From an uncultured bacterium (GTDB lineage Bacteria; UBP6; UBA1177), in NCBI GenBank assembly GCA_905235605.1, contig CAJOMF010000008.1:1-42850 (forward strand): DNA of 42,850 nucleotides, read 5' to 3'. Below are positions 1 to 42,850 of this stretch, piece after piece (position 1 is the first letter of the stretch; each line of letters begins with the position of its first letter). Below the pieces are notes generated by a model. It saw only the letters and a program-made list of their open reading frames with translations, was not told where the DNA came from and made no database searches. The position numbers and the translations under genes were made by a program.

Positions 1-1680
1 CGAATTCGGAAAAACGGGAGAAACGGCATGACAGCTCATGCTGCGATAAAAAACACTTTTTTTGAGGATTTTTTTGTCCAGAAATCCTTGACCATTATAG
101 TTCAGAACGGTGTTTATTTCCGAGACAAGGATTTGTTTAAAATAGCATTCAGCGATAGAAACGGGATTTTCGGCGATGCAAAAACAGTCCGCAACGGATT
201 TGAGATGAGATCTGCTGCCGTAGCCGTAAAAGGAATGGATGTTTACATGGCGGCCGGAATGACTGCTGTTCCCGGCAGCCATTACAGGACTGCGGACTAT
301 ACGGCAAGCCAGCTTGAAGCAAAGCCTGCAAGAAACCGCAAATTTGCAAGAATTTATTTCGAGGATGATGCAGCAGTAATGGAAGAACTTGCCGAACTCC
401 CGTGGACCCCCGAATATATCTCACTTTTTGAACTGAATGACCAAATTCATGCGATTATGATGAATGCAAGCGGCGAAACGAGTGTCCTTGTGTACTATTC
501 AGAAAACAATTCATGGATGACATTGAATACTTTTAATTTCGGGCAGGTATTTTCGCTCAACAACACTTTTGTTAAAGACAATTTCCTTTATTTTACGGCC
601 CCGAACAAAGACGGAAAAACGGCAGTTTACACATGGGACACTTCAAACGGTTTTGTAGAAATTGCGCACCTGAATTCTGCTTACGATTCATTCATAAAAC
701 CCTTTGAATATGGTGAAAAAATCGTTCTTGCGGATATTAAAAACATTCTGCAGAACCGAATTGTGTCCTGGCAGCTGGATCTGACAGATTTTAGCTTTAA
801 AAGAGAAAACATTTTCGTTGACAGACCTGAATTTGCGCAAAATCTCTGCATCAATGAATCTGAAAATTCTATTTTCCCCGGCGTTACCAGTATTTACGGT
901 GAATGTAAGAAATTTGAAAGCTATAATTTTGAAAGGGAACTTTTCTTTGATTACAAATTAAGTGTTGCTGGATATAAAAACAATCTTTATCTCGGCGGTC
1001 TGACAGGAATCCGCAGATTCGAAATCGGAAAGGACGGAAAACTTATAAAAAAAGAGAGAATTGTTAATGGAAAATCAAATAATCTGGTAGTTTCAGACAA
1101 ACATTTTTATGTTGCCAACTACAGTGAAATAGATGTTTTTGAAATTAACGATGACGGCTCGCTTAATTTTAAATATTCAATAAAAACAAGTAATTGCCAA
1201 AATATTAGGATTGATGGCAACACACTTTTTGCAGCTGAAAACAAAAGAGTCCGCATCTTTGATTTAAGTGATCCGCTTGACCCGAAATTATTGAAAACAA
1301 TAGATCTTGCAGGAAATGCCGAAGATCTTGAAATCGTTGGCAGCCAACTCTTTGTTTATGAAAATCTGAACGGATTCTTTTCAAGGAAAGGAAATCTCGC
1401 GGTTTTTGATGTTTCCGATATTGAAAATCCGCAGAATAACAATAATTTTGACCAATATTGCAACGATCCTGAAATGCAAAAATCCAAGAACAATGTTTAT
1501 TTGGGTTGCAAAAACGGAACTTTCAAAGTAACGGAAAACGGCTTGCAGAAAGTAAACGGCAAGAAGAATTATCTCAGAGAAGGCTACTTGTTTGACGGCA
1601 TATTCTATCAGGTATTCAGCGGAATATTGCATAAGTCATTGATAGTAGACGGAAAAACGGAAGAAGACGGTTGGTTCTAA
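1..1680 (+). CDS. Beta-propeller surface protein P1, 3' part only (5' end outside window)
   Basis: The reading frame is open from the first base of the window, and the first ATG (base 28) has no ribosome binding site or signal peptide after it, so I read this as the C-terminal 559 residues of a larger secreted protein. Near the end are LVIVD-like propeller blades of the type VRIFDLSDPLDPKLL and LAVFDVSDIENPQ. The order of blocks matches the C-terminal part of the 1610-residue protein at 6142-10974, including a paired-Cys segment (LCIN...GECKKF here, YCLK...GECVPF there) just before a propeller blade. The two proteins also end alike, in acidic residues followed by DGWF or DGW. It is therefore probably a paralogue of that protein. 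The next gene starts 11 bases downstream, so the two are likely cotranscribed. No enzymatic motif is visible in this part. Confidence 0.75.
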   Translation, partial: RIRKNGRNGMTAHAAIKNTFFEDFFVQKSLTIIVQNGVYFRDKDLFKIAFSDRNGIFGDAKTVRNGFEMRSAAVAVKGMDVYMAAGMTAVPGSHYRTADYTASQLEAKPARNRKFARIYFEDDAAVMEELAELPWTPEYISLFELNDQIHAIMMNASGETSVLVYYSENNSWMTLNTFNFGQVFSLNNTFVKDNFLYFTAPNKDGKTAVYTWDTSNGFVEIAHLNSAYDSFIKPFEYGEKIVLADIKNILQNRIVSWQLDLTDFSFKRENIFVDRPEFAQNLCINESENSIFPGVTSIYGECKKFESYNFERELFFDYKLSVAGYKNNLYLGGLTGIRRFEIGKDGKLIKKERIVNGKSNNLVVSDKHFYVANYSEIDVFEINDDGSLNFKYSIKTSNCQNIRIDGNTLFAAENKRVRIFDLSDPLDPKLLKTIDLAGNAEDLEIVGSQLFVYENLNGFFSRKGNLAVFDVSDIENPQNNNNFDQYCNDPEMQKSKNNVYLGCKNGTFKVTENGLQKVNGKKNYLREGYLFDGIFYQVFSGILHKSLIVDGKTEEDGWF

Positions 1681-1691
1681 AGGAGGTCAAT

Positions 1692-3332
1692 ATGAAAAAA
1701 TATTCAATAATTATAATCTCTTTAATGTTTGCATTCTTTGTATCCTGTTCGTCAAACAGCAAATCACACAACGATTCGGACATAATTCCAGATTCTGATT
1801 CCGACGGCAGTGATGCGGAAAATATCGATGATGATTCGGATTCGCAAGATGCTGATATCATTGATGATAAAGACCAATCCGATGATTCTGATTCCGAACG
1901 TAACGATCTGGATTCTGACACGGATTCAGGCAAACCGGATAAAGACTATGATTTTGAGACAAGTGATGATCCTTATTGCGAAGCTTTCAGTTTCTCCGAT
2001 TATAATATAGCCTACCATTATTATGCTGATAAGCCGACCCAGGCCAACGATCCTGAAAATGTTAAGGATTTATGGTCAAAAAGATGCGTTCTGTCAAAAT
2101 GTGACGAATGTGAACCTAAATCTTATGATTTATGTGCTGAAAACTATCCGTTTGAACCGCAAATTGTTGATGATTCAAAGAATTATGTCAGTCAAAAGAC
2201 AACGGCTGCGGGAAAGTTCCAATGTGATGCTTTATTGACTCCGGGATTTTGGCAATCATCTGATTTAGCTATATCAATGATGTTTAATGAATTAGATGGC
2301 AAAGTATTATTTATGTTGGATCATACAAATCTTTCATGGCAATCAGGGGGTGGGTATGTTTACAATTTAAATACACGTAAAGTTGAAAGATACGCCCGAC
2401 ACTATATGAACGGTTGGCAAAATAAAAAATATTATTTTATTTCAACTTTTGATCTCAGAATAGATGCTGAACACGAAGAAAGTCCTTATTATGGCAGAAA
2501 TGAAAGACACTTAATTTACTACGATAAGGAAACAAATACTTACGGCAAAGCGTTCAAAATGGTGGAAACTCCAACAGAAATATTAGATGCCAGAGCAAGC
2601 GATACCTATATTTTTGCGAGCATACATTTTAAGCGTGATGCAAGCGATATGAGAATCATGTACTCGAAAATCGGAGAATGGGATAAATGGAAAGAGCTTA
2701 CTTATAAAAAGGAAACTCTTTACGGAAATAATCGCCGTGCTGGTTATCCATCAATGATTGGCAGCCTGGTCACCTATTTTGATTATGACATCCAAGTCCA
2801 AGTCTGCGATTTAGAAATAGGTGATTCGAGCTGTTTTCAGGTTTCAAGAGCTGATGAATACGGCAGATACCCGATTTTCAAAGATAAAAACACAATAATT
2901 TACAGCTCACAAAAAAAAGGACTAACCGGAAGAAGCCTTATTGAAGCCGATATTTCGGATAAAAACAATATAAAATACAAAACCATTTATGAGTTATCGA
3001 GTTTGACAGCCATACAAGCTGCCGATTTTGAAGGCGACCTTATTCTTTTTATGAGAAATTACGATAAAGACGATGTCAGAATCGGGGACACCTGTTTTTA
3101 CAACTATAAAACAAAGAAGGTCATTTGCATGGATGAAGATTTTGACTTGGAGTTTCAGAAAGATGATGGATTTATATATAAGAACTTCTATGTTTTCCGC
3201 AGTGTTAAGGATTTAGTTGTTCGAGATCTGGAGTGTTACTGTGACTTCTATCCTGAAAAATGTCCGTTGATTGACTATACGCCGAATCCCGATAATCCGA
3301 AAGAACCGTGGAAACGGGAATGCGGGAAATAA
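1692..3332 (+). CDS. Acidic-linker lipoprotein L1 (paralogue of L2)
   Basis: ATG at 1692 is chosen because AGGAGG at 1681-1686 lies just before it and a typical lipoprotein signal follows: a hydrophobic stretch ending in FVSC, with lipidated Cys at residue 19. An unstructured Asp/Ser spacer runs over roughly residues 26-80 (units such as DSDSDGSD and DDDSDSQD). The globular remainder has blocks shared with the lipoprotein at 4561-6123: LWSKRC, YPSMIG, QVCDLE and a Cys-rich end RDLECYC...CP. Alternating hydrophobic and aromatic segments would fit a small beta-propeller, which is inference. The C-terminus is about 20 residues longer than in L2 and ends exactly at the truncated oxidoreductase reading frame, in the same phase, so the last residues may come from the recombination junction. 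Function unknown; probably an outer-surface anchor or binding protein working with the neighbouring propeller protein. Confidence 0.85.
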   Translation: MKKYSIIIISLMFAFFVSCSSNSKSHNDSDIIPDSDSDGSDAENIDDDSDSQDADIIDDKDQSDDSDSERNDLDSDTDSGKPDKDYDFETSDDPYCEAFSFSDYNIAYHYYADKPTQANDPENVKDLWSKRCVLSKCDECEPKSYDLCAENYPFEPQIVDDSKNYVSQKTTAAGKFQCDALLTPGFWQSSDLAISMMFNELDGKVLFMLDHTNLSWQSGGGYVYNLNTRKVERYARHYMNGWQNKKYYFISTFDLRIDAEHEESPYYGRNERHLIYYDKETNTYGKAFKMVETPTEILDARASDTYIFASIHFKRDASDMRIMYSKIGEWDKWKELTYKKETLYGNNRRAGYPSMIGSLVTYFDYDIQVQVCDLEIGDSSCFQVSRADEYGRYPIFKDKNTIIYSSQKKGLTGRSLIEADISDKNNIKYKTIYELSSLTAIQAADFEGDLILFMRNYDKDDVRIGDTCFYNYKTKKVICMDEDFDLEFQKDDGFIYKNFYVFRSVKDLVVRDLECYCDFYPEKCPLIDYTPNPDNPKEPWKRECGK

Positions 3333-4418
3333 GCAACTTGTCCGGTAAGCTACAATCCGCGCGAATTTATCCAGTATTCGAAGGCGGAGGAGTGGAACGA
3401 GGCTGTAGCGGCGATCACCCGCGTCAATCCGATGGGTCAGACCTGCGGACTTATCTGCCCAGACAAATTCTGTATGAAGGCATGCACCCGCTCCGGAATT
3501 GACTTTCCCGTCAACATTCCGAGAGTTCAGGCGACTATCCTTCACAATTTCAGGGTGGATCATCCTGAAAAGGTCACGCTTCCGCACAACGGCCACACTG
3601 TCGCCATCGTTGGAGCAGGGCCTGCCGGGCTTGCGGCAACTGCGCTTCTTGTGAAAAACGGCTTCAAAGTCACGATATTCGAAGGTCGTCACGAGATCGG
3701 CGGCGCACTCTGCATGATTCCTGAAAACAGGCTTCCGCATGAAGTGATCGAGCGCGACTGGGAGTTCATCAGCAGCAACGATTTAGTAACGCTCAAGCTC
3801 AACGCAAAGGTCAGCCACACGGTCGAACTTCTCAACCGTTTCGATGCGGTCATCGTTTCTACCGGCGAGCCGAACTGCCTTGAACTGAAGATCCCGGGAG
3901 AAGAACTCAGCGTTTCATACACCGATTTCCTCTACCATCCCGAAGATTTCCAGACGAACGGTCACGTTGCGGTCATCGGAGGCGGAAACGTCGCGGCAGA
4001 CTGCGCTGCGACAGCAATGAGAAACGGCGCGGCATCGGTCGAAATGTTCGTCAGACGCCGCATTTCGGACATGCGCATATCGAAAGCGGAATACCTTGAC
4101 CTCGTCAACCACAAAATTGATCTCTGCGGCATGACAAGCCCCGAAAAAATCGAAAAAATCGGGAACAAACTCTGTCTCACCGTGAGACGCAACTTCTTTG
4201 ACGGCGAAAAGTGGGTCCCGCTTGAAAACTCCTCAGTTTCACTTCCTTACTTCGACCTCATCATCCGCGCAGTCGGAAGCCGCTCCGACACGAAGAGCGA
4301 CGACAACGCGAAACTTGTCTATGCCGGTGACTGCAAAACAGGCGGTTCCACGATCGTTGAAGCCATTTCATCAGGCCGCAAGGCAGCTCAGGAAATAATC
4401 AGGGTGTTTGAGGGGTAG
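3333..4418 (+). pseudogene. 5'-truncated PreT/GltD-like FAD-NAD(P)H oxidoreductase
   Basis: The frame is open immediately after the TAA of L1 and encodes 361 residues of an Fe-S/FAD oxidoreductase of the dihydropyrimidine dehydrogenase N-domain / glutamate synthase small-chain family. Visible are the tail of the Fer4_20 domain (ATCPVSYNPREF, NPMGQTCGLICP, CMKACTR), the FAD Rossmann motif VAIVGAGPAG, the NAD(P) motif VAVIGGGNVAAD and the C-terminal FAD motif AGDCKTGGSTIVEAI. Missing are the first 50 or so residues with the initial Cys of the first cluster motif. The only in-frame ATG (3432) has no Shine-Dalgarno sequence and would remove still more of the Cys-rich domain. I read it as a gene whose 5' end was lost when the P1-L1 segment inserted. 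A translated 328-residue product from 3432 cannot be excluded, since the two Rossmann domains are intact. Confidence 0.75.
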
Positions 4419-4492
4419 CTTTTATTCAACATTTCCTGCAAACTCAGATTCGCAAATCCATTGATTTTTTTATAAATTTTCATTTTTTCTTC

Positions 4493-4520
4493 TTGACTCC
4501 AATCCAATAAAAAATAAACT
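4493..4520 (+). promoter_or_regulatory. Predicted sigma70-type promoter for L2-P2
   Basis: TTGACT at 4493-4498 and TAAACT at 4515-4520 are separated by 16 bases, 41 bases before the L2 start codon. The region 4419-4560 is otherwise AT-rich and holds no other gene. Confidence 0.5.
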
Positions 4521-4560
4521 ATTTAACAGGATTTTACATAATCATTCTTCGGAGGTTCAA

Positions 4561-6123
4561 ATGCCAACCCATTTAAGACTATTTTTAGGTGTTTTGGGAT
4601 TGATTTTCTTGCTTTCCTGTTCTTCATCAAAAATTTCGGAAAACGACAGTGATGTTCTGCCGGATATTGACACCGACTCTCAAGACTCTGAAACCATTGA
4701 TGATGATTCAGATTCGCAAGGCTCTGAAATTGTTGATGATTTTGATGAAACGTCGAATGCGGATCATGATAATGATTCCGATTATGGAAAAAATGATTCC
4801 AGCGAATGCCAGCCGCCTTTGAGTGAAGCTCCCTTCCCTTATTACGACAAAGATGGCAAGATCACCTTCTGCCGCCCCGGTTGTGATACTCCGACCGAAA
4901 AAGATCCTCAGTGTGTCCGCAATCTCTGGGACGAACAAAATGAAAAACTTTGTCACGAATATCCTGAATACGCATGCTGCGGAACTCCGTGCGTGTTGGA
5001 AAGCCTGAAACCGATGACAAAAGAAGAAGTCGATGAAATGTATAAAGTAGCAAATACCGCCATGCATAAGTGCGATTTAAAAATCAACCCTTGGAACTGG
5101 GCAAATGATGGTTCTAATGGCGTAGTAAAAGCATGGAACATAAGTGAAGGAAAAATTGGATTTCAAACATATCCGTCCGGAATTAATTATGAACACTGGC
5201 CTGCAAAAAGGAAATATGTAACTTACGATATCAAGACTCAAAAATATTCTCTCATTATTCCTGCACGGCATCAGGAGCAGGCATATTATAAAGGCAAAAG
5301 ACTCGCATTGATTTCAGACAAGAGAAGTTATGATTTGAACAATGAAAATATTTTTCTTGCCTATATTGATGACAACGGCAAGGTCGAAATTGTTTATGAC
5401 AAAAAAGTCAAAAGCATTTCTTATGAACCTGCTTTGAACGAAAAATGGGCGTTCGTAAATCTTGTTGATGCTAATGGTAAGCGAATGCTCTATGCAAAAG
5501 TCGGGGAATGGAAATGGACTTCGCTTGGTTATGGTTTGGGATGGTTTCCATCTCTTGTTGGGGACACACTTTCTTTTGTCGATGACAATGTAAACGGTTG
5601 GATCTGCGATTTATCCAAAAAGCCACAGAAACTTGAAGACTGTCTTAAATTTAATCAAGAGGGGGAACAGACAGAATATCTTTATTTTGACAAAGAAAAT
5701 GAAAATAGGTTCGTTTATTATGATACTTTTAAGAAAAAAATTGTTCTTGTTGAACGAAATGGAGACCAGTTTGAAAGAAAAGACCTTATAACAGATTTTA
5801 CGGAAGAGTCAGCTCCTAAAGCCTACTCTGTCCCTCCGAGAATGCTTCGCGGGAACCTGCTTTTGTACGAGGAAATAACAACTGATGGGGCAGAAAATGG
5901 AGGTCGGCTTTGTTATTATAGAATTGATAAAAATAAAAAATACTGCATGAAGAAAATGGAAAAAGATGAGACTTATTCAGATGAAACTATTATTTTCCCT
6001 TATGGTTATGCTGAATTCGAAGGTAAATGGTTGCTTTATCAGAAAAGGAACTCAACACCATTGATACTTCGGGATATGGAGTGTTACTGTAAAGAAGAAA
6101 ATATATGTCCGTTTGAAGAATAA
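4561..6123 (+). CDS. Acidic-linker lipoprotein L2 (paralogue of L1)
   Basis: ATG at 4561 follows GGAGG at 4551-4555. The signal peptide ends in the lipobox LLSC with Cys at residue 20, followed by SSSK and an Asp/Ser/Glu spacer over about residues 25-80 containing DDDSDSQ units nearly identical to those of L1. The rest of the protein aligns by eye with L1 through LWDEQ, YDIKTQKY (YNLNTRKV in L1), WFPSLVG, GWICDLS and the closing RDMECYC...CP, while overall identity is low. Cys residues are paired, in keeping with an extracytoplasmic protein. The gene lies 18 bases upstream of the large papain-like/propeller protein and is probably cotranscribed with it, which suggests that the lipoprotein anchors, chaperones or is processed by that protein. 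No known domain is recognised with confidence. Confidence 0.85.
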   Translation: MPTHLRLFLGVLGLIFLLSCSSSKISENDSDVLPDIDTDSQDSETIDDDSDSQGSEIVDDFDETSNADHDNDSDYGKNDSSECQPPLSEAPFPYYDKDGKITFCRPGCDTPTEKDPQCVRNLWDEQNEKLCHEYPEYACCGTPCVLESLKPMTKEEVDEMYKVANTAMHKCDLKINPWNWANDGSNGVVKAWNISEGKIGFQTYPSGINYEHWPAKRKYVTYDIKTQKYSLIIPARHQEQAYYKGKRLALISDKRSYDLNNENIFLAYIDDNGKVEIVYDKKVKSISYEPALNEKWAFVNLVDANGKRMLYAKVGEWKWTSLGYGLGWFPSLVGDTLSFVDDNVNGWICDLSKKPQKLEDCLKFNQEGEQTEYLYFDKENENRFVYYDTFKKKIVLVERNGDQFERKDLITDFTEESAPKAYSVPPRMLRGNLLLYEEITTDGAENGGRLCYYRIDKNKKYCMKKMEKDETYSDETIIFPYGYAEFEGKWLLYQKRNSTPLILRDMECYCKEENICPFEE

Positions 6124-6141
6124 CTTATAAAGGAGAACAAA

Positions 6142-9100
6142 ATGAAAAAAATCACAATGATTCTGATTTTGGTGTTAAATTTTCTCTGTTTTGCAGAAAA
6201 TTACACCTATATGAGTTATGAAGAAGCAGAAGAACTTCTAAATTATTACAATAACCCTACATTTCCTACTTTTTCTCCTATTCAAAATTGGCTTTTGGAC
6301 TTCAAATGTGAATCTGGGATAACGCAATATACAATAGACGGCGATACTTCAGATTATGTTCACTACTCTCTTGCAAACTGCAATAAAAATAATAACAACA
6401 ATAGCAAGAATTATGTCTCGAATATAAAAGATCAGATAGGTGGAACCTGTTCAAAATGGGCGGCAACAGCAGCAATAGAAACAAAAATATCAACTCTGCT
6501 GGATAGTTACATCCAAGCTAACACTCAAAAATGGAGTCCTGTAAATCTATCAGAAGCATGGACGATTGTTACAACAGAAAATGATTTCGAAGATAAGGCT
6601 CTTTTAATTAAAATGTCTGAACAAGGAACAGTTCACGGTTACTATTTCCCATTTTATAGTAAACAAAACAATGATCCTCAAGGCAACCCTATAGGTTGGG
6701 AAAATTATTGGAATGAAATTAAATCTTATAATTACTATTCTCCAGAATGTAATATTGAGACATCCGGCACAAATTACACGAACAACATTTTAGAATGTAT
6801 GTTTCATGAAGCAAAAAATCGGAATGCTGTAGTTGTTTATCCGTCTAAAAACACCAATCTGGTAACAAATATACAAAGGATTCCTATAACACAGTGTGTA
6901 GATATTAACAACAATAAAGTAGTTGTTGAATGCGAACACCCTTACGGCGGCATTAGAGACAATATTCAGCCTGATTATTATCAAATGGAAGAAAAAGTTA
7001 AATGGCAATTAGGACTAAAAAATCCTGTTTTGTTAAGCTTAAATTGGAATATTCAAGATATACAGAATTCACCGATAATAAATACACGACAATCTTTAGG
7101 TTATGATTTTATTTTGACGGCTCCCAACCCCCTTTCTGATTTTAAAGATGGGATTAATCAGAACGATAACAAAGTAAACGATGGGCTCACGGATGTTACT
7201 GATTATATTGATCCAAACAACCCGGTACAATATAATTTTCAAATTACTCACTCAGTTCTTATTGTAGGTTATCTTGAAAACAGATGCTGGGATTCGAATA
7301 ATAATGGTAAATGTAATCCAGATGAAGAAGATAAGAACGGTGACGGCAGGTGTACTCCGAGAGACTGTCTTGATCAAAGATGCTGGGATTTAGATAATGA
7401 CAGTCATTGTGATCCTAATGAAGATGTCAATGGCGATAATCAATGTGATACGAGAGATTGTAAACAAACGAAATTTGATTATTTTATTATAAAAAACAGT
7501 CATGGACAAACTATTAGAGATTTTTTAGGTCATGCTGATGCTTTAAACATCATAAAAGTTCCGAGTTCCTTTAATTTTGTAACAGATGACGGCAGCACTC
7601 AAAGATTAATTCATTCTTTTAGTATGGATACTCTGAATGACGGTTCCGTTCGACAGAGAACTACACCAACGACGATGACAGTTTTTTTTAACAATTTAGA
7701 TTTTAAAAAAATTACAGGTTTTGACAATAACGGAAATGTCATTACTGAAGAGATAGCAGGAGAAGAAGAATCAGACAAAGCCATGCATGATGGTGATGGG
7801 GACGGAATTCCCGATTTTATAGACAACTGTCCCGCTCACAGCAACAGAAATCAGATAGATTCTGATGGTGACGGAGTTGGTGATATATGTGACAACTGTC
7901 CTTTTTATGGAAATTCGGATCAACGTGATTCAGATGGAGACAAAGCAGGAGACGATTGTGATAATTGCAAAAATGTTCCTAATAAAAGAGTTCTAAACAA
8001 TTCTGAAATAGTTCTTGGATCATGCGACACTTATGATTATAGTGGATTAACACCTGTTTGTATAGATGGTGGGGCAATAAGTATGGAGACAAAAAAAAGT
8101 CTCTATAAAGACGATAACGGCAACTGGTGGTGGCAGCCTGATCACAATTTGAACGGTGTCGGAGATGCTTGTGATCGTGAAAACCGTCCTGAATTTCTCG
8201 AATTGGTTGACTGGGCTAAATTTTCAGGTATTCCAAAAGGAATTCATTTTAAAGAAGAAACTCTTGTTCATGAAAACGGTCACGATGTATTTCTAATGAG
8301 AATGAATGAAGCTCTTTCCGTAAGAATCAAAATGGAATCAACAAATTCAAGGACTCACTTTGAAACTGCAACGACAAGATACTGCTGGCTTCCTGAGGAC
8401 GAAAAAGATTTATGGGGAACAGATGGATATTGTACAACTGAAGAGAAACACAAAACTGATTTTTCAGAATATTGTGATGCAAACTTCGGATACAGTCATG
8501 GAACAGATCCTATACCAATAAACACAGAAAATGTGTTAAATTGGAAATTTATCAAAAAGAAAGGGCGTCCTGAAGAAAGTGATGAATTTACAGAAATAAA
8601 AATCAAAAAATTTGAAATATCTAGAGCAATTGAAGGAATCGGAATAATCAATTGGGATTGGAGATATGATTTTATACAAGACAACGATTTTTTTGAGAAT
8701 GCTTTGACCGTTGCGCCTGAATGCCAAAATATACCGACTTCAGGTTTTTGCGAAGACAGAGATATTCCTAAATTTTACTACACCATGTCAACTGGTGTTC
8801 ACGGTGGGACAGATTTCAATTATCTCACTCAAACAAATGAGATAAATCCGAATTTTTTTAAAAACCAAAAGAAGTACACACGCTCTCAAAGACTTACTTT
8901 AAATCCGCTTACCGTAACTTATCATAAAGAACCTGTGGCTTATTTTTATCCTTCTGAATCCTGCTCAGGCACTTGTAATTTCCCTATAGAAGAGTGGCAT
9001 GACATGATAATTGAAAGGCTTATCCACGGTCCTCGTCCTTACGAAATGCCGATAACTGAGCATTATTTCAAGAATGACTACGGTTCTGATCTGATTAACA

Positions 9101-10974
9101 CAGGTGTTGCTTTCAGAGAATGGAACAACAACGCGCTTGGAATGCCTTCCGTTGTTGAAAAGAGCCGTCCGCTTCTTCTTTTGACGATAACCAAAAACGC
9201 TTCAGTAATGAATGAAGGTATTCTTGCCGTTCAAAACAATACCGTATTTTCACTTCGAAATATTCAGGAAGCTGTTTCATCCAATTTTACATTCGAAATC
9301 GTTACAATGGATGCAAATTCCAACGGTGACTGGAGAACAAAAGGCATTTTAGATGTCAGCAATGTCCCCAATTTTATGCCGACGGTTTCAACTTACCATA
9401 ACAGAGAGCTTTATGTCGTCAGCAGTAACGGCGGCAATACGCCTCATGTTTATCAGATTAAATCGACAGGTCAGACAATAACACCGCCGCAGTTAATAGA
9501 TACATGCACTCTGCGTTGGATTTTTGAACCGATAGATTTGGGTTCTCTCACAGGCCTTTCAAAAATCACGCTTCATTCAGTCGGAAACAGCCTTTTTGCT
9601 CTTGGCAAAACCACTTCGGGAATGAAAGTCTACAAACTTTCGGAACAGAACGGAAATCCTTATTTTGAAGATATTTCCGGCACGATTTTACCGGAAGGCA
9701 GAGATGTTTACAATGTTGAAATTCAGGATGATGTTCTCTATCTTGCCGGTGGAGCCGGATTCGGCGAAAACTCAGCCGATTTAAAAACAGATATCTGGAG
9801 TTTCACTGAAACAGACGGATGGCAGCTTATCCGCAATGATATCAATATGTTCCCGATAACTCTGAGAATCGATTTTGACGGAGACGATATCATCCTTACC
9901 GACAGAGTCATAAGGCTTAACGGAACTACAAACAGAGCGATATTTGCTGCTGACGGCACAGGTGATATCGTGATCGAAACAGTTCCGGTAGAAGGAGCTA
10001 ATGTTCAGGGTTTTGGTGATTACTGCCTGAAAGAAACCGGCACAGCACTTCAAGGCGGTCTTGGAACAAGCGGCGAATGTGTTCCGTTCACCCATCCGTG
10101 GTATAACTCTTTCTCGGCCGGCGCAACCGTCTACAGCCTGGATGGAAAAGGTGACAGGCTTTATGTAGGCACAAACAATGCAATAAAAGTCTACGACATT
10201 TCCGATCCGATCTCTCCTGTTTTAGTTTCATCCTTCTCGACAGGCAGCAGAGTCAACGACCTTGAAGTTTACGGCGATACTCTTTTTGCAGCGACAAACG
10301 GCGGACTCTACAAACTTGATGCTTCAAACGACACGCTTACACAAACATTGTTCGTTTCAGCTTTCCTCAACTATCAGTACAAAGTCGAAGTTTACGACGG
10401 TAAACTTTACGTCGGTGACGACTACGGCATAAAAGTCAGAGACCTTGAAACTATGAGCGTCCTCACTTCAATAAACAATGGATCTGTGCTCGATTTTGCG
10501 ATAGAAAACGGTGAAATCGGACTTTACAAAGATGCTTTGTTCTCTCCGGTGGAGATCCGTGATGCAGAAAATCTGACTTTGAAAGCGAACGAGTTCTTCG
10601 GATGCTTCGAAATAGAAGTCGGAAGCTCTGACGGCAGATTTTATCTTTCCTGCGATGACGAAACCTACAGATTTGAAGACGACGGCGACGGAGATATTTC
10701 TTTCACCGAACTTTCGGGCGATATCAGGGAGCTTCAGGATGTCTACACTTTCGACGGATACACTTACTTCTACGATGAAAACACCATCTGGATTTCAACA
10801 AACAGCGATGTTCCTGCACTCTGCGGAAACGGCATAGTCGAAGGTGACGAAATCTGCGACGGAGCACCGATAGACTGCACGGAGTTGGATCCAAATTATG
10901 TCAGCGGAACGGCGACATGCAATTCGACCTGTGACGGTTACAACACCAATAACTGCTCAGATGACGGGTGGTAA
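6142..10974 (+). CDS. Secreted papain-like (C1) protein with Ca-binding insert, TSP type-3 repeats, propeller and DUF4215-like tail (P2)
   Basis: The start follows AAGGAG and encodes a signal peptide (MKKITMILILVLNFLCFAEN). Residues about 90-460 resemble papain-type C1 peptidases: DQIGGTCSKWA gives Gln98 and candidate nucleophile Cys103, THSVLIVGY gives His370, and FIIKNSHG gives Asn452. Trp follows Cys103 by three residues, not directly as in papain, so activity is not certain. Between His370 and Asn452 lies an unusual Cys/Asp-rich insert (about 381-441) with two DxNxDGxC-like loops. Residues about 549-617 are thrombospondin type-3 repeats (DSDGDGVGD and DNCP units) that bind calcium in other proteins. 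The region from about 1040 to 1550 is propeller-like, including IKVYDISDPISP, and the end (from about 1559) is a DUF4215-like Cys module beginning CGNGIVEGDEICDG. It is likely exported and held at the cell surface. It shares its C-terminal half with P1 and sits in an operon with L2. Confidence 0.85.
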   Translation: MKKITMILILVLNFLCFAENYTYMSYEEAEELLNYYNNPTFPTFSPIQNWLLDFKCESGITQYTIDGDTSDYVHYSLANCNKNNNNNSKNYVSNIKDQIGGTCSKWAATAAIETKISTLLDSYIQANTQKWSPVNLSEAWTIVTTENDFEDKALLIKMSEQGTVHGYYFPFYSKQNNDPQGNPIGWENYWNEIKSYNYYSPECNIETSGTNYTNNILECMFHEAKNRNAVVVYPSKNTNLVTNIQRIPITQCVDINNNKVVVECEHPYGGIRDNIQPDYYQMEEKVKWQLGLKNPVLLSLNWNIQDIQNSPIINTRQSLGYDFILTAPNPLSDFKDGINQNDNKVNDGLTDVTDYIDPNNPVQYNFQITHSVLIVGYLENRCWDSNNNGKCNPDEEDKNGDGRCTPRDCLDQRCWDLDNDSHCDPNEDVNGDNQCDTRDCKQTKFDYFIIKNSHGQTIRDFLGHADALNIIKVPSSFNFVTDDGSTQRLIHSFSMDTLNDGSVRQRTTPTTMTVFFNNLDFKKITGFDNNGNVITEEIAGEEESDKAMHDGDGDGIPDFIDNCPAHSNRNQIDSDGDGVGDICDNCPFYGNSDQRDSDGDKAGDDCDNCKNVPNKRVLNNSEIVLGSCDTYDYSGLTPVCIDGGAISMETKKSLYKDDNGNWWWQPDHNLNGVGDACDRENRPEFLELVDWAKFSGIPKGIHFKEETLVHENGHDVFLMRMNEALSVRIKMESTNSRTHFETATTRYCWLPEDEKDLWGTDGYCTTEEKHKTDFSEYCDANFGYSHGTDPIPINTENVLNWKFIKKKGRPEESDEFTEIKIKKFEISRAIEGIGIINWDWRYDFIQDNDFFENALTVAPECQNIPTSGFCEDRDIPKFYYTMSTGVHGGTDFNYLTQTNEINPNFFKNQKKYTRSQRLTLNPLTVTYHKEPVAYFYPSESCSGTCNFPIEEWHDMIIERLIHGPRPYEMPITEHYFKNDYGSDLINTGVAFREWNNNALGMPSVVEKSRPLLLLTITKNASVMNEGILAVQNNTVFSLRNIQEAVSSNFTFEIVTMDANSNGDWRTKGILDVSNVPNFMPTVSTYHNRELYVVSSNGGNTPHVYQIKSTGQTITPPQLIDTCTLRWIFEPIDLGSLTGLSKITLHSVGNSLFALGKTTSGMKVYKLSEQNGNPYFEDISGTILPEGRDVYNVEIQDDVLYLAGGAGFGENSADLKTDIWSFTETDGWQLIRNDINMFPITLRIDFDGDDIILTDRVIRLNGTTNRAIFAADGTGDIVIETVPVEGANVQGFGDYCLKETGTALQGGLGTSGECVPFTHPWYNSFSAGATVYSLDGKGDRLYVGTNNAIKVYDISDPISPVLVSSFSTGSRVNDLEVYGDTLFAATNGGLYKLDASNDTLTQTLFVSAFLNYQYKVEVYDGKLYVGDDYGIKVRDLETMSVLTSINNGSVLDFAIENGEIGLYKDALFSPVEIRDAENLTLKANEFFGCFEIEVGSSDGRFYLSCDDETYRFEDDGDGDISFTELSGDIRELQDVYTFDGYTYFYDENTIWISTNSDVPALCGNGIVEGDEICDGAPIDCTELDPNYVSGTATCNSTCDGYNTNNCSDDGW

Positions 10975-10987
10975 TCTTTAGCTCCGA

Positions 10988-11007
10988 AGGCATTTTCGAA
11001 AACGCCT
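10988..11007. terminator. Possible hairpin between convergent genes
   Basis: An imperfect inverted repeat (AGGC, mismatch, TTT, loop TCGA, AAA, mismatch, GCCT) lies in the 41-base gap between the convergent genes ending at 10974 and 11016. There is no T-run on either side, so a terminator role is only possible. Confidence 0.3.
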
Positions 11008-11015
11008 CCACATTC

Positions 11016-11942
11016 TCAGTAATAAAATCCTGCGACGATAAGGTATCCGATATCTTTGTGAGTCGATTTTCTGCCGTCGTTTTCACGGAACTCAGCTGAT
11101 CCGAGGATGCCGGCACCGAGTTTCGGGCGTATCTTTCCGGCGATCTCGAAGGGGAGGACGTAGGACATGCTTGCGTCGTATTCAAAAAAGTTCTGGGTAA
11201 CGCCGACTTTGTCGAAAACGTATTTTCCCGACCTTTTTTTGAGTACTGCAGACTTGTATTTTGCCTGCCAGAATGAAAAATTTCCGCTGATCAGGATCCC
11301 GCCGAAAGGGGAAAAACTGAAAAGGACTTCTTCAGAAAGCTCGATCGCCGGGACCTGCCACTTGACTGAATCTGTTTCGTAAACGCGCAGAGTGAGCGGA
11401 TCAAAAAAGAGTTTCTGGTCTGTGAAAAGGCAGTAGGTCGGGTAGAAAACAAAGAGAAACCGGTTGTTCACCCGCTCTGTGTATTTGTCGATCCTGAGTT
11501 TGAGAAAAGGGAAGATCATGTCGAGCTGAGTTTCATCTTCAAAAGTGACAGTATCGTCTTCGAGGTCAAAATAGCCGAATTCCTCGTTTTTCACCCGTTT
11601 GTATTCGACTCCTGCGCTAACTGCGAAAAGTGCCGGCTGCTTTGCCGCGTAAAACCCGATAATGTCGGCTCCGATGACGAAAGTCTTCGAAAAAAGGGCG
11701 TATTTGCTCTTTTCATAGTTTTCGAGGCTCTTTTTTTCCGCTGCGATGTAGTAATTTCCGTATAAAGATGAAAAAATATCGGAAGTGTAGTGCCAGAGGA
11801 TGTCGGCTGCCGGAATAAAGCCGGATGTCTGGCTGTACTGGATGTTCACGCTGAATTTGTTCTGCGGCGCTTCGTCTTTAGCGAAAGCGGTAAAAAGTGA
11901 AAATATAATGAAGATGAAAAGTAAGTATTTGATCTTATTCAT
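11016..11942 (-). CDS. Outer-membrane beta-barrel protein, unknown function
   Basis: A signal peptide (MNKIKYLLFIF...TAFA, then KDEAP) is followed by alternating amphipathic strands rich in aromatic residues (FLFVFYPTYCLF, GGILISGNFSFWQAKY), and the protein ends in VAGFYY, the aromatic C-terminus expected of BAM-assembled barrels. Its 308 residues would allow roughly 12 strands. The start codon overlaps the stop of the upstream lipoprotein gene by one base (TAATG), which suggests translational coupling and a shared role at the envelope. No specific porin or transporter family could be recognised. Confidence 0.75.
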   Translation of the reverse strand: MNKIKYLLFIFIIFSLFTAFAKDEAPQNKFSVNIQYSQTSGFIPAADILWHYTSDIFSSLYGNYYIAAEKKSLENYEKSKYALFSKTFVIGADIIGFYAAKQPALFAVSAGVEYKRVKNEEFGYFDLEDDTVTFEDETQLDMIFPFLKLRIDKYTERVNNRFLFVFYPTYCLFTDQKLFFDPLTLRVYETDSVKWQVPAIELSEEVLFSFSPFGGILISGNFSFWQAKYKSAVLKKRSGKYVFDKVGVTQNFFEYDASMSYVLPFEIAGKIRPKLGAGILGSAEFRENDGRKSTHKDIGYLIVAGFYY

Positions 11943-13594
11943 TATTTGCTCATGTCAATGATCCAGAAATCGAGGTCGCTTTTGTGCAGATAGGATGTTG
12001 TCTGAGAGTTCATGTAGAGAGTTTTTGCCTGTGATTCCTGATTGTTGGGTTCATAGTTCGAAACGTCAGTGAAATTTTCGCGGTCGGAATTCCATTTGTC
12101 CTTGTCCCACGAACCGACGCCTATCGAATAGACTCCTTCGGTGTTAAGCGTCAGGCTCTGCGCGATGAGTTTGTATTTTGCATCGGGGCGGTATGGGACC
12201 CAGACGACGCTCGACATGCTGACTATCTCGCGGTGCGGTGAAAGGAGGATGAAGGGGTTCGACATCGTGGAATAAAGGTATATCGGCACCGCTTTCCTGA
12301 AGATCCGCAGAGTTACGACGTCTTCCCAGATTTCGCCGTTTATGTCTTTAAGCGAAACTAAAAATTCGACATCGTGATAAACTGCATCTTTCAGCGTGGT
12401 TGTCTTGGAAAACGGGGTCGTTTCGATCGAAAAAGAGTATGAAACGTAGCTTTCGGGCTCGATCGTGCCCAAAATTTCGTCTTTTGCTTCTACTTTGACC
12501 GAAGTGTCGTCGGTTTTAAGCGAGATCGTTGTGGCCGAAGCGTCCTGGTTTCCGAGGTTGTAAACGCGGAGATAGACCGTGTAGCGGTTGCCGTTTTCGC
12601 TGTTGTCGCGGTCTTCGGCGTAGTAAACATCGTTTGTAGAATTGAGAAGCGCTTTGTAGATGTAGCCGTTCGGCGAAAAGTAGAAATTCCCTGCGTTGAG
12701 ATGGTCTGCGATCGTCTGTGTCACGCTCGTTCCTTCGACCGAGATCGTGTATTCGCCTGAAACTATGCCGTCAAACTCGGTGTTTCCGCCGTTTCCCGAC
12801 TGCTTTTCGTAGGTCTCGCCAGAATCCTGCGTATTCTCGAGAACGACGTCGATACCGCCGACACCGTTTCCGGAAGGCGATTTCGTGAAAGTTCCTGCAC
12901 GTTTGACGTTAAGTTTGAGAGTCGCGTCGGTGATGCTGTTGCGGATGAGCCTGAAAGTTTCGTCCTCAGTCGCTATTTCAAGCATGTTGTCGTCGATCTT
13001 CGTGACCGATTCCGGGATAAACTGGCTGTTGTAGGAACCTCTCGTTATGCCGTTTGTCCCGAGATAGAAATCTGAGCCGTTATCGAGCCTCAGCCATTTT
13101 CCGCGGAAAGCCTTCTTGATCTTCGGAACGCATTTCGGCTCGTAGTATTCATTTGTCGAACTGCATGAGCCGCTTTCGACGACTTCGTTTTCGGGGAAGA
13201 GAGATCCGCAGTTTTTGATGTTTTTCCAGATATATCCCTTGTAGTAGTCCAGACTTTCGCATTTTTCGGCATCGTTACCGTTGCAGCGGTAGATGCCTCC
13301 TCTGTCGCAGACATATTTTGACTGGACCGAGCATGAGCAGGTCGAAGCGATGCATGACGGGTTTCCGATATCGGAGGGACAGCCTGTTATGCAGTTTTTA
13401 TACTGCTCCCACTTGTAGCCGCCGTCTGAGTAGATGCACTGTTCAATGTAAAGCCCGTTGCAGCGCATCGTGTAGGAATTCGAGCTTGAGCAGTCGTTGA
13501 AGAGGTCGCATGAGGAAACCGAAAAGGCGAGCAACAAAACTAAAAAAAGAAAATTTCCGTATCTATATCTTGAAATCACAGCCTTTCCAGTCAT
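11942..13594 (-). CDS. Cys-rich lipoprotein with CARDB-like and PPC-like regions
   Basis: The start has a strong GGAGG upstream. The signal ends in SVSSC with Cys29 followed by Asp. In enteric bacteria Asp at +2 keeps lipoproteins in the inner membrane, but whether that rule applies here is unknown. The N-terminal part (about 29-160) has many Cys in repeated CNG(N/L)...C...WxxxKNC units. The centre contains a carboxypeptidase-regulatory-like segment (GGIDVVLENTQDSGETYEK...GEYTISVEG) and then an Ig-like CARDB-type segment (VYLRVYNLGNQDASATTISL). Near the C-terminus is EPNNQESQA with a following DLDFWIIDMSK, the signature order of PPC (bacterial pre-peptidase C-terminal) domains. It is translationally coupled to the barrel gene 11016-11942. 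A surface adhesion or scaffold role is plausible but unproven. Confidence 0.8.
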   Translation of the reverse strand: MTGKAVISRYRYGNFLFLVLLLAFSVSSCDLFNDCSSSNSYTMRCNGLYIEQCIYSDGGYKWEQYKNCITGCPSDIGNPSCIASTCSCSVQSKYVCDRGGIYRCNGNDAEKCESLDYYKGYIWKNIKNCGSLFPENEVVESGSCSSTNEYYEPKCVPKIKKAFRGKWLRLDNGSDFYLGTNGITRGSYNSQFIPESVTKIDDNMLEIATEDETFRLIRNSITDATLKLNVKRAGTFTKSPSGNGVGGIDVVLENTQDSGETYEKQSGNGGNTEFDGIVSGEYTISVEGTSVTQTIADHLNAGNFYFSPNGYIYKALLNSTNDVYYAEDRDNSENGNRYTVYLRVYNLGNQDASATTISLKTDDTSVKVEAKDEILGTIEPESYVSYSFSIETTPFSKTTTLKDAVYHDVEFLVSLKDINGEIWEDVVTLRIFRKAVPIYLYSTMSNPFILLSPHREIVSMSSVVWVPYRPDAKYKLIAQSLTLNTEGVYSIGVGSWDKDKWNSDRENFTDVSNYEPNNQESQAKTLYMNSQTTSYLHKSDLDFWIIDMSK

Positions 13595-13634
13595 TTTTCC
13601 TCCGAATTACGGCAAAAAACTAAAAAAGTCATTT

Positions 13635-13662
13635 ATTTTAAGAAAAAGGCGGCGATAGTCAA
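13635..13662 (-). promoter_or_regulatory. Predicted promoter for the lipoprotein-barrel operon
   Basis: On the minus strand TTGACT (13662-13657) and TAAAAT (13640-13635) are 16 bases apart, followed by a T-rich leader and the GGAGG of the lipoprotein gene starting at 13594. Confidence 0.5.
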
Positions 13663-13687
13663 ATTTTAAACAGATTTTGATAAAGAC

Positions 13688-13722
13688 AAAAAAATTCAAG
13701 CCTTAAATCTAAAACTTGAATT
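13688..13722 (-). terminator. Rho-independent terminator of the tRNA operon
   Basis: On the minus strand AATTCAAG (13722-13715) pairs with CTTGAATT (13700-13693) across a 14-base loop, and a run of T follows. It lies about 45 bases downstream of tRNA-Glu and upstream of the promoter of the next gene. The stem is AT-rich, hence moderate confidence. Confidence 0.5.
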
Positions 13723-13766
13723 GGAAAAAATGAAAGGAAATAAAAAAGGAAGCCTCTCAAAAACTC

Positions 13767-13841
13767 TGGCGACCCCTAGCGGATTCGAACCGCTGTTAGC
13801 GGCGTGAGAGGCCGCCGTCCTAACCGCTAGACGAAGGGGTC
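13767..13841 (-). tRNA. tRNA-Glu (anticodon CTC)
   Basis: A complete cloverleaf is readable on the minus strand: acceptor GACCCCT paired with AGGGGTC, D-loop with TCTAGCGGTTAGGAC, anticodon stem GCGGC/GCCGC with loop CTCTCAC (anticodon CTC), T-arm with GGTTCGAATCC, and encoded CCA. The sequence closely follows bacterial tRNA-Glu. It lies 15 bases after tRNA-Gln in the same direction. Confidence 0.95.
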
Positions 13842-13856
13842 ATTGCATGAATAAAA

Positions 13857-13930
13857 TGGATCCCGAACAAGGATTCGAACCTTGATTGACGGAGCCAGAA
13901 TCCGTAGTCCTGCCATTGGACGATCCGGGA
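13857..13930 (-). tRNA. tRNA-Gln (anticodon CTG)
   Basis: On the minus strand the acceptor TCCCGGA pairs with TTCGGGA (one G-T pair), the anticodon stem ACGGA/TCCGT encloses loop TTCTGGC (anticodon CTG), the T-arm carries GGTTCGAATCC and CCA is encoded. Its 5' end is only 10 bases after the stop codon of the small secreted-protein gene, so it appears to be part of that gene's transcript. Confidence 0.95.
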
Positions 13931-13940
13931 ACCTCATGCT

Positions 13941-14297
13941 TTATTTGAAGATTCTTGCAAAGACTTTGTCATCCCAGCCGATGACGTAGATTTTGTGCCA
14001 CGGTGCAGACTGTTTCAGGTTGTAGAAAACATGAACCCGGTAATTCTCTTCGTTGGTGAGCAGCTCGTCTTTTACCGAACTGTCTCCAACAAAAAGCGCC
14101 TGAACCTGTTTTACCGAAGTATCGAAGTCTTTCATGAGCTGATACTTGTTGTCTCCGGTCTTAGTTGCCTGAGCCGGAAGATAGGCTAAATTCAAGTCTT
14201 TCGCAAAAATTCCAAAACTCAAAAGTGAAAGGACGATCAAAACGGCGGCTTTATAGCCACAATTTTTTTTAAAGTCAAGAAAAAAATTCATTTTCAC
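13941..14297 (-). CDS. Small secreted protein of unknown function
   Basis: The GTG at 14297 is preferred over the ATG six bases later because GGAG lies 8 bases before it. A signal peptide (VLIVLSLLSFGIFA, cleavage before KDLNL) is followed by about 85 residues with no Cys and a C-terminal YVIGWDDKVFARIFK. I do not recognise a family. It starts 21 bases after the stop of the coiled-coil lipoprotein gene and is followed after 10 bases by tRNA-Gln, so the gene sits in the middle of an operon that joins a lipoprotein, a periplasmic protein and two tRNAs. Confidence 0.75.
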   Translation of the reverse strand: MKMNFFLDFKKNCGYKAAVLIVLSLLSFGIFAKDLNLAYLPAQATKTGDNKYQLMKDFDTSVKQVQALFVGDSSVKDELLTNEENYRVHVFYNLKQSAPWHKIYVIGWDDKVFARIFK

Positions 14298-14318
14298 GAA
14301 AAAATCTCCGTTTTTTTA

Positions 14319-15317
14319 CTATTCACCCTGATTCTGGAGCTCTTTGATCTTGTCTTTGAGGGCTTTTTCTCTTTCCCAGATCTCTTTGAGCTGTTTTCTT
14401 GCCTCTTCGTCAGCCTTTTTGGTGTCTTCGATGAGCTTTTTGAGTCTGTCTCTTTCCTTGTTTTCGGCTACAAGCTCCTGCGGAGTGATGTGGACACCGT
14501 CAATGATGTAGAAATTGAAGGAAAGCGGCTGATCGGGATCCCACTCTTCCGGAATGTCTTTTACTACGGTTTTGAAAACTTTTACCGAGTTCGGGAGCAG
14601 CGAAGTCCTGAGTCCTTCGTATCTCATGTCGGTTACAGGAAGGAAGTTTTCTGCATAAATGACATCGCCGTTTTTGTCTTTGAAACGGACTCTGATGCCG
14701 ACTCTGATCATATCAAGGTCGCTGCTGCCGTTGAGGATCGTTCCTGTAAGTTCTGCAAGTCCCGGACGTCCCGGAACCTTTTTGCCGGTGATGTCGTCGA
14801 TCTTAATGAGTCCTTTGTAGTTTTTAAGCAGGTTTGCAAGTCTTGCCTGCTCGGTGTTGCGCTCGGTGATTTCTGCCATAAGCGTCTGGAGTTCGACTTT
14901 GAAAGCCTCGCCTTCCTTGACGACTCTCACTGTGAAGATAAGGGATGCGTCTTCGTTCATAACGCCTGCCATACGACCCATGTTTGCAGTCTGACCTGTA
15001 GCTTCGATGAAAGCCTTGGTTTCTGCATCGATAACGATATTTGCGCGCGAAGTTCTGATTTCGGCACCGATTTTACCTTTGTAGGTCGTTGTTGCAAAAT
15101 CTTTGAAATCTTCGAATGTTACGACTTTTTTCATCTCTGTTGAAAGCCAGTTGTCGTAAATTTCCTGCAAAGTTCCCTTTTTGCCGTCGGAAGCGTCGCG
15201 GACTGCGTAAAGGTAATTTTGAATGAAAGCGTCTACCTGATCCTGAAGAGATTTCGATTTTTCGCCGCAGCTTACGAACATCAGCGCTGCCAGCAAGAAA
15301 AGCATCAATTTTTTCAT
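14319..15317 (-). CDS. Lipoprotein with C-terminal coiled coil
   Basis: ATG at 15317 has AGGAGG upstream and gives a lipoprotein signal (MKKLMLFLLAALMFVSC, Cys17). After an alpha-helical N-terminal part of about 150 residues comes a beta-sandwich-like segment (LTGTILNGSSDLDMIRVGI, RFKDKNGDVIYAE) of the kind seen in FxLYD-type extracytoplasmic domains, which is a tentative call. The last 55 residues (from ENKERDRLKK) are highly charged and would form a coiled coil. It is the first gene of the operon leading into the small secreted protein and the two tRNAs. Partner and function are unknown. Confidence 0.8.
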   Translation of the reverse strand: MKKLMLFLLAALMFVSCGEKSKSLQDQVDAFIQNYLYAVRDASDGKKGTLQEIYDNWLSTEMKKVVTFEDFKDFATTTYKGKIGAEIRTSRANIVIDAETKAFIEATGQTANMGRMAGVMNEDASLIFTVRVVKEGEAFKVELQTLMAEITERNTEQARLANLLKNYKGLIKIDDITGKKVPGRPGLAELTGTILNGSSDLDMIRVGIRVRFKDKNGDVIYAENFLPVTDMRYEGLRTSLLPNSVKVFKTVVKDIPEEWDPDQPLSFNFYIIDGVHITPQELVAENKERDRLKKLIEDTKKADEEARKQLKEIWEREKALKDKIKELQNQGE

Positions 15318-15354
15318 AATTCCTCCTGAAAAAGTAAAAAAACAACGTTGCGCG

Positions 15355-15383
15355 AACATATTATTACTTTAAATATAAGTCAA
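15355..15383 (-). promoter_or_regulatory. Predicted promoter for the lipoprotein-tRNA operon
   Basis: On the minus strand TTGACT (15383-15378), a 17-base spacer and TATGTT (15360-15355), followed by a CGCG patch and seven T. The -35 element lies inside the 3' end of the upstream lipoprotein gene. Confidence 0.5.
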
Positions 15384-17292
15384 GAATATAATAACCTTTG
15401 AGATTCATTGCCGAAATGTTGGAGCTTTCGCTCATGAACGGTGTGATTTTTACGGTGTAGGTCTCCTCTTTTTTCACTTTGTGAGTGATAAAACTGTATT
15501 TGTTGAAATGGATGGTCGGGATCATGTCGTCGGAAGTTGCTATTTCAACTCCGTTGTGCAGCAGAGTCATGACTGTGTCGATGTCGAAAGCGGTCGATCC
15601 GCGGTCGGGGCTTGTCGAAATGTAGACGGTCCCGTCACGTTCAGCCGTAAATTCAAAGGTGTTTTCGTAAAAATCGCTGTCTGTGTCGAAGTATCCGAAG
15701 TAGGCGGAATCAGTTTTTATTTTGACTGGATTTTTATCGGTTCCGTGAGTCCATTTTTCAGGTTTTGAAATGCTTTCCTCTATCGAAAGACGGAGTTTTT
15801 CGCCGGAGTTCTGTTCGCAGTTTCCGATGGAGATTCCGAACACAAGCGATTCGGTCAATTCGTATTTTCTTGAGAAAAAACGGACGGTTTCCGCCGGATC
15901 AGGTGTTGCGGAAGGCATCAGGCTGCTGTCGAAAATGTAGAGTCCGGCAAGATTTTCAGTAATTGAAAGGGTGATTTCTGCGAGATTTTTTTCTTTATCG
16001 GCATTCCATCTGAAAAATTTCCAGCCGCAGTCGGGAAGTTCGGTTTCAAGCTCTCCGGCGTAAGAATCGAAAGTTTCGATTTCATTATTTCTGCTGATTT
16101 CGATATTGTAGGGGACATCGTTTCCCAAAAGGTCGAGATAGAGTTCTCCGTTGAAAGGGGAGAGCATATTGATATTGTGCGTTTCGATGCCGGAGAGCAT
16201 GCTTGCCCTCAGCGCGATGAGACCGCTTCCGGTTATGTCGTATGATCCTGCCCATATCTCCGCAATGAAAGGATTCGGATTTTCCGGCGTGATCCTGAAG
16301 CTCAGGATATCGCCTTTTTCCACCTTGAATCTGAACCAGTCTTCGTCGTCGCTTTCTTCACCCAAAATATTTTTTTTCTCTTTGTCCAGGTATCCTGAAA
16401 TGTCGGTCGAATCAATGATGTTCGCGTAGTTGAAGGTGTCGTTCGGCTCGAGTTCTTCCGATCCGGGCTGCTGCGTGAAGGAAATATCGAAGACCTCGTC
16501 TTCCGCTTCGTCAAGATCCAGCAGCATTCTGCCGGTCACAATAAGATGCCGCAGATTCCCTTCAAGCCTTGAATAAATGAGAGGATCGATTTTATTGCTG
16601 TAGTAGTCTTCATCGTCGTTTCCGGCGACGATTTCGCGGCTTCCGCAGTTCATAACAAAAGAAAATTTGTCGCTCAGAATATTTTTCGTGTCGACATTTA
16701 TCTGATAAAGTGCACTTTTTTCGAAAACCGGTTCAAGGATGTCAATATGGCTGCCGTTTTGTGAAAAAACTCTTTTAAGCATTGAATTTGATTCGATTTT
16801 TTCGTAATTTTCAGTGTCGCATATATGGCTCGAAATAACTCGGAACCAGTATTTGAAGCCGCCGGTTTTCTTTTCGTTTCCGGTATTTCTTTTGTCACCG
16901 ATTTCAAAATACTGCCAGCCGTCGGCAGTCGTCACGAATGCTGCCCGGCGCTTTCCGGGAACTTTGAAAACTGCGAAAGTGTAGTTGCCAAGATTGTCGG
17001 TGTGACCGATGTAAGGCTCGAAATTTTTTTCTCTGCTTTCAAACTCAAAAGTAATAAGCGTTCCGGACGGCAGCCAGATCTTAAAAAGATCGGTATCGGC
17101 TGAATTTCCTTTGGGTTTTGCAATTTCTGCGGCGTAAATGTTCCCTTCCGAAATTTCCAAAGCCTGATAAGTCGCTTCATTCGGTTCTACTTCATATATA
17201 TATTCGGCTGAATCTGTGTATTTAGTGTGCTCACAGCCTGAAAAAAGCGGCAGGAACAGTAAAAAACTGAAATATTTCAGAAATTTTAACAT
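15364..17292 (-). CDS. Lipoprotein with PPC-type domains
   Basis: ATG at 17292 is chosen because a promoter -10 at 17324-17329 places the transcript start near 17317, which rules out the TTG at 17319. The signal ends in LFSGC (Cys20). Two or more PPC-type (bacterial pre-peptidase C-terminal) modules are visible: EVEPNEATYQA near residue 34, followed by DTDLFKIWL, and EELEPNDTFNYA near residue 285, followed by DEDWFRFKVEKGDILSF. The C-terminal third has DTDSDFYENTFEFTAERDGTVYI, a third such unit. In secreted proteins these beta-sandwich domains accompany peptidases or act as binding modules. No catalytic domain is seen here, so it is probably a surface scaffold. Confidence 0.8.
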   Translation of the reverse strand: MLKFLKYFSFLLFLPLFSGCEHTKYTDSAEYIYEVEPNEATYQALEISEGNIYAAEIAKPKGNSADTDLFKIWLPSGTLITFEFESREKNFEPYIGHTDNLGNYTFAVFKVPGKRRAAFVTTADGWQYFEIGDKRNTGNEKKTGGFKYWFRVISSHICDTENYEKIESNSMLKRVFSQNGSHIDILEPVFEKSALYQINVDTKNILSDKFSFVMNCGSREIVAGNDDEDYYSNKIDPLIYSRLEGNLRHLIVTGRMLLDLDEAEDEVFDISFTQQPGSEELEPNDTFNYANIIDSTDISGYLDKEKKNILGEESDDEDWFRFKVEKGDILSFRITPENPNPFIAEIWAGSYDITGSGLIALRASMLSGIETHNINMLSPFNGELYLDLLGNDVPYNIEISRNNEIETFDSYAGELETELPDCGWKFFRWNADKEKNLAEITLSITENLAGLYIFDSSLMPSATPDPAETVRFFSRKYELTESLVFGISIGNCEQNSGEKLRLSIEESISKPEKWTHGTDKNPVKIKTDSAYFGYFDTDSDFYENTFEFTAERDGTVYISTSPDRGSTAFDIDTVMTLLHNGVEIATSDDMIPTIHFNKYSFITHKVKKEETYTVKITPFMSESSNISAMNLKGYYILDLYLK

Positions 17293-17319
17293 CAAAGCAC
17301 GGACCCCGCAAAAAATCAA

Positions 17320-17342
17320 GGCAATTATTCAGATAAATTGCC
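17320..17342. promoter_or_regulatory. Inverted-repeat operator candidate over a promoter
   Basis: GGCAATT (17320-17326) and AATTGCC (17336-17342) form a perfect 7-base inverted repeat with 9-base spacing. A third copy of GGCAATT lies at 17386-17392 in the same divergent gap. The repeat covers the -10 of the minus-strand promoter, so a dimeric repressor site is a reasonable reading. Confidence 0.45.
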
Positions 17343-17351
17343 GAAAGTAAA
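17324..17351 (-). promoter_or_regulatory. Predicted promoter for the PPC lipoprotein gene
   Basis: On the minus strand TTTACT (17351-17346) and AATAAT (17329-17324) are spaced by 16 bases. The leader that follows contains six T and GCGGGG before the ATG at 17292. Confidence 0.45.
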
Positions 17352-17409
17352 ATAAACGGTGATTTTAGAGGCTTAAAAATGCTCCGGCAATTCTTGTTTA
17401 TCTTTTATG

Positions 17410-17437
17410 TTTACAAATAATATAATTTCACTAAAAT
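17410..17437 (+). promoter_or_regulatory. Predicted promoter for the EGF-like lipoprotein gene
   Basis: TTTACA (17410-17415) and TAAAAT (17432-17437) are 16 bases apart, followed directly by AACGCGG and seven T before AAGGAG and the start at 17465. Confidence 0.55.
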
Positions 17438-17464
17438 AACGCGGTTTTTTTAAAGGAGAGAAAA

Positions 17465-18829
17465 ATGAAGTTTTCAGCTTTGATTTCAGTTTTGTTTCTT
17501 TGTTTCGTTTTCGCGGCGTGTGCTTCGGAAGAAGATGACTCATGCGTCACTGTTCTTGACTGTCCTGACGGTTATTCCTGTGTAAATTCGGTCTGCACCC
17601 CACCGAGCGCAGAGGCGGATACAACTCAGGAAGGAGATACTGATTCTCAGGATGTTACTGACACATCCGATTCAGACAGTTCAGAATTGCCGGGCAACGA
17701 TGATTCTGACGGTGAAATTCCCGTAGCAAACGACACAGATTCAGAGATCCCTGATGATATTACCGGCTGTCCTAATGCATGCAGCGGTTTTGGAGAGTGT
17801 GACTTCGAAAAAGGAAAATGCACATGCGATGAGACCCATGGCGGTGAAGACTGCTCGGAATGTGCCGAAGGTTATCATTTGGAAGCGGAAGGCGACGATG
17901 AAGACGGAAATCCCGATGTCCGCTCATGCGTAGTCAACCTGACATGCGATCCGAATCCGTGCAATAACAACGGATGCAGGGTAGAGGGAAATACGGCTGT
18001 CTGCACATGTTCCGATTCAAAACATCAGGGCGGAAGATGGTGCGAAAGATGTGCTGACGGTTATATGCTGAATAATTCTGGAGTTTGCAAGGAAGACTGC
18101 TCTTTGAAAACCTGCACTCCTCCGCAAAAATGCGGAATCGACTTTGCGACCAACGAAGCCAGCTGTAATGAATGTGAAAACGAATATTATACAGGAACGG
18201 ACTGCAAAAGCTGTGATCCGGTTCATTTCTGCAACGGTCACGCAACGGCGTGTGTTGTTGAAGGCGGTACAGAAAAATGCACCTGCGAAGCCGCTTATCA
18301 AGGAGAAAAATGCAATACCTGCGCTTCGGGATATTTCATGAGCAACGGCGTCTGCATAAAAAGTTGTGATGTAAACAAGTGTTTCCAATCGCATCAATGC
18401 TCCGGAACTTCAGCGTTGGGAATAGAAATGACAAGTACTGTCAGCGGACACGGAACATGCAGCAATACGACAGGCGAATGTCTGTGTGATTCTGGTTGGA
18501 AGACAGGGACCTCAAGTCTTGGAACAGGAACTACTGTTCAATGTGGTGCTTTAATAACAGTTTTTGAAACTCTCAATAATGTTGAATGTACGATCTGTGA
18601 TAAAAACAATCCGCCGTCGCAATATGCATCGTCAGGATGTCCGCAGAGTCAGACTGAAGATACGAGTTTGTGTTCGTCTGTTCTGTCAACTTTCTGCGGT
18701 CCCTACGGATCATGCTATTACGAGCCGACAGGAGCACATCAGCTTTACTGCGTATGCAACGACGGTTATCATCTTGGCAACGGTGACAAATACAGCGGTT
18801 ACTGCGAAGCTGATTCAACAGGCGAATAA
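17465..18829 (+). CDS. Cys-rich lipoprotein with EGF/laminin-like repeats
   Basis: The start follows AAGGAG. The signal ends in FAAC (Cys19), after which comes a short DxxDCPDGYSCVNSVC module, then an acidic Asp/Ser spacer (about residues 55-98, units such as DTSDSDSSE) like that of L1 and L2. From about residue 99 to the end there are many six-Cys EGF/laminin-like units (CSGFGECDFEKGKCTC, CEAAYQGEKCNTCASGY, CYYEPTGAHQLYCVC). Such domains need disulfide bonds and usually mediate protein-protein contacts outside the cell. The gene is divergent from the PPC lipoprotein and followed by lexA, which has its own promoter. Probably a surface adhesion or display protein; no enzyme motif is present. 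Confidence 0.85.
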   Translation: MKFSALISVLFLCFVFAACASEEDDSCVTVLDCPDGYSCVNSVCTPPSAEADTTQEGDTDSQDVTDTSDSDSSELPGNDDSDGEIPVANDTDSEIPDDITGCPNACSGFGECDFEKGKCTCDETHGGEDCSECAEGYHLEAEGDDEDGNPDVRSCVVNLTCDPNPCNNNGCRVEGNTAVCTCSDSKHQGGRWCERCADGYMLNNSGVCKEDCSLKTCTPPQKCGIDFATNEASCNECENEYYTGTDCKSCDPVHFCNGHATACVVEGGTEKCTCEAAYQGEKCNTCASGYFMSNGVCIKSCDVNKCFQSHQCSGTSALGIEMTSTVSGHGTCSNTTGECLCDSGWKTGTSSLGTGTTVQCGALITVFETLNNVECTICDKNNPPSQYASSGCPQSQTEDTSLCSSVLSTFCGPYGSCYYEPTGAHQLYCVCNDGYHLGNGDKYSGYCEADSTGE

Positions 18830-18842
18830 ATCACTTTTTTTC

Positions 18843-18870
18843 TTGACCTTTTAAATTCAAGGTATATAAT
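18843..18870 (+). promoter_or_regulatory. lexA promoter with overlapping inverted repeat
   Basis: TTGACC (18843-18848), a 16-base spacer and a consensus TATAAT (18865-18870). An inverted repeat ACCTT...AAGGT (18846-18850 and 18859-18863) fills the spacer and is a candidate LexA operator for autoregulation. It does not match the E. coli or Bacillus boxes. Confidence 0.6.
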
Positions 18871-18902
18871 GGCTGGGTTTATGTTTTTTTGTGAGGTGAA
18901 AA

Positions 18903-19547
18903 ATGACAGTTGCAAGACAGAACGGACTTACTGAATCCCAGGCTAAAGTTTTGAAGACGATTTCCGATTTCATTGCTGAGAACGGTTATTCTCCGACCGC
19001 GAAGGAGATCTCTGAGATCCTGCACATCACGCAGACTTCGGTCTTCGAGCAGCTCGAAAGGCTTGAGAAAAAAAGGTATATAACCAGACAGAAAGGTGCT
19101 GCAAGAACTATCGGTATACTCGCTCAGCCTGAAAATGAAAAATCTGTAAAAAGCGAGTCTGTCAAATTGGTTAAGGTTCCGGTTATAGGAACGATCGCTG
19201 CCGGTGCCCCGATTTTTGCCGATGAAAATATGGAAGGTGAAATCCTTGTCGATGAAAGCAACATCGGAAAGGGAAGATTTTTCGCTCTCAGAGTCCGCGG
19301 CGACAGTATGATCAATGCCGGGATCAACAACGGCGATCTTGTCATAATAAAGCGCCAGCCACTTGCCGAAAACGGCGATATAGTGGCCGCTCTTATTGAC
19401 AGCGAGGCTACTTTGAAACGTCTTTCGCTGAGCAACGACGAAGTTTTTCTCCTTCCCGAAAATGAAAAATACTCTCCGATAAACGTTACCTGCCGTGAAG
19501 ATTTCAGAATTTTGGGGAAAATGGTTACGACAGTTACGGTTTTGTGA
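18903..19547 (+). CDS. lexA: LexA repressor, SOS response
   Basis: A 214-residue protein with the two LexA domains. The N-terminal winged-helix DNA-binding domain (about 1-72) contains NGYSPTAKEISEIL and the recognition-helix region TQTSVFEQLERL, and the C-terminal domain is an S24 peptidase. The self-cleavage bond is Ala100-Gly101 (GTIAAGAP), and the catalytic dyad is Ser135 (RGDSM) with Lys172 (EATLKRL). In the family, RecA-ssDNA filaments trigger this cleavage and release SOS genes. Recognition-helix residues differ from E. coli LexA, in keeping with a different operator. GAGGTG lies before the ATG. It stands alone with its own promoter and no SOS gene is beside it. Confidence 0.95.
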   Translation: MTVARQNGLTESQAKVLKTISDFIAENGYSPTAKEISEILHITQTSVFEQLERLEKKRYITRQKGAARTIGILAQPENEKSVKSESVKLVKVPVIGTIAAGAPIFADENMEGEILVDESNIGKGRFFALRVRGDSMINAGINNGDLVIIKRQPLAENGDIVAALIDSEATLKRLSLSNDEVFLLPENEKYSPINVTCREDFRILGKMVTTVTVL

Positions 19548-19565
19548 GAAAATCAGCAACTTCTT

Positions 19566-19593
19566 TTGACAACCTTATAAATACTGCTAAAAT
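19566..19593 (+). promoter_or_regulatory. Predicted promoter for the porin gene
   Basis: Consensus TTGACA (19566-19571) and TAAAAT (19588-19593) are 16 bases apart, followed by TGGCGG and seven T (19600-19606). Confidence 0.6.
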
Positions 19594-19622
19594 TGGCGGT
19601 TTTTTTGTGAGGTGTGAAAATT

Positions 19623-21227
19623 ATGAAGAGTATCGTCAACTATTTATTCTTTCTAATGCTGCTTTCGTTCCCAGTCATACTCGTTGCGGATGAAGATGAC
19701 GAAGCCGACCAGGCTGAAGAACAGGCCGTTTCTTCCGATGAAGAGGATGAAGACGGGGAAGAAGCTCTTTCTGAAAAGTCTGAGACTCAGCCCGCCGAAG
19801 CTGTAACGCCTGCTGCCGAAAATGCTCCGGTGAAAGCGGCTGAAGCTGAAACTCCGGCTGCCGAAGAGGTTAAGGCTGCTGATCAAGCCAGGTCTGAAGA
19901 AGTCGCGGAAAAGAAAAAAGACGACGGCAGAGGTTTTGTGTTCGGTTCCTACGGCCGTGTCCAGCCTGCGACTGATCTTCGCGGCGGTTCTCCGAAGTGG
20001 GTGAACATAGTCGGTCACGGAAGCAGACTTGAGCAGGAAAGCTATGTCGAACTTGATTTCGCATATCTTTTCAAGAAGATCGGCGATAACGGCCCGCTTT
20101 TTGATTTTGTTTCGACTCTTGCTTTTTCCGAATCGCTTTTCCACAACAGCGGCAAATGGATCGCGCTGAATACAGTCAGAAATCTTTTCGTCAGGGCTGA
20201 AAACGTTTTCTGGAAACCGCTCGGTTTCTGGGTAGGGAGCAGAATGTACCGCGGCGACGACATCTATCTTCTGGATTTCTGGCCTCTTGACGACGACAAT
20301 ATTTACGGCGGCGGCGTAACGCTTCACTTCGATGATTTTGCTCTTGAATATTATTTCGGTTTCAACCGTCTGGAAGTTGACTGGCAGTATCAGGAACAGG
20401 AAGTCGTTTCGAATACTTTCGGTTCCGAAAGCATTACCTGGATGGACAGGCAGCGCATAGTTACCGGGCTCAAGTATATGCAGAGATACAATGTTTCTGA
20501 AAAACTCGGCTTGAAATGGAAACTCATCGGCGAATTTCAGAGGATAAGCGCAGGCGAAAAGAGCAACGATCCGCTTGATGAAGACAATTCGATAGTTTAT
20601 CCCGAAGATTTCGGCTGGTCGCTTGGTGCGCAACTTGGTTTTTTCGGCTATGCAAAAAACAGTTTTACCGATATTTTCTTCAAATATTCCGGTGGCTTGG
20701 CGGCTTACGGTCTTATGACTGTTCCGTGGGGATTCGATATCGATTACAAAACAAAAGACGCACGCGAGATCCTTTTTGCTGTCACATCCAATCTGGAAAT
20801 CGGCTGGTTCGGTGCGATTTTCGGCGGTTATGTCCGCTCGTTCAGGGATTCTGACGGCAATAAGTACGACAATGACGATTTTGTAGAGTACACATTTTCG
20901 CTTCGTCCTCATTTCTTTATCCATGAAAACTTTTATCTGGCTTTCGAAGTTTCTCACCAGCTCAAGGATATGAACGGGTTGGCAAATCTGAGTAACGGCA
21001 AAACCAAAAGCATTATGCCGCAGGTGACAAAATTCTCGCTAATTCCGATAGTTACTTACGGCGGCGGTAATTACGGCAGACCTCAGCTCCGTCTGGTTTA
21101 CACGCTTGCCGTACAGAACGACGATGCCCGCTACTCCTACAACAAAGAGGATTTCCGCGCGAAACATTCTGTTCTTCACTATTTCGGTTTAAGTGCTGAG
21201 TGGTGGTTCAATGTCGATCACAGGTGA
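19623..21227 (+). CDS. Maltoporin-like outer-membrane porin with acidic N-terminal extension
   Basis: ATG at 19623 is preferred to the GTG at 19614 because GAGG (19609-19612) is 10 bases before the ATG and almost touches the GTG. A signal peptide (YLFFLMLLSFPVILVA) precedes an acidic, Ala/Glu-rich linker of about 90 residues (DEDDEADQAEEQ, then EAETPAAEEVKAA). The barrel begins at GFVFGSYGRVQPATD. GSRMYRGDDIYLLDFWPLD closely parallels the RHDVHIIDFYYWD region of LamB-type maltoporins, and strands continue to the aromatic end HYFGLSAEWWFNVDHR. LamB-like proteins let maltodextrins or other sugars diffuse inwards; the substrate here cannot be read from sequence. The linker could contact peptidoglycan or partner proteins. 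Monocistronic by context. Confidence 0.8.
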   Translation: MKSIVNYLFFLMLLSFPVILVADEDDEADQAEEQAVSSDEEDEDGEEALSEKSETQPAEAVTPAAENAPVKAAEAETPAAEEVKAADQARSEEVAEKKKDDGRGFVFGSYGRVQPATDLRGGSPKWVNIVGHGSRLEQESYVELDFAYLFKKIGDNGPLFDFVSTLAFSESLFHNSGKWIALNTVRNLFVRAENVFWKPLGFWVGSRMYRGDDIYLLDFWPLDDDNIYGGGVTLHFDDFALEYYFGFNRLEVDWQYQEQEVVSNTFGSESITWMDRQRIVTGLKYMQRYNVSEKLGLKWKLIGEFQRISAGEKSNDPLDEDNSIVYPEDFGWSLGAQLGFFGYAKNSFTDIFFKYSGGLAAYGLMTVPWGFDIDYKTKDAREILFAVTSNLEIGWFGAIFGGYVRSFRDSDGNKYDNDDFVEYTFSLRPHFFIHENFYLAFEVSHQLKDMNGLANLSNGKTKSIMPQVTKFSLIPIVTYGGGNYGRPQLRLVYTLAVQNDDARYSYNKEDFRAKHSVLHYFGLSAEWWFNVDHR

Positions 21228-21247
21228 CAGCCTTCCCTTAAAAAAAA

Positions 21248-21275
21248 TTCAGAATATTTGGTTTCTGCGTATAAT
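21248..21275 (+). promoter_or_regulatory. Predicted lapA promoter
   Basis: A consensus TATAAT (21270-21275) with a weak -35 (TTCAGA, 21248-21253). ACACCG and six T follow the -10. Confidence 0.45.
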
Positions 21276-21313
21276 ACACCGTTTTTTGTTTGTTTAACTT
21301 AAGAAGGTGAATC

Positions 21314-21691
21314 ATGAAACTTGTTAAAAAACTGCTTTTTATTTTGGTCATAGCCCTGATCGCGGTCATGATCTCATATTTTGCAAGAATGAACGATACA
21401 AACGTAACCCTCAATCTGATTTTTGTTTCTGTAAAGGATATTCAGCTCTGGCTGCTTTCTCTGTTCTGCTTTCTTGCAGGTGTTATTTTTTCGGTTCTGG
21501 CTGTATTTATTGATATTATGTTCATGTCAGGCAACGAAAGGAAGCTGCGCAAAGAGTTGAAAAAACTTAAATCGGAGCTTATTGCAGTCCGTAACGAAAA
21601 GTTGGCCGATATCGACGATTCGACTTTTGCCGAAAACGGCGAAAAACTTCCTTCAACAGAGGTCGAAAACGAAAATCAGGAACAAAATTAG
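21314..21691 (+). CDS. lapA: LapA-domain inner-membrane protein
   Basis: A 125-residue protein with two transmembrane segments (LLFILVIALIAVMISYFA and WLLSLFCFLAGVIFSVLAV) separated by the LapA/DUF1049 signature ARMNDTNVTLNLIF, then a basic, coiled-coil-like tail (ERKLRKELKKLKSEL). In E. coli LapA (YciS) works with LapB (YciM) and FtsH to set LpxC levels and thereby LPS synthesis. The gene immediately upstream of a LapB-like gene reproduces that operon order. AAGAAGG precedes the start. Confidence 0.85.
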   Translation: MKLVKKLLFILVIALIAVMISYFARMNDTNVTLNLIFVSVKDIQLWLLSLFCFLAGVIFSVLAVFIDIMFMSGNERKLRKELKKLKSELIAVRNEKLADIDDSTFAENGEKLPSTEVENENQEQN

Positions 21692-21700
21692 GAGTTTGCT

Positions 21701-22744
21701 TTGTGGTTTTTTGATCGTTTCAGAAAAAAAAGCAAAAAATATACTTCAACTTATAAGTTTCCGGCTGAGATCCAGGATTTTTTCGATGCTCTGCGCGACT
21801 GTCACCTGAACAACCGTTCTGAATATTTTGCAAAACTTAAAAAACTGGCCGGAATCTATCCCGAAGAGCCTGTTTTCTGGCTTTTTGCCGGAGATGTTCT
21901 GCGTGACAAAAATCCCGAAAAAGCGTTGGAACTTCACCGCGACGTTCTTTTCAGACCTGTGACGGCCGGTGTTTTCCGTGCGATGGTTCTGGAGCACATT
22001 GCCCGGGACTACATCGTTTTGAAGCAGAATAAAAAGGCTGTGTCGGTGTTGAAAGATGCTGTCAAGTGTGCCGATTATGCTCCGGCGGCTCTTCTTCTTT
22101 CCGAGGTTTATGAAGCTGAAGGTGACTACGAAGCCGGGCTTGAAGAGATCAAGAGATACCTTTCGCTTACCGAACCGAAAAATGATGCTGTTCTGCAGCG
22201 TTACTGTGCAAGAGCGGTAAATCATTTTTTCAGGCTGCGTGAAAATGACAAAAACGGTGCTTTAAAATGGCTCTCGCTCTTTTCAAAAAAGTGCGGAGAC
22301 GGAGAGCAGTCGCTTTTTGCAGATTATCTTTCGGCTCTTATAAATTCCAACATGAAGAAAAGTTCGGAATATCTTAAGAAAATCGTTGATTCCGGCGAAA
22401 ATTACGAGATTTCTGCCCGCTCATTCCTTCTTGATTTTGAAAACGGCAGCGAGATAAATTACGGTGTTGAAGGCACTTATAAAGAGTTGTTTCAGGTGAT
22501 TTTCAACAAAAATCTCAAATATGAAGAGAAAAGTTCGAATATCGTTCCTGAAACACTTGCAGCTCACAAACTGACGGTCAGAAATTCATTTGCAGGTGAT
22601 TTCAAGATTCTTGATGCTGCGATTCCCGACAGTTCTCTGTTCGTGTGCTGCGAATGCGGCAGGCAGATGTCTGAAATTTTGCCGGCATGTCCGGTGTGTC
22701 AGAAAATAACCGGTAGAAAATTTAAAATAAATCAGGAGGTTTAG
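21701..22744 (+). CDS. lapB: LapB/YciM-like TPR protein with zinc ribbon
   Basis: TTG at 21701 lies six bases after GGAG, which overlaps the lapA stop codon. The 347-residue protein has tandem TPR-like helices through most of its length (PVFWLFAGDVLRDKNPEKALELHRDVL, AALLLSEVYEAEGDYEAGLEEI) and a C-terminal rubredoxin-like metal site with CxxC pairs at Cys316/Cys319 and Cys330/Cys333 (ECGRQMSEILPACPVC). In E. coli this architecture delivers LpxC to the FtsH protease. Unlike E. coli LapB, no N-terminal transmembrane helix is visible; the protein starts WFFDRFRKKSKK, so membrane attachment would depend on LapA. The following lipoprotein gene begins at the next base after its stop. Confidence 0.85.
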   Translation: MWFFDRFRKKSKKYTSTYKFPAEIQDFFDALRDCHLNNRSEYFAKLKKLAGIYPEEPVFWLFAGDVLRDKNPEKALELHRDVLFRPVTAGVFRAMVLEHIARDYIVLKQNKKAVSVLKDAVKCADYAPAALLLSEVYEAEGDYEAGLEEIKRYLSLTEPKNDAVLQRYCARAVNHFFRLRENDKNGALKWLSLFSKKCGDGEQSLFADYLSALINSNMKKSSEYLKKIVDSGENYEISARSFLLDFENGSEINYGVEGTYKELFQVIFNKNLKYEEKSSNIVPETLAAHKLTVRNSFAGDFKILDAAIPDSSLFVCCECGRQMSEILPACPVCQKITGRKFKINQEV

Positions 22745-23875
22745 ATGAAAAAACTGCTTTTTGTCCTTACTGTTGCATTGGTTTTTTCTTCATGCGGCGG
22801 AGATTCCAAGTCAAGTGAAGGCGATATGAATACGGTCGGCTTTTTCGAAAGGTATCTCGATACGCTCTGTAATGCTTCGGTCAAGTGCACCTCAGGTTTT
22901 GTCAATGCTGAAAATCTCTCTTTCTGTCCGAAAACGATACTTAATTCCTCAACTTCTTTTGAAGGTTTTCACAAAGGCGAATCGGTAATTTTTAAACAGA
23001 AATATGATATGCTGAAAAATGCTGAGGAGATGGGATGGCTTTCACTTGATATGGAGCAGGCTGAAAGCTGTTTTTCAATTATCGCTCAAATGGAACCGTG
23101 CAATCCGTTTGATGTCCAGCTTCTCGACATTCCTGAATGCGCCAAAGTATTCAAAGGGTCGAAGACTTTGAAACAGGAGTGCAATCAGGATGAAGAGTGC
23201 AAAAACGGCTGGTGCAATATGCGCGGAAACATTTGTCCCGGTTCGTGTGTCGATTACAAACAGCCCGATCAGAGTTGCAATTCATCGCTTGACAGGTGTG
23301 TAGCCGGGTATGAATGCCGTTCTTCCGGATGCTCAAAATCAAGTACCGGCGTCGTCAACGATCCTTGTGTCAGCAACAGCGACTGTACGACTTTCCTTTT
23401 CTGCTACGTCAAAGAGGGCGATTCTTTCGGTGTCTGTCTCAAAAGAAAGGGTGAGGGTTTGGCATGCACCACTGCAAATGAGTGCGTAGTCGGTTTGAGC
23501 TGCGTCGACAACCTCTGCACGCGTTCGAGAATAAGCGATAATGTCGGTTCGCCGTGCGGATTGCAGCCGGAAAAGGATGAAGACGGCAACGATATAATTT
23601 TGGAGTGCAACAGATTCTCAAAACTTGAGTGCGGTGCTGCAAATGTATGCCAGAAAATGTCGGCGGATTCGAATCTTCAGTGTTCCCAATACTGTGATTC
23701 GGACAGAGGTCTTTACTGCGATTCATCGTCTCACACATGCCAATGGCCGAAAACAGCCGGTCTTCCGTGCACTGATAATGAACAGTGCGCTTCGCTTTAC
23801 TGTGCGCTGGTTTCCGGAGCAGATGAAGTCAGGGTTTGTCAGGAACCTCAGTGTCTGGTAATCAATGAAAATTAA
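22745..23875 (+). CDS. Cys-rich lipoprotein with Dickkopf-like modules
   Basis: CAGGAGG precedes the ATG. The signal ends in FSSC (Cys17). An N-terminal helical part with four or more Cys (LDTLCNASVKCTSG) is followed by repeated short Cys modules of the form CNQDEECKNGWCNMRGNIC, CVSNSDCTTFLFC and CTDNEQCASLYC, which match the spacing of Dickkopf N-terminal-like repeats common in secreted proteins of Myxococcota. It is the third gene of the lapA-lapB operon and overlaps the next gene by 11 bases. The role is unknown; the disulfide-dense fold and the thioredoxin-like neighbour suggest that redox handling matters for it. Confidence 0.8.
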   Translation: MKKLLFVLTVALVFSSCGGDSKSSEGDMNTVGFFERYLDTLCNASVKCTSGFVNAENLSFCPKTILNSSTSFEGFHKGESVIFKQKYDMLKNAEEMGWLSLDMEQAESCFSIIAQMEPCNPFDVQLLDIPECAKVFKGSKTLKQECNQDEECKNGWCNMRGNICPGSCVDYKQPDQSCNSSLDRCVAGYECRSSGCSKSSTGVVNDPCVSNSDCTTFLFCYVKEGDSFGVCLKRKGEGLACTTANECVVGLSCVDNLCTRSRISDNVGSPCGLQPEKDEDGNDIILECNRFSKLECGAANVCQKMSADSNLQCSQYCDSDRGLYCDSSSHTCQWPKTAGLPCTDNEQCASLYCALVSGADEVRVCQEPQCLVINEN

Positions 23876-24413
23876 GTTTTTTCCATTTTTGTTTCTTCTT
23901 GTTTTTCTGCCGGTTTCCTGTGCTTCTACGGACAAAGTCCAAGATCAAAATCAGACACAGCCTGAAGAACAGGCTGGATCAGAGCCACAGCCGGTTGAAC
24001 TGAAAAAGAAAAAATCGCTTGCAGATGATATAATCGTTCGCGACATTTATTCAAAAGAAGAGTACCCTTTAAGCAAAATTGCACAGAAAAGCATTGTTTT
24101 TATTGAACTTTCAGCATCTTGGTGCAAGGCTTGCCCCGAAATGAAGGAGACAACGGCTAAACTTGTTTCCTATTTCGGAAACCGCGTGTTTTTCATCCGC
24201 CTTTACCTCGAAAACGATATTCAGGAAGACAGGGAATACGGCGGAATTATTCCGGAAATGGCAGTCGTTGCATCGCCTGTTGAACTTTCGCTTGAAAAGA
24301 CGGACGTTATGCCGCGGGTCGTTGTTTTGAGCAATTCGGCAAGTGAAGTCACAGCCGATATCACCGGTGCTTATCCGAGTCTCTATTATTACGGATTGCT
24401 TTCAGAACTCTGA
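23865..24413 (+). CDS. Thioredoxin-like lipoprotein
   Basis: Begins inside the end of the Dickkopf-like lipoprotein gene (11-base overlap). The signal ends in LPVSC (Cys19), followed by a Gln/Glu-rich spacer (about 23-45) and a thioredoxin fold with ELSASWCKACPEMKE, giving redox Cys87 and Cys90, and a probable cis-Pro in DVMPRVVVLS. A membrane-anchored CxxC protein outside the cytoplasm could reduce or isomerise disulfides, like DsbD-C or TlpA-type proteins. The CKAC pair is not diagnostic for direction. The neighbouring Cys-rich lipoprotein is the obvious candidate client, which is inference. It converges on era with no spacer between the stop codons. Confidence 0.85.
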   Translation: MKIKFFPFLFLLVFLPVSCASTDKVQDQNQTQPEEQAGSEPQPVELKKKKSLADDIIVRDIYSKEEYPLSKIAQKSIVFIELSASWCKACPEMKETTAKLVSYFGNRVFFIRLYLENDIQEDREYGGIIPEMAVVASPVELSLEKTDVMPRVVVLSNSASEVTADITGAYPSLYYYGLLSEL

Positions 24414-25346
24414 TTATCTGTCGAAATCCTTTTCGAATCCTACTTTCTGCAGAAGTCTCTCTTTGTCAAACCACTTTTCTTCGACTCTGACAAAAAGTTT
24501 CAGTCCGACCTGACAGCCGTAAAGTTCTTCTATATCACGCCTTGCTGCTGAGCCGATTTTTTCCAAAGTCGCTCCTCTTTTGCCGAGAACGATCCCTTTC
24601 TGGCTGTCTCTTGCAACGTGGATCGTCGCGTCAACGAGCAGGATGTCCTTAGTTCTGTGGTCACGCATCCTTTCGACCGTTACGACGACGGAGTAGGGAA
24701 GTTCCTGCGAAAGTTCAAGGAAAAGTTTTTCGCGTATAATTTCGGAAACTAGAAAGTTGTCTTCCTGATCGGTGTACATATCTTCGGGAAAAAGCTGCGG
24801 ACCGGGTTTGCAGAACTGTTTCAGCGTGTTTACGAGCTCTTCCGTTCCGGTTCCGTTTTTCGCCGAAATTGCACACGCTGCGGCGAAGTTGAAGTGCTTT
24901 TTGTAAACGGCGATCGTGTCGTCAACGCGCATCGGTTTTACTGCATCGATCTTGTTTGCAACGAGGATCACCGGAGTTTTAGGCGGAAGATTTTTGAGGA
25001 TATGAGCTTCTTCTTCTCCGATCCCCTTTTCAGGGTGCTGAGTCGAAACATCGACGAAAAATATAGTGAAATCGGAGTCTTGAGCGGCCGAAAAACTGTA
25101 TTTGTTCATCCAGTTGTTGAGAAGTTTGCCGAAATCGGTCGAAGTTATTCCCGGAGTATCGGTAAAAATTATCTGGGTATCCGGAGCGTTGTAGATCCCG
25201 CGGATCTTATTTCTCGTTGTCTGAGCTTTCGGAGTTACGATCGATATTTTAGACTGAACGATCGTATTGAGAAAAGTCGATTTTCCGGAGTTCGGAACGC
25301 CTATGATCGCCGCGAATCCCGAATATTTAAGTTCATTACCCAACAT
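24414..25346 (-). CDS. era: GTPase Era, ribosome small-subunit assembly
   Basis: A 310-residue protein with all Era landmarks: G1 GVPNSGKS (residues 16-23), switch region AQTTRNKIRG, G3 FTDTPG, G4 ANKID, G5 SAKNGTG, then a C-terminal KH domain with HVARDSQKGIVLGKRGATLEKIG that binds the 3' end of 16S rRNA. In the family it is an essential 30S maturation checkpoint at the membrane. The start lies within the 3' end of ansA (11-base overlap), so the two genes are cotranscribed. Confidence 0.97.
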   Translation of the reverse strand: MLGNELKYSGFAAIIGVPNSGKSTFLNTIVQSKISIVTPKAQTTRNKIRGIYNAPDTQIIFTDTPGITSTDFGKLLNNWMNKYSFSAAQDSDFTIFFVDVSTQHPEKGIGEEEAHILKNLPPKTPVILVANKIDAVKPMRVDDTIAVYKKHFNFAAACAISAKNGTGTEELVNTLKQFCKPGPQLFPEDMYTDQEDNFLVSEIIREKLFLELSQELPYSVVVTVERMRDHRTKDILLVDATIHVARDSQKGIVLGKRGATLEKIGSAARRDIEELYGCQVGLKLFVRVEEKWFDKERLLQKVGFEKDFDR

Positions 25347-26355
25347 TTTCGTTTTCCTTTTCGCCTGCGCAGTTTTTCATCATGAATTTTTTGATTTCAT
25401 TGATGTCGGAGTATCTGCCTAAAGCGACCATCATTTTGACCAGAGTTGCCTCACGCGTCATATCGACTGCGCTGATAAGCCCGTAGAATTCGGCTTTTGA
25501 AGCAACGTCGTAAAGCCTGAGATTGACTTTCCCGATCGGTGACTGGCTGCATACCGCGATAGGAACGCAGTTTTCTGCGGCATCTTTGAAAAGTTCCTCA
25601 AGGCCGGGGTTGTCGCTCGGGATGTTGCCGCTTCCGTAAGCCTCGATGACGATCCCTTTGACTTTTTTGTTTTTTACCATGACAGAAAACGACGAAAAGT
25701 CGATTCCCGGAAAGAACGGGATGATGACTACCTGCTCCATGAGGCGTGTATCTATCTCGAATTTTTCAGTCGGTTTCGGCAGAAAACGGTGTTTTTTGCT
25801 TTCCATGCCGATCCCGAGCTTTATCAAGGCGTTATAGTTCGGGCTGTAGAATGCGTCGAAATCCCATGCGTCCTTCTTTTTTGCCCTGTTTCCTCTGAAA
25901 ACCGTGTGGTTGAAAAGGAGAACGACTTCATTGAGGTCGCTGTTTATCGCGACTTCCATTGCATCGACCAGGTTCATGAAAGCGTCACTTCTGCGGTCGA
26001 TAAGAGGCAGCTGGGCGCCCGTCATTACGACCGGTTTACCGAGATTTTTCAGCATGAAAGAGAGCGCAGAGGCGGTGTAGGCCATCGTGTCTGTGCCGTG
26101 GATCACGACAAAACCGTCATAAAGATCGTAGTTTTCCGCGATATGCTGCGCGATTTTCGCCCAATGCAGCGGTCTGAAAAGCGAAGAATCGAGATTGCAG
26201 AGCTGATGCTGCGTTATTTCAGCATCAAAAAGCGGTTTTATCCTCTCGGAAATGTAGTCAAGCGCGTAATTTCCAGGTGTCAGCAGCCCTTTTTCGTTGG
26301 ATTCCATAACGAAAGTGCCGCCGGTGTGAATTAAAAGTATCTTTTTTTGTGTCAT
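25336..26355 (-). CDS. ansA: Type I L-asparaginase (cytoplasmic)
   Basis: 339 residues, the usual AnsA length, with no signal peptide. The first active-site motif is HTGGTFVM, with nucleophile Thr14; the second is VIHGTDTMAYTA with Thr88-Asp89. Further family blocks are GKPVVMTGAQLPL, RSDAFMNL and GIVIEAYGSGNIP. It hydrolyses L-asparagine to aspartate and ammonia. The Shine-Dalgarno sequence is exceptionally long (AAAGGAGGGGG). Pairing with era in an overlapping operon is unusual; era more often follows rnc. Confidence 0.95.
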   Translation of the reverse strand: MTQKKILLIHTGGTFVMESNEKGLLTPGNYALDYISERIKPLFDAEITQHQLCNLDSSLFRPLHWAKIAQHIAENYDLYDGFVVIHGTDTMAYTASALSFMLKNLGKPVVMTGAQLPLIDRRSDAFMNLVDAMEVAINSDLNEVVLLFNHTVFRGNRAKKKDAWDFDAFYSPNYNALIKLGIGMESKKHRFLPKPTEKFEIDTRLMEQVVIIPFFPGIDFSSFSVMVKNKKVKGIVIEAYGSGNIPSDNPGLEELFKDAAENCVPIAVCSQSPIGKVNLRLYDVASKAEFYGLISAVDMTREATLVKMMVALGRYSDINEIKKFMMKNCAGEKENENVG

Positions 26356-26379
26356 AGCCCCCTCCTTTGCTGAAAGGGG

Positions 26380-26407
26380 AATTTATATAATATTTTTTTT
26401 ATTGCAA
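26380..26407 (-). promoter_or_regulatory. Predicted ansA-era promoter
   Basis: On the minus strand TTGCAA (26407-26402), 16 bases, TAAATT (26385-26380). The transcript would start close to a CCTTT...AAAGG hairpin (26364-26377) whose 3' arm is part of the ansA Shine-Dalgarno sequence. Confidence 0.4.
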
Positions 26408-26482
26408 CATCTTCATGCAAAAATCCTTTTTTTAAAGATGTTTTTAAATATACTCTTCCGTCATTTTGTTTTAGAGGTTCTT

Positions 26483-27082
26483 ATGGAAAGTAAAAAAACT
26501 TTGGCGCTTTTCGATTTTGATAAAACTGTTACCGACAGGGATTCCTTTTTACCGTTTCTTGTTTTTTCTTTCGGCTGGTTCAAAACAATACTGCTTCTTT
26601 CCTTTCTTTTTCCGCAGGCTTTGATCTGCATTGCCGGTTTTATGTCGCGTAAAAAGTTCAAGGAGATGATTTTCAGACGCACGATAAAAGGGTGGACAAA
26701 AGATAAATTCCGTGATGTCGCTCTCGATTTTTACCGGAAAAAAATGAGAAACTGGGTGAGAAAAACGGCTGCCGGCGAGATAAAAAAACATCTTGAAAAC
26801 GGAGCTGATGTTTCGCTTGTTTCGGCTTCTCCTGAGGACTGGCTGTGGCCTTTCACCGAGGAATACGGAATCAACCTGATCGGGACCCGCCTTGAGATAA
26901 AGGACGGCGTCTACACCGGAAACATCGCCGGTGCCAACTGCCGCAAAGCGGAGAAGGTTAGGAGAGTTAAAGAAGTCTACAACATTGAAGAGTATTCTGA
27001 TATTTATGCCTACGGCGATTCAACAGGCGATAAAGAGATGCTGGAGATGTCAAATCATCCCAAATTCAGAACTTTCGATTAG
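26483..27082 (+). CDS. HAD-superfamily subfamily IB phosphatase
   Basis: ATG at 26483 follows GAGG and places the catalytic motif near the N-terminus as expected. Motif I is DFDKTVTDRDSF (nucleophile Asp and acid/base Asp), a membrane-like helical cap region follows (FKTILLLSFLFPQALICIAG), motif II is LVSASPEDW and motif IV is YGDSTGDKEML. This layout is shared with PSP-like HAD-IB phosphatases (SerB-related, including proteins acting on phospholipid head groups). The substrate cannot be named. The stop codon overlaps that of the convergent HD-GYP-like gene. Confidence 0.85.
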   Translation: MESKKTLALFDFDKTVTDRDSFLPFLVFSFGWFKTILLLSFLFPQALICIAGFMSRKKFKEMIFRRTIKGWTKDKFRDVALDFYRKKMRNWVRKTAAGEIKKHLENGADVSLVSASPEDWLWPFTEEYGINLIGTRLEIKDGVYTGNIAGANCRKAEKVRRVKEVYNIEEYSDIYAYGDSTGDKEMLEMSNHPKFRTFD

Positions 27083-28740
27083 ATTTTTTTCCTGATTTCG
27101 TCTGCAATTTTTCTTGTCATATCGACAGGGTGGTAATTTGCGAAAATTCCCGAAACTTTGAGCGCATTCGCTGCGATAGTCGTGTTTTTGTCGACCGAAT
27201 ACTGCGAAAAGAAATAGAAAGGAATTTCCGAAATCTCTTTTTTGTGCTTGATTGCGGCTAACAGGCGGAGCGGAGTGATCGCTGTGTCTGTCATGTCGAT
27301 GTCGCAGAGGATGAAGCCGAGGTGATCTTTTTCTTCCTTGATTATCTGGGCAGCTTTTTCTATGGTTTTAGCTTTGGTAACTTCTATATTTACACGGCTG
27401 AATTTGTCTGCTATGTCATCCAGATCGAATTTTTTCTGAGAAATGACGATAGCGTTGATTTTTTTCAGTGAAGAATCGGTTGACGATATCTGCTGCGTCT
27501 GTTCAAGCGCATTTATCAGCCTGTCGCTGAAGAACATCGTCTCTTTAAGCTGCTGCAGCGCGTCTTTCGGCGAAATCCCGGAAATTCTCGTCATAAAATC
27601 GTAAGTGTTTGCAAGAAGGATAATGAGCGAACCGACAGGGATCTCGTTCAGTTTGAGACCTTTGGGAAAACCCTGACCATTGTATGTTTCATACATGTTT
27701 TCAAGGCAGTTGAGTGCAAGCTTCGAAAGCTGTACATCGGCGAAAAGTTTTGTCGCTATCTGCGAATAAGTTTTCATCTTTTCGGTATTTGTCTGGCTTT
27801 TGATATCGAGAGCAGTGAGGTGAAGTTTTTTGCCGACATCGTGAAGGTATGCTGCGATCGTGAGGTCGTAGAGCTCTACTTCGGAAAGGTGTATCGCTTC
27901 ACCGATCTCTTTGCAGATGATCGCGACTCTCTGCGAGTGGGCGAAAAACGCGTCTCCGTGAGCTGCGACATCGAGAAGATTCGAGAATATGCGGAGAAGT
28001 TCGATGAGCTGGTTTCCCTGTTCACGGACCCAGCTTGGCATGCTGCTCATCATCGAAGTGGTTACAGCCGTAACATCGAATTTTTTGTCGGAAAGTTCCG
28101 CCTGATTTACGATCATCGAGAATGTTTCGCGCTTTTCCTGACGAAGTTTGTCTTCGTCCATCGTTGCGATATCCTGGATCCTGTTTGCCATTTCGATGTC
28201 GTTGGGATTGTCAAGCGAGATGATCGTTTCATTGGCAAACATATTCTGGTTTACCGAAACGGAATTCCTGACAAGCCTGTCGAAAGCAGTGATATCGTTT
28301 TTATACTGCTTCATAATGAGTGCTTTTATGACGTTTGAAGTCGCAACGACCGGAACGACAGACTGAACGCCGTTGAGGAGTATCTTCAGCTCGTCAAAAA
28401 GGACTATGTTCTGCGGTTCGTAGGTGAGAAGGGTTAGGCGGTAGTTGTTTATGCTGTACTTCAACGGGAAAATGGTTTTGTCAAGAGCCATTTTCAGAGG
28501 AATAATGTCGGAAGGATTCATTACCGCCATTTTTTCAAGTTTTTCACTCGTTATATACTGAACATTGAACTGCTTCGAGAGGTATTGCAAGAGCTCTGTT
28601 TCAGGTATCTTCCCGAGTTTGAGAAGGATTTCACCGAGATATGTAGGATGATTTTTCTGAAAAGAAAGGGCTAAAGAAATATCTGATTCTAAAATGAGAC
28701 CTTTTTCTAAAAAGTATTCTCCGACTTTTACGCCAGTCAT
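27079..28740 (-). CDS. MshEN - degenerate HD-GYP - receiver-like fusion protein
   Basis: Residues about 1-145 form a T2SSE_N/MshEN domain (GEYFLEKGLILESDISLAL, LGEILLKLGKIPETELLQYL), the part of GspE/PilB ATPases that binds cyclic-di-GMP in MshE. Residues about 240-390 are HD-GYP-like: H268 (HSQRVA), His300-Asp301 (AAYLHDVGKK) and a changed GYP loop NGQGFPKGL (354-362). The middle metal-ligand His is replaced (Tyr325 region) and the HHE motif is absent (LENMYETY), so phosphodiesterase activity is doubtful. Residues about 425-553 look like a degenerate receiver (FILCDIDMTDTAITPLRLLAAIKH). No ATPase domain is present. I infer a c-di-GMP-responsive signalling protein, perhaps acting on type IV pili or gliding machinery. 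It has its own promoter downstream of nagZ. Confidence 0.8.
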   Translation of the reverse strand: MTGVKVGEYFLEKGLILESDISLALSFQKNHPTYLGEILLKLGKIPETELLQYLSKQFNVQYITSEKLEKMAVMNPSDIIPLKMALDKTIFPLKYSINNYRLTLLTYEPQNIVLFDELKILLNGVQSVVPVVATSNVIKALIMKQYKNDITAFDRLVRNSVSVNQNMFANETIISLDNPNDIEMANRIQDIATMDEDKLRQEKRETFSMIVNQAELSDKKFDVTAVTTSMMSSMPSWVREQGNQLIELLRIFSNLLDVAAHGDAFFAHSQRVAIICKEIGEAIHLSEVELYDLTIAAYLHDVGKKLHLTALDIKSQTNTEKMKTYSQIATKLFADVQLSKLALNCLENMYETYNGQGFPKGLKLNEIPVGSLIILLANTYDFMTRISGISPKDALQQLKETMFFSDRLINALEQTQQISSTDSSLKKINAIVISQKKFDLDDIADKFSRVNIEVTKAKTIEKAAQIIKEEKDHLGFILCDIDMTDTAITPLRLLAAIKHKKEISEIPFYFFSQYSVDKNTTIAANALKVSGIFANYHPVDMTRKIADEIRKKI

Positions 28741-28786
28741 TGCGGAACTCCTTAATCAAAAAAACTACTTTCAAAAAAGACGCGGT

Positions 28787-28814
28787 ATTATACTTAATAA
28801 AAAAATAAAATCAA
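28787..28814 (-). promoter_or_regulatory. Predicted promoter for the MshEN/HD-GYP gene
   Basis: On the minus strand TTGATT (28814-28809), 16 bases, consensus TATAAT (28792-28787), followed by ACCGCGTC and six T. Confidence 0.6.
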
Positions 28815-28825
28815 GTTGGTTCGTT

Positions 28826-29740
28826 TTATTTAGTTTCGAGGAATTTTACAGCCGCTTCGTGCATTTCCAGAATCGCCTCCTCTTTGCCGGAGCAGATGAG
28901 AAGTTTGTCGGTGCCGCTTCTGAAAAAAAGTTCCGTTTTTTCTTTTGCGGAGAATCTGTCGAGTGCGTGCATTTCGATATCGTCGGTCATGGAAATTCCG
29001 GCAAAACCTAGGTCTTTGCGCAGGATTTTGTCCCATTCAGGCGAAAGGGAAGCCGGAAGCTGGCTGATCTCAGGCAGAAGCAGGTGCGCTTTCATTACGA
29101 AACCCGCCGCATTAGCGAGTTTTCTGTATGGAACGAGATCTTCTCTGAAAAGGTCATCGAAAGGCTTGCTGATGAGCGGAAGTTCCGAGTGCGAGTCTAT
29201 GACGGTCGTTCCGTGTCCCGGAAAGTGCTTTATCACCGGAAAAACGCCGGCTTCCTGCATTTTTCTGATGTATATTGCTGCAAATTCGACGACTGTCTCG
29301 GGATCTTCGCCGAAAGAGCGGTCTCCGACGATCGAGTTGTCTTCTCCGCTTCTGAGATCGACATTCGGCGCCATGTTCATGTTTATCCCGATCTCGTTCA
29401 GTTTTTGAGCGAGGATACCGGTTTTTTCTGCCGCCTCTTTGCCGTAAGTCACGAGTTCTTTCATCGAAGGAAGCGAATAATCATCTTTAGGCAGCCTGCG
29501 GACTCTTCCGCCTTCCTCGTCAATCGAATGAAACTCGATAGATTCGCAGAATTTCGTTGATTTGATGAGGCTCTGCAGTGATCCGCAGCTCTCGACATTC
29601 CTTTTGAAGTAGATGATCCCGCATGGAGAAACTTCGCGCAGCATCGATATTTCGCCTTTTGTAAGCGTTGTGCCGGAAAGAGAGACGATGAGACGCTCTC
29701 CCGCTTCCTTTTTCAACCTTTCAAGTTTAGGTGACGTCAT
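28826..29740 (-). CDS. nagZ: Beta-N-acetylhexosaminidase, glycoside hydrolase family 3 (NagZ)
   Basis: ATG at 29740 has AGGAGTG upstream and yields 304 residues, fitting single-domain NagZ. Family motifs are present: SIDEEGGRVRRL, the GH3 signature KHFPGHGTTVIDSHSELP (including the Asp-His acid/base dyad) and the nucleophile Asp in SMTDDIEM. NagZ removes GlcNAc from anhydromuropeptides during peptidoglycan recycling in the cytoplasm; no signal peptide is visible. It is divergent from coaX. Confidence 0.92.
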   Translation of the reverse strand: MTSPKLERLKKEAGERLIVSLSGTTLTKGEISMLREVSPCGIIYFKRNVESCGSLQSLIKSTKFCESIEFHSIDEEGGRVRRLPKDDYSLPSMKELVTYGKEAAEKTGILAQKLNEIGINMNMAPNVDLRSGEDNSIVGDRSFGEDPETVVEFAAIYIRKMQEAGVFPVIKHFPGHGTTVIDSHSELPLISKPFDDLFREDLVPYRKLANAAGFVMKAHLLLPEISQLPASLSPEWDKILRKDLGFAGISMTDDIEMHALDRFSAKEKTELFFRSGTDKLLICSGKEEAILEMHEAAVKFLETK

Positions 29741-29770
29741 TTTTTCACTCCTGAAAACAATTTCCGGCGG

Positions 29771-29798
29771 AATATAGCCGAAAGGATTTTTCCTGCAA
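29771..29798 (-). promoter_or_regulatory. Predicted nagZ promoter
   Basis: On the minus strand TTGCAG (29798-29793), 16 bases, TATATT (29776-29771), followed directly by CCGCCGG. Confidence 0.4.
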
Positions 29799-29811
29799 AT
29801 TTTAACTTGAT

Positions 29812-29839
29812 TTGACAATATTTCTTTATTTTCTAAAGT
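29812..29839 (+). promoter_or_regulatory. Predicted coaX promoter
   Basis: TTGACA (29812-29817), 16 bases, TAAAGT (29834-29839), then TCTCCG and TTTTGTGTTTTT before the GGAGGA of coaX. Confidence 0.55.
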
Positions 29840-29867
29840 TCTCCGTTTTGTGTTTTTGGAGGAAACG

Positions 29868-30632
29868 ATGATTTTTATAGTCGATATCGGCAACAGCAAC
29901 ACGGTCGTCGGAATTTACAAAGGGGAAGATCTTATCAAAAGATGGAGGATCTCGACCGACAGGACTCTCACGGTCGATGACATTGCGGCGAAACTTTCCG
30001 CACTCATGATGTTCGACAAAATCGATACGAAGGATATTTCACAGTGCATAATCAGTTCGGTCGTTCCGACATGGAACCATGCGTGGGAGCGTTTTTCGAT
30101 CGAGTTTCTGAACATGAAACCGCTTTTTTTGAGATATAATACTAAGTGCGGTATTTCATTGGATATTTCCAATCCGTCTGAAATCGGTGCGGACAGGATC
30201 GCAAACTCGGTTGCGGCGGCGGCAGTCTATCCGCAGGGTTCTTTCATCATCGATTCCGGAACCGCGATAACGCTCGATATCGTTACTCCTGACAAAAAAT
30301 ATATCGGAGGCGCAATCATGCCGGGTATCATGATTTCGATGGAGGCTATGTCGCTGCGAACTGCGAAACTGCCGCGTTTCGAGCTTGACAGACCGCTTCA
30401 CGCCATCGGAAAGTCGACTCTGGAAGGGCTTACGAGCGGTGTTTTCTACGGTTTTGTCGGAATGGTCGACCGCGTCATCGAAGAGTCTCTGAAGGAAGTC
30501 GATTTTGAACCGAAAATAATCGCAACGGGCGGACTTGCCGGAGCAATAGCGTCGGCTTCAAACTATATCAGCGAATTCGACCGTGATCTTACACTGAAAG
30601 GTCTTAAAATTATCGCAGATTTAAACAGATAA
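29868..30632 (+). CDS. coaX: Type III pantothenate kinase
   Basis: ATG at 29868 is chosen because GGAGGA lies five bases before it and the phosphate-binding motif FIVDIGNSNTVVG then starts at residue 3. ASKHA-fold motifs follow: GADRIANSVAA, FIIDSGTAITLDIV (phosphate 2 region), YIGGAIMPGI and IIATGGLAGAI (adenosine region). 254 residues is the usual CoaX length. It catalyses the first step of coenzyme A synthesis and, as a type III enzyme, is not inhibited by CoA. Its stop codon abuts that of the convergent pyrD. Confidence 0.96.
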   Translation: MIFIVDIGNSNTVVGIYKGEDLIKRWRISTDRTLTVDDIAAKLSALMMFDKIDTKDISQCIISSVVPTWNHAWERFSIEFLNMKPLFLRYNTKCGISLDISNPSEIGADRIANSVAAAAVYPQGSFIIDSGTAITLDIVTPDKKYIGGAIMPGIMISMEAMSLRTAKLPRFELDRPLHAIGKSTLEGLTSGVFYGFVGMVDRVIEESLKEVDFEPKIIATGGLAGAIASASNYISEFDRDLTLKGLKIIADLNR

Positions 30633-31538
30633 CTATTCTTTTACAGATCCTATGAGCTGATCGATATTTTCCTTTCTTTTTTCGAGATATTCTTCAAGTT
30701 TTTCGGCACATTCGCCCGCGATCGCCGGATTTACGAAGTTGTAAGCGCCGATTTGTACCGCTTTCGCGCCGACGATGAGGAAATCGAGAACATCTTCAAA
30801 TGACGAAATCCCACCGATCCCGATAACCGGGATCTTCACTGTTTTTGCCGTCTGCCATACCATTCTGAGAGCAACGGGTTTTATCGCCGGGCCGCTCAAA
30901 CCGCCGATTTTGTTGCCCAGAATGAAAGTTCTTTTTTCGCGGTTTATAGCAGTTCCGATCAAAGTGTTGATCAGCGATACCGCGTCCGCGTCGCCTGCTT
31001 CCGCAGCAAGTGCAGTCTGCGTTATGTCGGTCACGTTGGGCGAAAGTTTGACTATTACAGGTTTATCCGTTGCAGCTTTTACGGCTTTGGTAAGTCTTTG
31101 AATTATTTCAGGATTTGCGCCGAAAGCCGAGCCTCCCGATTTTACGTTGGGGCAGGAGAGGTTCATTTCGAACGCATCGATCCTCTCTTCTTTCGACAAA
31201 ATTTCAGTGAGACGGACAAAATCTTCTTCTGAAGAGGCGTAAAGGTTGACGATTATCGCGCACTTGAGGTCTCTTATCTTCGGCATTATTTCGTTCAGAA
31301 AGTGCTTCGAGCCGCAGTTTTCAAGTCCGATCGAATTGAGCATCCCCGAAGCGGTCTCGACAATTCTAGGACTCGGATTTCCCGCTCTCGGTTCTATCGA
31401 GATACCTTTCGTGCAGAATCCGCCGATCTTGTTCAGATCGAAAAAGTCTGTAAATTCAATGCCGTAGCCGAAAGTGCCGGAAGCTGTAAGGATGGGATTT
31501 TTGAGTTTGAGTTTTCCGATATTTACTGAAAGATCCAT
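30633..31538 (-). CDS. pyrD: Dihydroorotate dehydrogenase, class 1 (1B-type catalytic subunit)
   Basis: ATG at 31538 follows GGAG with six bases spacing. Motifs for the FMN-dependent class 1 enzyme: NPILTASGTFGYG, KGISIEPRAGNP, MLNSIGLEN, catalytic Cys in EMNLSCPNVKSGG and FMN phosphate region GIGGISSFEDVLDFL. Length (301) fits the PyrDB subunit, which normally pairs with PyrK; no pyrK lies in this window. It converts dihydroorotate to orotate in pyrimidine synthesis. It is the last gene of an operon with a glycosyltransferase and wecB, starting one base after the wecB stop. Confidence 0.93.
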   Translation of the reverse strand: MDLSVNIGKLKLKNPILTASGTFGYGIEFTDFFDLNKIGGFCTKGISIEPRAGNPSPRIVETASGMLNSIGLENCGSKHFLNEIMPKIRDLKCAIIVNLYASSEEDFVRLTEILSKEERIDAFEMNLSCPNVKSGGSAFGANPEIIQRLTKAVKAATDKPVIVKLSPNVTDITQTALAAEAGDADAVSLINTLIGTAINREKRTFILGNKIGGLSGPAIKPVALRMVWQTAKTVKIPVIGIGGISSFEDVLDFLIVGAKAVQIGAYNFVNPAIAGECAEKLEEYLEKRKENIDQLIGSVKE

Positions 31539-31539
31539 A

Positions 31540-32625
31540 TTATTCTCCGCAGTTTTCAATCAGATTTCCGACGATTTCTGCAGCCGCGCTGCCTGAGCCG
31601 TAAAGCATGCTGCCGAAGTCGGGTTTTGTTTCGGAAAGTTTTTTGTAGGCGCCGACTATTTTGTCGAAGTCGCTTCCGACAATTGTGTTGAAACCGTTTT
31701 CGACAAGTTCGACCCATTCGGTTTCGTCGCGGAGCGTGATGCACTGCTTTTTAAAGAAGTACGCTTCTTTCTGGACTCCGCCGCTGTCGGTCATTACCGC
31801 CGAGCAGTTCTGCAGAAGTTCGAGCATTTCGAAGTATCCGACGGGTTCAATTATATCGAAACTCGGTTTTATGCCGTTTGCTTCCATGATTTTTTTTGTT
31901 CTAGGATGAATCGGAAGAAGCACTCTTTCAAATTTCGAAATTTCGTTGAGTGCCTTGATTATTGAAGAAAATCTTTCGATACTGTCAGTATTTTCGGCTC
32001 TGTGGATGGTCGCGAGAATGTATTTTTCGCCCTCAAGCCCGATTTGCTTTAAAAACGAAGCTTTTCCTTCGGTTTTTTTTGCGTAGTAAAGCGCCGCGTC
32101 AAGCATTACGTCGCCCGATTTCACGATTTTTATCCCGAAATTGTCGAAACCTTCATTTTTCAGGTTTTTGATTGCGGTGTCGGTAGGGCAGAAAAGGATG
32201 TTCGAAATCCTGTCGACCAGGATTCGGTTGATTTCTTCCGGCATTTTCATGTTGAAACTTCTGAGTCCTGCTTCGACGTGGGCGACTTTGCAGTGGAGTT
32301 TTGCCGCAGAGAGCGCTCCAGCGAGAGTCGAGTTCGTGTCGCCGTAAACAAGAACGAAATCAGGTTTTTCGGCCATGATTATTTCGTCGAGTTTTTCCAG
32401 CATCTGCCCGGTCATCGCACCGTGTGAAAGCCCGTGGATGTTCAGATTGTAGTCGGGGCGCGGAATATCCATTTCTTCAAAGAAAATGTCTGACATCGAA
32501 GGGTCGAAATGCTGTCCGGTGTGAACGATAACTTCAGAAATTCCGCTGCGTTTTTTTATTTCGCGCGAAACGACCGCCGCTTTTACGAACTGAGGTCTTG
32601 CACCTATTACAGTAAGAATCTTCAA
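31540..32625 (-). CDS. wecB: UDP-N-acetylglucosamine 2-epimerase (non-hydrolysing)
   Basis: TTG start at 32625 with AAGGAG seven bases upstream. The 361-residue GT-B-fold protein shows VIGARPQFVKAA, HTGQHFDPSMSDIFF, VYGDTNSTLAGAL, AHVEAGLRSF, MPEEINRILVD, TIHRAENTD and TDSGGVQKEA, all characteristic of WecB/MnaA. It makes UDP-ManNAc or, for related enzymes, UDP-L-FucNAc/QuiNAc precursors for cell-surface polysaccharide. The next upstream gene is a WbuB-like glycosyltransferase, which favours an O-antigen or capsule role with amino-deoxy sugars. Confidence 0.93.
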   Translation of the reverse strand: MKILTVIGARPQFVKAAVVSREIKKRSGISEVIVHTGQHFDPSMSDIFFEEMDIPRPDYNLNIHGLSHGAMTGQMLEKLDEIIMAEKPDFVLVYGDTNSTLAGALSAAKLHCKVAHVEAGLRSFNMKMPEEINRILVDRISNILFCPTDTAIKNLKNEGFDNFGIKIVKSGDVMLDAALYYAKKTEGKASFLKQIGLEGEKYILATIHRAENTDSIERFSSIIKALNEISKFERVLLPIHPRTKKIMEANGIKPSFDIIEPVGYFEMLELLQNCSAVMTDSGGVQKEAYFFKKQCITLRDETEWVELVENGFNTIVGSDFDKIVGAYKKLSETKPDFGSMLYGSGSAAAEIVGNLIENCGE

Positions 32626-32642
32626 GTTGCAACTCCTTGTTT

Positions 32643-33854
32643 TTATTTGAGTATTTCTAAATATTTCTTGGCAAGTTCCGAGTATGAATGGTTTGCAATG
32701 ACATACTCATGCCCGCGTTTTCCCATTTCGGCAAGCTCTTCCGGAGTTTTTCCGTAAAGAGTAAGAACCGCATTCACGATTTCTTCTGCGTTTTCAGATT
32801 TTATTGAGATTCCGCACTTTGCTTCCGCAACGATGTCGTTTGCCGCTTCGATCGCGTAAATTATCGGCTTTCCCGAATAGAGGTAGTCGAAGAGTTTATT
32901 GGGCGAAACGCCGAAACGGAAAAGCGGCGACTTCGTGAGTCCGATGTAGCAGACATTACTCAGTGCGAGCAGAGACTGGACTGAAGACTTCGGAACAGGA
33001 TCGAGAATTAGAACATTTGAAAGCCCTTTGTCGGCAATGATTTTGAGGTAATTCTCTTTTTCAGGACCGTTTCCGACAAGAAGGAAAAGGATTTTTTCAT
33101 TTGTTTTCAGAGTTTCAGCAGCTTCCAGAACGCTCGTCAGATTGTTGGAAATGCCGAATTTTCCGGCGTAAGTAACGATGAACTTGTCGTGCGGGATTTT
33201 TGTGAGAGTCTCTTCGGGAAGAGGCGATATGTTTTTCACTTCTTCAAGGTCGATTCCGTTCGGGATTGAGACGAATCTTTCTGCATCGAGCCAGTGATTC
33301 TGCATGTGTTCGAATGCGTTCGGCAGCACCGAAACGACTTTGTCCGACTTTTTGTAGGAAAAATTCTCGAAAAACTGCGTGAATCTTATGAAGGGATGCC
33401 TGTCGGTGAGCCTTCCGATCTCGGTAAGCGTGAGAGGCCAGATGTCGCGCACTTCAAAAATCAGTTTCGCGCCGGTTTTTTTCTTTATCCAATAGCCGTT
33501 GAGGATAGAAAACGGAGTAGGCGAGGTCACGATCACAGCATCGGGTCTGCCGAATCTCTTTTTTCTGAGCAGGAACATTTTTGCAACGAAGGTGAAGGCG
33601 TTCAGAATGCGCCCCAGACTCTGCGATTTTCCGTATTTCGGAGTTTTTATCCAGCAGTAATCGATGCCGTCGATATTTTCTGTCGCTGAGAAGCCTTCAA
33701 CTTCGGGCAGTTTTGAAAAAATGTGGGTGTAAGATCCTGAAAATATTGTAACTTTGTGGCCTAACTTCACAAATTCCTTCGCAAAGTAGTACGGACGGAA
33801 GACCATTCCGTGGATTCGTGAGCCGATCGTTTCATTTATTATCCAGATATTCAT
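32643..33854 (-). CDS. Glycosyltransferase family 4 (WbuB-like)
   Basis: A 403-residue GT-B enzyme. The N-terminal acceptor domain has RPYYFAKEFVKLGHKVTIFSG and FEVRDIWPLTL, the latter typical of WbuB-type fucosaminyltransferases. The C-terminal donor domain shows FIVTYAGKFGISNNL, LLVGNGPEK and the nucleotide-sugar loop region GVSPNKLFDYLYSGKPII. GAGGTAAAA lies before the ATG. It precedes wecB by 17 bases, so the two probably supply and transfer the same amino-sugar in surface polysaccharide synthesis. The exact sugar is not deducible. Confidence 0.88.
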   Translation of the reverse strand: MNIWIINETIGSRIHGMVFRPYYFAKEFVKLGHKVTIFSGSYTHIFSKLPEVEGFSATENIDGIDYCWIKTPKYGKSQSLGRILNAFTFVAKMFLLRKKRFGRPDAVIVTSPTPFSILNGYWIKKKTGAKLIFEVRDIWPLTLTEIGRLTDRHPFIRFTQFFENFSYKKSDKVVSVLPNAFEHMQNHWLDAERFVSIPNGIDLEEVKNISPLPEETLTKIPHDKFIVTYAGKFGISNNLTSVLEAAETLKTNEKILFLLVGNGPEKENYLKIIADKGLSNVLILDPVPKSSVQSLLALSNVCYIGLTKSPLFRFGVSPNKLFDYLYSGKPIIYAIEAANDIVAEAKCGISIKSENAEEIVNAVLTLYGKTPEELAEMGKRGHEYVIANHSYSELAKKYLEILK

Positions 33855-33964
33855 TTTTACCTCAAATCAAACAAAAACCAGAAAGAATAGTATAAAAGAT
33901 TTTTTTATCAAATTTCCTGTTTCAGCCGGATAAATGGCGGTATTTGCGTTAGTGTGTGAAAAAA

Positions 33965-33993
33965 TTCCAGCTTTCTGCAAAAAGTGCTATATT
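33965..33993 (+). promoter_or_regulatory. Predicted promoter for the HAD-hydF operon
   Basis: TATATT (33988-33993) with a weak -35 (TTCCAG, 33965-33970). GCCGCGC and TTTTG follow the -10, then GGAGGA and the start codon. Confidence 0.4.
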
Positions 33994-34016
33994 GCCGCGC
34001 TTTTGTTGGAGGAAAA

Positions 34017-34646
34017 ATGAACGGAAAAAAGTGCTACATTTTAGATTTTGATGGAACGGTGACTGCGCTTGACACGCTAGTTGTCGCTTTCGACAAATAC
34101 TGCATCGTCGACTGGCGGGAGCTTGAAAACGAGATGCGCGCCGGAAGAAAGGAGCGTCATCAGACTCTGGTCGATGAAGTTGAGTCGATGAAGGCTGAAG
34201 AAGATGAACTCTTTGATTTTATTAAGAAAAATGTTCCGGTGCGTAAAGGTTTCTTCGATTTTGTTAAAAAAGTCCGCGAAAACGGAGACGAGATAGTGAT
34301 CCTGAGCGGCGGTTTCAGGAGTTTTGCAGATCTTTTCATGGGTAATACCGAAGTCGAGGCTTATATCAACGATATCAAGTACTTAGGTGACAAAAACTGG
34401 AAACTCATCCCGTGCAGGAACGCATTGCCTCCGCTTTGTTCAAAAAACTGCTCGAACTGCAAACGGGCGGTCGTTGAAAAGTATAAAAACGAAGGCTTCG
34501 AAACGATCTATTTCGGTGACGGCGAGACCGATTTCTGCGGTTCGAGATATGCCGATAAAATCTATGCGACAGACGAACTTGCAGAAAAGTTGGCTTCCGA
34601 AAACGTGAAATTCACCTATTTTAAAGATTATACCGGTATTTTGTGA
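34017..34646 (+). CDS. HAD phosphatase of the MtnX-like group
   Basis: ATG at 34017 follows GGAGGA. Motif I is ILDFDGTVTALDT, motif II ILSGGFRSF, and motif IV YFGDGETDFCGSRYADKIYA. A Cys cluster (CSKNCSNCKRAVVEKY) before motif IV is also seen in MtnX-type 2-hydroxy-3-keto-5-methylthiopentenyl-1-phosphate phosphatases and related HK-MTPenyl-P/PSP-like enzymes. Methionine salvage is therefore possible, but no other mtn gene is near and the substrate stays open. hydF begins eight bases after its stop, so the two share a transcript. Confidence 0.82.
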   Translation: MNGKKCYILDFDGTVTALDTLVVAFDKYCIVDWRELENEMRAGRKERHQTLVDEVESMKAEEDELFDFIKKNVPVRKGFFDFVKKVRENGDEIVILSGGFRSFADLFMGNTEVEAYINDIKYLGDKNWKLIPCRNALPPLCSKNCSNCKRAVVEKYKNEGFETIYFGDGETDFCGSRYADKIYATDELAEKLASENVKFTYFKDYTGIL

Positions 34647-34653
34647 GGTTGTT

Positions 34654-35847
34654 ATGGCAAGAGTGATGACTGGCGACAGGCTCCGCATTTCGATTTTCGG
34701 CAGGAGGAATGCCGGAAAGTCCTCTTTGATAAACGCTTTCACGGGGCAGAACGTGGCTATTGTTTCCGATGTTCCCGGAACTACGACAGATCCTGTCATG
34801 AAGGCGATCGAGCTTTTCCCGACTGGTCCTGCGATCCTTATCGATACAGCCGGACTTGACGACACGGGAGATACTTTGGGTCTTGAAAGAGTAAAAAAAT
34901 CGGTAAGTTATCTCAAAAAATCGGATATGGTTATTCTTGTCGTTGATGCGGCGGGAGCTGCCGGAGAGCTTGAAGACGAGATAATTACTGAGTGCGAAAA
35001 TGAGAAAATCCCGCTCATTTTAGTTCTCAACAAGTCGGAACTGCCCCTTTCCGAAAGCGTGAAAACATGGCTCGAAGGGAAGGAATATATCCCGGCAAGT
35101 GCCAAGAACAACGATGGGATCGAGAAAATCACGAAAAAAATAACGGAACTTTCTCCCGACGAGTGGGAACCGCCGTTCCTGCGCGATCTCATAAAGCCGG
35201 GAGATGTCGTTCTGATGATAACTCCGATCGATTCAAGCGCGCCGAAAGGACGCATGATAATGCCGCAGGTTAGAGCCTGGAGAGATATTCTTGACGGCGG
35301 CGGAATCGCCCTTTCGTGCGAACCTCAAAATCTGCAGAAAACTTTCGATTCGCTGAAGGAAAAGCCGGCTCTCGTCGTTACAGATTCTCAGGTTTTTTCA
35401 AAAGTCGCGCCGATAGTTCCCGAAGATGTTCCGTTCACGTCATTTTCGATCCTTTCGATCAGGCAGAAAGGGAATCTCGCCGAAATGGTGAAGGCTGTGA
35501 AAAAGGTCGAAAATCTTAAAGCAGGCGACAAAGTTCTGATCGCAGAAAGCTGCTCGCATCATTCTCAGGATGACGACATCGCCCGTGTCAAGATCCCGAA
35601 ATGGCTCAACGACAAAGTCGGCGGCGGGCTTGTCATCGAAACTTCGAGCGGCAGGGATTATCCAGAAAATCTCACCGATTACAAACTGATAGTCCACTGC
35701 GGTGCATGCACACTGAACCGCAGAGAGATGCTGCTGCGTCAGGCGATACCGGCAGAAAAAGGAGTTCCCGTGACCAATTTCGGAGTTCTCATAAGCTATC
35801 TGCACGGAGTTTTCCCGCGTGCTCTGAAACCTTTCGGAATTGAGTGA
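34654..35847 (+). CDS. hydF: [FeFe]-hydrogenase H-cluster maturation GTPase HydF
   Basis: 397 residues with HydF's three parts: an N-terminal Era-like GTPase domain (P-loop GRRNAGKS at 16-23, DVPGTTTDPV, IDTAGLDD, LNKSE, PASAKNNDG), a dimerisation domain, and a C-terminal cluster-binding domain. The [4Fe-4S] ligands fit the CxH...HCxxC signature: Cys300 (ESCSHH), Cys349 and Cys352 (VHCGACTL). HydF is the scaffold on which HydE and HydG build the 2Fe subcluster before transfer to the hydrogenase. Neither hydE, hydG nor a hydrogenase gene lies in the window, so they must be elsewhere. It implies anaerobic hydrogen metabolism. Confidence 0.96.
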   Translation: MARVMTGDRLRISIFGRRNAGKSSLINAFTGQNVAIVSDVPGTTTDPVMKAIELFPTGPAILIDTAGLDDTGDTLGLERVKKSVSYLKKSDMVILVVDAAGAAGELEDEIITECENEKIPLILVLNKSELPLSESVKTWLEGKEYIPASAKNNDGIEKITKKITELSPDEWEPPFLRDLIKPGDVVLMITPIDSSAPKGRMIMPQVRAWRDILDGGGIALSCEPQNLQKTFDSLKEKPALVVTDSQVFSKVAPIVPEDVPFTSFSILSIRQKGNLAEMVKAVKKVENLKAGDKVLIAESCSHHSQDDDIARVKIPKWLNDKVGGGLVIETSSGRDYPENLTDYKLIVHCGACTLNRREMLLRQAIPAEKGVPVTNFGVLISYLHGVFPRALKPFGIE

Positions 35848-35858
35848 TCGAGGTAAAG

Positions 35859-36074
35859 ATGGTTACTGAAACAATGATAGTGATAGCTCTCAGGCAGAAA
35901 AACTGGGAGGCAGCGGCTGAAATGGTCAAGGAATACGCCGAAAAAAAGCCCGAAAGCGAGATCGCCAAGATCGCGCCGGCAGTGGATTCGGCTGAGAAAT
36001 CGGTTAAGGCGGCGTGGCTGCTTTCGATTTTTTCCGAAATAAAATGGCGTGAAATGAACGAGGTCGATATATGA
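35859..36074 (+). CDS. Small helical protein of unknown function
   Basis: ATG at 35859 follows GAGG by five bases, giving 71 residues (VTETMIVIALRQKNWEAAAEMV at the start). Mostly amphipathic helix with repeated Ala/Glu/Lys, like a single TPR-type hairpin. It lies 11 bases after hydF and overlaps aroQ by ATGA, so it is translated within the operon. No family recognised. Confidence 0.65.
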   Translation: MVTETMIVIALRQKNWEAAAEMVKEYAEKKPESEIAKIAPAVDSAEKSVKAAWLLSIFSEIKWREMNEVDI

Positions 36075-36505
36075 AGATACTGCTTGTTGAAGGACCTCTG
36101 CTTGATAAAATCGGCGAGCGTGAGCCTGAAATCTACGGCGGAAAAGGAACGCGCGAAAAACTGATCTCAAATTTTGACGGAAAGGCTGCCGCTCTCGGGA
36201 TAGAAACAGAAGCAGTTTCCGAATACTGCGAAGGAGCTCTTGCAAAAATCATAGTAAACGCTAAATGTGACGGGATCGTAATAAATCCCGGAGCTTACAC
36301 CCACACGAGCGTGCTTCTGCGTGATGCTTTGCTCTGTTCGAAGATACCTTTTGTCGAAGCGCATATATCAAATGTCTTCGAAAGAGAAGAATTCCGCCGA
36401 AAATCATATTTAAGCGATATCGCCGTCAAAGTCGTTTACGGTCTCGGGACTGAAACTTATTCGACAGCTCTTGAAAGTTTAGTCGCTTTTCTTAAATCAA
36501 ACTAA
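36071..36505 (+). CDS. aroQ: Type II 3-dehydroquinate dehydratase
   Basis: 144 residues with AroQ motifs: GPLLDKIGEREPEIYGGKGT (normally GPNLNxLGxREPxxYG; the Asn-Leu-Asn is altered), INPGAYTHTSVLLRDAL, and VEAHISNVFEREEFRRKS with the conserved His and Arg. The enzyme converts 3-dehydroquinate to 3-dehydroshikimate. Its start overlaps the preceding small gene by ATGA, and its stop overlaps that of the convergent rimM. Confidence 0.92.
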   Translation: MKILLVEGPLLDKIGEREPEIYGGKGTREKLISNFDGKAAALGIETEAVSEYCEGALAKIIVNAKCDGIVINPGAYTHTSVLLRDALLCSKIPFVEAHISNVFEREEFRRKSYLSDIAVKVVYGLGTETYSTALESLVAFLKSN

Positions 36506-36978
36506 GGCTTTGCAATCAGCACGATTTTTCCTTTTTCAAGCCTGAAAAATTTTTCTGTAAACGGAATGAATTCGGAAGTTGCATTCTCTTTTTCGATTTC
36601 GGCTAAAGAGTAGGTCGGAGTAGGGGTGAATGCCGCGATTCTCCCGCATATTTTCCCGGATTTGTCAAAAACGGTCTCTCCTATCATAAGGTCCTGAGAT
36701 TTGCCGAAGATCTCTTCTGCGGGAAGTGCAAACTTTTCGCCGATCAGAAATTCGGCTTTCTTGAATGAATCGACTCCGTCAAGTTTTACCGCGAAACCCT
36801 TACCGGTTTTTGTTATCGAGGCGATACGCCACTTTGTTTTGAACTCGAAATGATAAAGACAGTCAAAATCCAATAAAAAATCACTGTCTTTAAATTCAGG
36901 CTTAAAAAGAAGAGAACCGTCTTTTTTGAGAACTTTCGAAAAAGTTCCGACGACTTTTAAAGAGGAGACACCTTTCAA
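36502..36978 (-). CDS. rimM: Ribosome maturation factor RimM
   Basis: TTG start at 36978 overlapping the stop of khpA (TTGA), with a weak Shine-Dalgarno sequence, so translation is probably coupled. The N-terminal barrel begins SLKVVGTFSKVLKKDGSL and the PRC-barrel part has LMIGETVFDKSGKICGRIAAF and ends IPFTEKFFRLEKGKIVLI. RimM binds S19 and assists 30S head maturation. Position after ffh-rpsP-khpA is the classical order. The usual next genes trmD and rplS are absent here; aroQ converges directly. Confidence 0.85.
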   Translation of the reverse strand: MKGVSSLKVVGTFSKVLKKDGSLLFKPEFKDSDFLLDFDCLYHFEFKTKWRIASITKTGKGFAVKLDGVDSFKKAEFLIGEKFALPAEEIFGKSQDLMIGETVFDKSGKICGRIAAFTPTPTYSLAEIEKENATSEFIPFTEKFFRLEKGKIVLIAKP

Positions 36979-37208
36979 TCTTCGACTATTTCAAGAGTGT
37001 ACTTTTTCTGCCCGCGTGAAGTTGCCGCACCGAGAAGAACTCTCATTGCTTTCGCAATCCTGCCTTCTTTGCCGATAACTTTTCCAAGATCCGATTTTGC
37101 CACTCTGAGTTCGAGAACGGCCGAATTTTCGCCTTCAACTTCTGTAACCGAAACCTGTTCAGGATTATCAACCAGTTTCTTAGCGATCTGTTCAATGAGT
37201 TCTTTCAT
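36975..37208 (-). CDS. khpA: KH-domain RNA-binding protein KhpA (YlqC)
   Basis: 77 residues, the family's normal size, with one KH domain centred on GKVIGKEGRIAKAMRVLL (GxxG loop within GKEG). In Gram-positive bacteria KhpA partners KhpB/Jag; in others it is a small RNA chaperone next to rpsP and rimM, exactly as here. GGAGG lies before the start. Confidence 0.93.
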   Translation of the reverse strand: MKELIEQIAKKLVDNPEQVSVTEVEGENSAVLELRVAKSDLGKVIGKEGRIAKAMRVLLGAATSRGQKKYTLEIVED

Positions 37209-37240
37209 AAAATCCTCCGAAAAGATAAGAATTTAATCTC

Positions 37241-37480
37241 TTACTTTCTTACTTTTTTTACGAGAGAAGCTACTGTGTCGGAGCTCTGTGCGCCTTTTTT
37301 GATCCATTCGTCGTATTTTTCAACGTCGATAACGATCTCAGCCGGATCAACGCACGGATTGTAGTGTCCGAGTCTTTCGAGATAGTCGCTGTCTCTTTTC
37401 TTTCTGCTGTCAAGAACAACAACTCTGTAAGAAGGTTTTTTCTTGGAACCGCCTCTGGTCAGTCTGATACTAACGCTCAT
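37241..37480 (-). CDS. rpsP: 30S ribosomal protein bS16
   Basis: ATG at 37480 with GGAGG upstream gives 79 residues starting SVSIRLTRGGSKKKPSYRVV, the conserved N-terminus of bS16, followed by LERLGHYNP and the Asp/Glu-rich middle. Second gene in the ffh operon. Confidence 0.97.
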   Translation of the reverse strand: MSVSIRLTRGGSKKKPSYRVVVLDSRKKRDSDYLERLGHYNPCVDPAEIVIDVEKYDEWIKKGAQSSDTVASLVKKVRK

Positions 37481-37495
37481 TAAATCCTCCAAAAA

Positions 37496-38848
37496 TTATT
37501 TGACTAAGTTGCCTAAACCCTTGAATTTTTTCATAAGTCCGCCCAATCCGAGCTTATTTATGCTTTTCATCATTTTTTTCATTTCAAGGTATTGCTTCAT
37601 AAACTGGTTTATATCCTGAACCTTCGTTCCGCTGCCGTTCGCGATCCTTCTGCGGCGCGAGGCGTTGAGAATTTCGGGTTTTCTGCGCTCTTCTTTTGTC
37701 ATTGAGAAGATGATGGCTTCGATTTTGGAAAGCTCTTTATCCAAGTTGACTTTGCCTTCCATCTGCTTCATCGCTTTGCCCATTCCTGGAATCATTTCAA
37801 GCATGTTTTCCATCGGGCCCATGTTCTTTATCATCTTCATCTGTGAGAGGAAATCTTCGAGGTCAAACTCGTCTTTCCCCATTTTTTTCTGAAGTCTGAG
37901 AGCTTCTTCTGCGTTGATTTTTTCGGTAGCCTTTTCGACAAGCGAAAGGACGTCTCCCAAACCGACGATACGACCTGCGATCCTTTCGGGATGGAAAACT
38001 TCGAACTGTTCGATTTTTTCACCCATACCGACGAATTTGAGCGGAGCGCCTGTTGCAGCATTGATAGAAAGAGCCGCACCGCCTCTCGCGTCACCGTCCA
38101 TTTTAGTAAGGACGACACCGGTGATCGAAAGCCTTTTGTGAAACTCAGCCGCAACGTTTACCGCTTCCTGACCCGTCATGGCATCAGCTACGAAAAGGAT
38201 CTCGGAAGGTTCTACCGCGTTTTTGATGTTCGTGATCTCGTCCATCATCTCTTCATCGACCTGAAGACGACCCGCGGTATCGATTATGATGACATCTGCG
38301 ACGTTGTTTTTGCCGTATTCGACCGATTTTACTGCGATATCGACCGGATCCGTGCCGACTTCCGACGGATAGACGTCAACATCGATTTTTGCAGCCAGAG
38401 TCTTGAGCTGATCGATCGCGGCAGGTCTGTAGACATCGGCGGGAACGAGAAGAACTCTCTTTTTCATCTTGTTTTTGAGAAGGTAGGCAAGCTTTCCCGC
38501 AGTCGTCGTTTTACCGCTTCCCTGAAGACCGGCCATGAGGATTATTGCAGGCGGTCTAACGTTCAGATTGAGTGAATGGTCGCCTTCTCCGAGCATTGTG
38601 ACAAGCTCTTCGTGGAAAATTTTGATGAACATCTGACCCGGATTTATGCTTTTTGCGACTTCCGTTCCGAGTGCTCTTTCCTTAACTTTTTCAACGAGTT
38701 CCTTGACGACTTTGAAGTTTACGTCGGCTTCTAAAAGGGAAAGTTTGAGCTCTCTTATCCCGTCCTTGATATTGTCTTCTGTGAGCTTGCCGACACCGCG
38801 CAGCTTTTTGAAAGTTGCTTCGAGTTTGTCGGTGAGTTGATCGAACAT
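37496..38848 (-). CDS. ffh: Signal recognition particle protein Ffh
   Basis: 450 residues with the N domain, G domain and Met-rich M domain. Motifs: P-loop AGLQGSGKTTTAGKLA, PADVYRPAAIDQL, IIDTAGRLQVDEEMM, TKMDGDARGG and GMGEKIEQFEVFHPERIAGRIVG; the M domain carries KNMGPMENMLEMIPGMGK and SRRRRIANGSG for 4.5S RNA binding. It targets nascent inner-membrane and some secreted proteins cotranslationally. The SRP RNA gene was not seen in this window. Confidence 0.97.
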   Translation of the reverse strand: MFDQLTDKLEATFKKLRGVGKLTEDNIKDGIRELKLSLLEADVNFKVVKELVEKVKERALGTEVAKSINPGQMFIKIFHEELVTMLGEGDHSLNLNVRPPAIILMAGLQGSGKTTTAGKLAYLLKNKMKKRVLLVPADVYRPAAIDQLKTLAAKIDVDVYPSEVGTDPVDIAVKSVEYGKNNVADVIIIDTAGRLQVDEEMMDEITNIKNAVEPSEILFVADAMTGQEAVNVAAEFHKRLSITGVVLTKMDGDARGGAALSINAATGAPLKFVGMGEKIEQFEVFHPERIAGRIVGLGDVLSLVEKATEKINAEEALRLQKKMGKDEFDLEDFLSQMKMIKNMGPMENMLEMIPGMGKAMKQMEGKVNLDKELSKIEAIIFSMTKEERRKPEILNASRRRRIANGSGTKVQDINQFMKQYLEMKKMMKSINKLGLGGLMKKFKGLGNLVK

Positions 38849-38875
38849 TTCACCCTCTCAAAAAAAAGCCGTGCG

Positions 38876-38903
38876 ATTATAGTGAGATACTTTCAATAGT
38901 CAA
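38876..38903 (-). promoter_or_regulatory. Predicted ffh operon promoter
   Basis: On the minus strand TTGACT (38903-38898), 16 bases, consensus TATAAT (38881-38876), then CGCACGGC and eight T before GAGGGTG. Confidence 0.65.
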
Positions 38904-38983
38904 GATTTTAGTTTGTCTAAATTGTCCTGTCCTATTAAATATACTTTTGTATTCTTGTAAAAAACATTTTTAAAATCCGCATA

Positions 38984-39011
38984 TTGACTTTGTAAAATCG
39001 GTTCCTATATA
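38984..39011 (+). promoter_or_regulatory. Predicted htpG promoter
   Basis: TTGACT (38984-38989), 16 bases, TATATA (39006-39011), then TCCACGCGG and seven T. No CIRCE element or sigma32-like sequence is seen in the 200-base gap 38849-39050. Confidence 0.5.
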
Positions 39012-39050
39012 TCCACGCGGTTTTTTTATTATGTTTTTTTGGAGGAGAAA

Positions 39051-41000
39051 ATGGCTGAAAAAAGTTTCAAGGCCGAGACCCAGAAACTGCTTGACCTTAT
39101 GATCAATTCGATCTACACGAACCGCGAGATCTTTCTTAGAGAGCTTATTTCAAATGCGAGCGACGCGATAGACAAACTCAAATTCAAGTCTCTGACAGAG
39201 CCCGATCTTTTGAAAGAGTGCGGCGAGCCGGAAATCAGGATAACTCCGGATAAAGAATTGAAAACACTTACGATTTCAGATAACGGAATCGGTATGACAT
39301 ACAACGATGTCGTCGAGAATATCGGAACTATCGCCCACAGCGGCTCAAAGGAATTCTTCGAAAAAATGGCAGCCGAAAAGGGCGAAGGCGAAAAGAATGC
39401 GGCGGAATTCATAGGACAGTTCGGTGTCGGTTTCTACAGTGCTTTCATGGTCGCAGACAGAGTTAAGATCAGAACGAGAGCGGCCGGCGCGAAACCCTCC
39501 GAGGGCGTTGTCTGGGAATCGAAAGGCGACGGAGTCTATACGATCGACAAGGCAAGCGTTGAAAAATGCGGGACTGAGATCACTCTTTACCTCAAGGACG
39601 ATGCAGTCAAGGAGATGATGCTTCTCGACAGATACGAACTTGAAGAGCTCGTTTCGAAATACAGCGATTTCATCCGCTACCCGATCAAAATGATGATAGA
39701 AAATGAAGTCCCGGAAGAAAAAGATGCTGACGGAAACGTCACGAAAGAGAAGGAGACTGTGCTTGAGGACAAGACTCTGAACTCGATGAAACCGCTCTGG
39801 AAAAGGGAAAAATCGGATGTCAAAGAGGACGAATACAAGGAATTTTACAGGCACACTTTCCATTCCTACGACGAGCCGCTGGATGTTATTCAGGCGAAAG
39901 GAGAAGGTCAGGTCGAATACACGGCACTGCTTTTCATCCCGTCGGAAACGCCCTTCAACTTCTACTCATCGCAGTTTGAAAGAGGTCTCGCACTTTACAG
40001 TAAGCAGGTTTTCATCATGGAAAAGTGCAAAGACTTGGTTCCTGAATACCTCGGTTTCGTGAAAGGCGTAGTCGACAGCCCCGATTTTTCGCTCAACATT
40101 TCGCGTGAGATGCTCCAGCACAGCAGCCAGCTCAAAATAATCTCGAAAAACCTTGAGAAAAAAGTGCTTGCTTCGCTCAAGTACATGCTCGAAAACGACC
40201 GTGAGAAATACATGAAATTCTGGAAGGAATTCGGCAGAGCAATGAAAGCCGGCGTTTACTCAGATTTCGGCGCGCACAAGGAAAAACTTCAGGATCTGCT
40301 TCTTTTCGAATCGTCGAAAAGTGACGGCATGACGACTCTCGGCGAGTACGTCAAAAGGATGCCGGAAGGGCAGAAGGAGATCTACTACGCAGCAGGAAAG
40401 GACAAAGAATCCATTTCGGGTATCCCGCAGATGGAAGCCGTTGCCGAAAAAGGCTACGAAGTCCTTTATTTTACTGATAAGATCGATGAATTTGCGTCCA
40501 CCATGCTCGTAAATTATCAGGAAAAACCGCTCAAAAACATCGCCGCGGAAGATCTGAATCTGGACACCGACGAAGAGAAAAAGGCGAAAGAAGAAAAACG
40601 GAAAGAAAAAGAGGAAGAGAGCAAATCTCTGCTTGAAACCATCAAAAAATATCTGGGAAGCGAAGTCAGCGAAGTCCGCCTTTCGTCAAGGCTCAAAAAC
40701 AGCGCTGTCTGCTTAGTCAGCGGCGCGGGACTCAGCCTGAACATGGAACAGGTCCTTGCCGAAGCATCAATGTCTGCAATGCCATCCCCCAAAGCGATGA
40801 AGATCCTCGAGATCAACCCGGATCACAAGATCTTCGAAAAACTCACCGAAATCTACAATGCAGATCCAGAGTCGCCGAAACTCAAGGATATGGCGGAAGT
40901 CCTTTACGACCAGGCACTTCTTATCGAAGGGATCACGCCGAAAAATCCTGTAAAATTCGCAAACCAGATCTCGGCTCTGCTTTCGGAAATTTCGTTATAG
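39051..41000 (+). CDS. htpG: Chaperone protein HtpG (Hsp90)
   Basis: ATG at 39051 follows GGAGG. 649 residues with the GHKL ATP-binding domain (RELISNASDAIDKL, SDNGIGMTYNDV, IAHSGSKEF, GQFGVGFYSAFMV), the middle domain with the catalytic-loop Arg region (LNISREMLQHSSQL) and a C-terminal dimerisation domain. A charged segment (around EEKKAKEEKRKEKEEE) lies near residues 512-530. It is an ATP-dependent chaperone for late folding steps. Monocistronic. Confidence 0.97.
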   Translation: MAEKSFKAETQKLLDLMINSIYTNREIFLRELISNASDAIDKLKFKSLTEPDLLKECGEPEIRITPDKELKTLTISDNGIGMTYNDVVENIGTIAHSGSKEFFEKMAAEKGEGEKNAAEFIGQFGVGFYSAFMVADRVKIRTRAAGAKPSEGVVWESKGDGVYTIDKASVEKCGTEITLYLKDDAVKEMMLLDRYELEELVSKYSDFIRYPIKMMIENEVPEEKDADGNVTKEKETVLEDKTLNSMKPLWKREKSDVKEDEYKEFYRHTFHSYDEPLDVIQAKGEGQVEYTALLFIPSETPFNFYSSQFERGLALYSKQVFIMEKCKDLVPEYLGFVKGVVDSPDFSLNISREMLQHSSQLKIISKNLEKKVLASLKYMLENDREKYMKFWKEFGRAMKAGVYSDFGAHKEKLQDLLLFESSKSDGMTTLGEYVKRMPEGQKEIYYAAGKDKESISGIPQMEAVAEKGYEVLYFTDKIDEFASTMLVNYQEKPLKNIAAEDLNLDTDEEKKAKEEKRKEKEEESKSLLETIKKYLGSEVSEVRLSSRLKNSAVCLVSGAGLSLNMEQVLAEASMSAMPSPKAMKILEINPDHKIFEKLTEIYNADPESPKLKDMAEVLYDQALLIEGITPKNPVKFANQISALLSEISL

Positions 41001-41040
41001 CAGCGGGCGAAAACAATAGTTTTGGTCAAGTGCTGTTTTC

Positions 41041-42462
41041 TTATTTGATCGTTACATATTTCTGATTTCTGCTGTTCGGTTTATCAGGAATTGTCATTGC
41101 AATCCGTCCGCTTTCAATTAGCGGATTCAGTAGTTTTCTGACGCTTCTTTTGTCTTTATAAGCAAGCATTGCCGCTATTTCCGAGATACTTTTTGCATTG
41201 GTGCAATATCCAAGAATCTTGCTTTGTTTGTCGTCTGCAACTGGTACATTAACTGGTGCATTAACTGGTGCATTAACTGGTGCATTAACTTGGGTAGCGC
41301 TACTCAAGTACAAATTACTGAACGGTATTGTCACAACAATGGATTTTTCTCTGAACTCGAAAGTTTTTTCTCCGTAAATCTCAATGATTTTGGGAACTCC
41401 GCGCCCCGATTTCTCACTTATATGTAACTGAAGAAATATTTCTGAAAGTTTGGCGTTCACCGGAACAGATTCTCCGGCAAAAAATCCTTCCATGGTCTGT
41501 TCTGTTGCCAATGTGCCTCTGGAAAGAATTTCGATGCGGTCTTCATAAACAGTAAACATCGGCGAGTTTCCTTCGATCCAGCGGTTGTGGACAAAAGCGT
41601 TTACTACCGCTTCGCGGAAAGCGGAGATGTCAAAAAGCATGACTTCTTTCCGTTCGACCACGCGGTTTCTCTCGTCTGCCTGCGGCACATTCAAAACTTC
41701 GCCATATTCAAGAACGCGGTCAAGGGACATCAGAAGACACGTGTTTCCGAACTCTCTCACGGCATACATAGTTGACGCTTTAGTTTTGCCGTTGAACAGC
41801 GAAAATCTTATCGGAATATGAGGATTGTCCGAGAGAAGCTGAGCGAGCATATTGTATTTGCCGTCAGCTGTCATGAGTCCTAAATTTTTCTTGAAAGTTA
41901 TTTTATTCAGGGCAATTCCCTTCACGCCGTAATAAAGAAAAAGCTGCTCGAAAGTCAGATCCTGATATTCAGATTCGGTGTTTTCCAGTGTCGGAACTCC
42001 GTTTCTGAGAACACTGAACAACTGCGACTCATGCTCCGGGAAATTCATCAGATTGATTTTGCTTGATCCGATACGCAGAAACCTTGTTTTATCAAAAGCT
42101 GTCGGAGCTTTTTTTGCTGCCGGAATTGTAAGAATCACGAGCCTTTTTTCTTGAAAAGTTGTTTCCAGAAATTGAAAGGCGATATCCGGGTTCATCTGTC
42201 GTGCGAGAAAATGCGGCAATGGTTCGTTTTTAACATTCCGGTGATAATCGAAATCCGTTCCGACAACCTTATGCGTTTTGTCATCAATTCCCCAGATCAA
42301 ATAGGCGTATTTCCGGCCTGTGAGAGCCGCGGCATTGGAAAGCGCGGAAATGTATTCTCCCAAAATTTTGGGTTCGAACCAGTTCACCTTGAATTCGAAC
42401 CATTCTTCTTCATATTTGTGGGCGATCAGGTCTTTGATTAAATCTTTGATTTCGGCAGGCAT
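41041..42462 (-). CDS. AlbA_2/Schlafen-domain ATP-binding protein (RecG-like regulator family)
   Basis: ATG at 42462 is supported by GGAGAAG. Residues about 5-140 are an AlbA_2 (Schlafen-type) domain: EWFEFKVNW, YISALSNAAALTGRKYAYLIWGI, RFLRIGSSKI. Residues about 275-385 have an HATPase-like C-terminal block with FREAVVNAFVHNRW, DRIEILSRG and SGRGVPKIIE, typical of the 'putative transcriptional regulator / ATP-dependent DNA helicase RecG-like' proteins. A tetrapeptide repeat NAPV links it to a C-terminal winged-helix segment (ISEIAAMLAYKDKRSVRKLLNPL). Members are often encoded near mobile or defence genes, though none is seen here. Function not established; DNA- or RNA-binding regulation is the best guess. 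Confidence 0.85.
   Translation of the reverse strand: MPAEIKDLIKDLIAHKYEEEWFEFKVNWFEPKILGEYISALSNAAALTGRKYAYLIWGIDDKTHKVVGTDFDYHRNVKNEPLPHFLARQMNPDIAFQFLETTFQEKRLVILTIPAAKKAPTAFDKTRFLRIGSSKINLMNFPEHESQLFSVLRNGVPTLENTESEYQDLTFEQLFLYYGVKGIALNKITFKKNLGLMTADGKYNMLAQLLSDNPHIPIRFSLFNGKTKASTMYAVREFGNTCLLMSLDRVLEYGEVLNVPQADERNRVVERKEVMLFDISAFREAVVNAFVHNRWIEGNSPMFTVYEDRIEILSRGTLATEQTMEGFFAGESVPVNAKLSEIFLQLHISEKSGRGVPKIIEIYGEKTFEFREKSIVVTIPFSNLYLSSATQVNAPVNAPVNAPVNVPVADDKQSKILGYCTNAKSISEIAAMLAYKDKRSVRKLLNPLIESGRIAMTIPDKPNSRNQKYVTIK
41239..41286. repeat. 12-bp tandem repeat, four units, inside the AlbA_2 gene
   Basis: Four head-to-tail copies of AACTGGTGCATT (first copy has one change, GTACATT), read on the minus strand as the peptide NAPV/NVPV. 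The 12-base unit keeps the reading frame, so copy number can vary without breaking the gene. Confidence 0.95.
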
Positions 42463-42622
42463 AGTCTTCTCCGTAAGCACAAAATACAATTTTCTTCATT
42501 TTTGCCGACCAAAACTTGGTGTTGTTTTACAGATAATTTTTATAAAGTCAATAGAAATCTGATTTTGAAAAATTTATTTGTTGATTTGCAAACTTGTCGG
42601 AGTGCGGGCGGCTCGCCTGCAA

Positions 42623-42850
42623 TTATTCGCCGCCTGCACAGTAAGAACCGTTCCAGTTGTAGCCGGAATCGCATTTGAAGCAGCATTCGCTTGTGCTGGA
42701 GGTCTCGCAGTAGCTTCCTGTTGTTGTTGGCTGCCATCCTGCGTAGTCGTCCCATGTCTGGGTTATCTGGGAAGCGGTGTTCCAGTGCGCGTTGGCGGGA
42801 AGTCCTGTGCAGTCGGAAACACGGGTGGATGCTCCGCCGTTGGCAAGTGT
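42623..42850 (-). CDS. Cys-rich surface repeat protein, 3' end only
   Basis: On the minus strand an open frame runs from the right edge of the window to TAA at 42625-42623, giving the last 75 residues of a protein whose start lies outside. The sequence carries CTGLPANAHWNTASQITQ, W-rich spacing, then CETSSTSECCFKCDSGYNW and a final SYCAGGE. The C-xLP-xNAxWNT ... ITQTW ... CxFKCxxxYxWNGSxC layout looks like one unit of a repeated Cys module, as expected in large secreted proteins of this organism type. No start codon or signal is inside the window. The 160-base gap to the AlbA_2 gene (42463-42622) holds no other gene that I can support. Confidence 0.7.
   Translation of the reverse strand, partial: TLANGGASTRVSDCTGLPANAHWNTASQITQTWDDYAGWQPTTTGSYCETSSTSECCFKCDSGYNWNGSYCAGGE

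Follow-up and report, generated by a model that had tools for sequence, protein, structure and literature searches.

The MshEN signature consists of two RLG...LxxxLxxQ motifs separated by a 5-residue spacer, and fusions of MshEN to HD-GYP and to REC domains were already listed in 2016 (Wang et al., PMC5013675). In the GSPII-A domain of PilF, deviations at the Arg and Gln positions of the motifs are among the factors that prevent c-di-GMP binding. The HD-GYP protein PmGH lost its activity when H250, H276 or H277 was changed to alanine, and the E185A and D305A variants retained some activity (PMC4159591). Structures of degenerate HD-GYP receptors are only beginning to appear (DvhD, 2026). DvhD, from Desulfovibrio vulgaris, is a membrane-bound receptor that has dCache and PAS domains; its HH pair is replaced by Met-Asn and its HD dyad by SQ, and it binds c-di-GMP at ~99 nM in a metal-free state, with no hydrolysis (PMC13090378). 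V-cGAP3 (5z7c) has tandem HD and HD-GYP domains, the degenerate HD half sharing its chain with a full catalytic HD-GYP half.

The UBP6 protein described here shares the fold, the HD dyad, the Lys after the HD and the GxP motif with the canonical HD-GYP phosphodiesterases PmGH, RpfG and PmxA but lacks most of their eight metal ligands. Its best PDB match by sequence is V-cGAP3, whose degenerate HD half carries a similar E.xNGQGxP segment; unlike V-cGAP3, it has no catalytic half. As in DvhD, the HD-GYP fold is without its HH ligands (Met-Tyr rather than Met-Asn) and there is Asn at the D305 position, but the c-di-GMP contacts of DvhD are mostly absent. The MshEN (GSPII) domains of MshE, PilB and PilF have the same two 24-residue motifs, 5-residue spacer, glycines and both glutamines; here, in contrast, there is no ATPase attached, Tyr replaces the motif II Arg and relatives do not conserve the second Gln. 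The literature searched yielded no account of this family or its conserved pocket.

Domain build of the protein

The gene lies on the minus strand of the window (the whole 42,850-nt stretch of DNA that was analysed). The first-pass annotation had given its limits exactly, with no strand, and had seen an MshEN domain joined to HD-GYP and a receiver-like tail with no ATPase. This build was borne out by Pfam and NCBIfam matches and by superposition of an AlphaFold2 model, giving, from the N to the C terminus, MshEN, a disordered linker, an HD-GYP fold and a receiver fold:

27079..28740, minus strand: whole gene, 553 aa, ATG start, stop codon at 27079-27081
28291..28731, minus strand: MshEN domain, residues 4-150 (Pfam PF05157, NCBIfam NF053729, phmmer to PilF/PilB structures)
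28012..28290, minus strand: linker, residues 151-243, of low model confidence (pLDDT mostly <50 from residue 159) and the least conserved part of the protein
27496..28011, minus strand: degenerate HD-GYP domain, residues 244-415 (HD_5, E 1e-15; VIA-align Z 19.3 to DvhD and 19.0 to V-cGAP3)
27082..27459, minus strand: pseudo-receiver domain, residues 428-553 (VIA-align Z 18.8 to a receiver domain)
27301..27303, minus strand: D480, at the phospho-acceptor Asp position, invariant in the order and Glu in most Myxococcota homologues

The MshEN match scored 25.1 bits (Pfam cut-off 23.1), the MshE-related c-di-GMP motif at residues 6-57 scored 41.2 bits (NCBIfam cut-off 38) and the HD_5 match, which placed the HD domain at residues 259-399, scored 58.2 bits (Pfam cut-off 27.2). 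A T2SSE ATPase domain was absent from the protein in the domain search. The AlphaFold2 model, built from 22 orthologues (mean pLDDT 77.9), was confident for the N-terminal, HD and C-terminal domains and of low confidence for the linker (~159-242). With VIA-align 2, the middle of the model superposed on the HD-GYP domain of DvhD with an rmsd of 3.7 over 177 residues and on the HD domain of V-cGAP3 with an rmsd of 2.5 over 167 residues. The receiver tail fell below Pfam thresholds and its fold is apparent from the predicted model, which superposed on true receivers with an rmsd of 1.9 over 125 residues. Within this tail D480 and S512 are kept, the acidic pair is S434-Q435 and the conserved Lys is absent. 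A model of the HD domain alone, from a single sequence, was set aside (pLDDT 47).

The HD-GYP active site

The active site was compared by alignment with canonical HD-GYP domains, using the ligand numbering of PmGH (PMC4159591):

27937..27939, minus strand: H268 (PmGH H189), invariant in the alignments of the order and Myxococcota
27820..27843, minus strand: H300-D301-x-x-K304-x-x-H307, of which H307 is invariant in the family and has no counterpart in the canonical HD-GYPs compared
27766..27768, minus strand: Y325 at the position of metal ligand H250
27688..27696, minus strand: M349-Y350-E351 replacing H276-H277-E
27607..27609, minus strand: N378 at the position of metal ligand D305

From the ligand set H189, H221, D222, H250, H276, H277 and D305, only the equivalents of H189, H221 and D222 (H268, H300 and D301) are retained. 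Changed positions are E185 (A264), H250 (Y325), H276 (M349), H277 (Y350) and D305 (N378); the residues at K225 and D308 are unchanged (K304 and D381). It had been noted from the sequence that H268 and H300-D301 are kept and that the HHE and middle His ligands are lost; this residue reading was correct, and the alignment, which restored none of the histidine ligands at H250, H276 and H277, adds the changed D305. Phosphodiesterase activity is very unlikely because H250, H276 and H277, whose alanine variants are dead in PmGH, have all been changed. On the alignment, then, the HD-GYP domain is with high probability not a c-di-GMP phosphodiesterase.

The gene was found in all 24 other sampled genomes of the order (UBP6) at 35-94% identity, one copy being a contig-edge fragment and one lacking its start. 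In every order member covering the HD domain, the H250, H276 and H277 positions hold Tyr, Met/Val and Tyr, respectively. The D305 position is Asn only within the genus (11 of 15 genomes); elsewhere in the order it is mostly Asp, with His in one member. Pairwise dN/dS within the genus was 0.046-0.067 overall, with values of ~0.05 across all domains that were often lowest in the receiver. Together with the presence of the gene throughout the order, these values argue that the degenerate gene is not a product of chance.

A family common to UBP6 and Myxococcota

Among 60 relatives searched, full-length proteins were confined to the same order; all other matches were weaker and domain-sized. Scanning GTDB species genomes with an alignment extended the set of relatives to a UBP6_UBA1177 protein (91% identity) and to many genomes from rumen and gut metagenomes; whole-length matches from outside the order belonged to bins of Myxococcota and Deltaproteobacteria. 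Among 58 sampled Myxococcota genomes, long matches to the whole architecture were present in several families. The Myxococcota homologues have the domain order MshEN, HD_5, Response_reg, DUF4388, sharing all but the last with the UBP6 proteins, which end after the receiver. Whole-length profiles of the two groups aligned collinearly end to end over 513 columns (E 2e-52), and their HD domains came together in one clade (support 100/99) in a tree that included 33 further HD domains. On these comparisons the gene belongs to a conserved family common to the UBP6 phylum and Myxococcota. One clear member of the Myxococcota type with a DUF4388-like tail (L078) comes from a record titled Micrococcales, and this bin label is probably wrong or mixed.

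Conservation was counted over 26 aligned members from both phyla, the Myxococcota part being best matches. H268, L299, H300, D301, G303, H307, E351, G355, G357, P359 and A394 were invariant (26/26), and Y350 and K304 were each present in 25/26. The two groups thus have in common the H, HD, H307, E351 and GxGxP residues and the loss of the HH pair, which was absent from all 26. Loss of H250 is not universal, since some Myxococcota homologues have His at this position. At the D305 position, several Myxococcota have Asp and some members of the two-phylum set have Glu or His. Further differences from UBP6 are that the MshEN c-di-GMP motif is lost in many Myxococcota homologues and that the receiver acceptor position is mostly Glu. 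With the gene in all 24 order genomes, dN/dS of ~0.05 and the same architecture in Myxococcota, the loss of the HD-GYP ligands is, by the sequence evidence, ancestral rather than recent decay. Catalytic loss would then be an old, selected trait of a two-phylum family and not a one-off oddity.

Myxococcus xanthus MXAN_2807 is an HD-GYP protein with an MshEN domain (PMC8844925), and its length of 661 aa is near that of the homologues of 663-687 aa in 9-Mb Myxococcota genomes. By domain content and length it is probably a family member. A deletion of MXAN_2807 has been made; single mutations other than dmxA, sgmT and tmoK were without effect on growth or motility, and MXAN_2807 is not among the developmental mutants, which are sgmT, tmoK, dmxB and pmxA (PMC4877007). 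The conserved pocket residues of the lineage differ from those of DvhD, which raises the question of what else the HD-GYP fold reads, and since M. xanthus is genetically tractable and has this probable homologue, the question is accessible at the bench.

Sensing, genomic setting and function

The two MshEN motifs were compared with those of VcMshE (PMC5013675):

28657..28728, minus strand: MshEN motif I, residues 5-28 (KVGEYF...L..Q)
28570..28641, minus strand: MshEN motif II, residues 34-57 (YLGEIL...L...L..Q), after a spacer of exactly 5 residues, with Tyr at the R38 position

This protein retains the glycines, both glutamines and the hydrophobic clusters of the motifs, with Lys replacing the first Arg and Tyr the second. 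The motif I half-site is complete apart from this Arg to Lys change, with K5, V6, G7, G14, I21, L25 and Q28 at R9, L10, G11, G18, L25, L29 and Q32 of VcMshE, and Q28 is invariant in the order. The second Gln (Q57, at the Q61 position) is Gln in 13 of the 15 genus genomes; the remaining two, like the rest of their family, have Arg, and further families of the order have either Arg or Ile. In the Myxococcota group that retains motif I it is usually Glu, with His and Gln once each; in another Myxococcota group the MshEN motif is lost. From the motifs, there is about an even chance that the MshEN domain binds c-di-GMP in the genus, and binding may be weaker or different in relatives outside it. 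As many Myxococcota homologues are without the motif, c-di-GMP sensing is not family-wide.

Taken as a whole, we consider the protein to be probably (roughly 60%) a cytoplasmic, non-enzymatic signalling adaptor. The MshEN domain would be the input and in the genus may bind c-di-GMP. The non-cutting HD-GYP fold would serve as a conserved body for dimerization and partner binding, its remodelled pocket (H268, H300, D301, K304, H307, Y350 and E351) perhaps holding a metal or another ligand. The pseudo-receiver would act as a docking module without a phosphate switch, and output would be through protein contact. This adaptor reading is favoured by the ligand loss with its PmGH precedent, the loss of HH in all 26 members beside invariant pocket residues, the well-supported HD clade, the collinear profiles and the low dN/dS. 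It is also favoured by the largely kept MshEN motif, the receiver without acidic pair and Lys, and the precedent of DvhD as a receptor. Against it, the motif II Tyr replaces the guanine-stacking Arg, the Gln of this motif is not kept outside the genus, and the conserved H, HD and K leave room for a mononuclear metal site. A more specific proposal, which we put forward tentatively and regard as possible but on balance doubtful, is of an undescribed pseudo-enzyme family (UBP6 and Myxococcota). Here a single remodelling of the HD-GYP centre would have produced a new conserved site for a ligand or a single metal, formed by the same seven pocket residues, that relays a signal between the MshEN sensor and a phosphorylation-independent receiver.

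The earlier suggestion that the protein senses c-di-GMP at two sites instead of degrading it stood in part: with the ligands changed, sensing is likelier than degradation, but the MshEN motif deviates and the DvhD contacts have mostly gone. Two sites are therefore possible and not favoured. For the HD pocket as well as MshEN to bind would fit with DvhD, a known degenerate HD-GYP receptor for c-di-GMP, being the top VIA-align match, with the Met-Tyr found where DvhD has Met-Asn and with the Asn that both have at the D305 position. However, when the seven DvhD contacts were mapped through a phmmer alignment, about one was retained, M646 (M383) being the only clear case; the others were Y523 (A264), L577 (N318), K582 (K321, not conserved), Y621 (F358, variable), R650 (S387) and Y652 (I389 or a gap). 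The offset between paper and chain numbering was consistent at Y652/R653, R650, M646, Y621, P567, R569, L577, K582 and the SQ that replaces HD. The bridging-site residues P567 and R569 differ too, and the RPYR segment that supplies R650 and Y652 is missing in UBP6. We thus judge c-di-GMP binding by the HD pocket to be improbable on the alignment, and the two-site sensor likewise. A similarly low probability is given to a mononuclear HD phosphohydrolase acting on another substrate, with a minimal H...HD...D set and H307 as an extra ligand or acid. Single-metal hydrolases are known in the HD superfamily, among the 26 members from the two phyla H268, H300, D301 and H307 do not vary and K304 hardly varies, and the D305 position is Asp in most UBP6 members outside the genus and in several Myxococcota. 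The last ligand is nevertheless Asn in most of the genus and Glu or His in some other members, and there is no substrate or operon hint of an enzyme. A functionless, decaying former phosphodiesterase would explain the lost catalytic ligands but is ruled out for practical purposes by the dN/dS and by the conservation of the same losses and invariant pocket residues in two phyla.

Competition with PilB-type ATPases for partners had also been proposed, and the genome does have PilB-like genes, three MshEN-containing T2SSE ATPases and two PilT-like genes, so that a setting for such competition exists. MshEN is the N domain of type IV pilus and type II secretion ATPases, which would suit a regulator or competitor acting on them through this domain. 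MshEN also pairs, however, with many non-pilus partners (PMC5013675), and no pilus gene adjoined the family in any of the UBP6 or Myxococcota loci examined. The gene adjoins nagZ and a HAD phosphatase, a layout shared within the genus only; neighbours in the genus (nagZ, coaX, era, asparaginase and the HAD phosphatase) are not pilus-related, and those in other UBP6 families and Myxococcota are unrelated. We regard this role as highly unlikely.

The same genome has three GGDEF genes and further HD_5 proteins, including one in which two HD domains lie in tandem. This 424-aa protein (G000:C2:69864-70985; L002, L039) is reminiscent of V-cGAP3 and has the HH pair in both domains, the second with the full HHE/GYP set. 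Downstream of the Myxococcota homologue, a large Ser/Thr kinase gene with AAA and TPR parts was seen at L067:7965-10991 and L080:8062-11160, and genes of similar size were present in L069 and L089; the kinase was not adopted as a partner, two Myxococcota loci being too few. A C25 peptidase gene of gingipain type is convergent to the gene in two UBP6 families (L064:7666-10035 and L065:7595-10033), at the position held by the HAD phosphatase in the genus. Elsewhere in the window, positions 6142-10974 (plus strand) encode an apparently secreted protein of 1610 aa that by eye resembles a cysteine peptidase domain with calcium-binding type 3 repeats and propeller-like repeats after it. Two Cys-rich, lipoprotein-like proteins with EGF-like stretches, in a Myxococcota-like style, are encoded at 17465-18829 and 22745-23875 (plus strand).
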